Both the position numbers and the translations under genes were made by a program. A stretch of DNA of 64,000 bases from Sipunculus nudus (taxonomy: Eukaryota > Annelida > Sipuncula > Golfingiida > Sipunculidae): the NCBI GenBank assembly GCA_026874595.1, contig CM049307.1:28001079-28065078 (forward strand), given 5' to 3'. Of the stretch, positions 1-64,000 are shown piece by piece. Every line of letters starts with the position of its first letter. The first letter of the stretch is position 1. Below the pieces are notes generated by a model. It saw nothing but the letters and a program-made list of their open reading frames with translations, searched no databases and was not told the origin of the DNA.

Positions 1-2577
1 TTGGAAACCAGAAATTAGGTCTCTGTTAACCATATCCTTCGAGCTATGGGGCCCCAAAGTACCCCCCCCCCCCCGAGTAGTCAAAAATTTCATACAAAAA
101 CTTCAATATCTCAATAACTACATCACTGATGGTCATGATTTTTGGCATACATATTGATTATGAAATGTTCCATCAGTTCCTGCAGACTTGTGGGGCCACC
201 TGTATTGTTTGATTTTTTACGATTTTTTCCTCTATTTTTGAGACCTTTAAGGATGCTGTCATCTGTTAACGTGGCACAAATCATAACGACTGGACCTAGA
301 ATCTTCATTCTCGACACACTGAGAGACCTATGAAAAGTCTCCATGGAAACCAAAATTAGGTCTCTGTTACCCATATTCTTCGAGCTATGGAGCCCTAAAG
401 TACCCCCAAGAAAAGTAAAAAATTTCATACAAAAACTTCAATATCTCATTAACTACTTGAATGATGGTCATGATTTGTGGCATAACTATTGATCATGAGA
501 TGTGTCATCTGTTCCTGCAGACTGGTGGCGCGACCTGTATCGTTCAATTTTTTACGATTTTTTCCTCTATTTTTGAGACCTTTAAGGATGCTGTCATCTG
601 TTAGCATGGCACAAATAGTAACGACTGGACCTAGAATCTTCATTCTCAACACACTAGAAGACCTATGAAAAGTCTCCATGGAAACCAGAAATTAGGTCTC
701 TGTTACCCATATCCTTTGAGCTATGGGGCCCCAAAGTACCCCCCCAGAGTAGTCAAAAATTTCATACAAAAACTTCAATATCTCAATAACTACATCAATG
801 ATTGTCATGATTTTTGGCATACATATTGATTATGAGATGTTCCATCAGTTTCTGCAGACTGGTGGCGCCACCTATGTTATCTATCAAGAGGGTACAAATT
901 GCAACAGCTGGACCTAGAAACTTCATTCTTGTCATGCAAGGAGGCCCATGAAGAGTGCCTGTGGAAACTTGAAATTAGGTCTCTGTTACCCATATCCTTC
1001 AAGCTATAGGTCTTTGAAGTATCCCTTAGAATAATGGACAATTTGATACAAAAGCTGAAGTATCTGAACAACTAATACGGAGATCATCATGATTCTTTGC
1101 ATGGATATTGACCATTAAGTGTTTTTAGCTCAGCTGACTGTAAGTCATCTGAAGTATCCCTCAGAATAATGGACAATTTGATACAAAAGCTCAAGTATCT
1201 AAACAACTATTGCAGTGATCACCATGATTCTTTGCATGGATATTGATCATGGAATGTGTCATCAGTTTCTGCAGTATGGTGGCGCCACCTGTATTTTTTT
1301 TTATTTTTACGAATTTTTTTCTCTATTTTTGAGACCTCATAAGATGCGGTCATCTGTTAACATGGCACAAATCGTAACAACTGGACCTAGAATCTTCTCT
1401 CTTGACATGCTGAGAGGCCCATGAAAAGTTTCCTTAAAAACTTGAAATTAGGTCTCTGTTACCCATAACCTCTGAGCTATGGGGCTCCGAAGTACCCCCC
1501 AGAATAATGGAAAATTTGATACAAAAGCTCAAGTATCTGAACAATTATTATATTGATCACCATGATTCTTTGCATGGATATTGATCAGGAAATGTCCGTC
1601 GTCCGTCCGGCCATCCAGGCGTCTGTCTGTTAACAGGGCACAAATCGTAACCGCTAGACCGGGAATCTTCTTACTTGAAATCCTTGGAGGTCTATGGAAA
1701 TTCTCCTTTTAAACCTGAAATTAGGTCACTGTGACCTATATTCTTCGAGCTATGGGGTTCTGAAGTACCCCCCAGAATAATGCAAAATTTAATACAAAAG
1801 CTCAAGTATCTGAACAACTAATGCATTAATCACCATGATTCTTTGCATGGATATTGATCATGGAGTGTTTCATCAATTTCCGGAGATTGGTGGCGCCACC
1901 TATATTTTTTTTATTTTTTACGATTTTTTTTCTCTACTTTTGTGATCTTTAAACATTTGGTCATCTGTAAACAGGGCACAAATCATAATGACTGGACCTA
2001 GAATCTTCTGCCCTCACCTCCAGGGAAGCCCATAAAAGGTCTACATGGAAACCCGAAATAAGGTCCCTGTTACCCATATCCTTCATGCTCTGGGGCTCCG
2101 AAGTACTCCCAAGAATAAAGATTTGGTCATCTGTTAACAGAGCACAAATTATAATGACTTGACCTAGAATCTCCTTTCTTGATATGCTGGGAGGCCCCTG
2201 AAAGTCTCCTTGTGCACCTGAAATTACATCTCTGTTACCCATATCCTTCATCCTATTTGGCTTTGAAATACCCCCCAGAATAAACATTTGGATTTGTTAA
2301 CAGGGCACAAATCATAATAACTGGACCTAGAATTTTATTTTTTGACATGCTGGGAGACCCCTGAAAAGTCATCTTGTAAACCTTGAAAATAGGTGTCTGT
2401 TACCCATATCCTTCATGCTACAGAGCTCCATAGTACCCCAATGAATATTGGATGATTTTATACAAAAGGTCAAGTTTGGAAAAAGTATTTCATTCAAATT
2501 TGACATTCAGATGATAAAATTACTTTTGTCAATGTCTTCCTGGTCAGCTGTGCGTCATGACCCCTGGGTCACTTGTT
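1..2577 (-). repeat. Family P interspersed element, tandem ~336-bp monomers (minus orientation, runs off window start)
   Basis: Diverged monomers follow one another; each holds a version of GGTGGCGCCACC next to CTGCAGACT (palindromes at 189, 524, 861, 1278 and 1889), phrases such as ATTAGGTCTCTGTTACCCAT, and a run of C after TACTTTGG. The first three are spaced 335 and 337 bp; later spacing is disturbed by insertions and deletions. The same monomers occur inverted at 11920-13240 and again at 40020-41400. The left terminus (reverse complement near 2545-2577, ACAAGTGACCCAGGGGTCAT) matches the termini at 10447 and 39612. Short open frames translated here recur between monomers because the DNA repeats; I see no sign of a real protein. 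Confidence 0.8.
1123..1152 (-). repeat. Family P terminal hairpin, embedded inside a monomer
   Basis: TTTTAGCTCAGCTGACTG followed by TAAGTCATCTGA is the inverted form of the terminal hairpin at 13248-13276. It interrupts a monomer whose left part (ACCATTAAGTGTTTTTA) also occurs uninterrupted near 11948, so this is a junction between two copies. Confidence 0.6.
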
Positions 2578-4260
2578 GATGTATTTTTCATAAACCCATA
2601 TTGGTTTCTATTTATAATATTTGTTAACACTGACTTAAGCCTAAAGCTGAAAGCTTTTGTCATAATTTTATAGTCTGTATTCAGTAGAGATATTGGACGC
2701 CAATTTTTAGGTTTTGTACGGTCTTTATCCTTTTTTTTCAACAAGTGTGATTACAGCTTGTCTCTGAGATAGTGTTAAAGAGCCATTATCCAAAGAAAAA
2801 TTGAAAGTATTACCTATTATTTGACCCAACTTATTCCAAAACGTTTTTATAAATTCTGATGTGAGGCCATCATTTCCTGGGGATATATTTGGTTTAAATG
2901 TATTCAAAGATTTCAAACATTCTTCAACAGTCAGATATCCTTCACATTTATTTTGCGTTTCAATGGTTAATTTTGGAATGTTATTATTATTTAAAAAATA
3001 TTATCTTTAAAGTCTGTTTGATTATTTGTTTGAGAAGAGTATAATTTAAGGTAGAATCTTTTCTGCTCATTTAATATATTTTGTGTACCTATTATTAGTT
3101 TTCCGTCATCATCTACCAATTTTTTATATGGTTTTTTTGTCCATTTTTTTTTCAAAATTATAAAAACACTTCGTGCTCTTTTCACCTTTTTCTACCCATC
3201 TTATTTTTGCTCTTGTTATTATTCCCTCCACTTGAGTTTCATAAAGATCATATAGTTCTTCTTGAAGCTGTTCATAGTGGTCTTTTTCCTGTTGAATATC
3301 TTCTAGAGCTTCTATTTCTCCAATAAGACACAATTCTCTTTCTTTATCATCTTTCTTTTTTTTTTGCCAATTTTATTGTTTCTTGTCTTATTTTATATTT
3401 AATGAATTCCCAGAGGCTGCTTGGATTCAGCATCTCATTTTCCTTCAGCCATTCATCAATTTAATTATTTATCAAATTTATATAATATTGATTATTAAGA
3501 AGCTGATTATTAAATTTCCAGTATATCCTTTTCCTCTTTCTTCGAATGAATTTTCTTTTATTGTAATTTTTATTCCTGAGTGATCTGACATAAAAGCTGG
3601 AGTGATAGAATTATCTGTTATTTCATCCTGTAAATGACTTGTAATAAAGTAATAGTCTAATCTACTGTAAAACTTTTTTTGTTTTTTGTCTCCATGTGTA
3701 TTGTTCTTTTTTTTGGGTTCTTGATTCTCCATATGTCATTGAGATCAAACTTACTTTTTAATTTTAAGATTTCTTTAATTACTTTTGATTTTAGAGGTGT
3801 TTGTCCACATATTTTATCTCTACTACTGAGAGCACAATTCCAGTCCCCTCCAATAATTATATTTTGTTGGTGTGTTAGCTCCATTTCATTCAATTTTTTA
3901 ATAATACTATTAAAGAACACTATTTGCTTTCCTTCATAATTTGGAGAATAGATGTTTATAATATTATATAAAATGTCGTTTACTTCTATTTGACAAATTA
4001 GTAATCGGCCCTCACTATCATTTAAAACTTTGACTATGTTATATTTAATTTGGTTTGTAAACAAACAAGCTACTCCTCTGCTGTGGTTACTCCCATGACT
4101 AAACAGAATATCCCCCCCCCCCCATTCATTTTTCCAAATATTTTCATCAGTTTTTTGGCTATAGGTCTCTTGCTATAAAATAATGTCTGCTTTATGTCTC
4201 CGTATCCAGCTAAAGATAGCTCTTCTTTTTTTAAAGGTTATAAGGCCTCTTACATTCATA
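2578..4260 (-). pseudogene. LINE ORF2 remnant: endonuclease and N-terminal reverse transcriptase (L1/Tx1-like)
   Basis: Read on the minus strand from about 4259, the translation begins MNVRGL and continues through endonuclease landmarks: a QET motif near 4168, GGDWN near 3850, and SDHSGI near 3570. Next come a linker with a WVEKGEKSTKCF motif and then reverse-transcriptase N-terminal motifs SPGNDGLTSEF and KNWRPISLLNTDYK. This order is that of L1/Tx1-clade non-LTR retrotransposons, which nick target DNA with the endonuclease and reverse-transcribe their RNA. The frame is broken by several shifts and stops, including a poly-C tract at 4112-4123 and a break near 3190-3330. The RT is cut at 2577, before the catalytic YxDD region, where a family P element begins. 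It cannot encode an active enzyme. Confidence 0.85.
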
Positions 4261-6228
4261 CTAAATATCTAGATCTCTCCTATCATGTTATTTTTTTCGT
4301 GCAGTCTGAAATAAAGCTGAATCTACATGAACCATTAAAGTTTGACTCTATATAATATATCTGAAACTTCATTGAATTTGAGTTGAAATTAAAATAATAG
4401 GTATGACATATAATACAAAGAACATTAAATATAAATGGATTGACAGCAATTTCCCAATATAACATTAAGATAATAGGTTGATTAAATACATTTTTATGCT
4501 GTCTCCCCATCAAAGTTCTGTTAAACCAGATCAATGTGCAAATATGACCAGCATTCCAACTGGCTCCTATTTCTATTTTTATTATAATTGTTTTAATATT
4601 ATCAGGTGTTTTTATAATAATAAAACAGATAATATGTTTGCTGTTTGAATATTTATATTTAATCTGAACTGAACTTTCTGTAGTTTGCAATTTATTTTGT
4701 TTACCTTGCTTCTTATAAAAAGAATTTTTGTTGAATTTAAGGTGTTATACAAATTAAACTATTTCTATATTATGTGCCAGCTAAACTATGATAGTGCTGT
4801 TATGATATACTGACAATCTGTTTCAATACAAACTAAAATTAAGTAATTCCGGTTCCTACCTTCAGTGGTGTTATGGGTTAAATGTACATACAGCAGCAAA
4901 CGGACGACGGACAATGTATCATAGCAACAACATAACAATACAACCCTGGTGCTACATCAAAATAACAAAAGCTTAATGTGCCTTTCTATTACACTTTCTC
5001 CACTCTCCTATAGGCTCGTACGAGTCTGCAGTATGAGCAGTCTCCATGATTATGTATTTAATGTGAAAATTCTCACAATAATTAACCACCCTATGTCTTC
5101 TACTATTGACATATGTACTGCTTTCAATAAAACAGAATCAGTCTGATATAAACAAGGAAAACGTTTGTATCCAGTCAGATTACAAACTTTGTTCCCATAA
5201 ACCTAATAACATACCGTTCCTTTGCTCCTTGAATTGTCGGACTTCTAACAAAGGAATATTATACATGTACACGCAGAGGTTTTATTTCCCTGTGCCATCT
5301 GACTCATTTTAACCAGCTAGTATGGTTTAATACTGGATGTCATACTATAATTACCATATTACTTTAATGCAATTTCATTTGAATTTTGAATCTCACTTAT
5401 ATCCAGAAGCTAATGTAACGGAACAGTAACACAGTTTCCAGTGTGCTAATTTCAGTTTGGCATCCGTATCTTATTTCTCAAACAGCATATGCCTGACCTC
5501 GGTTCAGTTGAATTCATGTAAATTACACTTTTATTCTCAGGATTTAAATAAAATACGGATCAGTCCAGCATTTTTTTACCTAAAAAAACATGTCCAACAA
5601 AGACAAAAACAGGGTTGTAAGCAGTAACACTTATACTCCCTCAATTCACATCAGTGTTGTTATGTTTATAATTTACAGTATGAATTATTATTTAATATGG
5701 TTCTAAGCAATTTATCACTACTATCAGCTATAAGTTTAATATATGTCAATTCTGATACAATTTATACCATGACTCCCTGGTTGCTCATTTAATAATCAAT
5801 TTCTCTTGTAAATTCAATTCTGCTATAGGAAATACTAATTTAAATATAATCTGCTTTTAACTGGAACCAAATATCATTTCACTGAAAAGGCACCTGGCCA
5901 GCCTCCTTTCATAAAAATATACCATATTATTAATCAAGTATTAACAAGTTTTTTAAACTAATGAGGCATTAAACAATAATATAAATACACCATTATCCCC
6001 TTGCTCTGTTGTTTTGTTTATGGTATCTATTACAAATCTAATTTACAAATCTAATATTACACACTAATTTTTTTCTTTTTTTTTTTCAAATCATTACACC
6101 TTCATATCCACATCATAATAATTTTTTTTATTTATTTGTTTATTTATTTATTTATTTTTTTAAATGGCTACCTGATTCCTTATTAAATATTAAAATTCTC
6201 ATGAAAACTCTAGATATACTTTAAGACA
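4261..6228. other. AT-rich non-coding stretch
   Basis: Only short AT-driven open frames are seen (for example minus 4283-4690, rich in Ile/Asn/Phe without motifs). No ORF1 for the LINE at 2578-4260 is found in this upstream position. A TTTA microsatellite lies at about 6129-6157. Confidence 0.5.
6129..6157. repeat. (TTTA)n microsatellite
   Basis: Repeated TTTA units, slightly imperfect, within a T-rich tract. Confidence 0.85.
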
Positions 6229-7560
6229 TACCGATACCAATTTACTCTGCTTTCCATAGAATATAGTTTGGAGTGACGATCTAACCAGCATTGTATAACA
6301 ATATATCATGTTATTAACAGAATAAATATGTCTTCCAACAAAACCAAGACAGACATAAATCATTTTGATTTGTAGCACTAATAAGATATACCAGTGTCAA
6401 TTTATAGATACTTTACATTCATCAGAATATGATCTTTAGCAAGGATTTGACCAGTATGGTTTAAAAGTATATCATAATATTAACCAAATGAATATTCTTT
6501 CAGCATTGTTTAAAAATATATTGTATTATTAACCAAATGAATGTGTTTTCCAGCACAGCTCAGACAGGAAGAATAATTTTGATATACCAATACCAATTTA
6601 CATGCATATACTCTGCTTTCCTCAGAATATTATTTGAAGCAATGACCTAACCAGCATTATATTAAAAGTATATCCTGATATTAACCAAATAAATGTCTTC
6701 CTTCACAACCATGACAAAACTAAATAATTTTAATTACAAGCACCTGTATGATATACCGGTGCCATGTAATGTATATTCTGCTTTCATCAGAATATGATTT
6801 GACTGAAAGAAAAGATCTGACCGGCATTATATAGTAGTATGTCATAATACTGACCAGCTGAATATGTCTTCCAGCCCAACCCAACCTGGAAAATTATTTT
6901 GAAATACCAATTTACATATGCTCTGCTTTCATTATAGTTTAATTTGAAGTAATGATCTGACCTGCATTATATAAAAGTATATTATAATATTAATCAAATA
7001 AATATGTCTTCCAGCACAACCAAGACAAGAATAAATAATCTTAATTCATAGCACTAATATTATTACCAGTACTAAGCTATATATATATTCTACCTGAAGT
7101 AAGTATTTGACCAGCATTATCTAATAGTATATTGTAATATTAACTCGATATATGTCTTCCAGCACGACTCAATGAGGAGAGGAAATTTTGAAACACCAAT
7201 TACTCACCGCAGAGTTGTTACATTTATAAACCAGTAACCCGCTACACCTTTATTTTATAATAATGCATAATAAAAAATCTAAATAATTTATCACTTCTGT
7301 TAATACTCAATCTCACTGTAACCACATTCCATTAAATATTTACAATGGCCCTCTACTAAGTTGCTTATTGAATGTTCAAATTCTAATGGAGATTTACTTC
7401 TCCTATGTAACATACTAACATAGTTATATACTCTGCTTTTAACAGAATATAATTTAACTAAAGTAAGGATCTGACCAGCATTATATAGGGATACTATCAA
7501 GTTTGTCATAATGATTAATACTTATATAAAATGTTGTCTGTCAACAAAGCAGACCCAGTA
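6229..7560. repeat. Degenerate AT-rich tandem array, ~140-200-bp units
   Basis: The phrases CTCTGCTTTCATCAGAATAT, GATCTGACCAGCATTATAT, ATATTAACCAAATAAATATG and GTCTTCCAGCACAACC recur in the same order. The CCAGCATT landmark falls near 6285, 6451, 6651, 6821, 6961, 7111 and 7474 (the last gap is about two units). Units are strongly diverged, with indels. It lies upstream of the LINE ORF1 remnant at 8249. Confidence 0.7.
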
Positions 7561-8248
7561 TGAATAGCTTCTATACACAAATAACTCTATCAAATAATCT
7601 TTTTTTTTCTAAGACTCACTGGTTTCCAATCAAACATACAAGTTCTCCTACAAATTTCATATTAAAAATTCCTGTATGATATGCTGATAAATTTAAATAT
7701 ATAAACTGCTTCAAGTTACCAAAATGAGGTTTTGACTAAAGAATGGTTCTGTAGAGCAAAAAGCACAAAACTAAAGATTACCATAATATTAACCATATCC
7801 ATGATAGTGTAGTTTTCAACACAACCAATACACTTATAGTAATTAAGTAAACTCATCCGACACTGTATTCCAGGCTTCAGTCTAACGTATCCCTACCAGA
7901 GTATCAATTACACGGTACTCCGTACAGTCTCGTGTTGACTATGAAACCGGATGTTTATATGTTTATATGGGAATGTAATATATATGTTGGTTTCAAATTA
8001 ATTATAACAAGTATAAATCAATATAAAAGTATGATTACCTTACATTGCACGTAAATAATATGTCATTTTTACATCGTCACATCTAATTTAGTATCTGCTG
8101 ACTTGAAAACTACTCTTCACATTTCTCATCAGTTGTATGGTAGCGTAACCGAGTTCATGAAGTCTCTCCTACTCAGTTGAGTCAGTTCCACTCAGGGAAA
8201 CCCCTCTGTTGAGATTTCCAGCAATAATTTATAGGAACAAACAAAGTT
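7561..8248. other. Non-coding; possible 5' leader of the LINE ORF1 copy
   Basis: No gene is seen. The last ~150 bp before the ATG at 8249 are less AT-rich than the flank and could be retrotransposon 5' UTR; this is inference from position only. Confidence 0.3.
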
Positions 8249-9075
8249 ATGTCCCCAAAAAGTCAAAGAAAGGGCAGAGGAGGGGAAAAGCCTAGTGAAA
8301 GTGAAGGAATGGAGTCAATTGAGGGCTATTTATCACGAGAAACGGAGGGTCAGCTTTCAGTTATACCAAGTCCAATGGCTGAACAGAGTCAAGGTGACCC
8401 TGGGGCATTGGAGAGACGCCTGACTGGTCTCATTAACAAAGTGACCGACAGTATGAAAGAAGCATACAAAGAGGAATGTACAAAACTCCGCACAGAGTTG
8501 AGTGAGCAAATTAAAACGGCGACAGCAGGATTCAAAGCGAGCTTAGAGCTCACTCAGAAACAGGTTCAGGATCTAACGGAGGAAAAGTCAAAGTTAGAAG
8601 AAAAGGTGAAAGTACTTGAAAGTAAGCTAGAGGATAAAGACTTAGAACTTAAGACATTAAGAAATGATATGGAAGAGTCCGTGAATGCATTAGAGAGACA
8701 CAGCAGAGAGTACAATGTACGCGTGATAGGAGTGACAGAAAACAAAGGGGAGAATGTACGACAGAAAGCTATAGAAAAGTTAGAGCAACAAGGAGCCGGC
8801 AGAATGGACGTATTAAATGAGAAAATAGAAATAGTACATCGCACAGGTCAGTGGAAAGAGACAGACACATTATGATAAGATTTTATAGCATGGATGATAG
8901 GAATGAGATACTAAAGAAAACTAAAAGTTCGGTTGTTGAAGATCTTACGAAAATGGACCTGGCACTAAAAAGAAAAGCATTGCCAATTATGAACAGAGCT
9001 TTCAACCAAGGAAAGAAAGTGAAATTTACACATGGAAGGTTGATTGTTAAAGGTCAACAAGTGCAAATTATATAA
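8249..9075 (+). pseudogene. LINE ORF1-type protein remnant (coiled coil plus RRM-like/C-terminal domain), one frameshift
   Basis: The first frame (8249-8875) opens with a basic MSPKSQRKGRGG segment and a Glu/Ser-rich region. A long heptad-type coiled coil follows, about residues 55-150 (KSKLEEKVKVLESKLEDKD), then the phrase REYNVRVIGV that starts the RNA-binding domain of L1-type ORF1 proteins. The reading then shifts at about 8845-8860 into a second frame (to 9075). That frame continues the domain with DRHIMIRFYSMDDRNEILKK and ends in GKKVKFTHGRLIVKG. In the family this protein trimerises and coats LINE RNA. No ORF2 follows, so the copy is truncated downstream and probably dead. It is opposite in strand to the LINE at 2578-4260, so it is a separate insertion. 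Confidence 0.75.
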
Positions 9076-10446
9076 CTGCCTTGAACTACAGACGAGCAGA
9101 AACCTATGGAGACGCTTACACAATGAACGGTATTAAGAAGACAAAAGGAGACGGTCACAGCTGAAGTGTCGCGGGAAAGCAATTAGGCTCACCAGATCGC
9201 CATCTGTTAGACAGCAAAGGAACCAAAACCGGCATGGAGTAGGAGGTCGCATCTACACAATTACAAAATAAATAATAGTCGATCAATTTCAGAGGTTATT
9301 CTTATACATGTGGCAGTCGTTCCGTCGTTATTAAATTTATTTTTGACCTAGGTATGATTTATGTCCGATCACACGCGAGTCTGAATAAAAAAAGGTTGGT
9401 TCTTCTATACCTAATAGTGTATTTAGTGAAAAACAGTCCTACCGTGTATCAATGGCATAGAAGGCAGCGGGACGGACAGGTGTGGTGGATCTGCTTGAGT
9501 ATATTTCGCCTTTTTTCATAGCTGCGGATATAATTAGTATTTCTGGTTAGCTCTTTGAACGAATACATGTATAATGGTTAATAACGAATTATGTTGGAAA
9601 ACATTTGTTATAATTGAGCAATTAAGATACGCTATACTTCAAAAACACATTTCCCCCTGGAACACCTCTTTCTATCAATTTGATAAATTACGATTTGTTT
9701 TCACAGTATATGGTATTTTTTTGTGTTGAAGCTTTTAGTAGAGGATTTGCTGGTGTCAATGTGATAAACATCTATAAATAATGTTGTTCAATTTAAAAAG
9801 ATGTTCAGATATTTAAGTGTAAAATAAGGTAAAGGTAACAATTCACTGAAATACTGCATGTGTCCTCTGCAAATGAACATACTCTTCGCATTCCCACACC
9901 ACGTACATTCTCTATGCAATACCATAGCGTGATATCATATAAAACAAATCTATATGATGAAATCCGTCTTTCATATCATAATTGACTAATAAGTAATCCT
10001 AATACAAACACTGATTTTCAAAAGGATACTTTTAATATTATTTAATGTTTTATATTGTTTAATTGAAGACAATTTCCCCTTTATTAGCTGGGATTCCAAA
10101 ATATTAATATATTAATTCCAACGTTTCTGCGTAAATCCTGACTAATCACATGACTGGGGAACATAAACTGGTCAAAATAATCCTTAATTTATTAGCTAGA
10201 AAAATTTATTAACTAGTTAACTATATTAACTAGTTATATGTGACCAAAATTATTATATCAAAGTGGTGTAAACAGGATCAAGGAACACAAAATCATTCTT
10301 ACCTGATAATTGGTATAATAAACATGTTTTTGGTGAATTCATCAATCCTTAATGCCGTATGGATGTGAAAAATTCTTCTTATTTTGTTTGCTAAAAGGTT
10401 AAACTTTTGTAATGGATACGAGTTTTCTGTCGAAACTGTTCACATT
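9076..10446. other. No recognisable gene
   Basis: The first ~200 bp may be retrotransposon inter-ORF or 3' sequence. The rest is AT-rich with no supported open frame, RNA or repeat. Confidence 0.4.
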
Positions 10447-13280
10447 AACAAGTGAGCCATGGGTCATGACGCTCAGCTGACTGGGAAGAGATTCGCAAAA
10501 GGAAATTTTATCATCAGAATGGTAGTATATACCCATTCCACTGAAGCATCAAACAGATGAACCAACAGGCCAAGATTTGGTCTGTATTTATATATCTCAA
10601 AAATAGAGAAAAAATGTGTAAACTTTAAAAACTAGAATACGGGTAACTGACAAGTGACTACGTGTATCCGCCAAATTCAGAGTGGAACGGGTGAAGTGAG
10701 GCATGGATTGAGTGGCCAAGGGAAATAGAGTGAGGTATGTTGCATATTTGCATGGATGTCTGCAGCCTAAATGTGTATGTAGGTTGTGCCACCTACCACA
10801 AATCCAGAAAGCTGTCCAAGTTGTATGCATATGCAAAATTTTAGGCAGAAAAGTCAAACCACTACATGTATATGAGTGATTTTAGCCCACGGCAGACAAA
10901 CAGACAGACACTGTGCAAAATGGTTGCAGGTGACCCCTCCAGTTTTGTGTATGATAAAGACCTATGTGAGATCTAAACACATGCACAATTTTGGCCCAAT
11001 CAGTCAAATGGTTCCTTAGATATGAGCTTAGATGTGTGCAGCGTTAACTAGAATGTAGGTGGCGCCACCGGTCATAAAATCAAGAAAGCTGTCAAGGATG
11101 TATAAACCTGCAAAATTTCAGGCAGTTATGTCGAACCACTACAGAGAAATGAGTGATTTTAGGCCACGGCAGACTAACAGACAGATGCTGTGCAAAATGT
11201 GCAAAAATGGTTGCAGGTGGCCCCTCCAGTTTTGTGTATGATAAAGACCTATGTGAGATCTATACACATGCAAAATTTTGGCCCAATCGTTCAAACGGTT
11301 CCCGAGATATGAGCTTGGATGTCTGCAGCATAAACTAGTATGTAGGTGGCGCCACCTACAGCTATCAAAGGGCTACATTTGTATCAATTTTATTTCCTGA
11401 TCGGTCAAACGGTTTCCAAGATATGAGCTTGGATGTCATCAGCGTGAACGTGAATGTAGGTGGGGCCACCTTTCGTAAAATCAAGAAAGCTATCCAAGAT
11501 GTATACGCATGACGAATTTCAGGTGAATTAGTCAATTCACTGCAGAGATATGAGTGATTTTAACACAAGGCCGATGAACAGATGGACACTGTGCAAACAT
11601 GGTTACAAGTGGCGCCACCATTTTTTGTGTATGTTATAAAGCAATCCAAGGGCTACATTTGTATAAACTTTATTTCCTGATCGGTCAAACGGTTCCCGAG
11701 ATATGAGGGTTTATGTGTGGAAACAGACCCACAAATGGACGCCGGATAGAGAGGAAAGGTCAGAGGTCAACGCAAATTGGTTAGGCACCATGTGACCCGA
11801 TAATTGGTGTAAGTTTCCGAGAAATCGGTCCATTAGTCTAGAGGAGCTCTCTGGAAACGAACGCGGCGGCGGCGGAGGAACCCGGTCAAAAACTTCGTTT
11901 TGGCAGATACAAAAATACAGGTGGCTCCACCAGTCTGCAGAAACCAATAAAAACACTTAATGGTCAATATCCATGCAAGGAATCATGGTGATCTCTGCAT
12001 TAGTTGTTCAGATACTTCAGCTTTTGTATCAAATTGTCCCTTATTCTGAGGGATACTTCGGAGTCCTATAGCTTGAAGGATTTGGGTAACATAGACCTAA
12101 TTTCAAGTTTCCACAGGCACTTTTCATGGGCCTTCTTGCATGACAAGAATGAAGATTCTAGGTCCAGCTGTTGCGATTTGTACCCTGTTGACAGATAACC
12201 ACATCTTTAAAGGTCTCAAAAAAAAGAGTAAAAAATTCGTAAAAATTTGAAAAAATAGAGGTGGCGCACCCAGTCTGCAGAAACTGAAGGAACAGCTCAT
12301 GATCAATATGTATGCCGAAAATCATGACCATCAGTGTTTTAGTTATTGAGATACTGCAGTTTTTGTATCAAATTTTCCATTATTCTGGGGGGTATTTTGG
12401 AGCCATACAGCTTAAAGAATATGGGTAACAGAGACCTAATTTCAGGTTTCCATGGAGACTTTTCATGGGTCTCCCTGTGTGTCAAGAATGAAGATTCTAG
12501 GTCCAGTTTTTATGATTTGTGCCACGCTAACAGATGACAGCATCCTTAAAGGTCTCAAAAATAGAGGAAAAAATCGTAAAAAATCTAACAATACAGGTTG
12601 CGCCACCAGTCTGCAGAAACCGATGGAACATCTCATGATCAATATGCATGCCAAAAATCATGACCATCACTGATGTAGTTATTGAGATATTGAAGTTTTT
12701 GTATGAAATTTTTTACTATTCTGGGGGGTATTTGGGGCCCCATAGCTCGAAGGATATGGGTAACAGAGACCTAATTTCTGGTTTCCATAGAGACTTTACA
12801 TAGGTCTCTAAGTGTGTCGAAAATGAAGATTCTAGGTCCAGTCGTTACGATTTGTGCCACGCTAACAGATGACAGCATCCTTAAAGGTCTCAAAAATAGA
12901 GAAAAAAATTCGTAAAAAATCTAACAATTCAGGTGGCGCCACCAGTCTGCAGGAAGTGATGTATCATCTCATGATCAATATGTATGCCAAAAATCATGAC
13001 CATCAGTCGAGTTGTTAATGAGATATTGAAGTTTTTGTATGAAATTTTTGACTTTTCTGGGGGGTACTTTGGGGCCCCGTAGCTCAAAGGATATGGGTAA
13101 CAGAGACCTAATTTCTGGTTTCCAAGGAGATTTTTTTATGGACCTCTCAGAATCCCAAGTTACAAGGTTCTAGGTCCAGCGGTTACAATTTGTGCCTGGT
13201 TAACAGACGGACAGACAGACGGACGACGGACAAAGAGTGATCGCTATAGCTCAGATGACTTTCAGTCAGCTGAGCTAAAA
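10447..13280 (+). mobile_element. Family P element, most complete copy: conserved left end, two monomer classes, terminal hairpin
   Basis: The left end ACAAGTGAGCCATGGGTCAT, then GACGCTCAGCTGACTG, matches copies at 39612 and (inverted) 2577; similarity continues ~75 bp in the 2577 copy. Monomers of class I (about 10800-11720; landmarks GGCAGTTATGTC, GATATGAGCTTGGATGT) are followed by class II monomers (palindromes at 11920, 12260, 12596, 12932; spacing 340, 336, 336). The right end is a tract of GACGGAC repeats and a 13-bp-arm hairpin (13248-13276) followed by CTAAAA. No protein is encoded. The architecture (conserved ends, internal satellite, 3' hairpin) resembles bivalve 'pearl'-type and Helitron-like non-autonomous elements; that assignment is inference. 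Confidence 0.65.
13248..13276 (+). repeat. Terminal hairpin of family P element
   Basis: AGCTCAGATGACT, loop TTC, AGTCAGCTGAGCT: 12 of 13 positions pair. It is followed directly by AAAA. Confidence 0.8.
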
Positions 13281-15439
13281 AAAAGAAATGTTTTTAAGTA
13301 CGTTGCACTTTATTATAATTAAAAATAGAACTATTGAAAATTTAAAATAAAACAAAAATGGCCTTAAAGTGTTATCATTTCGTATCCTCCATACTGACTT
13401 CTATCATTTTGTATTCCTTTCCAAGTTCTATTGCTCATGTTTAATATAAACAACTACACGGGTAGATCTGATATAAAGAAAATGATGCAATAACTTGCAA
13501 ATAGTGGAATAAAATGCATTGATATTTGCGGAGAAAATACATTGTTACGGTATTTCAAATCAGTATTGATAGACAAGATTGGCGATATATAAAAATGAAT
13601 ACATGTTTAGTCACTGGTTGGATTGCAATATCCCGATTTAATATTTAGTTCTCATTTTACTCACAAAACGTAAATTTCTAACAAAATATGGAACAATTTC
13701 TTACTCTTTTATTGTTAACATAGAACATATATCAAGATTAAAACATTGTAATGCCTTGTGTTAACAAAAGACTGTTTGGTACAGGCAAATCTAAGAAATT
13801 CGATTAGTACCATTTTTTAACTGCCGTTTTGCAGTCATTAAGCTGAAAAATCTCATTTCCTGAAATAACATATTATCTCAGATATTAATTTCTGATTTTT
13901 TTAAACTAATCAGATAAATCGTTGTTTGGAAAGAGAGCTTTTTCATTTTGAATCTTTATAAGTCTGATTAAACTTTGATTGACAATTGTTTACTTCTTGG
14001 GTTAAAAAGGCTGTATTATTTAGGGCAGTAGGGAATGGTTGGAAAAATAGTTTTTCTTTGTAAATTCATCAACAAAGAAATACAATAATAAATGGCGAAT
14101 AACGTGGTAAGGGGTGAGGAATGTTGTTTACCGCGCCTTATCTCGGTATTGTTATATTAGCAACTAAGGCATCTCCTGGATAAATAGTCTTAGATCTAGT
14201 GTTAAAACGTTGTCTTATGAATGTATTGCAGTTATCAGCACATGTATATATGGCAGTACTGAACGGGTTAGGATCAAGCTGGTGGATAAGGCATACATTT
14301 ATTTCTACAGCTTTACACGTCTCCCCCAACGTATCAGCTAGTCACTATTCCGTTGGCGTTGTTACATGTCTTAACAATAAAAATATAACCGTCATATCCA
14401 CTTAGGTTGTGCGAAATTAAGTAATCCTCCTAAGGAATTTTTCAATAGAGTTATTCTCAACAAGTTACATTGTATGATAAAATTGAGATGTATTGAGAGA
14501 CATTGATGGTAAACATGTAAATATTCTTATGCTAATTCTGTCATGCTTACGTCCCGAGGCTTTGAACAAATATTATTTCGCCGCTGTTGTTGTAATTGTC
14601 AGCGCATTAGTTTGCCAGGTATGATGTTGTTAATTTTGATAGGTATTTTGTTAACCAATCAATATATATTAAGGTCATTCATGTAAACTATACATGATAT
14701 ACTATATGTGTCATTTCCCGTTTAACCAACCTTTATAAATGTAACTGACCGAAACGTTTGCCTAGCACTTAAAATCACTACACACACCCTTGGCCAATCA
14801 TTTTCAGTTTAGGTGAGTCATCCGGTTACTTATTTATAACATCTTGCTTGGTAAATTACACTTAGTAAATATATGCCATTTTGTTCTAGCCCTTTGTTTG
14901 TTTATCTTATTATTTTGCTTCAATTCTGCGAGCACTGTACTATCACAACTATGTACTTCAATGACGATTTGTATTTTATTAAATGTAGAACCATGGCAAA
15001 TTTTCCTTTCTTTTCCTAACTCAATTCATTTTACATGGTTTTTTTAAGAAATAGGTTGCAATAACTATTGCGAAGCACTTTCCATACACTCATCATGCAG
15101 CGGCCTTTCATTGCAGTTGTTTATTATATCCTTTTGACCGCTGCTTTCTGTAGCAAGATTATCCGGGGCTCGCCACGGGGACTCGCACAGGAAAAAAACG
15201 TTATCAGACCAATGAGAGCACGGTATCGCATTGTTACCCAACTCCAGGTTTTAAATCTGGGACATCGTACTTTTGTTGGTCTGACTCCTCGTCCTCTCCA
15301 AGTCCTATTGCTGAGACCCACGAAAAATTGCTGACCAAGTAGCAGCAGTTTATATGAATCAAAACTGGAACGACTGCAATGTATAACCGCTGTGAGAGTA
15401 GTGCCACTCTATATAGCTAACATATATACGTTTGGTAGC
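13281..15439. other. No recognisable gene
   Basis: AT-rich unique-looking DNA. Open frames such as plus 14199-14405 and plus 15068-15334 have no motif, splice context or codon bias that I can support. Confidence 0.4.
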
Positions 15440-15575
15440 CTCTGTATTTGATGACAACCGGAAGACTAGGAGAAAAGCACGGATCTTTGATGGGCCACTG
15501 CAATCCACTCTCACCTGGAATCGAACCCGGGTTCTCGCGTAGAGAGATGTTATATATGACGGAAAAAACACTGTA
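15440..15575 (-). mobile_element. tRNA-derived SINE fragment
   Basis: On the minus strand a Pol III B-box-like stretch, CCCGGGTTCGATTCCAGG, sits near 15513-15530, followed by GTGAGAGTGG and a tail (TTTTCTCCTAGTCTTCC). The same order occurs at 39230-39400, so these are two copies of one family. The A-box side is poorly preserved. Confidence 0.55.
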
Positions 15576-15861
15576 TTGAGTCCAGTGTATTTACATTCTG
15601 ATATTTTGGATATTTAGACATATTATAACCATGATGCCCGTAGTGGGCGTGGCACAGTGCAGTACATATTGCCTCACTCGGGAATTCCGCGAAACCGCAT
15701 GAAGGTCGACGACATCCATATTATGACGTCACGTCGAAGGGTCGCCAATGGCAATCCCTTACCAAGCTGCCTGTCAAATGCCAAAATTATTAGGAACCAA
15801 CTTTTCTGTATATACCATCTCCGTCTATAAACAATGAACCAGCATTCATATACTCTCTCTC

Positions 15862-16749
15862 TAGTGGTGGGAGTCGGTTCCTTTTTCATAATCGATCATC
15901 GGTTTGGGCAAACCGATCGATGATCGATTATTAATCGGTTCCGACAAATAAAAAGAAATGTGCAATTATATGTGAAACTGTACTATCTTAACCAAGCCGG
16001 CAAGTCTAAGTAATTCTACCTGACGAAAAAAAGTGGTAGCCCTATTTTTAATTTTCCCTTTATTACTAAAATATGCTTTTTAAAGTTTCATTTTAATTAA
16101 TTAAAGTAATCAAGAATTAAACCACAGTCCAGGACACCTACTTGCTGGCCCTCATGAATACTCCCGCGTATCATTTTAACTTCACCACCAGGACTTTCAT
16201 TTTATAACAATTATGATGACTGCCGACATGCATACTGGTTTCACAGGTCTGCCAGAAAAATTACAGGCCCGTATAAATTTTGGTAAAAATTAAAAAATAA
16301 GTAATTGAAAGCTAAAAATTTAATTGACACCTGATGACATCAGTTCAGGAGATTATTTCTAAGAGACTCTCGCACAATTTGCATAGACCTGGAGCATTAT
16401 TGAGCATTTTAACGCCATATCGCCCATATTTTGCAATGAACATCTCGTTAAAAAACTCTCCGCTAATTCCGCAGCTCCCTGCCAGTTCACAGAGGTTTAA
16501 TAATCCTCCGTTCTCTCATCTACCGTGTCATACTCACATATGGAGGTTATTTGGGAACACAGACTCATTATATGAAGCGCTGAATGTTGTAAAAAATGGA
16601 AGAGTAATTTTTGCCTATAACTTAAAGACATTCTGGTAAAAACAATCATGAGTATGATGTAATCGATAGTTGCCATTCGTAATCGAGCGCTTGAAAGTGG
16701 CAGCAAACCGACTGACTTTCGAAAAAACTCGACGATCGGCCCACCACTA
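15862..16749. mobile_element. hAT-like non-autonomous DNA transposon (888 bp) with TIR and 8-bp target duplication
   Basis: The left end TAGTGGTGGG and right end CCCACCACTA are perfect 10-bp terminal inverted repeats. The flanks are TCTCTCTC at 15854-15861 and TCTCTCTC at 16750-16757, an exact 8-bp duplication as hAT transposases make, although the target is a CT microsatellite, which weakens this test. Just inside the left end, 15886-15935 is palindromic (ATCGATCATCGG paired with CCGATCGATGATCGAT). No transposase frame is seen, so it would need a transposase in trans. Confidence 0.65.

Positions 16750-16802
<53 letters not shown>
16750..16802. repeat. (TC)n(TA)n compound microsatellite
   Basis: A TC run passes directly into a TA run. 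Confidence 0.95.
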
Positions 16803-17806
16803 TCTCTTGTTCTTTGAGAGTGTGTGTGTGGTTATGCGTGTCTGTATGCTGGAGGGATTGTGTGTATGTTAAAAATACTTGTGCCCCGTAAAATGCTCAG
16901 AGTACGTTGACTATTTGTAAATGCTATAGTGAAATCATGTTTATTCGGCGCTACATAATTCTGTTCAGGCGTCAGTATAATCAATTTAGTGTAATCATGT
17001 TACCTTTATATAAATATTCTTTTCGCCAGTTCTAGTGGTAGCAGTTTTATGACAAGCAAGGATAATAAATTTGTGTGAAAACAGTTGCATTATTGTAATA
17101 AAAAATATCATTTTGTAAACCTACTTTAAATTATTATTTCCACAAAAGCCCTCCGAGCCACGCAAACATGCAAGCATCGTGCATGTCATTCCTGTCAAAC
17201 TATAAAGAGAGCTTTCTATATTCTTCAGACAGAACCGAGTTCAGCACTTTCCCATTATGGTATGGCAACATGATCAGCTGACTGTTCTAAAATAACAGCA
17301 TATAGTTGTCAAAATATATATCATCTGATGTAAATTTTCTATTCATTACATCTCAATGGCAATTAATGTTCATACATTTAATAATTACAGGTATCTGTTA
17401 TCTTTCAATTCTCTCTCAATTTATGAGAGTATCTTCTTTCTGAAAAAAAATGATAGACACTAAGCATATGACTTTTGATGGCATAGTCAATAAGACACTG
17501 TACCAGGAACTTGTGAGGTGGTTTATTAAACGTAAATGTATAGATAATCCCCAAAGTGTACGCAGCTTCCACACTCTGTTGTCTTTATGAATTACTTTAT
17601 GCAGTCTTCACCACAAGAGTGTGCTGTTTCAAATGAATTGTACTGGTCACGGGAGGAAGGCAAATGTAGGACCAATGACCTTCCACCTGATATGGCAGTA
17701 TGCTCCCCAGGGTGATGGGAAAAGCTACAAGAATGAACCAGCCCAAAGACCAGGAATGCAAAGTGTAAAGTGGGTTGAGACTGACATCGTCGGTGATATC
17801 AGACTA
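16803..17806. other. No supported gene
   Basis: 17600-17800 is less AT-rich than its surroundings and has open frames on both strands interrupted by stops; see the candidate exon entry for 17807-18073. Confidence 0.3.
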
Positions 17807-18073
17807 TCAGAAACCCCCACCTTTTTCAGTTATATTACCAATCCTGTTTCCATGAGGAACGTTAGGTTTTGGCACAGTTTCCATTAACACTGTTACTCTC
17901 CCCTGTACATCAGCTGCGGATTTACACTCACAAACAGCTTTGATTCTTATAATTGCACCGTGAAAGGTTATTCCGTGAACATCACGGCAAGCCGTGCAAC
18001 ACTTACCCACGGATTAAACAGTGGTCTCGAAAACAGACCGGGAATATGTCAAAGGATGTTTTAATGACATGCT
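17807..18073 (-). CDS. Candidate downstream exon(s) of the signal-peptide gene (uncertain)
   Basis: The minus strand holds a Cys-containing open frame (GKCCTACRDVHG ... IRIKAVCECKSAADVQGRV ... ITEKGGG) ending in TGA at about 17807. Two splicing choices join in frame to the phase-1 donor at 18573. One uses an acceptor before 18073 (CATCTTTCAG) and gives EHVIKTSFDIFPVC up to a donor GTAAGT at 18006. The other uses an acceptor before 17913 (AAATCCGCAG) and gives ADVQGRVTVLMETVPKPNV. Both cannot be right, and a pseudogene is possible. I do not recognise the protein. The closing VQGRV ... PNVPHGN ... GNITEKGGGF has the rhythm of small secreted beta-sandwich proteins, but this is only an impression. 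Confidence 0.25.
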
Positions 18074-18573
18074 CTGAAAGATGGCTAGGAAATAACATTT
18101 CTTTGGAAAGAACACCTCATTGTCTATCATCTGATAACATTTCTAACATCTGCTGCATAAAGAAACACTTTTAAAGTAGTTTTCTTATAATTTCTGAAGT
18201 GATTGGCAAGACAAATTTATAAATGTTGGCATTTAAAGGAAATAAATACATACTGTACTGCCAATAAACATAAGTTCTGATTTCATCCTTTGCCAATCTT
18301 TTGTTCTCGTTGTCCTCACTTGACAGTTCTTCCCGTTTCACTTTTTTAAGTAAACAATATTTGTATTTAGAATAAATGTGTAATTTACTTAGCGTGTAAA
18401 TCCCACACAAATGAGCGTATTTCATATATATTTGCTATCTTTGTCATGCAGCATATAAAAAGAAATATATAGTGTAAGATATGAAATATCGTTCATGAAC
18501 TACAGACGTTCGTACAAAAGAAAAAAACAAGTGTCTGCCTGAAATTTTGTCTTGAGTAAATAGGCATACTTAC

Positions 18574-18643
18574 CCCAAATAATGAAGGCTTCTTCAGTAA
18601 TATGTGCCACGGCCAGCAGGAAAGCAATAGCTTTTAGAAACAT
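18574..18643 (-). CDS. First coding exon of a secreted or membrane protein (signal peptide)
   Basis: ATG at 18643 opens a 23-codon exon. It encodes a typical signal peptide: MFLK, a hydrophobic core AIAFLLAVA, then a more polar HITEEAF. It ends ATT TGG G followed by the canonical donor GTAAGTAT, leaving a phase-1 intron. A start codon, hydrophobic core and consensus donor together in AT-rich DNA are unlikely by chance, so I treat this as a real or recently real exon. The rest of the gene must lie at lower coordinates; candidates are at 17807-18073. Protein identity is unknown. Confidence 0.45.
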
Positions 18644-19309
18644 GACAAACCTGGACAATTAAGTATTTAAAAAAAGTTGTCATGAAAGCGAAGTATATGA
18701 ATAAAGGTATGTCAGGTAAATTTTATTTTATGTATTTACAATACTTGTTTATTGTAGGCTATTGTACACGGAGTATTGCGAGAAGGACCGTTTTCCATGG
18801 TTAACTAAAAAACATATCACTTTTTTTACAACTACTTATGTCTTTACCTAAATCTTATCAGGAAAAAAAGCCGTCTCTCTTTATTTCCCTTAAAACATGA
18901 CTGTTTAAGGTTGTCCCTTTGCAATTTCTATGTTTTCGGATTAAGGAAATGTACTAAGCAGTGTTTCCACAGAAAAAAGTCTATATTTGTGTGAGAAGAG
19001 AAAACTATGAACGTCTTGAGCCATGTAAAGTTGCTACGGTGGGACAAGGATTTTCTCTTAATATTAAGGAAAAAATATAGTTATATTTTCGAAATATTGT
19101 TTTTAGGGGGTATATATTACAATAAAAAGTCCGTTATCGGATAATAAAAAAACAAAAAAGGTAAAGTAAGTTATATATAATATTAAAATATGTCAAATAA
19201 AAATTGAAAATTGATAAGTATACATGAAAAGTGTTCGTACATGGAACAGTTGTAACATATGACGCTGATAGGAGTACTGACATTTCTCACTGAAACTCAA
19301 ATGATTACA
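18644..19309. other. No recognisable gene
   Basis: AT-rich; could hold the promoter of the minus-strand signal-peptide exon, but no element is distinctive. Confidence 0.3.
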
Positions 19310-19500
19310 ATTAACGATCTTCTTTGGTCTAGGGGTAGAGAGCACAGGGCTGACAGCAGGGAGATCATGAGTTCAAATATCATTCTAGAGCGGAGAGATG
19401 TTTCACTGTCGGCCTCCAGCCACGATGTGTGTTGTACAGGCTAAGGGGTTTCGATGATTGCTCCTGGTTTTTCAATGGGCATACGGTGCCTATTGACGGC
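19310..19500 (+). mobile_element. tRNA-derived SINE-like sequence
   Basis: An A-box-like TGGTCTAGGGGTAGAGAGC at about 19325 is followed ~45 bp later by a weak B-box-like GAGTTCAAAT. A GC-richer tail follows (GGCCTCCAGCCACG; GGGCATACGGTGCC). The spacing fits a tRNA-related Pol III promoter. Confidence 0.45.
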
Positions 19501-22500
19501 GGTCGACTACGGGTTTTTACTCTAAACCCTGAATGAAACCTGACGCTTGTTGGGTAGCATTAGATCATTAAGGATTAAGTACAGCCTTAACCCGATAATA
19601 AATCCCAAGAGCACATGTAGATTCTCAGATACTGTTATACCTACCTGCTTGGCTTGGTGGCATCACGTCTATTGGCACTCAAAATTATGCTTGAGGAGCG
19701 CACAGGGCTGGGGTCTTGACCACAGCAACCTGTAGCTGCTCGACAAAGCGAAAACATCTTCATTCACTCTACAATGGTACTTACCGTACCACACGGTGTG
19801 TTTGAGAATTCACGACGCACAGCTGCCACGTCTTTGCAATTCGACGTTTTAGCTGTTTACTTTACTCAATTAGGTTTTAAATCCCCTGACTAGGGAAGCT
19901 TAAAATGTAGGGCAAGCCAAAATTGCAAGTCTTATTAGACGGGACCAAGTAATAGCTTCAGAAGAATTGGTTTAAGGAGGAGGGGCTGCAGCTGTACTCA
20001 CAGATATATATAAAGATTAGGAAGACTTTATGGTAGATTCTGAGAAAGAAGCAAGGAGTCTTATGCCATCATCATCAAGGTCAATGATTCATAGCTGTTA
20101 ACCAAGAATTAAAGAGTACGATGCTGGGGCTGGCATTTATAAATTTTCGTTTTTGTTTCAATATTTCTCATATTCTTATGTTTTACTAATTTGATCCTGA
20201 ACCATAGCAAAACGTCGAAAAGCTGCGCAAAACGTTTTAAGTCGTAATTTGCCAGATTGTTATCATAGTGAGCCCTAGTAGGGCCGAAGCTTAGCCGTAC
20301 TTAACTTAAGGTTAGTCGATCGGAGTGAAACATTGGCCAAATCTTACCTGGAACCTCCTGAGCCGTACAGGAACCGTGACACCCCGATGTCCAGCCCTAG
20401 TGTATCATACCTGAGCTGTACGTGAACGGTTCTCTTGAAAGGGTGCGGGCTCTTACGGGGGGGGGGGGGGGGGCAAGGGCTAAGGGATCAACTAGGGTAG
20501 GGTACCGTGTCGATTTAATCATGGTTGATCACAGCTAAGCATTGCATACATACCTTTATCGCCACTGTTTGCCAATTATGTTTAACAGTAAATTGTCTTG
20601 TGTATAATATAATTTAATTACAGAAGCCTGTTCCGATATCGGATGTCTAAAATTATCTCCTGAACATCATAAAAATAGACCAGAAAACGAAGGTCCCGGC
20701 GCACATAGGATGTTTGTGTTGTTTATATTCATGTATTAATAATATGTGGGGCCGGCCATAATAATTACTTCATTCATCTTAGGCATATGGCTGCAAGTCA
20801 CACAGACCAGGGCATTTTGGAACTAATGACATTTCAATTTCCGCATATATGTAACAACCGCATTAGGTTACATGTTTTGTTCATATTAATGCATGTACCG
20901 TATTTTACTAATAGCTTGCAGATTAACAGTCTAATAACTTAGGTCACTGGGGCTAAATATGATTTTTTTCTGTACAGGACTTACCAATGGATCATCAATA
21001 TGAATGCCATCTGAGCCAGAAATCGTATACATTTAAAGTAGATGAATAGCTAGCTTTAAGACGAACAATTTCTTTCATTTGTGCATGCATGTCTCTAAAC
21101 ATGTCTTTTTTATGTATTATCCTGAAATCGCAATAGTTATAACGATGGCCACTTTTGCAGACCCTTGTGTTTCTTATTTGCTTTTAGCATGAGGCAATTC
21201 CGTTCATGCAAGCGTTCATGGTGTAGGATTTTGCTACTAATAAATTAAGGAACACTGCACTTTTAAGTTTTAAATCACCAAATTCCCGAAAGGTCTGTAT
21301 TTTTATTTGTTATTATTAAACGGATACAGGCGCATACTGACAGTCCAATAGTTTAAGGCGATGAGTAAAGAGCTGTATAATCGCTGCGGGCACTACCAAA
21401 GGTTTATTTTATGTCTATTAAAATTTGTCTCACTAGCTCGTTATGGTGACTTGACTAAGTGAAGTCTTAGACGTGTGTGATTCGGGGGTTTGCTCAGGTG
21501 AGTTTTTTTTTTTCACCCTGTGAAAGGGCAGTTTACTTTATCTTGGGGGTATTAATGAATCAGTTCACTCTTAGTAAAGGGGCGTTGGTCGGTAGCCTGG
21601 TAAGAAGCCTGATATCTGACAACGGTTAGGTCTTGTCAAACGTTAGGTTTGGAATGCACGTGTTTACGTGTTTGTCTTGTGCCTGCCTACCCAGTGTTGA
21701 TGTAAAGCAATGTTTTCATGTGTGTAGTTATCGATTTCCCAAAAATGTTTTACAGTTCTATTAACAAAAAGGTATTCATAATCCCATATGGGACCTGTAA
21801 AAATCAGGGATCACACTAAGCCCATTAAGACTTCTATAAGGCATGTGGTAAATTAAAGACGATATAAGCACACTTATTGTAAAGCCCAACCGAAATTATT
21901 TGTCAAAGACAACCCCTTCCAAGTATTCGAAATGAAGGGAGGCTTATCTGTTGCCTTCTGTGTTCCGTTCTGTGTGGATCAGGGCTGATGCTCTGCTGAT
22001 GACTGGTGTTTCATATTTCCTTTTACCTTTTGCCTGGTAGGTGTGGCGGCCACGACAACATAGCCAGGTGTTCTCGTAAACAAACAAGTTCTAATTTGCA
22101 TTCTCTGACATTCATGTAAAACATAAAAAAAAAATATTCCAAATGACAACACGGGAGGCTGAATGTTCAGACATACATTTTACAATATGGTCAAACGACT
22201 GTTTAAATAGTCTCATGAGAAGTCACAAAGCATACCTCCTGGAACCTCAGTGGTACTCTAAATCACTTACATTCACAACAAACAGAAACACACAGGTTTA
22301 GAAGGTAATAAATCAGGTCATTCAAATAAAATACATAAGATTATAAAAATCAATCACACTTGATTCGAAAAAGGAATTACATTATAATGTTTAACATACC
22401 AGAGTAAGTTATATTATATTCACAAATAGCGTCTTTCACTTAAACCAATGAACTTTTCAAAACATCAAATCATTCAAAGGAAAATGCGAAATATCTACAA

Positions 22501-22585
22501 CAGAGTCCATTGGAATGATTAACTGTGATCGGTATGATAATTAATCATCTGCATTATTTCCTTCTGAAGTAATGTTCATGAATGA

Positions 22586-22589
<4 letters not shown>
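19501..22589. other. No recognisable gene; one long G tract
   Basis: No supported exon, RNA or TIR element. A 17-G run lies at 20457-20473. Confidence 0.4.

Positions 22590-22641
<52 letters not shown>
22590..22641. repeat. (TA)n microsatellite
   Basis: About 25 uninterrupted TA units; the Tyr-Ile repeat frame over it is an artefact of this. Confidence 0.95.
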
Positions 22642-22645
<4 letters not shown>

Positions 22646-23227
22646 TTGGGCGATTTCCTTGATTTACAGGAACATATTGTTTCATTGATATGCTTTATGG
22701 CTAGGTGTAGCACATTGGAATTTATATTGTGTACCTGGTATGGTGCAGTAGAATAATGTACATATTTTGTACATAAGATGTACATAGAAACCAAGCTCTT
22801 AATTTGCATAATAATTATTTTTACTTGGTCGTTATTCTTGTTAGATTTGCTATGATTTACAGAATTATTTGCTAACCTTTAGAATTCATGTACTTATCAA
22901 ACTTTATATGACTTTTGTTCTCTCATATATTAAATATGGCTAGATAGAAACATACACATGAAAAGACATTATGGGAAGAATAGTCTTGAGTTCAATAATT
23001 TATTATAGCTATAAATGTCAGTTAAATATAAGTGCAGTAAGGAACCAGCTGAATGGCCAAGTAACTAGAGAAATTATTCGCCAGAGATTCAACTTCTCTA
23101 GAATTTCAGAAAGCATTTATTTTTACAGCAGGCATGCTAACAAGTGAGTGGCACTGGCATTGTTAGAAAACTGCTTTTTTCAAATGATGTTTCAAATGTA
23201 GGGTCAATATAAAGCGCGTGCAATTTA

Positions 23228-23290
23228 CTGATCATACAGTAAGGCGGTGACTGGGTCAAATGTCAGGTCAAACATGCTTAAGTCCGGCAC
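23228..23290 (+). repeat. Dispersed repeat, copy 1
   Basis: GGTCAAATGTCAGGTCAAAC and flanks (GATCATACAG before, TGCTTAAGTCCG after) match 32748-32815 at roughly 80 percent by eye. Family unknown. Confidence 0.5.
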
Positions 23291-25229
23291 TGAAAGCAGG
23301 GATTATTCATTGTGCAAAAGAGACCTTATTCCATCGCGGAGATTTGACACTCTAGCCCTTTTATTATTACACCAGTAACCTAGAGATGGCAGCACAAGGA
23401 ATACAACAATGTACGCTAACCAACTACAGGAAGCAGCACAAGCAACCCAATCAGCACATGGGTCCAGCCATTATGCAAACATGGGATCTGTCTATGAAAT
23501 CCAGGATGGACCATGCACATATTAATACGCATACCAGGATTATGCGCCGAAAGTATGCTTAGACAACCCCCATTCTAAATATAACCAACAAAAGGTTTTT
23601 GTCCGTGAAACATATTTTATATTTTTATAAACCTGTGGATCTTTTATGCGTTGTAATATGCATGACGTGGAATTGTAAATATAAACAGAAACTTACGCAC
23701 TTGCTTCCTTTGATAGTTTACGTGATACAACCGTTTCAAGAATTGTTGAAAATGTAAATGTATGGTGATAGTGTATGTCAACACTTCTTGTGGTCTTTGT
23801 ATAAATAAGTATATATTGTACTTTGTAATATATAACCTTAAATCGTTTTATCGAGCAATAGGGAAAAAAGGTTATGGGCCTAAGAGTTTTCCCAAAGGAT
23901 GTATTTCTAAAACAGTTCTAAACAGTTCTATCTAAAAACATTTTCCAGATATGGCCATATGAGCTAAATATTAAATTCCAGGAAATTTCGCCCAAATTCT
24001 TGATTGAGTATACCAGTGGTATGCATGGCAAGAGATGTTAATGGAATGCTCTACAATTTTATAGCAATACATCACTTTGTGGGCACAATTGAATGTGTAC
24101 TTTAATCATTGTAACCCCTTGTGATACAATACAAAATCCACAATGTAGCAAATGTAAAGAAAAATAATGAATTGAAAAGGGAAAATTATAACAATCATCT
24201 AGTTTATGCATCCTGTCTGGGGGAGGGGGGGGGGGGGGCAGTGAGGAAGCGAAGCTAAGCTAGACCAAGTTGAAGACAAGCTAAGGTTATGTAAACCTAT
24301 TCCACTTGCGTTTGTTGTGTGAACGGAGATTTTCATCAAGATCCAATACCTTGCCCTGATTTGAATGGCTGGTACACATGTGACATCATTGACTGAATTT
24401 TTATCAACAACGTAGATTTAGTGATGCATGTTGTTATTATTCTCTGTTGAAAATTTGGGTCTGACAGTGGCAGAAATACTGTACTTTTACTGAGATCTAA
24501 AATTTGTGGTCACAGGGGATTTCCCACTGTGTGACGTCACTGCCGAGTTGACAGTGCTCCTAGATGTGCCAATATTTTTTAACAAATCATGTTTTAACCT
24601 CATGTTTTTAGTAGAAAAATAGAAAAAAATGTGTTTCCTCCAGGAATTGGGCTCATTTAATGTAAAGTCTATATTAATATCTTTCTCATAAGCAATTATG
24701 TTATATGATAATTAAATGAGATTTTGAATACGTTTGCTTGACCCTTAGCTGAGCTGGCTGGAGTGTGGAGTGATTACATAACACAGGTTACCCCAGTATA
24801 CACCACTGTTCAAAAGAGACCACCTTGGCGTTGTCACCAAAGACAGCCCCTTCCAAACCACATCTAGAACTGTGCCACATCAATTTTTTCACATGCTGTA
24901 AGCTTTTATTGTATTTGTGTACATTCATAAACTATAATTACATGTAGAAAAAAAAATGTTTACATTATATGACTTTATACATATAGTAAATGCAGTCGCT
25001 GTAGGATATTCTACTTCCGCTTGTTAATTATTTCTTGTATTTATTATCCAAATTATACCAGAAATGAAATACAGAAGCAATGCGTAGGCCTAGATAAAGG
25101 GAAACAGGATCCTGTGGCTCATAAAGCATACAAAGCCATAGAAAAAAGAGCTAGGTATTGTAGCGGGCCTGGGGTACGACCCAGGCCAAGGTCTGCAGGA
25201 AAACTGTACTCTAAAAATATATTACTCAT
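23291..25229. other. No recognisable gene
   Basis: A plausible acceptor at 23384 (TTATTATTACACCAG) precedes ~60 open codons, but with no donor, motif or preferred frame. A G-rich tract lies at 24219-24238. Confidence 0.35.
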
Positions 25230-25335
25230 AACTCATTGTCTAGTGGATTTAATAAGCTCGTTACGACACACAGACCTCTGGCTAATTCCGAGATCCTTGG
25301 TCGCATCGCGAACCAGCCCAGCACTAAGGATTTAT
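25230..25335 (+). mobile_element. Possible tRNA-derived SINE fragment
   Basis: TCTAGTGGATTTAATAAGC resembles a Pol III A box, and TTGGTCGCATCGCGAAC lies where a degenerate B box would be, with TGGCTAATTCCGAGATCC between. Upstream at 25155-25185 is a small palindromic GGCCTGGGGTACGACCCAGGCC-like hairpin. Confidence 0.35.
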
Positions 25336-26157
25336 TGTGAAAGGACACGTGTTTCAAGGACTTAATGACAAGTAATCAACACCAATATTATATTAAACTT
25401 TATTGCAGTTCAAAGATATAATAAAAAAATAAAAATAAAAGTGTCTACTGTATTTCTCTTACTCTACATATATGAATGGCGCTAAGATTTTATGGAATTT
25501 AGCATGCAAGCTGGATTTAGATTTTCCTAACAAGTACTTGTGAGCATTGTTGAGCTTTCTTGAAAACTTATGGGCTTGTGTGAACATTATCTACATGTAT
25601 GGTAGAAGAAATTCGGGACATCTAACTGTATGCCGAATTTCGGTTTTGTAAAAACATGCCCTGTTAACGGACGGACGCTCAGCTTGGCGGTCAGCTGATT
25701 TTACCAACACCTCTGGTCACAAACGTCTTTCACTGTCTTCCCTCTCTGCTGACTGAGTGCCTCTGAACAGGGGGAGCAGGCCTGTATATTAGGTTGATCA
25801 ACCAATCAGAATCGAGAACACTATTTCAGTAAAACATCACCTGACTGACGCACATAACTTGGATGTAAACTATACTCTGCACCAAATGACCCGACTCAGT
25901 AGACATAACAAGAAGCTGCTATAGTTATTACATAAAAGGGAGAAATATTACAGTTAGCACCCCTGTGTACATAATACAGCTGTAGCTTCCCTGTACTAAA
26001 ATTAAACTGGATACATATCAGAATACACCACAGGCTACATACTATGAAGATATTTAGCAAAACTTAATTAAAGATTTATCATATATACTTAAAAAAACCT
26101 AAAATCATTACAGTATTAACAGAGAAAAGCAGATGAGGAAAATGAAATCAGTACATG

Positions 26158-26161
<4 letters not shown>

Positions 26162-26201
<40 letters not shown>
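26162..26201 (+). repeat. (GA)n microsatellite
   Basis: Twenty GA units at the left edge of the decayed mobile gene. Confidence 0.95.
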
Positions 26202-26204
<3 letters not shown>

Positions 26205-28990
26205 AGTGGCGAAAGATAAAGAGGCAGCAGAGGAAAACGTTAAATAAACGCAGGCGAGATCTCCGAGAAACACCACAAGGACCACCAGTTTTAATGGCTG
26301 AAAATATGCGGCCAGAGCAACCAGTAAAGGTGCTGTCACATCAGAAAACGGCTTGTAGACGAAAACTAAGGAGAGAATGAAAGAAAGCTTAAAGAACCGT
26401 AGAGAGACAGAAAAAAAGTGATTAAAGCCATGAGCAAAGAATGCTGCCTCAAGAGGCAAATCAATAAACTAAATTCAAGAATACAGCAGGAAGACCAAAG
26501 GAGCTGGGCAGGAGTCATCTCCAGAATTTTAAACCGAAAGTAATTATAAATAGTGGTGACAAAAAGGAAGTCAAGCGTACCCTGCTGATTAGGTTTGCTC
26601 TCTCTGAGGAACTAAAATTAAAACTGGCTAAAAATGCTTAAAACCACAAAGACAATTAAACAGTTCATAAACTTGTAAGTGAACAGATAATGAAGAAGTA
26701 CAGATTATTAAATAAAGCTAGAGCAGATTTAAAGTCTCTTAAAGACGCCTTCAAAAGGCAGTGCACAGTACATTTGGCAGTACTTCTGTGTTCACATGCC
26801 GGAGAAAACAAAAACCAGGATTGTAGGAAACAGCTGGAAAAAATTAGACAATTTTTCCTGGAAGATGGGAACAGTGTTCCCTCTAGTGGAAAGCGGATGA
26901 CTAAAACAAGGAACAAAGTGAAGATGCAGAGAAGTTACTAACCTGATACTGTGCAAAACATGTATGAAAAGTATAAAGAAAAAACTAAGGCCAAAGAGGC
27001 ATACACTTCATTCTCAAGGTGGAAACCATTCTACTGTGTATCTCGGTCTATCAGTGACATGCAGGGACATGGTTAAATGTAAAATTCATATTAACTGTGA
27101 ATTGAAAGCTAAAAATTTGCCTTAACTCGGACTTTTGAAGAGTTGTAAGCTAACTAATATTACAGCTGATTCTGTTTGCTCTTCAGAAAGTTACTCCTGC
27201 ATGTATGACTTGTGTAAAAAACGTAAGAACAAACTAGCAGCTATGTTTAAAAAAAACTGTCAGATGACTCGGTTATTTACCATGAATGGCAGTCGAGGCA
27301 GGAAATGAGACGGGATTAAAGGGAAATATGAATGTGAAGGTCATATCTGATGTTCCAGTGACAGGAACAAGTCACGAGTTGAGGGAAGCTTTTATAACTG
27401 ATGTGAAGATGATTTTGTCACACCAGTACAAGATTTAGCATCAGTATAAAGCAATACAAAGCATTAAACAACAGATGATGTGAGATGAAGTTATCCTCCA
27501 TATAGGTTTGAGTGAAAATTATAACTGTAAACCAGCAGAGTAGGTACAAGCCATGCACTTTGGCGCAAGCAGAAAAAAAGTTACTTTGCATACTTGCCAT
27601 GCCACCCTTAAGACATCCAGTTGTCAGTTATACACTAAGTGCTTATGTACAATCAGTGATGACACAAGAGTGAACACATAACTCATACTCCATTTGGGCT
27701 CATTTGGATTCTGTGCTGGGTGAGCTGCAGAAAACTTCCATAAACAAGGAACCCACGGGTCACTGTGCTCAGCTGAAGCTCAGGGATTGATAAATGCATA
27801 AAATTAACAAAATTTACACATTTTGTGTCAGCAACACAATACAAGAACAGAATATTTTTTTTTCTCTTTTGGTCAACCATACCATTCTAAAGATACCACA
27901 CCGACCAGGTACACTGGAATTTTCTTGAGGCTGCACATGCGAAAGGTGCAGCAGATACTGCAGTCAAAGGTACAGCCGTCCAAACGTTGGCAAATTGGCT
28001 TGATATTCTTAATGGGTCCCAACTCTACAATTCTTTAAAAGATGCCATAAATGTAAAAAAATGTTTCTGATTCAACCAAACAAAATAGATAAAGACGAAC
28101 AGGCAAGAGATATTCATGAAACTCTAGGAAGTATCTGGGGGACCATGAAGATACATCAGATGACGTCATCAGCACGTGGTGAATTATATCATCGCACGCT
28201 TCTTGTTACTGCAGGAAAACAGCTGATGTGGTTTGAACTGCTACTCATCTTTCAAATTTTACTCTTTATTGAACAAATATAGAACAGCAGCTGCTGCCAT
28301 TGAAAAACAACTTACATCTGAACAGCTGCAGAAATTCAGAAACCGCATGACAGAAGGGTATGACATTACAGTAGAGGATTTAGCAGACCTTACAGCATGA
28401 CATAAGGGTATAATATTACAGTAGAGGATTTATCAGTCCTTTTCGGAAATGGATAGGAGAGAATATCTCTAATGGAAAACCAGTTATCTCAGCAACAGGA
28501 CTGTACTGTGATCAACAATATGTCTACTGATCAAGGAGATGATTACCAAGCACGTGAGAGACCAGATGACGATCCTGACTGGGAACCAGGCAGTCCTTGA
28601 AAACCTGCAGTTAAACTCTCAAACCTTATGCGCAAACAATGTGGCTTAAATGGCACTCTATTAGCGTAAACTTACCTAAACCTATAGAAAAATACAAATA
28701 AGGAATTTCTATGCTGTTTACTATCAAATGAGAACGAAAAATACCTTTCATATTGGACGTCCTATTGAAACTTATTCTGACACATCAGTTAAATTTAGAT
28801 ATCTGGAGCGTAGATTTGGAACCAATGAATTTGACTGGCCAAGTAAAAATGACATCGATGACCTTGAAACATCAAGAATTTGCGTGAAGTTCACTTAAAA
28901 AGGCCGCCACCATTTGTATTTCCAGATATTCAATATCAAGAACTCCAAGAATTAGCCGAAAAATTCATGTCTTCTTAATAGCATGCTGAA
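26202..28990 (+). pseudogene. Decayed gene of a multicopy invertebrate protein family, probably transposon-encoded
   Basis: Fragments in shifting plus-strand frames keep a consistent order. First is a Lys/Arg-rich start (26202-26500), then FFLEDGNSV and a SGKRMTKTRNKVK segment (26850-26930), FSRWKPFYCVS (27010-27045), and LHIGLSENYNCKPAE with AMHFGASRKKVTLHT (27500-27600). Then come TISDDTR (27655), a QYRNK-like remnant (27840), WNFLEAAHAKGAADTAVKGT (27915-27975), GSIWGTMKIHQM (28130-28165) and, last, a WPSKNDIDDLET tail (28835-28870). I know this order (a PF-V motif, HFG, QYRN, a WNF-E-HGKG-like motif, and a WP-x-x-x-D-I tail) from long uncharacterised proteins present in many copies in molluscs, cnidarians and insects, which suggests a mobile element. 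Many stops and frameshifts make this copy non-functional. The family identification is from memory. Confidence 0.5.
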
Positions 28991-30890
28991 AGGCATGTTG
29001 CAACACAACTAAGATTCTGCCAAAGTGAATGACAAATTATTTTTTAGAAACATTGATTCTTTGCTATATATGATTTGCATCAGCCTGGTAGTCTTATAAC
29101 TTTATCTTAAAAGAAGCAGAACCAATAGCCAAAAGACTGGTTACATATAACCAACCACCAAACTTTTCAGAATTCTAGTAATGGTTATGATATAACAAAA
29201 GTAAATATCAATATAATACCTACAGGGAAGTTATGTTATTTGTATTGGAAATAATCCAGAAAATCCTCCAATATGGTTCAGGGCTGCTCATGTCTATTGA
29301 ATGTTATAGGCCTAAATTTTAGGCTGTCGTATTGAAAAAAGTTTGATTTATCATAATTTCAAATACACGCCTTATGCACTGCCGTAATTACTTTTCTACT
29401 AGATCATTTCAGTCTACCACTGCTCTCTCAATAAGGTATTTCCATACACCACCACCGGGGAAGCCGTGTTTATCGGCGCCATGCAAAGCATGACTGTTTA
29501 GGTGATTACTTGACTAACACCTGGAATACCCACACCTCTCATTAGTCGAAAGAATTGTCAAAGTGCCTCATTGATCGAACGAATTGTCAAAGTGCTTGAA
29601 AAGGACTAGGCCAAATTTTGCAAGCAATAAGAGCTGGTCAGTCCAGTGTGTAAGCCAAGTTTAAACGTTTGGCACGGAGACAAAATAAACAGCTCTCCCT
29701 CATGGTAGTCTACAGCAAATGTTCCCCTTTGGAGCAGGGGGTGTAATGAAATAGATTAACAAGAACAGAATGCGCCCACTGTTTTAGATGTGTAAAAGGA
29801 AATCTGTAGGAAGTAAGCAAAGTTTCAAAGTTGCACTGGAATGTGCCTTCTATTGCTGTTAATTGCAGCTGATAAGAAAATTAGGTAAGCAGTTCCAACA
29901 AAGGTTTCAGTTGGAAATAATCCAGACAATGCCTGAAATTATCATGACTTGAAAGTACAACTATTGTAATTGACCTGGTGTTTGAATATATATTTTTTTT
30001 TAATTCCAATTTAACATGTTTTGTGCATGTACTGTGAGCATTTCGATTTCAGTGTACCGGTATTAATATTTTGTTCTATGCTCTTGTACAAATGTAAATT
30101 TTTGCTTTTATCATTAAACAGTTCATGAAATACCAGTGTATGGTTTCTATTTATGTTAAATCGATTAAAGTATACATATTAATACTGCTTTCCTGATTGA
30201 TGGTTCAGGAAAATATGAAAAATGAAGAATTACATCATAATGTTTTACATTGGACCAACAATTACTGAAGAGAAAAGCAAATATTATAGCCCATGCAGAG
30301 CTGCTTTATGAGATTTATAAGCAAATCTTAAAATACAAATATTAGCTGTTCATTTATGCCACACGCCATTATGGCTCTTAAGCTGAAATAATAATCACAA
30401 ATAATCCCTTACACAAACACTCCAGGATGTGCTGTCTGAAGAATTGTCTTAATTCAGAATATCTCAGTCTTGAAAAATGATCTTTATTTACATTGCATCT
30501 ATGAAAAAAGATGTAGATTTAATAGTTTAACTGTAAAGACACTCGGTCTTGTCTTTGCCGTTAATTCTTTTAAATACAGAAACATAAAAAATAAAGAGTT
30601 AAAATCTTTTTTTTTTAAAATGTACTTCCAGCATTGCAGCTTCATAGACGACATGCGAAGCTTATGTAATTTATATTTATGTAACTAAATACTGAAATAG
30701 GAACAGTTGATTTTTTTAAATATTTTTTTTACCGTTATTTGCCCTTTCTTTTTAAAACAGCCTATATACATGAAGCTGAAACTGGTACCGGTTTATGTCA
30801 ATATATTCTTCCCAAATTTATTGTCGATATGAGTCCGGGGATGGACTTTGTGCAGTTGTACCATCTAAGTAATACTAATAGTGTCTCTTA
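28991..30890. other. No recognisable gene
   Basis: AT-rich. A short imperfect duplication (GAATTGTCAAAGTGC) lies near 29550-29600. Nothing else supported. Confidence 0.4.
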
Positions 30891-31234
30891 GGCCAAAAAA
30901 AAAAATAAAAGGTATGGTTCTCAGGCACGGCTTGCGTAACTTTTTAACCCCCGCATCATTTTTTTTTTTATATTTATTCACAATAAAACTTACCAATTTT
31001 GAGCTCCAGCCGCTCCGACATTTATTTCAAGAAGATAAAATCATACAATTTTGATAAAATTTCCTTTGTTTATGTAGTGCTTTTACTTGTTTAGCATAAT
31101 AAATCTTTTGTTATCATGCTTTTCCCTTATCATTTGACATTTTATCGAAACATACAAAAAAAATTAAAAATAAAAACCGCCCGTCCGCATTGATTTATGA
31201 GCAAAAGTGCCTGAGAACCAAACCTTTCTTTGCC
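30891..31234. mobile_element. PIF/Harbinger-like MITE (344 bp)
   Basis: Inverted ends: 30907-30928 (AGGTATGGTTCTCAGGCAC) pairs with 31207-31229 (GTGCCTGAGAACCAAACCT). The outermost bases are GGCCAAAA on the left and TTTGCC on the right. The element is bracketed by TTA at 30888-30890 and TTA at 31235-31237, the 3-bp target duplication typical of PIF/Harbinger. The arms stay loosely complementary further in (CCCGCAT versus GTCCGCAT). No coding capacity. Confidence 0.6.
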
Positions 31235-31237
31235 TTA

Positions 31238-32747
31238 CTAATTAACTTTGTAACATCCGGGGGGGCGGGGGGGGGGGATGGGGGGAGGGTGTAGACCCAG
31301 CTGTGGCTCGATTAAAATTGAGCCGCAGACTTGAACTTTCGAGCCCAAGTTTCTACTTAAGTTAGTAGATTGGTCAATCTTAATTATTATGAGAAACTGA
31401 TGTAACTAATACTTATTTCTATGCCAACCTATGTTTAAAAGAATACAATTTACCCATCCGACCATAATTTGGAACAGTCGGTCCCTTTTTATATTATATA
31501 CCAGGAGTATATGGACACAGACCCATCATTGTACTTGGAGTGATGAGTAAGGTGTGTGTTGTCACTAGAACCAGTTGTAGCTCTGTGAATAAATGTACCT
31601 AACATCCTGCCCCAGTGAGCTGGCCACAGCCTTCGCGCAGTTGTTTCGGCCAGCAGGGTACATATATTACATATTCACTGCTAACCTTGTGTCCAGTCAT
31701 GCCGGGTTCCACAAATGGGTGTGTTTAGAATCGGGCCTTTATAAAACACGTGTCTCACGTATTGTTATTTTCTTGCAAATACTGAAATATTATTTACTTT
31801 CCCATATGGATTTTGCCTATACGTGGATACGGTATATTATATTGCACGAGGAGGGGTCCCCTGTTAGAACGGGTGTGAGGGTGGCAGCCCCGACCTTACA
31901 TTATATATTAATCTAAAATCAACGGATTAGTTCCACCATTACTCGGCAGAAGGTGCTTAACAAGCTGAAAATAAACTGGGGGGGGGGGGGGGGGGGGGGG
32001 GGGGAGTGCTCCTAAAGCCAACCTAATATTTATTGATAATAATGTGGCCTCCACTTTAAAAAATACTGGCTCTAATGTAACTTATATAATGTAACTCAGG
32101 TATATGGCCGAATTAAGAGAAGATACTTGGAAATTTTGCGTTAAGCCACAATGATCTTGGATATAATACCTTGCACAAATACATCTGACATGTGACTTCC
32201 GGTTTTAGAGAAGCACAATGGCAACCCAATGAGCACTTTTGAGAAGCTGGGAGAAAAACCTCCCAGAGTTAAATAAGGGCGCGGTGATGCGAAACGAAAG
32301 ACCTCCTCGGATAGAATCCATCTTGGGAGAGAGTTTGGCAGCAAGCAGACGTTTATGCGGTGTATTTACTAAGTTTAGAGTAAATAACGTTTTTTTAGAC
32401 CACGCGAAAATCCGCAAATTATAGTGTAATAAATATTTGTAAAATTTATGTAAAAAAATGAATGTGTGTGAAGTCACGTTACAACCTGAACCCCCCCCCC
32501 CCCCCCAACCCGCCCCAGGACATATCAATCAAGCCTTCCCCGAGTGCTTCGCCGAATGACGCGCTTCATTATCACGGGTTCACTTGGTCAGTTGCTAACA
32601 CATGCTGGCCCTAACCGTTATGAAAACAGTAACTCTTCACAAATTGTCATCATAATCTGTACTCCATCCCCTTTCAGAATCCGCGACCTTTTTTAGGCTT
32701 TCAGACCATGTTTTTCTAAATCGAGAGTCACATGTTTTTCACATTTG
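31238..32747. other. No recognisable gene; several long G or C tracts
   Basis: G-rich tract 31259-31290, 27-G run at 31978-32004 and 16-C run at 32491-32506. Open frames such as plus 31593-31916 have no supporting motif. Confidence 0.4.
31978..32004 (+). repeat. Poly-G tract (27 G)
   Basis: Uninterrupted G run, the longest homopolymer in the window. Confidence 0.9.
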
Positions 32748-32815
32748 CTGACCATACAAGAGGGTCAGTGACTAGGTTCAAATGTCAGGACAAACGTGCT
32801 TACATCCGTCACTTA
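32748..32815 (+). repeat. Dispersed repeat, copy 2
   Basis: Matches 23228-23290 (GTTCAAATGTCAGGACAAAC; GACCATACAA upstream). Confidence 0.5.
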
Positions 32816-33607
32816 CGCTGCGTTCGTTACCGCTCGGAAATATGGTAATTACCAGATGGCAGGTCGTACGTATGACTTGCAAACATCGGTACCAAACAAA
32901 AGACCCACTGGTCATTAACCTTTCAAATGAGGTATAACACAATGTCATACGCAAAGCGATTTCAGAATAATTTGAGAATAAATGTGGACCAACATCTATT
33001 CTGGTACCTGCCAAAATGAGAGACATTAATACACAATTATAACGATAATAAGCTTAGAAAAAAATCATTAACAAAGTGAATACTACAGATTTAGTAATTT
33101 TCCCCCTCTTTATAACGACCGTATTGCCGTATTACGAATTTCAGTCTTTCATTACTAGAATAAATTGAAGGAAATTTTGAAAGGATGGGCACCGAATAAC
33201 CAAACCGCGGTTGGTCCGTATTGTCTCCTGTCTGTACATTTTTTTTTCACATTTTTTAAAATTTTACATATCTTAAAAAATATACATCCCAGAAGGTCAA
33301 ATACATAAGGAGATAATTTATATGTACAGCATGGCTGTAGTCCATTGCTTTTTGAGTTGCCCGTTCGGACGTAAATTTGAATAATATACTCTGTTCAGAA
33401 ACCCCTGTCGTCCTAATTTTTCGCGATATCTAAATCAAACCTATTTCGTTTGCCATTATAAATAAGTTTTTATCAAAAGAGGTAATGTTGCGATTTGCGC
33501 TGATTTTAATAAGTATGAAATATCGATATTTACTTTGCGATGCACGGACGCTACGAAAATGATGAGGTCATTTCATGTGACCATATCTGTTTATCTATGC
33601 AATGTAG
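32816..33607. other. No recognisable gene
   Basis: No feature supported apart from the polypyrimidine stretch leading into the candidate exon at 33608. Confidence 0.3.
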
Positions 33608-33819
33608 GAGGGACGTATGTGTTCAAATACCACTGTGACGTCATCACTATGAATCGTCACATGGATCTTATTGGTCTATCCATCAAAGCCCAAAAGGGAA
33701 GGATGTCTCGAATGGAGGAAGAAAGGCCGTTTGGGAACTACTTCCGGGTAGAACTTGATGACAACATACGTCATGCGAACCCCGCTTCACGTGGTGTCGT
33801 GGTCTTTTATGTCCAATAA
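33608..33819 (+). CDS. Candidate 3'-terminal exon of an unknown gene
   Basis: A good acceptor (CTGTTTATCTATGCAATGTAG) precedes an open frame of about 70 codons in phase 1. It reads GTYVFKYHCDVITMNRH ... LSIKAQKGRMSRMEEERP ... GNYFRVELDD ... RGVVVFYVQ and stops at 33817-33819. An AATAAA lies 217 bp downstream (34036-34041). Base composition is richer in GC than the flank. The frame also stays open upstream to 33535 without an ATG near its start, which fits an exon better than a complete gene. No matching upstream exon was found on this strand. I do not recognise the domain. Confidence 0.3.
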
Positions 33820-34035
33820 CTGACAAACTCAGCAGGTTTTACCAAGAGGACACACGGTTTATTCCAGCCACATGTTGTACATGTCTCGAGGTCAAAGGTT
33901 ACGTGCCGGCCGCTTAGGCCTGCGACTATCGCTTACGGCAATGCCGACATACATGATTATGTTATCATGACACGTGGTATGGCCAGCTTTTCACAGAACA
34001 CGGCGATTTTATATGCTTGAGCCTGCTGCCACATA

Positions 34036-34041
34036 AATAAA
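34036..34041 (+). promoter_or_regulatory. Possible polyadenylation signal AATAAA
   Basis: Canonical hexamer downstream of the candidate terminal exon 33608-33819. Such hexamers are frequent in AT-rich DNA, so this is weak alone. Confidence 0.25.
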
Positions 34042-34342
34042 AGACACAGCTTATAACTTTAAGATACAATGTATCAAAATGTTTCCTTATTTATAGCTCA
34101 TGAGGCGAGATTCCAGTCTCACATGAACCGCGCCCACTTTGATAGGCCCCTTCTGGGATCGTGCTAAATGACGTAACATAGACAAAATAACAGTTATATT
34201 TACATTGAACTGGAGTAGAAGTATATATAAGTATGTATATATGAATGTTGTATATATTAATTTACGTGTTTTTTATTTTATTTTTATATTCACAAATAAA
34301 AACAAATATATAGTTTCCATTAAGATAAGAATATGCTACACG

Positions 34343-34355
34343 TACACACACACCC

Positions 34356-34434
<79 letters not shown>
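34343..34434 (+). repeat. (CA)n microsatellite, slightly interrupted
   Basis: About 90 bp of CA units with a few single-base interruptions. Confidence 0.95.
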
Positions 34435-36884
34435 AGGTTTGTCTGTGCTTTGAAATTAAAAACGTCAACCCTATAAAAACCCTTAAAATTACTGTAATAT
34501 GTAATACGGAAAGATAATGACAAAAATTGCTGTCCTTTATGTTTTAGATGATCCCCACGTCATATGTAGGAACGAGTAGTTTGGGAGGATCTCACTGGAT
34601 TAAATGCAATAAATTATTTTATTGTCCCAATCCAATCACAACAAGCATTTTGCGTCTGAGATCATTTGAAGCGAGCATTAAAAAATAAAACGTATTGTTA
34701 CAACGTCCACAGCTACACCGGAAATCTCGCTAAGTCTCGCATCCTGTCAAGCGAGACTTTCCTTCCCTAATGCTCCGCCCTTTTAGCCTAATTATTATGA
34801 GTCCCTGATACACTCCTATTCAGAAGGTCTTCCATGCCGATGGTAGCGAGAGCTGTTTACAACATAATAATGACGTCACAAAGGTCGAAGACGTAGACGT
34901 CGCATTGACTGACGTCATCAATTGGTTTAGCTGTTTTCCATTGTTCAATATATCGCAGTCATTGTGAACTGTCCTGCAATATTTTGAATTATTTGTCTCA
35001 TACGAATTACGTGCCAGGTAAGACATTATTATTCACTCGGTAGTCGGAAGAATGGCTCCTGCAACCTATGGCCTTGAACTTTTTAAACTATCTCCTTCAT
35101 ATAAAAAAAATATCCCGGAAAACATGCCGATAGGGGTACTGGTACAAACCTTACACGTATTCTGTTTCGCAGAGCTCTGTCAAATTATGCAATTTTTGTT
35201 TTTGTCAGATGATTGACGCTTTACAAAGCTTAAGTTCCGCTGATGGATCCAATGCTTATAATTATTAATCGAATGCGATTAAGGTAACATAGAGTTCATG
35301 GATAGGTCATTTGATCGTCAGCTTAGGTCGTCATTGATATGTCGCAAGACCGTATATCTGATCAGTCATTAACCATATTGAGTCCATACAAGGGAAAGTA
35401 TTATTTTGCTGTAAGTTAATCACCACATTTGTTGAATTTGCGTCTGAGGTAAAATTAAGGTAAGCCTTAATTGCATTTCATAAAAAAGGAATATTAGAAA
35501 AAAAAGTGGACAAAGGTAGTTGGATGGAGTATAGTTACAAACTCAGAGGCCAGATGGCAGCACTTGAACGGTGATTGAACGGTGTCGTCAGTGGAAGCCT
35601 ATGCCAGGTTCATTCCCGCCAGTATTCTTTAGGAGTATGCCAGACCGCTATCTCCTGGAGACGAAGGAGGGATTAAGTAAATGCAGTTGAACCAACCTGC
35701 ACAACGTACTAAACCTAACAAATCATGGAAGACCACTTGCATAATCTGTTTATATTTCATTGGTTTATCTTTCCGTCCAGGCCTGTTTATGGTGAGAAAT
35801 TTCTTTTACACAATACACTATGGTTTAAGAAAAGCTAAAAGCGTATGCTATTTGAAAACTGAAAAAACACAAAACATTGATTGACAGAAAAGTGAAATCA
35901 ATTTTCATTATCTTGTTTCACTGAAGTGCAAGTCGAGCAAAATGTTTGTTTTTGTGAGGCAATTGAACAGTTAAGCAGTGAAGCTTATTTCGTGTAAATG
36001 AAATTTTATACTTTGAAAACAAAACCAATTATCTATATACAAGTTCATGTCATTACAGAAGAAGTTTACAATAAAGCTTTAGTAATAAAAAATTCTTGTT
36101 TGGTGTAGGTCTTGCAAAAAAAATTTGTTAATGTTTTGATGTTTATTTGCAAACTGAAAAAAACGGGGTATACTAGACATTGTAAACAAACCTATCCAGT
36201 TCTTTTCCTCTTTTGACATTCTGAGGTCTACTTATATCATAAAAAGAACTTAAAATCCACAATCAATCGAAGTTTTAGTCAGGTCAATGAAACACTAATT
36301 ATCAGGTATTTTATTGTCTTTTACAAATACACTTTACAATGTCGTTAACGGATTTTTTCTCAATGTTATTGCACAATATTAAGACTGTTTGAAGATGATG
36401 TTTTGAATCCGTCTTACGGTAATTCTGACATAGTTATTAAACGACCATCAGTTTTAATATGAGACGACAAATGGCTGTTTTTGATGTGAAATCATATTTT
36501 TGGCTTATATGTTTTTATAATTTATGTAAAAATTCCGAGATTTCACTATTTATTATGGTATGCATGCCTACAGGCCGAGAATCTTTGGACTAGTGTTTTT
36601 CTACTTGAAAGCACCAAGCGGCACAGATAATCTGAATTAAGACCCTTACTTTGCAGATGTCTGAATCTAAACACCACAGAGACACCTAGGAAAGTGACGA
36701 AGATTAGCTGCTGGGCGAGGAAATAACGGACGCGCCGACTAATAGATATAGAAAGGATCAGACGAAGGCTCAAAGTGACGGACCAAAGACCAACTCTAAA
36801 TACCTTGGGATTCAAAAGGAGTCAAAGTCAGACGCTCAATTTCACGAGGGTGGAATAGAACCCCCTTGACAAAGGACCGAAGAC
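34435..36884. other. No recognisable gene
   Basis: The minus frame 36546-36815 is hydrophobic and Arg-rich but lacks an ATG, a convincing acceptor or a motif. Otherwise AT-rich unique sequence. Confidence 0.35.
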
Positions 36885-37160
36885 ATAGGAATGATCAGAA
36901 GGCGAAACATAAAAGACACACTGTCTTGAATGACGAGTGGCCGTTATAGGGATTTTACTGCGAGAAGGCTATCAAGTCAAATATAAAAGATACGTAGGCT
37001 GAAAAGGGTAACAGCCGTAATAGAAATGTAACAGGGAAACGCCCCTCAAATGAAATGTAAAGGTATGAAAGCTTAAAAGGCATGCGACGTTTATAGGGTT
37101 GTAACTGTGACCAACATATCAAGTAAAATATGAAATATGCGATTACTTCAAATGTAGGAA
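36885..37160. repeat. Very degenerate tandem repeat, ~70-75-bp period
   Basis: Loosely repeated order of CGAGAAGGCTATCAAGTCAA, ATATAAAAGA, GGCTGAAAAGG and TTATAGGGATTT-like phrases. The period is irregular. Confidence 0.3.
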
Positions 37161-37954
37161 ACGGCTAAATGAACCCTTCCTTTGAAACGGGAACAAATTA
37201 AAATGAATTTAACTTTGAACATCCAATCCATAAAATATTTTTAATGAAATGTAAAATGCTAACATAGGGATAGACTGGCCCAGTCAATGAAATGGCTCTT
37301 TATTGTTGCCTCTGGCAGAGAAATCAAACGTTCTCACGCTGTATTGCACTTAGTGTTAGTACTGTCACCTCTCGGCTACTTCTATAACTAATTACCAGTC
37401 TCTGACCCTCTTATTTAATCGACTGGTAAACTTTGGCCGTACCAGACAGTCAGCGCCATACATCACCGCCTCGCTGAACTAAGGTCTTTCCCAGTGACGT
37501 AGGAAGTAATTATAGTGGTCTTTTCCAGAATCTTTTTTCAAAACCAACATGATAAATCCAGTAACCGCCTATTGTGGGATTCTAGTTTGCTATGCATAAT
37601 CCCATTTAATCAGTCTTAATATTTTTGGGTATTCGGCTATTTTGAGTACGGCAAAACTTTCAACACTATTTCCCTCAGCCTCATTGAGTCAATGTGTCAC
37701 CGTTTATCAGACCATCGCTTTTCAAAGCAGGCCGGTTTAAACATGTATCTTTAGCTCAGCCAAGGCGTGAGATATTCAGGTCCACACGCAACGAACGCAG
37801 TCAGCTGTAATTCATGTACCGGCTGGCTGAAACGATCACGGCGATCAGCGTGTTGGCAACTTAACAGGGGCAAGACTTTCAAGTGTAACTTGAACACAAA
37901 CAAATACATGTACACAGAACAAAATTGATGCGAGAGTGTCTACAATGCACTTAC
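37161..37954. other. No recognisable gene
   Basis: 37430-37510 is locally less AT-rich, but no frame or splice pair is convincing. Confidence 0.3.
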
Positions 37955-38128
37955 ATTTGGCCCATGGACCATAGTGTTCGACAGTAGAGATATATCATAG
38001 GACACGAAGGTCAATGTATGGACTTTCTGAAAACATGATTTAAGTGCGAATGTTACCAAGCGGTTTGAGCTGTCTACAATAGACATTGGGACCGCTGCCA
38101 GCGTCCTCATAGCAACGATGCCATTCAC
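37955..38128 (-). CDS. Candidate coding exon with consensus donor, unknown protein
   Basis: ATG at 38128, preceded in frame by TGA, opens 58 codons: MNGIVAMRTLAAVPMSIVDS ... LVTFALKSCFQKVHTLTF ... LSNTMVHGPN. It runs directly into GTAAGTGC, a consensus donor, in phase 0. The N-terminus is mildly hydrophobic but not a clear signal peptide. No partner exon was found at lower coordinates. It could be the first coding exon of an unrecognised gene or chance. Confidence 0.25.
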
Positions 38129-38303
38129 AGATTATGTAGAATCAAGTTAATTACGAAATATGGTAACATTTTAAAGTTCGTGTAAAAACAATGGAAATTC
38201 ATAGGTGGTCTTGTTAGCAAGTAAAATGCGTCCGGAAAGTGCTCAGCATTAACAGAGTGGTAGAATAGTGGTAAATTTTAAAATACAAACAAGAAGTATT
38301 AAA

Positions 38304-38321
38304 GGGGGGGGGGGGGGGGGG
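38304..38321 (+). repeat. Poly-G tract (18 G)
   Basis: Uninterrupted G run. Confidence 0.9.
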
Positions 38322-39229
38322 CAGCAAACATAATGTAGATAATACTAGACTTGTCAGTTGTGGGAATGGCCTGTACAGTTAGGCCTTGTAATGGTGAAAT
38401 CGTAGACACTGGTAGAAGGCAGAAAAAAACCTCTTAAAACTACTAAATATACACACCAAAATGCATCCGTTAGTGTCTTTGGTAGTAAATGGGTCTTTCT
38501 GGCAACTTTACCACGTTCTTACTTTAATATATTAATGAAATATTATCCCTAACGATCCTTGTAAGCCCGCGGTGATTTAAACATAACAATATACAGGGAT
38601 TTGTAATGAGCGGACGTTGATCGACTGGTACCCGCCACCGAGACCGATTATCGCCCGCTTTTTCCAGTTCAAACATCGATAAGATCAGAGCTGGTTCCCA
38701 GTCTTAATCCCGTTGCAAAGGACTGTGGGTCATTTATTGTAATCATGGTGGCTTGTTCTCTATGTAAACACATTAGCTCTTGGCAAAGTTATGGATAAGT
38801 AGGGCTATTGAGCATTATTTTGGTGCCAATACTTTGCAGATGTTTTATAAAATAACCAAAGACAACAAAAAGGTAATTATTTTATGTTGACAACGCTTGA
38901 AATGTCAATTATACGATTCCAAAGAGGTCTCCTATTTGGAACCTTACGAGGCGTTTTACTAAGAGTCGTTCCCAAGACGTTGTTGACGGAGAAGAGCAGA
39001 GCGGATCGGAATCACACGTCTTGGGCCGAGACAAATACTAGACAGTCTAAATAAGGAAAGAAGAACAGGAAAACTGGACACAAAAGATTACCGATATTTC
39101 GAGGTATTCTACCCGACTTCAACTGTTGCTGTTGTTTTTTAGTCCGGTATAGAACAAATATATTTAGTTTACATTGATTGTACAAAAGTGATTAAAATCA
39201 TCGCGGCACTCTCCATGGATCAGATGGTG
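38322..39229. other. No recognisable gene
   Basis: Nothing supported. Confidence 0.35.
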
Positions 39230-39400
39230 GCGTTCGGTAGTCTATATAGGTGGAGGAAACCGGAGAAAAACCTTCGGCTCAGGACGAGCAACTATACTTT
39301 CCACTCTCATAGTCACACCGATGATCGAAACCGGGTCGCTAGCGAAAGAGAGTTTTACCCCTCGACTGTCCAGGCAGATAAAGGATAGGGCTTTTAACCA
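39230..39400 (-). mobile_element. tRNA-derived SINE fragment, same family as 15440-15575
   Basis: Minus strand: GTCGAGGGGTAAAACTCTC, then CGCTAGCGACCCGGTTTCGAT (B-box-like), then ATGAGAGTGG, then GAGCCGAAGG and TTTTTCTCCGGTTTCCTCC. The order and spacing match the copy at 15440-15575. Confidence 0.5.
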
Positions 39401-39611
39401 AGGTCAATTGCACGTAAAACAGTGCTTCTCAGAACTTGTCTTTCTCCAATTTGACGTCACGTTATATTCATACACCGGTTCTGTTAAACGGATTTCAAAC
39501 GCGACATTTCCACACTCTCAGACATTTGCTAATTGAACCATACGTAATTTTAAGGGATACACAGAGAGCGTCAGTCAGGGAAAACAATGTTGAGGAATGA
39601 GGTAGACAAAA

Positions 39612-41400
39612 CAAGTGACCCATGGGTCATGACGCTCAGCCGACTGACATGTTGACAAAATGTCCTTGCACAGACAACTTATTAAAATAATTTAGGTGGA
39701 ATCATAGTACATGCATATCAGCTCAAGTTCATCAAGACCCATAATCACACAAAATTTGGTGACAATCCATTCGGCCGTTCCTGAGGAACCTGGCAATTTG
39801 TGTGTATTTTGCATTTTTTCTGGGTTGGCCTGTAACTCAAAGAATATAGATCACAGTGACCTAACTTCAGGTTTCTGAGGAAAACTTTTGAGGAACTCTC
39901 AGGATGTCAAGATAGAATATTCTAGGGACAATGCTTTTGATTTGGGCCCTGTTTACAGATTACCGCATCTTTAAAGGTTTCAGAAATAGAGAAAAAAAAT
40001 GCTTTAAAATTAAAAAAAAAATCCAGGTGGCGCCACCAGTTTGCAGGAACTGATGAAACACTCCATGATCAACATGCATACAAATCATGGTGACCAATGC
40101 ATTAGTTGTTCAGATAATGGAGCTTTTGTATCAAACTTTAATTATTCAGGGGGTAATTCTGAGCCCGATAGCTTGGAGAATAAAAGAAAGAAAGACCTAA
40201 TTTCAGGTTTCGAAGGAGACTTTTCATGGACCTCCCTGGATATCAATTTAGAAGATATTAGGTTCTATGGTTATGATTTGTACCTTGCTGGTATCAAATT
40301 TTCAATTATTCTGGGGGTAATTATAAGCCCCATAGCTTGGAGAATATGGGTAACAAAGACCTAATTTCAGGTTTCCAGGTAGATTTTTCATGGACCTCCC
40401 TAGATGTCAAGTAAGGAGATTGTAGGATCAATGGTTACGATTTGTGCCCTGTTAACAGACAACCGCATTTTTAAAGGTCTCAATAATAGAAAAAAATGCT
40501 TAAAAATTCGAAAAAAAATCCAGCTGGTGTCACCAGTCTACAGAAACTGATGAAACACTCCATGATCAATATGCATACAAAAAATCATGGTAATCAATGC
40601 ATTAATTGTTCAGATACTGGAGCTTTTGATTCAAACTTAAAATTATTCCGGAAAACGTCTGAGCCCCATAGCTCAATGATATGGGTAACAGAGACCTAAT
40701 TTCAGGTTTCAAAGGAGACTTTCCATAGACTTCCCTGGATGTCAAGTGATATAGTGGTTATGATTTGTGCCCTGTAAAGAGACAACTGCATCTTTAAATG
40801 TTTCAAAACTATAGCAAATATGCTTTCAAATTCGAAACAAAATCCAGGTGGCGCCACTAGTCTGCAGGAACTGATGAAACACTCCATGATCAATATGCAT
40901 ACAAAGAATCATGGTGATCAATACATTTGTAATTATACTTGGGGGTACTTTCGTGTGTGTAAGCTCAGAAGATATAAGTAACAGACACCTTATTTCAGGT
41001 TTCTGAAGTGAACTTTTGAGGAACTCTCAGGATGTCAAGTTAGAAGATTCTAGGTCCAATATTTATGATTTGTGCCTTGCTTTGGTATCAAATTTCCAAT
41101 TATTATTGAGGTACTTATAAGCCCCATAGCTCGTAGAATATAAGTAACAGAGACCTTATTTTAAGTTTTTACGTTGTTACGATTATTGCCCCGTTAACTG
41201 ACGACCGCATCTTTAAAGGTCTCAAAAATGGAGGAAACAATGCGTAAAAATTAAAAAACTTCCAGGTGGTGCCACAAGTCTGCAGGAACTAATGTAACAC
41301 TCCATGATCAATATGCATGCAAAGAATCATGGTGATCAATGCATTAGTTGTACAGATACTACAGCTTTTGTATCTTACTTTTAATTAGTAAACAAATGCC
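39612..41400 (+). repeat. Family P element, third copy, right end missing
   Basis: The left end ACAAGTGACCCATGGGTCAT, then GACGCTCAGC, is near-identical to 10447. Class II monomers follow, with the palindrome region at 40026, 40503, 40847 and 41262 and the usual ATGATCAATATGCAT and CCTAATTTCAGGTTT phrases. No terminal hairpin is found, so the copy is truncated near 41400. Confidence 0.7.
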
Positions 41401-42158
41401 ATCCCTTGTGCGAAAGATTCTCAGAAGTGAATAATAAACACTATTTTAAATTTATTTTTCGGTGCATGCTGGTTGAAACTTCGTACCTCCTTAGTCTTTT
41501 TGACGAAGGCCTTGAGTTTATACAAAATCTGTACCTTTGGTTTATCTGAACAATATGTACATAACATACACACCCTGCATGCCAGATTTTACGACATATG
41601 ACTCATTGAGAGACACTAATGTGGGTGAGCCTTGATAATCTTCATATTATCGGAAAGGTCACGAGTATCATCGAAGTTAAAAGAAAAAAAAAAACGCGAC
41701 ATCAAAGACATAGTTAAATAATGCGATATTACAGCGACTGACTTATATTATCAAGGGCAGGTCTGGAACGTGATCTCTCATACAGAACAAAGCTACGACG
41801 GTCATAATTCCAGACACAAAGTGATAAAGTGAAAAGATCCCTTAATGCCGTCTTTGTTTAACTATGGACCTTGCGGGGGTGGTCACCAACTTATCATGTA
41901 CAAAGCCTCATTACCTGGGGAGGTGAAATAATATAACTACGAGAGGACTTTGAAGTCTGACTTCAGTGAGTGTCTGCCAGTGCTTCACGTGCCTAGACAT
42001 GTGGTATTTAACATGAAGTGATGACGTTAGAGATGGCACTGTCACACCTCTGGTATATATTACATCCAAGCTGCAGTGACGATGCCCCCTTTACTAATTT
42101 TTTCATCCATGTATGTATTTATGATTTCGATGTTAAAAAAGGGCTGTACTGAAGGTGT
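41401..42158. other. No recognisable gene
   Basis: Unique-looking spacer between the family P copy and the satellite. Confidence 0.35.
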
Positions 42159-45100
42159 AGGCTCTTTGATCCCGAAATAGTTGTACGTTAATGCAGGTAT
42201 TGGTTCTCTGATCGTGAATCTATGTACGCTGACGGAGGTATGGGTTCTCTGATCCTGACTCTTTCAAGTTGTACGTGTGCTCTCTGACCCAGAATCGTTG
42301 AACGTTGACCGAGAAACAGGCTCTCTGATCCCGAAATAGTTGTACTTTAATGCAGGTATTTGTTCTCTGATCGTGAATCCATGTACATTGACGGAGGTAT
42401 GGGTTCTTTCAAGTTGTACGTGTGCTCTCTGATCCAGAATCGTTGAACGTTGACCGAGAAACAGGCTCTCTGATCCCGAAATAGTTGTACGTTAATGCAG
42501 GTATTTGTTCTCTGATCGTGAATCCATGTACGTTGACGGAGGTATGGGTTCTTTCAAGTTGTACATGTGCTCTCTGATCCAGAATCGTTGAACGTTGACC
42601 GAGAAACAGGCTCTCTGATCCCGAAATAGTTGTACGTTAATGCAGGTATTTGTTCTCTGATCATGAATCCATGTACGTTGACGGAGGTGTGGGTTCTTTC
42701 AAGTTGTACGTGTGCTCTCTGATCCAGAATCGTTGAACGTTGACCGAGAAACAGGCTCTCTGATCCCGAAATAGTTGTACGTTAATGCAGGTATTTGTTC
42801 TCTGATCGTGAATCCATGTACGTTGACGGAGGTATGGGTTCTTTCAAGTTGTACGTGTGCTCTCTGATCCAGAATCGTTGAACGTTGACCGAGAAACAGG
42901 CTCTCTGATCCCGAAATAGTTGTACGTTAATGCAGGTATTTGTTCTCTGATCGTGAATCCATGTACGTTGACGGAGGTATGGGTTCTTTCAAGTTGTACG
43001 TGTGCTCTCTGATCCAGAATCGTTGAACGTTGACCGAGAAACAGGCTCTCTGATCCCGAAATAGTTGTACGTTAATGCAGGTATTTGTTCTCTGATCGTG
43101 AATCCATGTACGTTGACGGAGGTATGGGTTCTTTCAAGTTGTACGTGCGCTCTCTGATCCAGAATCGTTGAACGTTGACCGAGAAACAGGCTCTCTGATC
43201 CCGAAATAGTTGTACGTTAATGCAGGTATTTGTTCTCTGATCGTGAATCCATGTACGTTGACGGAGGTATGGGTTCTTTCAAGTTGTACGTGTGCTCTCT
43301 GATCCAGAATCGTTGAACGTTGACCGAGAAACAGGCTCTCTGATCCCGAAATAGTTGTACGTTAATGCAGGTATTTGTTCTCTGATCGTGAATCCATGTA
43401 CGTTGACGGAGGTATGGGTTCTTTCAAGTTGTACGTGTGCTCTCTGATCCAGAATCGTTGAACGTTGACCGAGAAACAGGCTCTCTGATCCCGAAATAGT
43501 TGTACGTTAATGCAGGTATTTGTTCTCTGATCGTGAATCCATGTACGTTGACGGAGGTATGGGTTCTTTCAAGTTGTACGTGTGCTCTCTGATCCAGAAT
43601 CGTTGAACGTTGACCGAGAAACAGGCTCTCTGATCCCGAAATAGTTGTACGTTAATGCAGGTATTTGTTCTCTGATCGTGAATCCATGTACGTTGACGGA
43701 GGTGTGGGTTCTTTCAAGTTGTACGTGTGCTCTCTGACCCAGAATCGTTGAACGTTGACCGAGAAACAGGCTCTCTGATCCCGAAATAGTTGTACGTTAA
43801 TGCAGGTATTTGTTCTCTGATCGTGAATCCATGTACGTTGACGGAGGTGTGGGTTCTTTCAAGTTGTACGTGTGCTCTCTGATCCAGAATCGTTGAACGT
43901 TGACCGAGAAACAGGCTCTCTGATCCCGAAATAGTTGTACGTTAATGCAGGTATTTGTTCTCTGATCGTGAATCCATGTACGTTGACGGAGGTGTGGGTT
44001 CTTTCAAGTTGTACGTGTGCTCTCTGACCCAGAATCGTTGAACGTTGACCGAGAAACAGGCTCTCTGATCCCGAAATAGTTGTACGTTAATGCAGGTATT
44101 TGTTCTCTGATCGTGAATCCATGTACGTTGACGGAGGTGTGGGTTCTTTCAAGTTGTACGTGTGCTCTCTGATCCAGAATCGTTGAACGTTGACCGAGAA
44201 ACAGGCTCACTGATCCTGAATCTTTGTAGGCTGACGGAGGTATTGGCTATCTCATCCCGAATCGCTGTAAGATGACGAATTATTGTCTCTCTAATCCGCG
44301 ATTTTTGTACGCTGGCAGAGGCATGGGTTCTCTGATACGGGATCATTGCACGTTGACGGATAACGGGCTCTCTGATCCTATATTTTGTTTGTATGTTGAC
44401 GGGTTAGGGTCTCTCTGATCCAGAATCTGTGTACGCTGAAGGAGGGATTGGCTCTCTGATCCCGAATCTTTTTAGGCTGACGGAGGTATGTGCTCTCCAA
44501 TCCAGAATCTGTGTACGCTGACGGAGGTATGGGCTCTCTGATCCTGAATCTTTTTAGGCTGACGGAGGTATGTACTCTCCAATCCAGAATCTGTGTTCGC
44601 TGACGGAGGTATGGGCTCTCTGATCCCGAATCTTTTTAGGCTGACGGAGGTATATGCTCTCCAATCCAGAATCTGTGTACGCTGACGGAGGTATGGGCTC
44701 TCTGATCCCGAATCTTTTTAGGCGGACGGAGGTATGTGCTCTCCAATCCAGAATCTGTGTACGCTGAAGGAGGGATTGGCTCTCTGATCCCGAATCTTTT
44801 TAGGCTGACGGAGGTATGTGCTCTCCAATCCAGAATCTGTGTAACCTGACGGAGGTATGGGCTCTCTGATCCCGAATCTTTTTAGGCTGACGGAGGTATG
44901 TGCTCTCCAATCAAGAATCTGTGTACGCTGACGGAGGTATGGGCTCTCTGATCCCGAATCTTTGTAGGCGGACGGAGGTATGTGCTCTCCAATCCAGAAT
45001 CTGTGTACGCTGACGGAGGTATGGGCTCTCTGATCCCGAATCTTTTTAGGCTGACGGAGGTATGTGCTCTCCAATCCAGAATCTGTGTACGCTGACGGAG

Positions 45101-45350
45101 GTATGGGCTCTCTGATCCCAAATCTTTTTAGGCTGACGGAGGTTTGTGCTCTCCAATCCAGAATCTGTGTACGCTGACGGAGGTATGCATTGGCTCTCTG
45201 ATCACGAATCTTTGTACACCGACGGAGGGATGAGCTTTCTGATTACAAAAATTTGTACGCTGAAGGAGGTATGGGCTCTCGGATCCCGAATCATTGCACC
45301 CTGAATGAGGTATGGGGTTTGCATATCCCCGATCTCTGTACGCGTACAAA
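42159..45350. repeat. Nested satellite: 41-bp monomer organised as 145-bp and 82-bp higher-order units
   Basis: The monomer is close to CTCTCTGATCCCGAATCT, then TTGTACGCTGACGGAGGTAT, GGG. At the left edge is one ~164-bp tetramer (42159-42320). From 42321 to 44205 there are 13 consecutive units of exactly 145 bp, starting at 42321, 42466, 42611 and so on to 44061, nearly identical to one another. Each equals the tetramer less ~19 bp lost between GGGTTCT repeats. From 44206 to 44492 lie diverged single monomers, then eight 82-bp dimers starting at 44493, 44575, 44657 and so on (marker CTCTCC), decaying after 45149. Open frames here are by-products of a stop-poor repeat; 145 and 82 are not multiples of three. 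Confidence 0.95.
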
Positions 45351-47818
45351 TGCACGGGCCTCTTTGAAAAACACGTGTGTCTGTCCCTTGATCTGTTGAT
45401 GATCTTAGAGAGAGTGCACGTGTCCTTGCCAATGTGCTATTACTGCACGTGAAGCTCGAGTTTGAAACCAGACTAGCAAACTCTCTCTTGTTTTTCAAGC
45501 CTAAAGATATTTCGATTTTTAAAATATTGTCGTAAAACGAAGTGACGTCATATTTGCTCGACAAAATTCAGATGTACAAAAATGTCTATACACTAGACTG
45601 TTGCCATGCCAACGGCAGTGATTTTCGTTGTGAATTCCTATGAATCACTGATTTTTAAATGTTTAAGAAACAAAATAAAAAAAAAGTTATTCCCTCATAA
45701 CTTATGGACTTAATTCATTTTATAGATACAAAGAAAAGTAGAGAACAAAAATGTGATAGAATTAAAAACGATACATCATTAGTTGTGTCGTGTAACTGGT
45801 GACAAACCACATGATGGAAATGTCTTTGTTTATTCAGACATGAATCCTCACACCGAAAGGCGGGAACATCAAAAAAAAGGTAATGAACTTCCTCACAGAA
45901 AAGAAACCACGAGAGCCTCAGCTAGAATTGCAGGTGACAAGGTACAAGGTTGGATTAAGAGGGGATGCCAGTGAAGCGCTGTATGGCATCTAGAATGATA
46001 CACGCTTAACACCGAAAAGAAGCGCCGTATTTTGCATACCGCATCCATTTCTGCCTATATACTTTTGCGTGCGAGAGATACGTATGACGTCCCTCGGAAC
46101 ATTTGTGCCACGGTGTTGAGCGGGCGATGAGCCCATCTTCCACCCGCTTTTCTTAGATCCCCTGTCCGCCCCTTGATGACGTGATGGTTTCTCAATGCTG
46201 CAATTTCTAGGCGTTTTGCCCGGCTGTTGTTTACAATGATGAGAATTAAAGTGTTTGTGAGCTAGGGAGTTTACTCCCCTCATTGGCTGTCAGCTCTACA
46301 AATGAAATTCATTATTGTAAGGAAATGCGTTTTTATTTTTAATTTTTTATTTCTCCCAGATATCGACTGTCCTTGGTTAATTGCGAGGATAACGACCTCT
46401 TGCTTGTGTGGGTTAGATAATACACTGACGTTGGTTAAATCAGTTCTAAAAATAGGGGAATCAAAATGTTTTCCAGTTGAATATCTATTCCTAGTCCTTC
46501 ATGGTATGACAAAATAAGCCCGCCCAGAATTTGTCACAGAAAGAGAAACAAATATTTTATTATAGATATTCTTCTCCCAAAACAAAAATGTATGAGAAAC
46601 ATTTGGCATATTTGCAGGAGTTTCTCAGAATACTTAAAGACAATTTGTGCTCTTTTTATAATGATTATACTATCAAGTTCGGTGTGATAAATATACATCC
46701 TCCCCTGAAATCTATCCCCTTGATTACAGGAGGGTTTAAAAATCTACAGCAGGCCGTACATCAGGCACGTGGCCGGTCCTTGAATGGCAGGTTTACCCTT
46801 AATATTAATGCGCACAGTGCAGTGTGAGTGGATGAGGAAATGGTATAAAAATATAAAATATCTGAACATTTTACATTAATCTCCTTCGAATGAAACCCTA
46901 TGGCAGCTGCTTATATATAATGCCACGTGAATGTTTTTTTTGGTTATCACTTTGCCTCTGTAAATTTTTAATATCGAATGAGCTAATAAAAGCTTTCATC
47001 AACCAGTGAATAGGACATGAAAATAGTTATAGCATATAGGCCTCGACTTCAGTGGTTCTTTTCGAAAATACATAACTTCCGCAACGATTCTCATGAGTTT
47101 TTTTCATTCGGATAGGCAATGTCAGCAGTTATTTAATTACTTTAAAGCAAAAAAAAAAATGTAAACAAGTACACGTTATATCAGCACATAATGTTTTATC
47201 ATACAAAATAAAAAATAGATTTATTTACACATGTGTAAGCCTGATCAATTCTGCATTTAGAATGTCGTTAAATTTGAGTTCCGTATCTGTTTGTTAACCA
47301 TCTTAGGTACAAATGAACAGTTTCTAATGTATGAAACTTTGCCCTTACGGATATTTTTAGAAAGATATTAGAAATACACTGTTTTGATAACTTATTATAT
47401 TATATTATTAATTGTTAGGCAAAAGTTTAAGGTTCAAGTACAAAACTATTTCTGCCGCTTGTATATATCATTATCTTAAATCCTTAAGGTATAGTTTTCT
47501 ACCTCTTGCTTACTTTATCAGCGTTTTATTTGAGAGCAACAGTGACCATAACTATATTGAAAGTTTGATGTGGTAATCGTAATGAAAACCTTTTTATCTA
47601 ATGGAAAGCCACCGTGCAGGTGTAAAGTCATATATATATATAAAATATGTACAATATATATGGTATCACTCAATCTGAATCTCATTTTAAAAAAAGTCGT
47701 CATGTTTTCATATGCTATTACAGGAGGTTTCATATTATCTCACAAAATACAGTGTCTTTGCTCACACTTTTGCAGTAAAATTTTCCAGAAGTCATAGGCC
47801 AAAGGGACAAGTTGTTTA
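45351..47818. other. No recognisable gene
   Basis: Open frames at plus 45783-45974, minus 45990-46283 and plus 46531-46827 show no motif or splice support that I can defend. Confidence 0.35.
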
Positions 47819-48200
47819 ACATGTTCGGTTTACCTAGATTATATTACCCTACCCTAAACCCTTACACTAAACTTACCCATGAGTGTTTCTTTCTAGAAGA
47901 CATGTTTAAAAAAAACAGATTAAATGACATTTTTTATATGTTTGGTGTACCGGGATTATAAAACCTTAACCCTTATCTCTTACACTAAACTTAACAATGA
48001 AAGGATTTTCAGAAGACATATGACAAAGAGACTAGTTTTACATGTTCGGTATACCGGGATTATATTACCCTACCCTAAACCCTAACACATAACCTTGAAA
48101 GGTTTTCCCGGAATACATAGGACTAAGGAACACGATATTTTCATGTTTGGTTTACCCGGGATTATATAACCCTAAACCTAACCCTAACCTGAAACTTTTT
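47819..48200. repeat. Four ~100-120-bp tandem units with telomere-like CCCTAA motifs
   Basis: Units begin near 47819, 47938, 48039 and 48142 with ATGTTCGGTTTACC or a variant, then GGGATTATATTACCCTA and runs such as CCCTAAACCCTAAC, then an AAAGGTTTTC/AGAAGACATA segment. Spacing is 119, 101 and 103 bp. Confidence 0.65.
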
Positions 48201-50894
48201 TCCACGAGGATAATACATGGTCACTTCTGTGCGCCAGCTAAATTTTCTATTAGGATTTTGTCCCATTCTAACACTTTGAAATCTCACATGATGAAGGTGT
48301 GTCTACCTCAAGCACAGAGGAATCTGTCATACCATCGGAAAAGTGAAAAATGCTCATCGTGCCCTTAAATCTCTGTTATCATGCAGTTTGAGGAACGACA
48401 GTCCGGAAACTTTATGAGAACTGTGATGGGCATATATTCGAAATCTAAACACGTCATACATATCGTCTTTAAACCGACAGGAGATTCTTGCCTGAGGTCT
48501 TTGTTTCATATTTTAACAAAGAATATAATTAAGTAAATAGAATCATCTTCCCTTTCAAGGATTGTCATATGGAAAATGGTATTTTGCCGCTTGTTTTGTT
48601 ATTCTTGTGCAGTCTATACAGTAAACTACATGATAAAGGACGAAGCAAAGAATGTAAATTCCAAGAATTTACTTTAATATTTATCACTAATTAGCGATAA
48701 TTTTCTGTGTGTTTCATACGAGCCACACCTTGGTGCCATATACTACTGTATACAGATTATTTTTTATGTTGTTTCTCATTACTATCGTGACTTCTGATAT
48801 ATATTCAAAATGTATGAAATTATATATTGTGTTAACCTGTTTATATACATTTTAAAATTTACTTGCTTTTCCATGCATTTGTCGAAATTCACCATAAATA
48901 ATTAAACTAAGAACCTTTTTATGATTGATATATGTTTTGACTTTTTTTTTACATCTGATCAAAACAAACTTTTCCGAGCAGATGTGTATGAGCGATGCAA
49001 AGGAAGCATTCAAAAAGAAAGGTATCATCATGCATTTGGCTATCGCTTTTATCTGTGAACGAAAAGACTATGAATATGTGTTTGTAAATAACCTGAAATC
49101 CGTCCCTTTGTGGACTGATCGGTGGATTGTAGTGAAACAAGGAGGGGGGATACACGGGATACACTTGGGTTGATGATGCGGCAATGAACATCTGAAGCCG
49201 GCAAAAGGATTTCTTTGAAGTTCAATCAACCAGCCTTGCTCAAGAGGAGGAAGGCACAGCGCAAGGCGAACAAACATGGTTATATAACGACGACTGATCG
49301 GGGAGACGACCAAAAACTCCACCTTTCCCAAAATTCTGCAAAATCTCAGCCATATAATGATATATATTTTTGTATGAAATATGCATTTGAATTCACGTGT
49401 ATCATTTCTAATGGAGGAAGAGCCGTTCATACTCTATCATTTCAGTTTTATATAAATTATGTAAATTAATTTATCATTACAAATATTTTCTCCATCCTTA
49501 TTACACCTGTATAATTATGATTATATAATTAAATGGTTCAATTTTTCTGTGTCAGTTTAAAGGGTAAACATAAACATATAAGATAATGAACAAAGTAAGG
49601 TTTCTGGGTTTTATAGGTTTATTTGTAGAAAACAAGAAATCACAAACTAATACCTCTACACGTCACCGGAAGTGCAGGGGCGCTGTTATTTTGGTTTGGC
49701 ATTCCACGCACTGACGGCGGCCTTATATCACCCTGACAGCACACATAACACAATGACCAGACCGGCAATACAGACATGATGAAAGTGGCCGCCCACGGTG
49801 CTGGTTTCCGGTTCACGAATAGCTACCAGGCACCGCGAGGAATCGCGTTACAATCAGTCACTTCACCTTTTCTCTATTCCACTTCGCGGAAACATTGGAA
49901 ATAAAAGGCCCGGATCATCAAACGGTGGATATCAAACTCTGTTGAAGTGAAATGGCAAGGTCGAGATGATCCACTGAGCTTCTCAGCTTGTTTTGTTTGG
50001 AAGGTCTCTGTACCAGTAAAACCGTAGTTTATTAACATTTTATTATTATAAAAATGTAACAAAAGCTTTTATTACGAAATAAATTATAGTCCGTCCCACC
50101 TAGGGGCGCCCATCGGTTTTGGCATTAGTTATTTAAACATGATTTTATTTTAAAAATACCTGTCAGTAAATTAACCGGGTACTCCGATAATCATTTGCAA
50201 GGAAAACATCACCATGCTGTGCAAAGCATCTGAGCGAAACAATTAAATATTATCTGAGAAAACAGACTATTCCTGTCACGACATATTGACTGAAGTTACT
50301 GGGTCTAAGGACACTTTTTGACAGACGTTGATTGGATGATGGTAGTGCTTGGTACCATGAATATGATAAATTTCATCTTCAGCTAAAAGACGCTATCCTG
50401 CGCTGTCCATCATGGTTAAACGTCTGGAAATTTACATGATTTTCTGTGATTGTTACATAATTGACAGGAATATCAGCATGTTCTACTCGCTGAAAAAAAA
50501 TTAAATGGACGCCCTTGGTTAAACGGCTTTTATAATATATCAATGCACACCCTTGGAGTGACGAACTATAATGTCTCAATGCACACCCTTGTTGGGACTG
50601 ACTATAATATCTCAATGCAATGTCCATGTGACATTATCAAGACGCATGGAAATATGCATATGACGTCAGGCAACTGGACCCTGCCAAGAGAAAATTGTAA
50701 TATAAATGATGCACTGGAACATGTGTCTAACTTCTACTGTATAAGGTGGAAGGGAAAAAAAAATAACGTGTGATAATGACCAGTAAAGTAAGGTTACAGG
50801 GACAATTAAAACTATTAATTGTCAATTCCAGTGTTATGGGACACTTGCAATACGGTGTTATGCTGGTAGGGTGTTAAGGGTTGGGGTATTTTTA
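48201..50894. other. No recognisable gene
   Basis: 48925-49430 has open frames on both strands but no motif. 50530-50620 holds a short duplication (TATCTCAATGCACACCCTTG). Confidence 0.35.
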
Positions 50895-51260
50895 ATGTTG
50901 AAGTAAGGAGGCACAAGCAAGATATATCCTTATGCCAAAGGGCAAGATAAAATGTTAATGTTTCAGGCGGCACGGGCAAGATGTTAATAGGAAAGTCGTT
51001 ACGGGCAGGATAAAATACACGCTAAAGCGGCACGTTAATGCTAAAGGAGGCAAAGGAAAGATAATATGTGAATACTAAAGGTGGCACAGGCAAGATAATA
51101 CGTGAATGGAAAAGCGGCACAGGCAAGATAATATGTGAATGATAAAGGCGGCACGGTCAAGATAACACTTTGGTATGGTCAAGATAATGTCTTAAAGCTT
51201 AAGCCAAGTAGGCACGGGGAAATTCATTAGTGAGATTGCCCGGGCAAGATATAATCCTAA
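50895..51260 (+). repeat. Degenerate minisatellite, ~35-45-bp units
   Basis: Recurring GGCACAGGCAAGATAATATG and TGAATGATAAAGGC phrases, best preserved at 51040-51160. Confidence 0.65.
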
Positions 51261-51339
51261 GGTTTATGCCTGTCTAAAAACAAACAAAAAAACCCGCTGT
51301 CTCAAAAAATAGCAATTTAATGGTTAATAATTAAACGTC

Positions 51340-52090
51340 AACAAACACGAACCAGTACAGCGTCACTGGTGAATTATGTCATACAATCACAATCAGCGAC
51401 CGACAAAGGCAACGTCATGAACCAAACACGGTTACCTGGCAAACCTAACACACGTCACAAGAAACGTCATCAAAATCCTATCAATCTCTTGAGGATACCG
51501 CCCTCAATTCAAACAGTAACATTGTAAAACCTCCAAAGGTTACTTCGCAACGACACAAACGTAATGCAAGGCGCAACAAGGTCATAAACATAATAGAACT
51601 GTCCCTGTAAGGTTATCAACATCACACTGGTCGACAAGCCACGTCATGAAACATCGCAAATATTATCTAGCAACCCCATAAAACCTTACATACATAACCA
51701 GAGAACGTCATTAATCACATACATGTCAACAGGGAACGTTCTGAATATACCCAAACTTAACTTGCAACGTCATAAAAAGCCCTCAAACATGTCAACAACA
51801 TGTCATGTCATGTGATGGGTTATAACCTCAGTGAAAAATTCTATTATGGAATCATTTTTATTAATGTTATCGAAGTATTTGGCGTTAGGTTTAAAAACAT
51901 ACTACATTATTCTTTTTCAGGCGGCAATGCTATTAAGGTTATCAAAATGATTAAGCGTTCAAGTTTAAAATTATACCTCAGTAATTCTATTTGAGTAGGC
52001 AATGTCACTAAGGTTATCGAAATGTTTGGCGTGCAGGTTTAAAAATGTACCTACAATTATATGTTATTGCCAGGTAACGCCTATATCAAT
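51340..52090. repeat. Very degenerate short repeats (ACGTCAT and GGCAATG...GTTATCGAAATG motifs)
   Basis: 51340-51800 carries scattered AACGTCAT motifs. 51850-52060 carries about three copies of an AAGGTTATCGAAATGTTTGG, GTTTAAAAA pattern. Confidence 0.4.
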
Positions 52091-53506
52091 GTAACAGCCT
52101 TGCTAAATCACATTGTCACGTGTGTCCACAAGTGCCATAAGTCGAACCATTCAGTTAATTATTATTCGTAAAAGTTATCATAATTTGGGATTATTTCAGA
52201 TAATATTATAAGATATACATCCACAAAAGGTCATTTTTGCCAACTTAAGTCAATTGATAAATTAAGGTTTCATCAATGGCAGTTTTTTATTTAATTGTTA
52301 TGCATTTTGAAATTTTTGGTCTGAGACAAAGTGGACATGAAAATTTGATATGTGAATGACTATACAAGAGAAAGTTAAACCCCTTATATATAACTCTTGT
52401 TTCATTATAAAAACTAAAAAAGAAATAAATAAATAAATTAAATTTACTACTTTAAAAATTATTTACTTCATTACGAGCTTTACGGAGATGATACAAACCA
52501 TTACCTAAATGTATGTAAAAATTGCACGCCTGTTTATACCTAATTATATCATGTAACCGATACCTAATCGTTTGGCAGCGACCTCTACCGTCATACTTAG
52601 ATGTCAACGTAAGAACGTAAATAATATTTTAACAATAAATGCCTTTGATATGCACGCTATAAGCATATCTTAATATGATATCAAAATTGACACGCTACAA
52701 CCTATATAAATATAGAATATATTTGATAGAAAATTTTCTCAACTTGTAGGTCAGTATACAAGAATATAATCTAATATTTTCAGTAGAGCTTTCTCTGTGT
52801 AAAAATGTTATCATTAATGTATGCATCAATATAATGCATTAAAATAGTTTCGCAATGTGTAAATATATTCCTAATTGATTATCAGCAGATTTCATTATTC
52901 ATACAAAACTGTATAACTATAAATATATCAAAATATAATGTTTATCGAAAATATGTATCAATATATGATATTAAATCTTCTCAATCTTTTCTGTAAGCTT
53001 ATACTCTTTAGCGACCAACCTTGTTCAAAAAGGCGTGGCGGAAACAATCCTATCGAAATTATCTCGTCACATCGTAACATACGACAACTGTTTGTATCAT
53101 AGCAACACTATCTACAGCTTTCTCTGTGTGATAATCTTCAATATGTTCAAATATACCACATACGAAAACAGAGCAATGTGTCAGATAATCTTGCTTGCAA
53201 GCTCAACAAAGGATCAAAGAAAATATAACCTAAGCTAGATAATATAGTTATACAGTTGAACGCCACCTATTCGGAAGGTATCGCAAACTTTACCCGATTA
53301 ACAATATGAATATATTAACTACAAAGACTTCATTTACAATGTTGGGCTGCTGCTTGACACGTGATGAAACACATGCAAATATATGAGCCCGTGAGCTCCA
53401 AAGAAAATACAACCGAAAAGGCCGTAAGGGGTGTATGAATCTGACTGCTACCCATATCTTCAGACGAAAAAAACATAAAATAAAAAGACAACAGCCACTA
53501 AAATTT

Positions 53507-53538
<32 letters not shown>

Positions 53539-53824
53539 TAATTAGACGTTTAGGTTAAGTATTTATAAATATGTATATATATATATTAATTAGACGTATA
53601 GGTAGAGTAAATTAGCATGGTTAAATTTCTAATAATACTCAGTGTTACAAATGTACAAATTATCACTTATGGAATATTCTTTTTGTTATAGTTTATATAA
53701 TCAGACCATGGCTTTTGAAATGAGCCTTATATCTTTATAACACAGACCGCAAAATATTCCAGCACAGACCGTGTGTTTCACATAGTCTTTATGGGTTCCT
53801 GATTGCTACTGTAACTTTGCTGTA
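52091..53824. other. Non-coding; 3' flank of the minus-strand membrane-protein gene, with a TA-rich repeat
   Basis: 53517-53600 holds two TA runs, each followed by TTAATTAGACGT and TAGGT. The 3' UTR of the gene ending at 53825 should lie here, but I could not choose its poly(A) site. Confidence 0.4.
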
Positions 53825-55355
53825 TTAATGACTTCCTTTCCCTCCGGAGGTCTGCGCCACCCCGCTTTTTACAGCCTGCTCATATGAAGGAGGAGGGGAC
53901 CTGATCAGGCCAAGTTCTATATCATGCTCTAAATCAAACTTATTAAGTGATATGTGGCGCGGACCTTTCTTCTTACCGGAGGTGGTTCTTCTACTGAACG
54001 CTGCAATACTTGAAATGAGAGTTCGCAGACGATCTATGCTGCGAGTGTGGGTCTCCGATTTGGCGGGAGAGAGGCCGGAGCGGCCGGCTGGTTCCAGCTC
54101 TGACCTCCCCGTGGCCCCCTCCTCCCTGCACGTCCCTACCCTCCCATCGTCCCCCGTGGGGGACGAAGCGGTCCGAGCATCCAATAAAAAAGGCACAGAT
54201 TCATATTCAAAAGAGGTTTGGGTTTGTATTTCTCTCCCTTGAGTTTTCCTTGTTGTATACTCAAAATCGCTAGAAAATCCCGAGCTCTGTATCTTAGAGT
54301 CGTCCACGCTGTCTGTTGTGCTATACTGGATTTGATGCATTAATTTAGCGACTTTTCTCTCCACTTCCGAGTCGTCGGTATTGTTTCTTTTAAGAGGAGG
54401 TCGTCGCCGTTCAGATGGTGGACTTTCCTCTTTGTTTGGCTCTGGTTCTTCCTGAATGCTCCATGTGCGCATGCTCCTACTCATGCGTCGTTCGGAGCTT
54501 CGGGTTTGCGGTGGTGAACCAGCTCCATCAATAACACGAGGCATGCGCGGAGGAATGTCGTAGGCCGGATACCCGCTGTCGCCGGCCAGGTTGATCATGC
54601 GGACACCGCGAGCATCCACAGTCATGTCACTCCCAGCAGACCACGCGCTAAAAGCCGAGAGTTTACGAGAATCTGGGACATCAGTGCCCGACCATGCACT
54701 GAATGCTGACAACTTCCGGGCGTCTTGTATTTCTGTAGCGGACCACGCACTCATCGCAGAAAGCTTACGCGAATCGAATGATATCGTACCGATCGATTTG
54801 CGGCCAATAGACAAGATATCGCTGGCTTCCTCGTCCATCCCAGATAAACCTTCCCTTCGCGTGTAGCTAATGCTGTCCCGACTTTGTACGGATACGTCAG
54901 CGTCAAAATCAGACTCCCGACCCGAAAAGTCGCCGAAACGGGAGCTGAGAAAGGTAGAGGCCCGGCTGCTGCGACTTCCGGTCCGTGTACTCCGACTGGT
55001 CGCTATCGACAGAGAATACTCAGAAGAATACGGTAGAAGTTCATTTTCCGTCAGGTAGGGGGCGCCCATTAAGTGAGCCCCATATAGAAGAGTTAGAGAA
55101 TGTCTTGCCATTCCCGGAGGCAGACTCGCTCGGCGGTCATCGATCGTGTCGGCCCGGCTGATCTCGATCCCAGGAAGTTGGTACAGCACGGTGCCCTCTT
55201 TTGTGTTATCAAGGCTGACTCTCTGGGCGATCATTGATAGACCACGTGGACGGGAACCAAAGGGATTACTGTACTCCTCAAGAAACACCTTGCTGCTACT
55301 CCGGCGTGACCTTGACCCTGCATGTGACCCTCCAAATATAGAACCTCGCTCCGAG
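53825..55355 (-). CDS. Terminal coding exon (510 codons incl. stop) of two-pass membrane protein, TMEM200-like
   Basis: Minus-strand exon bounded by the acceptor ACTTTTTTCAG just above 55355 and a TAA stop at 53825-53827. With the upstream exon (62339-62781) it completes codon 148 and continues in frame (SERGSIFGGSHAGSR). It encodes the long tail of the protein, with no membrane segment. The tail has Ser/Arg-rich stretches (TSRSTRTGSRSSRAS) and basic phosphorylation-like sites (RRMSRS, RRASLP). A tandem repeat lies at about residues 341-398 (RKLSAFSAWS three times). A conserved-looking block, VERKVAKLMHQIQYS, follows. A PPSY motif at about residues 636-639 fits binding to WW domains, such as NEDD4-type ubiquitin ligases. 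Codon use and GC content are well above the flank, so the coding call is strong; the family name is less sure. Confidence 0.85.
53882..53893 (-). other. PPxY motif (PPSY) near C-terminus
   Basis: Context SPPPSYEQAV, 19 residues before the stop. PPxY motifs bind WW domains of NEDD4/ITCH-type ligases. Confidence 0.6.
54605..54778 (-). repeat. In-frame tandem protein repeat, 17-18 residues
   Basis: FDSRKLSAMSAWSATEIQ, DARKLSAFSAWSGTDVP, DSRKLSAFSAWSAGSDMTV, then a partial DARG: three full copies within the terminal exon. Confidence 0.85.
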
Positions 55356-56296
55356 CTGAAAAAAGTAAGAACATTTGCGTCTACGCTAAATGGATCACAT
55401 AAATACTATACGCTTAATAATACGGATTCAACATAAAACTGAAACTATTCCCCTTTCAAAATTAAGTTAAGAAATGGATAAGAAATGCATGATAGAAAAA
55501 ATGTCCTTCAGCATGTAAATAAAATACCTTTACATAATCTTAAACCATTGTCGGGCATTTGTCATCGGGCTTTTGTCATCACACTGACATTCTCTGTTTA
55601 TTTTCGTTTTAGAATAACCACTGGCAGAATTCTTTTTTTTTTATTAATGACGCGCTAGTGTTGCAGGATTCAACCTGGGACAGACTATAACCTATTATCT
55701 AGATTGTTAACACAAGAGTGTGAGCAAGGTTGTCTTCTAAATTTAGCTCAGACGTAATCAGAACGGTTGCGGTCTTTTATTCCTCATGTCAGAATCCAGG
55801 AGACCATCACAAACACAGTCTGGGAAAACATCTCACAGTCCAGAAAACACAAATCTTCCCCACGGCAGTAATTGAAACTAACAACCGATCGGCATGCGAC
55901 AGCTGCAGGCTCTCGGTGAAGGCTTACACTCCCGCTCTACCCTTAAGCAGCAAAAAAGGTTGGTGCCAAATACAAATTCTATCAATCAAAATCTGCTTTA
56001 TAAGAATGAATGTCTGCGCACGCGCAGTTGGCCCATATACCTTTCAATATGAACGCGCTAACAATAATCACTGCCTGTGAGCGCAAATTTATTCGTTCAT
56101 GCTTGTTGAATTTTCTCACCCTAGGCTTTGAGTATCGCTCATATAAATATTGGATGAAAGAACGTCTTTGCATTTCAATTTTACTATTCAATATAAGGCG
56201 GCTCATCTGGGTTCCTGTGGCTACCTGGCGCCAAACATATGTATCTTTTCAATGTCTGGGTTAACAGAGCACTTTCTCGAATACTAAAGTATATAT

Positions 56297-56685
56297 TGTT
56301 ACGAAGACAAATTGCTGAAGGGGAAATATTGGGCCGATCCTGGATTCGACCCCATTTTGATGGCGCATATATCCGGCGTTCCAACCGCTTCGCTAGAAAA
56401 GTTAGGTCCGCTTTTATGTCACCCCGTAACACACCACCTCTTAAGAGCGTTCTGATATCAGAACAAGACTAATTATCCCAGGAGTCACACTTTGGTGAGC
56501 TTATTCCCTGGGCCACAAAGTTTACTGTCACGTTCGACGAGTCCCCATTTTGTTACGAAGACAAATTATTCAGGGGAAAATACTGGGCCGATCCGGAATT
56601 CGAACCCATGTTGGTGGCGAGTCTGGCGTACCAACAAGCTTCACTAGCGAGGCAGTTCGGTCCGCTTTTATGTCACCCCGTAACA
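56297..56685 (-). mobile_element. TRIM-like miniature LTR retroelement (389 bp) with tRNA-like LTRs
   Basis: Two 135-bp direct repeats (56297-56431 and 56551-56685, about three-quarters identical by eye) each start TGTTACG and end CGTAACA. They flank a 119-bp interior. ATAT lies on both sides (56293-56296, 56686-56689), a possible 4-bp target duplication. Read on the minus strand, the first bases after the 5' LTR are AAA then TGGGGACTCGTCG (56535-56547). This resembles a primer-binding site for tRNA-Pro. Just before the 3' LTR is a purine-rich AAGAGGTGGTG (56432-56442), a polypurine-tract candidate. Each LTR carries Pol III-like boxes on the minus strand: B-box GGTTCGAATTCC in the second repeat and GGGTCGAATCC in the first, with TCGCTAGTGAAG upstream. 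There is no coding capacity. Confidence 0.7.
56535..56547 (-). other. Candidate primer-binding site of the TRIM-like element
   Basis: TGGGGACTCGTCG on the minus strand, 3 nt after the LTR end; it starts with the TGG expected to pair with a tRNA CCA end. Confidence 0.55.
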
Positions 56686-56999
56686 ATATTAATTTATTAT
56701 AAAATATTAAGCTGAAAACGTGTAACATATATCTGAATACAACGTCCTATGGGTTATAATATTTTAAATATCCATCGATGTAGCTCAGGTAGTAGGTTTA
56801 ACATCGAATGGACAGAGATTCTTATTAAATTACGGACTTATTTCCTTAGGTTCCATTGAAGATTACTATGTATTGAAGGGATCCATAATCAAATGATGAC
56901 ACGTGATACTAGAGTGACTTATTTTTATAAAGGATAGGTCCATGGCCTGTTCATTGCTCTGTCTATTGAATGAGAATAAAATACAGTACAATTAGAATA

Positions 57000-57905
57000 T
57001 GCTATTAGAGACCCGCTTGAAAAGCGGATGCCCTATAGTAATCGACCTGTCCGTCTGTCTGACTGTCCGTCCTTCCATCCGTCTGTCCGTCCGTCCGTGC
57101 ACAAATTCTTTTCCGGATATATGTATTAACCATCTATTAAGGAAGATCCCTATCGATTTTGGGGTCCGGAGGTCAAAGGTAAAAAAAGTTATTTCACAGT
57201 TTGGTGTTAAATTTTAGGTCCCTCTTTCAGCAGGGCAGAAATCATAATTGTAACCATAATTGTTTGTTCCACCTTAACAGTAGGACAGGTCCTCATGTCA
57301 ACAGCAACGAGGCATGATATATGGTCATAGTCAGCCATTTCATGCGGTAAAAACCATTACTGAACACCTGGTAAGGTTGCGCTCTCTTAGCAAATATGCA
57401 TGCAAAAGGACACACATTGTTAACACAATAACTCGTAAAAAGTATTTTATATAAGGTCCCCAGACTCATGGCAGTGATGGACCTTTTGATGGGCTAATCT
57501 TGTCTGAAGATGGGTCACCTTGATGGATTTTCAAGGTCACAGAGGTGAAAATGCTAAAATGATGTTAACCAAATAGCTCGCAAACAATTTGACTAACACT
57601 CACTGAACTTGCACCAGTAATGTTTGTTATGGAGGGCTAGGTCAAGTTCGAAGATGGATGACCTTGACAGAGGCGATAATTCTCAAATAATGTTTATGCA
57701 ATAACTCGCATAGAATTTGATGAACAATCAAATTCGTTTCTGCATAATAACTCCCCAAATATATGATGGATAGGATTCAAACATAATATGTATCATCCAT
57801 GGCCTAAGGGAAAAGCTTATTGATATTTGGGTCAGAAGGAAAAAAAAGTAATACACAGTTTGGTGTTCAGTTGCTGGTGTCTCCTTCAGCAGGAAAGAAA
57901 TGGAT
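57000..57905 (+). repeat. Interspersed repeat with a CCGTCCGT tract and a ~110-bp segment present twice
   Basis: 57040-57100 is GTCCGTCTG-rich. The segment 57131-57242 (TATCGATTTTGGGGTCCGGA ... CACAGTTTGGTGTT ... TTCAGCAGG) recurs at 57793-57902. CACAGAGGTGAAAAT/GACAGAGGCGATAAT phrases lie between, suggesting a diverged tandem structure. Confidence 0.5.
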
Positions 57906-58727
57906 TAAACTTTTTCGAGTCACTCGTGTACAGCGGCATTACATTTTCACAGCATATTTTGTACAGACAATTTGAAGATTCTCCAGAAAAGGATACACTG
58001 GGCCAAAGCACCACAGTGGCTCTCATTTAGACCATGTTTGGACAAATCTATCTCCACTTCCAACACCTCAAGGAATTTGGAACTATTATAGTGACCATCA
58101 ACAAATTTACATTTATATTCATATGCAGCCATTCTACACAACACAGCGCATCTGTAGACCCAGGCCCAAGATCAGCTGAATCTCAGTTCAAGAGAATGAC
58201 CATTTTACCACTACTAACCAGCAGCTGACTCTCCCTAATACTACAAGGTTCATGTACAGAATCAAGCCTCACATATAATAAGGCCAATTCAACATACAAA
58301 TACTGGAAAATATTTGACACAGCCCAGCCAAGACTTCAACTAAGAATAATTGGCACAGGTATTACACACATACAGAAACTAAAATTGCATGCAGTTCTTT
58401 TATATCATTATTTTGATAGCTTTGAACATTTTCACTTTACCTTATCTTTTCTTCCAGTTTATACATGTCAGCTGTTCTTTACAGGGCCTTTATTTTCAAA
58501 TATCACTCTATCAGCCCATGCTACCAAAGTACACCAAATTCACAGTACTTCAATTTATAATGACTGCATCTTTTGCGGGGCCCATCCTAACCTGTCAGTT
58601 TTCTAGTTATTTTGCCATATGGATTACATGTTTTTTATGCACCTGGTTAGGAATAATCCAGAAGTCATAACCTGTCAATATTGTTAATACACTAGAGCAA
58701 ATCTCCAAGGTTACAGCCAGCTTTTCC

Positions 58728-58800
58728 CCATTACCGACGGGGTTCGAACCGGGGTCCTTCAGCTCCGAAGTCTATCCTCTTAACCACTAGGTTACGTCCT
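58728..58800 (-). mobile_element. tRNA-derived SINE head
   Basis: Minus strand: CCTAGTGGTTAAGAGG (A box; a CCT/AGG D-stem), then CTTCGGAGCTGAAG (a small stem-loop at the anticodon-arm position), then CCCCGGTTCGAACCCC (B box). The layout is clearly tRNA-like, but mismatches in the T-stem and lack of a clear acceptor stem argue against a functional tRNA. Confidence 0.6.
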
Positions 58801-59299
58801 ACATCTACCATAGTGACTTGACAGTGTTGATTTAATTAATATTTATGTCCTGATTAAAGACTATTGAGTAATGATCAATGAATAATGTGTGAACTGTTGG
58901 AAACTTATTTTAGTAGAATTATGGCGAATCTCAGGCTTTTATTGTCTGGCGTTCAGAATTCGTTAATCAAACGGCGGTTGGTTGATTTCAATGCCGGATT
59001 ATATGCCGATAAGCCTGGAAAAGGGCTGGATTTAGCAAACGTAGTTAATATTCGTAATTACCTATTTTTAGATGTAAAAGGTTAATACAGATGTTATGTC
59101 GTACTTCAGTGTAAACAGAATTCAAAGGGTCAGGTGGGAAATGGCAGATAAACACAGAAATTACGAACGTTGAAACGGCGTATTACAAGGAAGCGCTTGG
59201 CATTTGCGCGTGTAACTACATGTATTACACCAAAAAAATGGGACTTTCTGCATTAGACTGGTATCCCGCTCTATTATGGCACCGCTGCTTTAGGCAAAT

Positions 59300-59756
59300 C
59301 ATAGAGACGGGCGTACTGCGCCATCTTATGTTCTCCCTGCAGACTGGTTCCAACTCCTGTATGTATTATATATGATAAAACTAAGCATTTCGTTTGCTCA
59401 GAGAAGTTACCAAAAGTTGGCTGTTCATTAAGTGTGACATTAATGATTAGATTAATAGATATTAATAATAAATCATTGCTCCGTACAGTGGAATAATAAA
59501 GATTCAGTATATCGTATTATCTATACATCCATCATTCAATTTTTGTGCAACAACTCATTCTTCAATATTTGAGAACTAGAAATAACTAAAGAAAGTTATT
59601 TTATAAAAAAAATCTTCACGGATAATCAACGAGGATTGCGAAAATGTCTATGACGACCGGTATGAGCGTGCATACTGGAGTTGGAACCAGTCTACAGTTA
59701 AGTCAGGAATTGCAACTGGGAGTCCTTAAGATGGCGTTGAACGCCTGTCTCTATGG
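59300..59756. mobile_element. Foldback/MITE-like inverted repeat
   Basis: Left arm 59300-59363 (CATAGAGACGGGCGT, GCGCCATCTTA, CAGACTGGTTCCAACTCC) is inverted at 59671-59756 (GGAGTTGGAACCAGTCTA, TAAGATGGCGTT, ACGCCTGTCTCTATG). One arm has ~18 extra bases. The loop is ~300 bp. The open frame at plus 59644-59904 lies across the right arm and is probably not a gene. No clean target duplication was found. Confidence 0.55.
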
Positions 59757-61019
59757 GTCACGTGGTCCTATTTGTTTACATGACCTGGGGTCACCACACC
59801 AAGCCCTGAACCTGAAGGAGAGTAGTAAATGGTCTGGCTTTCTCTGGTTGGCTCTAGCCATCATGTGCTGGAGCATCAAAAACACCCCATTGTTTGATTT
59901 TTAAGTATGTTAAGCATAATTCCCAATAAAATTGACAGTATTGGTCAATTTTTTTTAAATCTATGGCCAATCAAAGAGATGTTGTCCAAATGCTTGTTTG
60001 GGACTGCTTGGTGGGGTATTTTGGGCTTCACTGCATTCGGGCCAGGATGGTTAAAAAAGGAGATACACAAGCCCACTTTTTCTTGGTCAAGTTTGACTGA
60101 AGAAACAACAAATTCTCAGGTAAAAAAAAGTTTAATATCAGAATTTATTTTGAAAATTATTTAAAAGAGGCCCAAACCTCAGGTGTTTTATAGATGTTAT
60201 ATAGGGAAAATAAATACAACCACGTGTCCTATGCTTGGCTCAGGGCCATAATAGAGCAGGGTACCAGTCTACTTTCTGCATGGACATCCGAGGGGGATGG
60301 ACTTGTCGATGTGGTGACAGGTTCATGTGAAACAGTGAGAGGCGTGTTCAGTGTCAGGGAGATGGTGTAGTAATCCCTCAGAGTAGGTGTCAGAACTGTT
60401 AACACAAAGCGATGCCACAGTGACTTGCCATGCATGCGTTTAAGCAGAGGGTTCAGCACAGCTGAGATAATTACGTTATCAGTGTCGCAGAGTAAATGGC
60501 GGAGGTCACAGTTCAGTGAGCCAGGGCGCTATTCGTGCGTCTCCATGGGAAGGACTGTCGGGATGGGTGAATACGTAAGAAGAACAGTTCATGGACCACT
60601 TTGTCATGAGAGAAGCATTGCAGTTCGAATGAATCCGATAACTGTCAGCATATGGACATTTAAGATTTATGGATCATTATTGTGACTGACCATCACTGTG
60701 GGTTGTTTTCCCCCTTAAATAAATATATTGACGTTTAAATCTCAGTCTCGTTGATTTTGTGCGATTGCGTGTATCTCAATTTCATTTCCGCAAAAATACA
60801 AATTTACGTTTAGATATAACATGCGAATCTCAAAATGAGTGTATTCATGTTCCCTAGACGCATTATCACCAAAACCTTGAACCTTCATGATACATTCCCT
60901 GGCAGAAAAAGTGCAGCCACATAAAATGTTTAAAATGTAATACCTATGCTAATAAAGAAGGTGTAACATCTTGATGTAATGTTTTCGTAATGTTACATCA
61001 GCATTTTTGCGAGCCATAC

Positions 61020-61300
61020 CTTGTAAAGGCACGTTGTTTCTCCTTTCTGTTACGACATGTGTCCTTTAACGGGTTTAAACTCCTGCCAAGAGAGGGCGTT
61101 TCCCTTTTCTGTTACGACACGTGTCTTGTAAAGGTTTTAATATGTCCTTTTCAAACTCCTACTGAGGGAGGGTGTTTCCTTTTTCTGTTACGACACGTGT
61201 CTTGTAAAGGTTTTATTCTGTCCTTTTCAAACTCCTACTGAGGGAGGGTGTTTCCATTTCAGTAACGGATCAATGCTGTCCTTTTTAAACTCCTGTCTGT
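61020..61300 (+). repeat. Tandem repeat, 76-bp period, in the intron
   Basis: CTGTTACGACACGTGTCTTG lies at 61047 (variant), 61109 and 61185, with a decayed copy at 61261. TTTTCAAACTCCTACTGAGG lies between. The last spacings are 76 bp; the first is 62 bp. Confidence 0.8.
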
Positions 61301-61653
61301 TTCGGCCTTTCAGATACAGGTCTGCCCTGTCTGCACTGGGCTGTTTGTTAAATACCGCCGTGAGTACACTATTATGAATATGGAGCTGGTGTGTTTGTAT
61401 CTACAGTATAAAGAAATGATCAATAAAGTCCGTCACTAAAGAGCACACGGCTAGTCGTTACTTAATCAGCATTGGGAACATAGGAACTTCCCATTTGGTG
61501 GAGGTTTCCTGTCGCTTTAATTTTATTGAAGCCCGACAACTGCGTGCTTTGATATTTTAACATTCAGCACCAAAGAGAAAGGATAGACATCCTCTCTTAA
61601 TTTTCTACTCTATTGACTTTTAATTTAGCTTCGTTTTTATTTTATACTAACTG

Positions 61654-61672
61654 TTACTACTACTACTACTAC
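61654..61672 (+). repeat. (TAC)n microsatellite
   Basis: Six TAC units, followed by a degenerate TTC/TAC-rich stretch to about 61740. Confidence 0.8.
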
Positions 61673-61854
61673 TGTAACTATTACTTCTTCTACTTTTATT
61701 ACTGCTAACTTCTGCTACTACAACGATCATTTCTTCTACCTCAAGGCTATATAAACTACTAATACGTAAAGTTTATATTTTGTTAAATTTGTTTTTTTTT
61801 TTATTTTTTACGGTCTTGTTTCTCCTACGTGTTTTTTTAAAAATCATATCAATT

Positions 61855-62057
61855 CAGAAGCGGATCCAGGGGAGGGGTCCAGGGGGTCCGAAAATCCCAA
61901 CCCCCCTTTCAGCCACCGCAACCTTTTTTTAAAGGATTTCTGACCAATTTCGCGGCCTGGAGCCCCCTTTCCCGCATCTGGGAACCTTTTTCTATAGTTT
62001 TATCATCAGTCCTACTGGGTTTGACCCTCCATTTCCTAATTCCTGGATCCGCACCTG
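61855..62057. mobile_element. hAT-type MITE (203 bp)
   Basis: The left end CAGAAGCGGATCCAGG and right end CCTGGATCCGCACCTG are 16-bp inverted repeats with two mismatches. CAG-x-x-GCGGATCCAG is a terminus widely seen in animal hAT MITEs. The flanks TATCAATT and TATCATGA agree at the first five of eight positions, an eroded 8-bp target duplication. It is GC-richer than the surrounding intron. Confidence 0.65.
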
Positions 62058-62338
62058 TATCATGATTTGTAAGGATAAGAATTTATCATTTTAGCTTAAT
62101 CATTTAGGAGGCAATCTGCCTATCCCAGCTGGGTAATTTTAAATCGAAATCTGATTTCCCAGGGGTATTATAATTGAGAGTGAGGGCAATGTGGAGCTTG
62201 ATAAATCTTCACACATCCGGATGGGAGTGCTAGCCGATAATGCATTATAGAATGGTTAAAGATATTTATGACAAATTACTATATGTTGAACATGGACATA
62301 AAACAACATATATCAAAAAGCCACCTATCTATATTTAC

Positions 62339-62781
62339 CTGTACTCAACCGCAACCTGTTCGCGCATGCGCTGAAGAATCTGTCGTCTGGCTCGGATCTC
62401 CTCTTGGTAGTCGGGAGAGTTGATTGGATCAGGGGGCTGACTTATCCGGCGTCTGATGCTGTCGCGCGCGTTCATTTGTAGCTGCCTTCGCTTCCACTCT
62501 TTATTCCAAATTTGTGACATTATACACCCCGCAAGCCATAACACGACCGTGCTTGCCAAACACACAGGCCCCAGAACCTGCATAGGAGCTAGGTCGATGC
62601 CTGCGTGGTACTTGCCGCTGTATCCAAATACGGTAATGGTCACGCCCACAACAAAGAAGACTACGGACAGCAAGAACATCGTCCTTCCCATCGTTTCCAG
62701 GCGCTTCCATTGTCGATGGACATATGTTCCTGGCTTAGCGGGTTCTTTCCCCTTATTTGTAAATACCATAGTTTTCCACAT
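62339..62781 (-). CDS. First coding exon (147 codons + 2 nt) of two-pass membrane protein, TMEM200-like
   Basis: ATG at 62781 is the first Met after an in-frame TAA about 12 nt upstream. A basic N-terminus (VHRQWKRLETMGR) precedes a first membrane segment at about residues 34-54 (MFLLSVVFFVVGVTITVFGY). A short ~13-residue loop (SGKYHAGIDLAPM) follows, then a second segment at about 68-91 (VLGPVCLASTVVLWLAGCIM). A strongly basic stretch (NKEWKRRQLQ, RDSIRRR) and a charged helix (EEIRARRQILQRMREQ) come next. Two closely spaced hydrophobic helices with an LGP motif at the second, followed by a long variable tail, resemble the TMEM200 family. Vertebrate members usually have a longer loop, so this is a tentative match. 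The exon ends TAC AG before donor GTAAAT and joins in frame to 55355; total product 657 residues. Confidence 0.8.
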
Positions 62782-62934
62782 TTGGACTGATTATGTGTAA
62801 ACTCAAATAGATAAAAAAATTCTGTAGATTCAAAACCACGTCGGGTCAGGTCAGGTTGTGCGAGTCATCTGTGGTGTGCCTCCTGTGCTCGCTACTTCCG
62901 GTTGCTTGGAGCAGGATAAGCTGATTACAGGGCC
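62782..62934 (-). other. Probable 5' UTR part of the same exon, with upstream acceptor
   Basis: TATGTTTTTCTTACAG ends at 62935 and is a strong acceptor. The 153 nt between it and the ATG contain stops and no competing long frame. This implies at least one further non-coding exon upstream. Confidence 0.45.
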
Positions 62935-64000
62935 CTGTAAGAAAAACATATCAAAGTCAAGATTTTGCTGATTATACTTCAATGGATTTCTGCATGAATA
63001 CATGCACTGCAGACTTAAAAAGCCTTCACGAAGAAACGCGCATGAAGTTAACATGAAATATTTAGAAATATTCATGAAAGCAAAAAGATTTTATGTAAAA
63101 TATTTTCTTATTATCTTGGTCGCAATCTATATTTGCTTATGTCCCAAGTTAACCACCAGGATTTATTAAATTAGAACCATTATGGATTTATCAAAGTAGT
63201 ATTTTTATCAATGTTTATATAATCAGGATGAGTAATATGTTCAACCTGTGTGAGCGATCGAAGGAGTACACTATTTTGCGTATTTCTCATCGATACTTGT
63301 CCCAAACTCTTTGTTCAAATTGTTCGTCATTTTCCCACTGTTATTAGTATATTCCTACTATTCTTTATTCCTCGTGAGTTACGTAGTCGGTGAAGACCGG
63401 AAGGGAATACATCAGAATATGAGGGTAATTTTATGGATTTCCTTCCCCATAAAAACTTTATATGTAAGATGAGTCCAATAATAGCTCGAAAAACAAAGAT
63501 AAAGAAGGTTATAGGCATCATTGTTTGAACTGCAAACATCCGCCTTTAATATGATACGGAGGAAAGAGAATATAATGTGTTAGATAATCACTCATAATTG
63601 TATGCCCGGTGTCAAGTGCGGGTCATGACCTCGATCTGGAAACCAGGTGGACTGCGTAAAATATAAGTACGGCCGTGCCCATAGAAAAAAAGTCAACTAT
63701 GTGGACAGAAAACCTTCGAAAATGTAGGACTATTTCTCTTTAAATACATGGAAACATTGAAACAAAATACAAGTTTAGAAACAAATAAATTCTTAAGATA
63801 CTCCGAATGAACAACGCAAATAATTTAATTTTTTTTCATATAACTTTCCTTTCGGGGATCGAGACAAGAGTACAAATAATGCTAAAGACTTTCTGCTACG
63901 CCACGAAACACATTGGCCCCTAAAGTATAAAAGCTGCGAATTTGTTCACTATGTTTTGTACAGTGTGATTTTAATTAACAAGGTTAAAATTTTATCGTTC
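62935..64000. other. No recognisable gene; upstream intron of the membrane-protein gene if the acceptor is used
   Basis: AT-rich. The minus frame 63327-63539 is hydrophobic and lacks support. Confidence 0.35.

What the first reader, a model, noticed from the sequence alone, without database searches (positions are those of the whole stretch)
56297..56685. Miniature LTR element whose LTRs look like tRNA genes
Seen: two 135-bp TG...CA direct repeats, a 119-bp interior, matching ATAT flanks, a TGG-starting primer-site candidate 3 nt after one repeat and a purine tract before the other, all consistent with minus-strand orientation. Each repeat also carries Pol III A/B-box-like sequence. On that strand GGACCGA and TCGGCCC can pair at 6 of 7 positions, like an acceptor stem. 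Known: Cassandra TRIMs in plants carry 5S rRNA promoters in their LTRs. Inference: this is an animal analogue with a tRNA-type promoter, possibly transcribed by Pol III yet copied as an LTR element.
Basis: partly seen in the sequence, partly recalled or inferred. Interest (0 to 1): 0.72.

Follow-up and report, generated by a model that had tools for sequence, protein, structure and literature searches.

The report
Tiny retrotransposon with tRNA-like ends
This is an old, short, protein-less retrotransposon, probably from an animal genome, whose end repeats carry a tRNA-type promoter; elements of this kind were described in 2024 under the name Helenus, so it is real but not a new kind of mobile DNA.

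Summary
Window 56297-56685 is two 135-bp repeats (TGTTACG...CGTAACA) around a 119-bp interior, with ATAT on both sides. On the minus strand a primer site matching the tRNA-Pro 3' end at 11 of 12 positions starts 3 nt after the upstream repeat. It is the only such match in 64 kb (0.07 expected). The downstream repeat has the best tRNA-type A+B box score of 2840 stretches tested; the upstream one has a good B box and a decayed A box. The best reading is a TRIM (terminal-repeat retrotransposon in miniature), not a duplicated SINE.

Two parts of the finding fail. The "acceptor stem" is at chance level (823 of 2000 shuffles have one as good) and out of tRNA register. And it is not a new kind: Kojima (2024, PMC10886601) named TRIMs with tRNA-like LTRs "Helenus", reporting 4-bp target duplications in animals and Gypsy-type primer sites, tRNA-Pro included in bivalves. 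This copy fits the points I could test.

Host, copy number, solo LTRs and similarity to published Helenus consensuses could not be tested: the genome search did not complete ten times. One oddity remains: differences between the LTRs cluster in the middle, with 27 and 17 end positions identical.

The parts
56297..56685 (-). Whole TRIM element (389 bp), Helenus type
56551..56685 (-). 5' (upstream) LTR, 135 bp
   Evidence: TG..CA ends seen
56297..56431 (-). 3' (downstream) LTR, 135 bp
   Evidence: TG..CA ends seen
56432..56550 (-). Interior, 119 bp, too short to code for replication proteins
   Evidence: the stop-to-stop list has two open stretches of 91 and 94 aa that overlap the element's downstream half, not searched against families
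56536..56547 (-). Primer-binding site, 11 of 12 to the tRNA-Pro 3' end complement (recalled)
   Evidence: only match in the window, 0.07 expected
56432..56442 (-). Weak polypurine tract AAGAGGTGGTG
   Evidence: 9 of 11 purines
56342..56352 (-). B box of the 3' LTR, GGGTCGAATCC (9 of 10)
56381..56395 (-). A box of the 3' LTR, TAGCGAAGCGGTTGG (9 of 9)
56596..56606 (-). B box of the 5' LTR, GGTTCGAATTC (9 of 10)
   Evidence: position; the scan chose another, out-of-register site (7 of 9)
56577..56580 (-). TTTT in the 5' LTR, 16 nt after the B box: possible Pol III stop
56397..56400 (-). TTTT in the 3' LTR just before its A box: possible Cassandra-like 3' end of the RNA
   Evidence: role inferred
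56449..56464 (.). 16-nt perfect palindrome in the interior
   Evidence: 35 of 20000 shuffles of the interior hold one as long; the window as a whole has 55 palindrome centres of 16 nt or more, and the 25 listed all lie in one AT run
56293..56296 (.). ATAT, likely target-site duplication, left copy
56686..56689 (.). ATAT, likely target-site duplication, right copy

Best explanation
It is an old, non-autonomous LTR retrotransposon of the TRIM type with a tRNA-derived promoter region in each LTR: an animal-type Helenus element on the minus strand. Shown by sequence: paired LTRs with TG..CA ends, a 4-bp flank match, a tRNA-Pro primer site, A and B boxes (strong in the 3' LTR, partly decayed in the 5' LTR) and an interior too short to code for enzymes. 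Inferred: RNA starts near the A box of the 5' LTR, most likely by Pol III, and runs into the 3' LTR; a cellular tRNA-Pro primes first-strand DNA; the reverse transcriptase and integrase of a full-length Gypsy (Ty3) element copy and insert it. This copy has since decayed.
For: LTR pair at E = 4e-30; both LTR ends kept, with 27 and 17 identical end positions; ATAT flanks, chance 0.005-0.007; primer site unique in the window and 3 nt from the LTR; best A+B box score of 2840 stretches in the 3' LTR; A-to-B start distances of 40 and 43 nt, close to the 44 recalled for tRNA genes. Match to Helenus as published: TRIM length 311-1263 bp, 4-bp duplications in animals, conserved boxes A and B, tRNA-Pro primer in some bivalve families, shared with Gypsy-13_CGi.
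Against: Only one copy was seen; no genome copies, solo LTRs or consensus (own-genome search unanswered). The purine tract is weak. The 5' LTR scores 16 in the box scan, as do 15 other stretches or more of the 2840. No tRNA model match. LTR differences are unevenly spread. A TTTT at 56580-56577 could stop Pol III inside the 5' LTR.
Confidence: 0.85

Rival explanations
1. Two copies of a tRNA-derived SINE lie close together or in tandem, and the LTR look is accidental.
For: Both repeats hold tRNA-type boxes, and a SINE-like tRNA head is present elsewhere in the window at 58726-58799.
Against: TG..CA inverted ends and no A-rich or other 3' tail; a tRNA-Pro primer site exactly after one repeat; the flank match surrounds the two-repeat unit.
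Confidence: 0.04
2. An ordinary TRIM whose box-like words are chance or decayed remains, without any tRNA-derived promoter; it would be a plain Pol II-type TRIM.
For: No tRNA model match; the acceptor stem is at chance level; the 5' LTR and the plus strand of the 3' LTR also score 16.
Against: The 3' LTR has the top score of 2840 stretches, with A and B at tRNA spacing. The B box lies at the same place in both LTRs. Rfam also missed the tRNA-like SINE head at 58726-58799, so a missing tRNA match is weak evidence.
Confidence: 0.1
3. The element is a TRIM, but its two LTRs come from different copies or subfamilies, through gene conversion or recombination in a tandem array. This can hold together with the best explanation.
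For: All 23 difference events fall in the middle; the first 27 and last 17 positions are identical (P 6.3e-4; 3.3e-4 to 3.9e-4 under four gap schemes; statistic chosen after seeing the data). Tandem arrays of TRIMs are reported (PMC6934838; PMC10886601).
Against: The ATAT match argues for one insertion. 6 of 19 substitutions are in a CpG context, so uneven mutation could contribute.
Confidence: 0.3

Closest known systems
Helenus, animal families (Kojima 2024, PMC10886601)
   Same: TRIM with tRNA-type A and B boxes in the LTRs; 4-bp duplication; Gypsy-type primer site; tRNA-Pro primer as in some bivalve families; length within 311-1263 bp.
   Different: Sequence similarity to a published consensus was not tested (supplements and Repbase not open to me). 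This is one decayed copy with 15% substitution between LTRs.
Cassandra (plants)
   Same: Miniature LTR element with a small-RNA promoter inside the LTRs (described in PMC10886601).
   Different: Cassandra carries 5S rRNA sequence; this element carries tRNA-type boxes. No 5S match was found in the window by Rfam at gathering score.
biv-TRIM (bivalves; Satovic 2019, PMC6934838)
   Same: Animal TRIM; palindromes or inverted repeats in the inner domain.
   Different: biv-TRIM has 202-218 bp repeats, a 77-80 bp interior, mostly PPT GGGGAGA and no clear primer site; the terms RNA polymerase III and box B do not occur in its text.

Membership tests
TRIM | Two direct terminal repeats of LTR type around a short non-coding interior, under 1000 bp | tested here: met
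   389 bp, 135-bp repeats, 119-bp interior
TRIM | Primer-binding site just after the 5' LTR | tested here: met
   11 of 12 to tRNA-Pro (recalled), 3 nt after the LTR, only match in the window
TRIM | Polypurine tract before the 3' LTR | tested here: inconclusive
   9 of 11 purines
Helenus | tRNA-derived sequence in the LTRs with boxes A and B conserved | tested here: met
   Met in the 3' LTR (18 of 19, top of 2840); in the 5' LTR the B box is good and the A box decayed. Met at the level of boxes only: no tRNA model match
Helenus | 4-bp target-site duplication (animal families) | tested here: met
   ATAT on both sides, chance 0.005-0.007 at this one locus
Helenus | Repeated family with a consensus and solo LTRs in the genome | not testable with these tools
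   Own-genome search unanswered in ten calls
Helenus | Sequence similarity to published Helenus families | not testable with these tools
   Supplement look-ups capped at 0; Repbase not held
Functional tRNA gene | Cloverleaf with acceptor stem | tested here: not met
   ARAGORN none, Rfam tRNA none, stem at chance level and out of register
SINE (tRNA-derived) | tRNA head plus 3' tail, duplication around each single unit | tested here: not met
   No tail; TG..CA ends; flank match around the two-repeat unit
Cassandra | 5S rRNA sequence in the LTRs | tested here: not met
   No 5S rRNA match in the window at gathering score, nor in 56200-56800 with E up to 10

The most novel reading that the evidence does not exclude
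The two LTRs are a mosaic of two Helenus subfamilies: the ends are shared and the tRNA-like core was exchanged after insertion, by gene conversion or array recombination. Pol III promoter cores would then be swapped between TRIM copies in the genome, possibly in an animal group where Helenus has not been listed.
Probability: 0.15. Interest if true: 0.35.

Novelty: new member of a known kind. Interest (0 to 1): 0.22.

Why it matters
It is another likely instance of a tRNA-promoter TRIM, recognisable from structure even in one decayed copy. The general question, whether Pol III RNA is the template that such LTR elements copy, is still open according to Kojima's text. This copy adds a small testable detail: T4 runs, possible Pol III stops, lie at different places in its two LTRs. 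Otherwise it is ordinary mobile DNA.

Tried and rejected
Duplicated SINE: rejected on the ends, the primer site and the flanks. Functional tRNA gene: rejected. Further copies inside the window: none by blastn; apart from the two repeats, hits with E up to 10 were 26 nt or shorter. RNA folding of both LTRs and the interior: no more stable than shuffles (z -0.21, -0.42 and 0.44).

Relatives in public collections. An LTR-end pattern gave 0 matches in viral contigs and in genome contigs. An LTR-end-plus-primer-site pattern gave 0 in viral contigs. A variant of it gave 0 in genome contigs; that variant asks for the intact tRNA-Pro complement further in, so it would not have found this element itself. 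Distant blastn against phages gave no match. These collections are viral or prokaryotic, so the misses say little about an animal repeat.

Host. Pfam on four proteins and four overlapping ones did not name it. That the host is an animal is an inference from the repeats and weak protein matches, not shown.

Papers. PMC10886601: outline, parts 1-4 of 6 and the figures/tables section. PMC6934838: outline, Results part 1 of 2, and passages. PMC12859917: two passages. PMC3532108 (ant TRIM) and PMC4558846 (Echinococcus TRIM): search listing only. Paper searches.

Full report
What is there. Positions 56297-56431 and 56551-56685 are two 135-bp direct repeats separated by 119 bp. They match each other at E = 4e-30 within the window. 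A global alignment gives 112 identical of 139 columns, 19 substitutions (10 transitions, 9 transversions), 8 gap columns and K2P 0.16. Each repeat begins TGTTACG and ends CGTAACA, which is a 7-bp inverted end of the TG..CA kind. ATAT precedes and follows the unit; the chance of a 4-mer match in local sequence is 0.005 to 0.007.

Orientation. On the minus strand, 3 nt after the upstream repeat, lies TGGGGACTCGTC. It matches the complement of the tRNA-Pro 3' end (recalled, not from a call) at 11 of 12 positions. It is the only match with up to one mismatch in the 64-kb window, against a mean of 0.07 in 100 shuffles, of which 7 had at least one. Before the downstream repeat lies AAGAGGTGGTG, 9 of 11 purines, which is weak support for a polypurine tract. 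Together these make it an LTR element read on the minus strand. An interior of 119 bp cannot code for its own enzymes, so it must borrow them.

tRNA-like part. With recalled consensus words (A box TRGCNNARY, 1 to 4 free bases, GG; B box GGTTCRANYCC) the downstream LTR scores 18 of 19. That is the best of 2840 overlapping 135-nt stretches over both strands; the two stretches that scored 18 both overlap it. The upstream LTR scores 16, with the scan choosing an A-box site out of tRNA register. Against this reading: 20 of the 2840 stretches score 16 or more, several overlapping each other, and the plus strand of the downstream LTR also scores 16. The case for the promoter therefore rests on the downstream LTR, on the B box at the same place in both LTRs, and on A-to-B start distances of 40 and 43 nt, near the 44 recalled for tRNA genes.

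What fails. A pairing of 6 of 7 in the same zones appears in 823 of 2000 shuffles of the upstream LTR. Its 5' half begins 17 and 14 nt before the A box, not 7 as in a tRNA. ARAGORN, Rfam at gathering scores on the window and Rfam with E up to 10 on 56200-56800 give no tRNA. Rfam was also blind to the tRNA-like SINE head at 58726-58799, so it is not sensitive to diverged copies. Folding energies are those of shuffles.

What it is. Kojima 2024 (PMC10886601; [quoted passage not shown] Animal families make 4-bp duplications. Bivalve families use several primers, among them tRNA-Pro, as does Gypsy-13_CGi. [quoted passage not shown] Lengths run from 311 to 1263 bp. The window element fits each of these features that I could test. 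A 2026 meeting report cites the class again (PMC12859917, two passages). It is filed as a probable new member, not a new kind; direct sequence similarity to a published family remains untested.

How it probably works (inference). RNA starts near the A box of the 5' LTR, tRNA-Pro primes DNA synthesis, and a full-length Gypsy element supplies reverse transcriptase and integrase. In this copy TTTT at 56580-56577, 16 nt after the B box, would tend to stop Pol III inside the 5' LTR. TTTT at 56400-56397 lies in the 3' LTR just before its A box, where the RNA could end with a short terminal repeat, as reported for Cassandra (18 bp; PMC10886601). The flank beyond the 3' LTR has no TTTT down to 56151. 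No transcript was seen. A 16-nt perfect palindrome in the interior (56449-56464) appears in 35 of 20000 shuffles of the interior. It could be a dimer or packaging hairpin, and palindromes and inverted repeats are also reported in the interior of biv-TRIM (PMC6934838). The window as a whole holds 55 palindrome centres of 16 nt or more, and the 25 shown all lie in one AT run.

An oddity. If both LTRs were identical at insertion and then decayed neutrally, their differences should be spread evenly. Instead all 23 events lie between the first 27 and the last 17 positions, which are identical. P is 6.3e-4, and 3.3e-4 to 3.9e-4 under four gap schemes; the statistic was chosen after looking. Gene conversion from another copy, array recombination or uneven mutation (6 of 19 substitutions in a CpG context) could explain it. 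One copy cannot decide.

Limits. Copy number, solo LTRs, consensus and host are therefore unknown. Pattern scans of viral and prokaryotic collections gave 0 matches and phages none, as one would expect for an animal repeat.

Noticed in passing
58726-58799, minus strand: tRNA-like head with good A and B boxes (GGTTCGAACCCC), on the same strand about 2 kb from the element; it looks like a tRNA-derived SINE. Stretches over it score up to 17 in the box scan; Rfam finds no tRNA there.
   Followed up: partly
42159-45343: Satellite-like tandem array: 13.5 copies of a 145-bp unit at 99% matches (42260-44220), then a more diverged part with 82- and 41-bp periods.
   Followed up: partly
1-2420, 11911-13232 and 39833-41387: A dispersed repeat family with internal repeats, on both strands, 70-93% alike between places.
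   Followed up: no
3657-4172, minus strand: LINE-like endonuclease fragment, weak Exo_endo_phos match (E 0.0019, below the Pfam cut-off).
   Followed up: partly
53825-55405 and 62335-62790, minus strand: Two long open stretches that look like exons of host genes. The first has no Pfam match (53825-55288 tested); the second has a TMEM174 match below the cut-off (E 4.3e-5).
   Followed up: partly
56297-56685: Differences between the two LTRs are confined to the middle, 27 and 17 end positions identical, which even decay after insertion would rarely give.
   Followed up: partly
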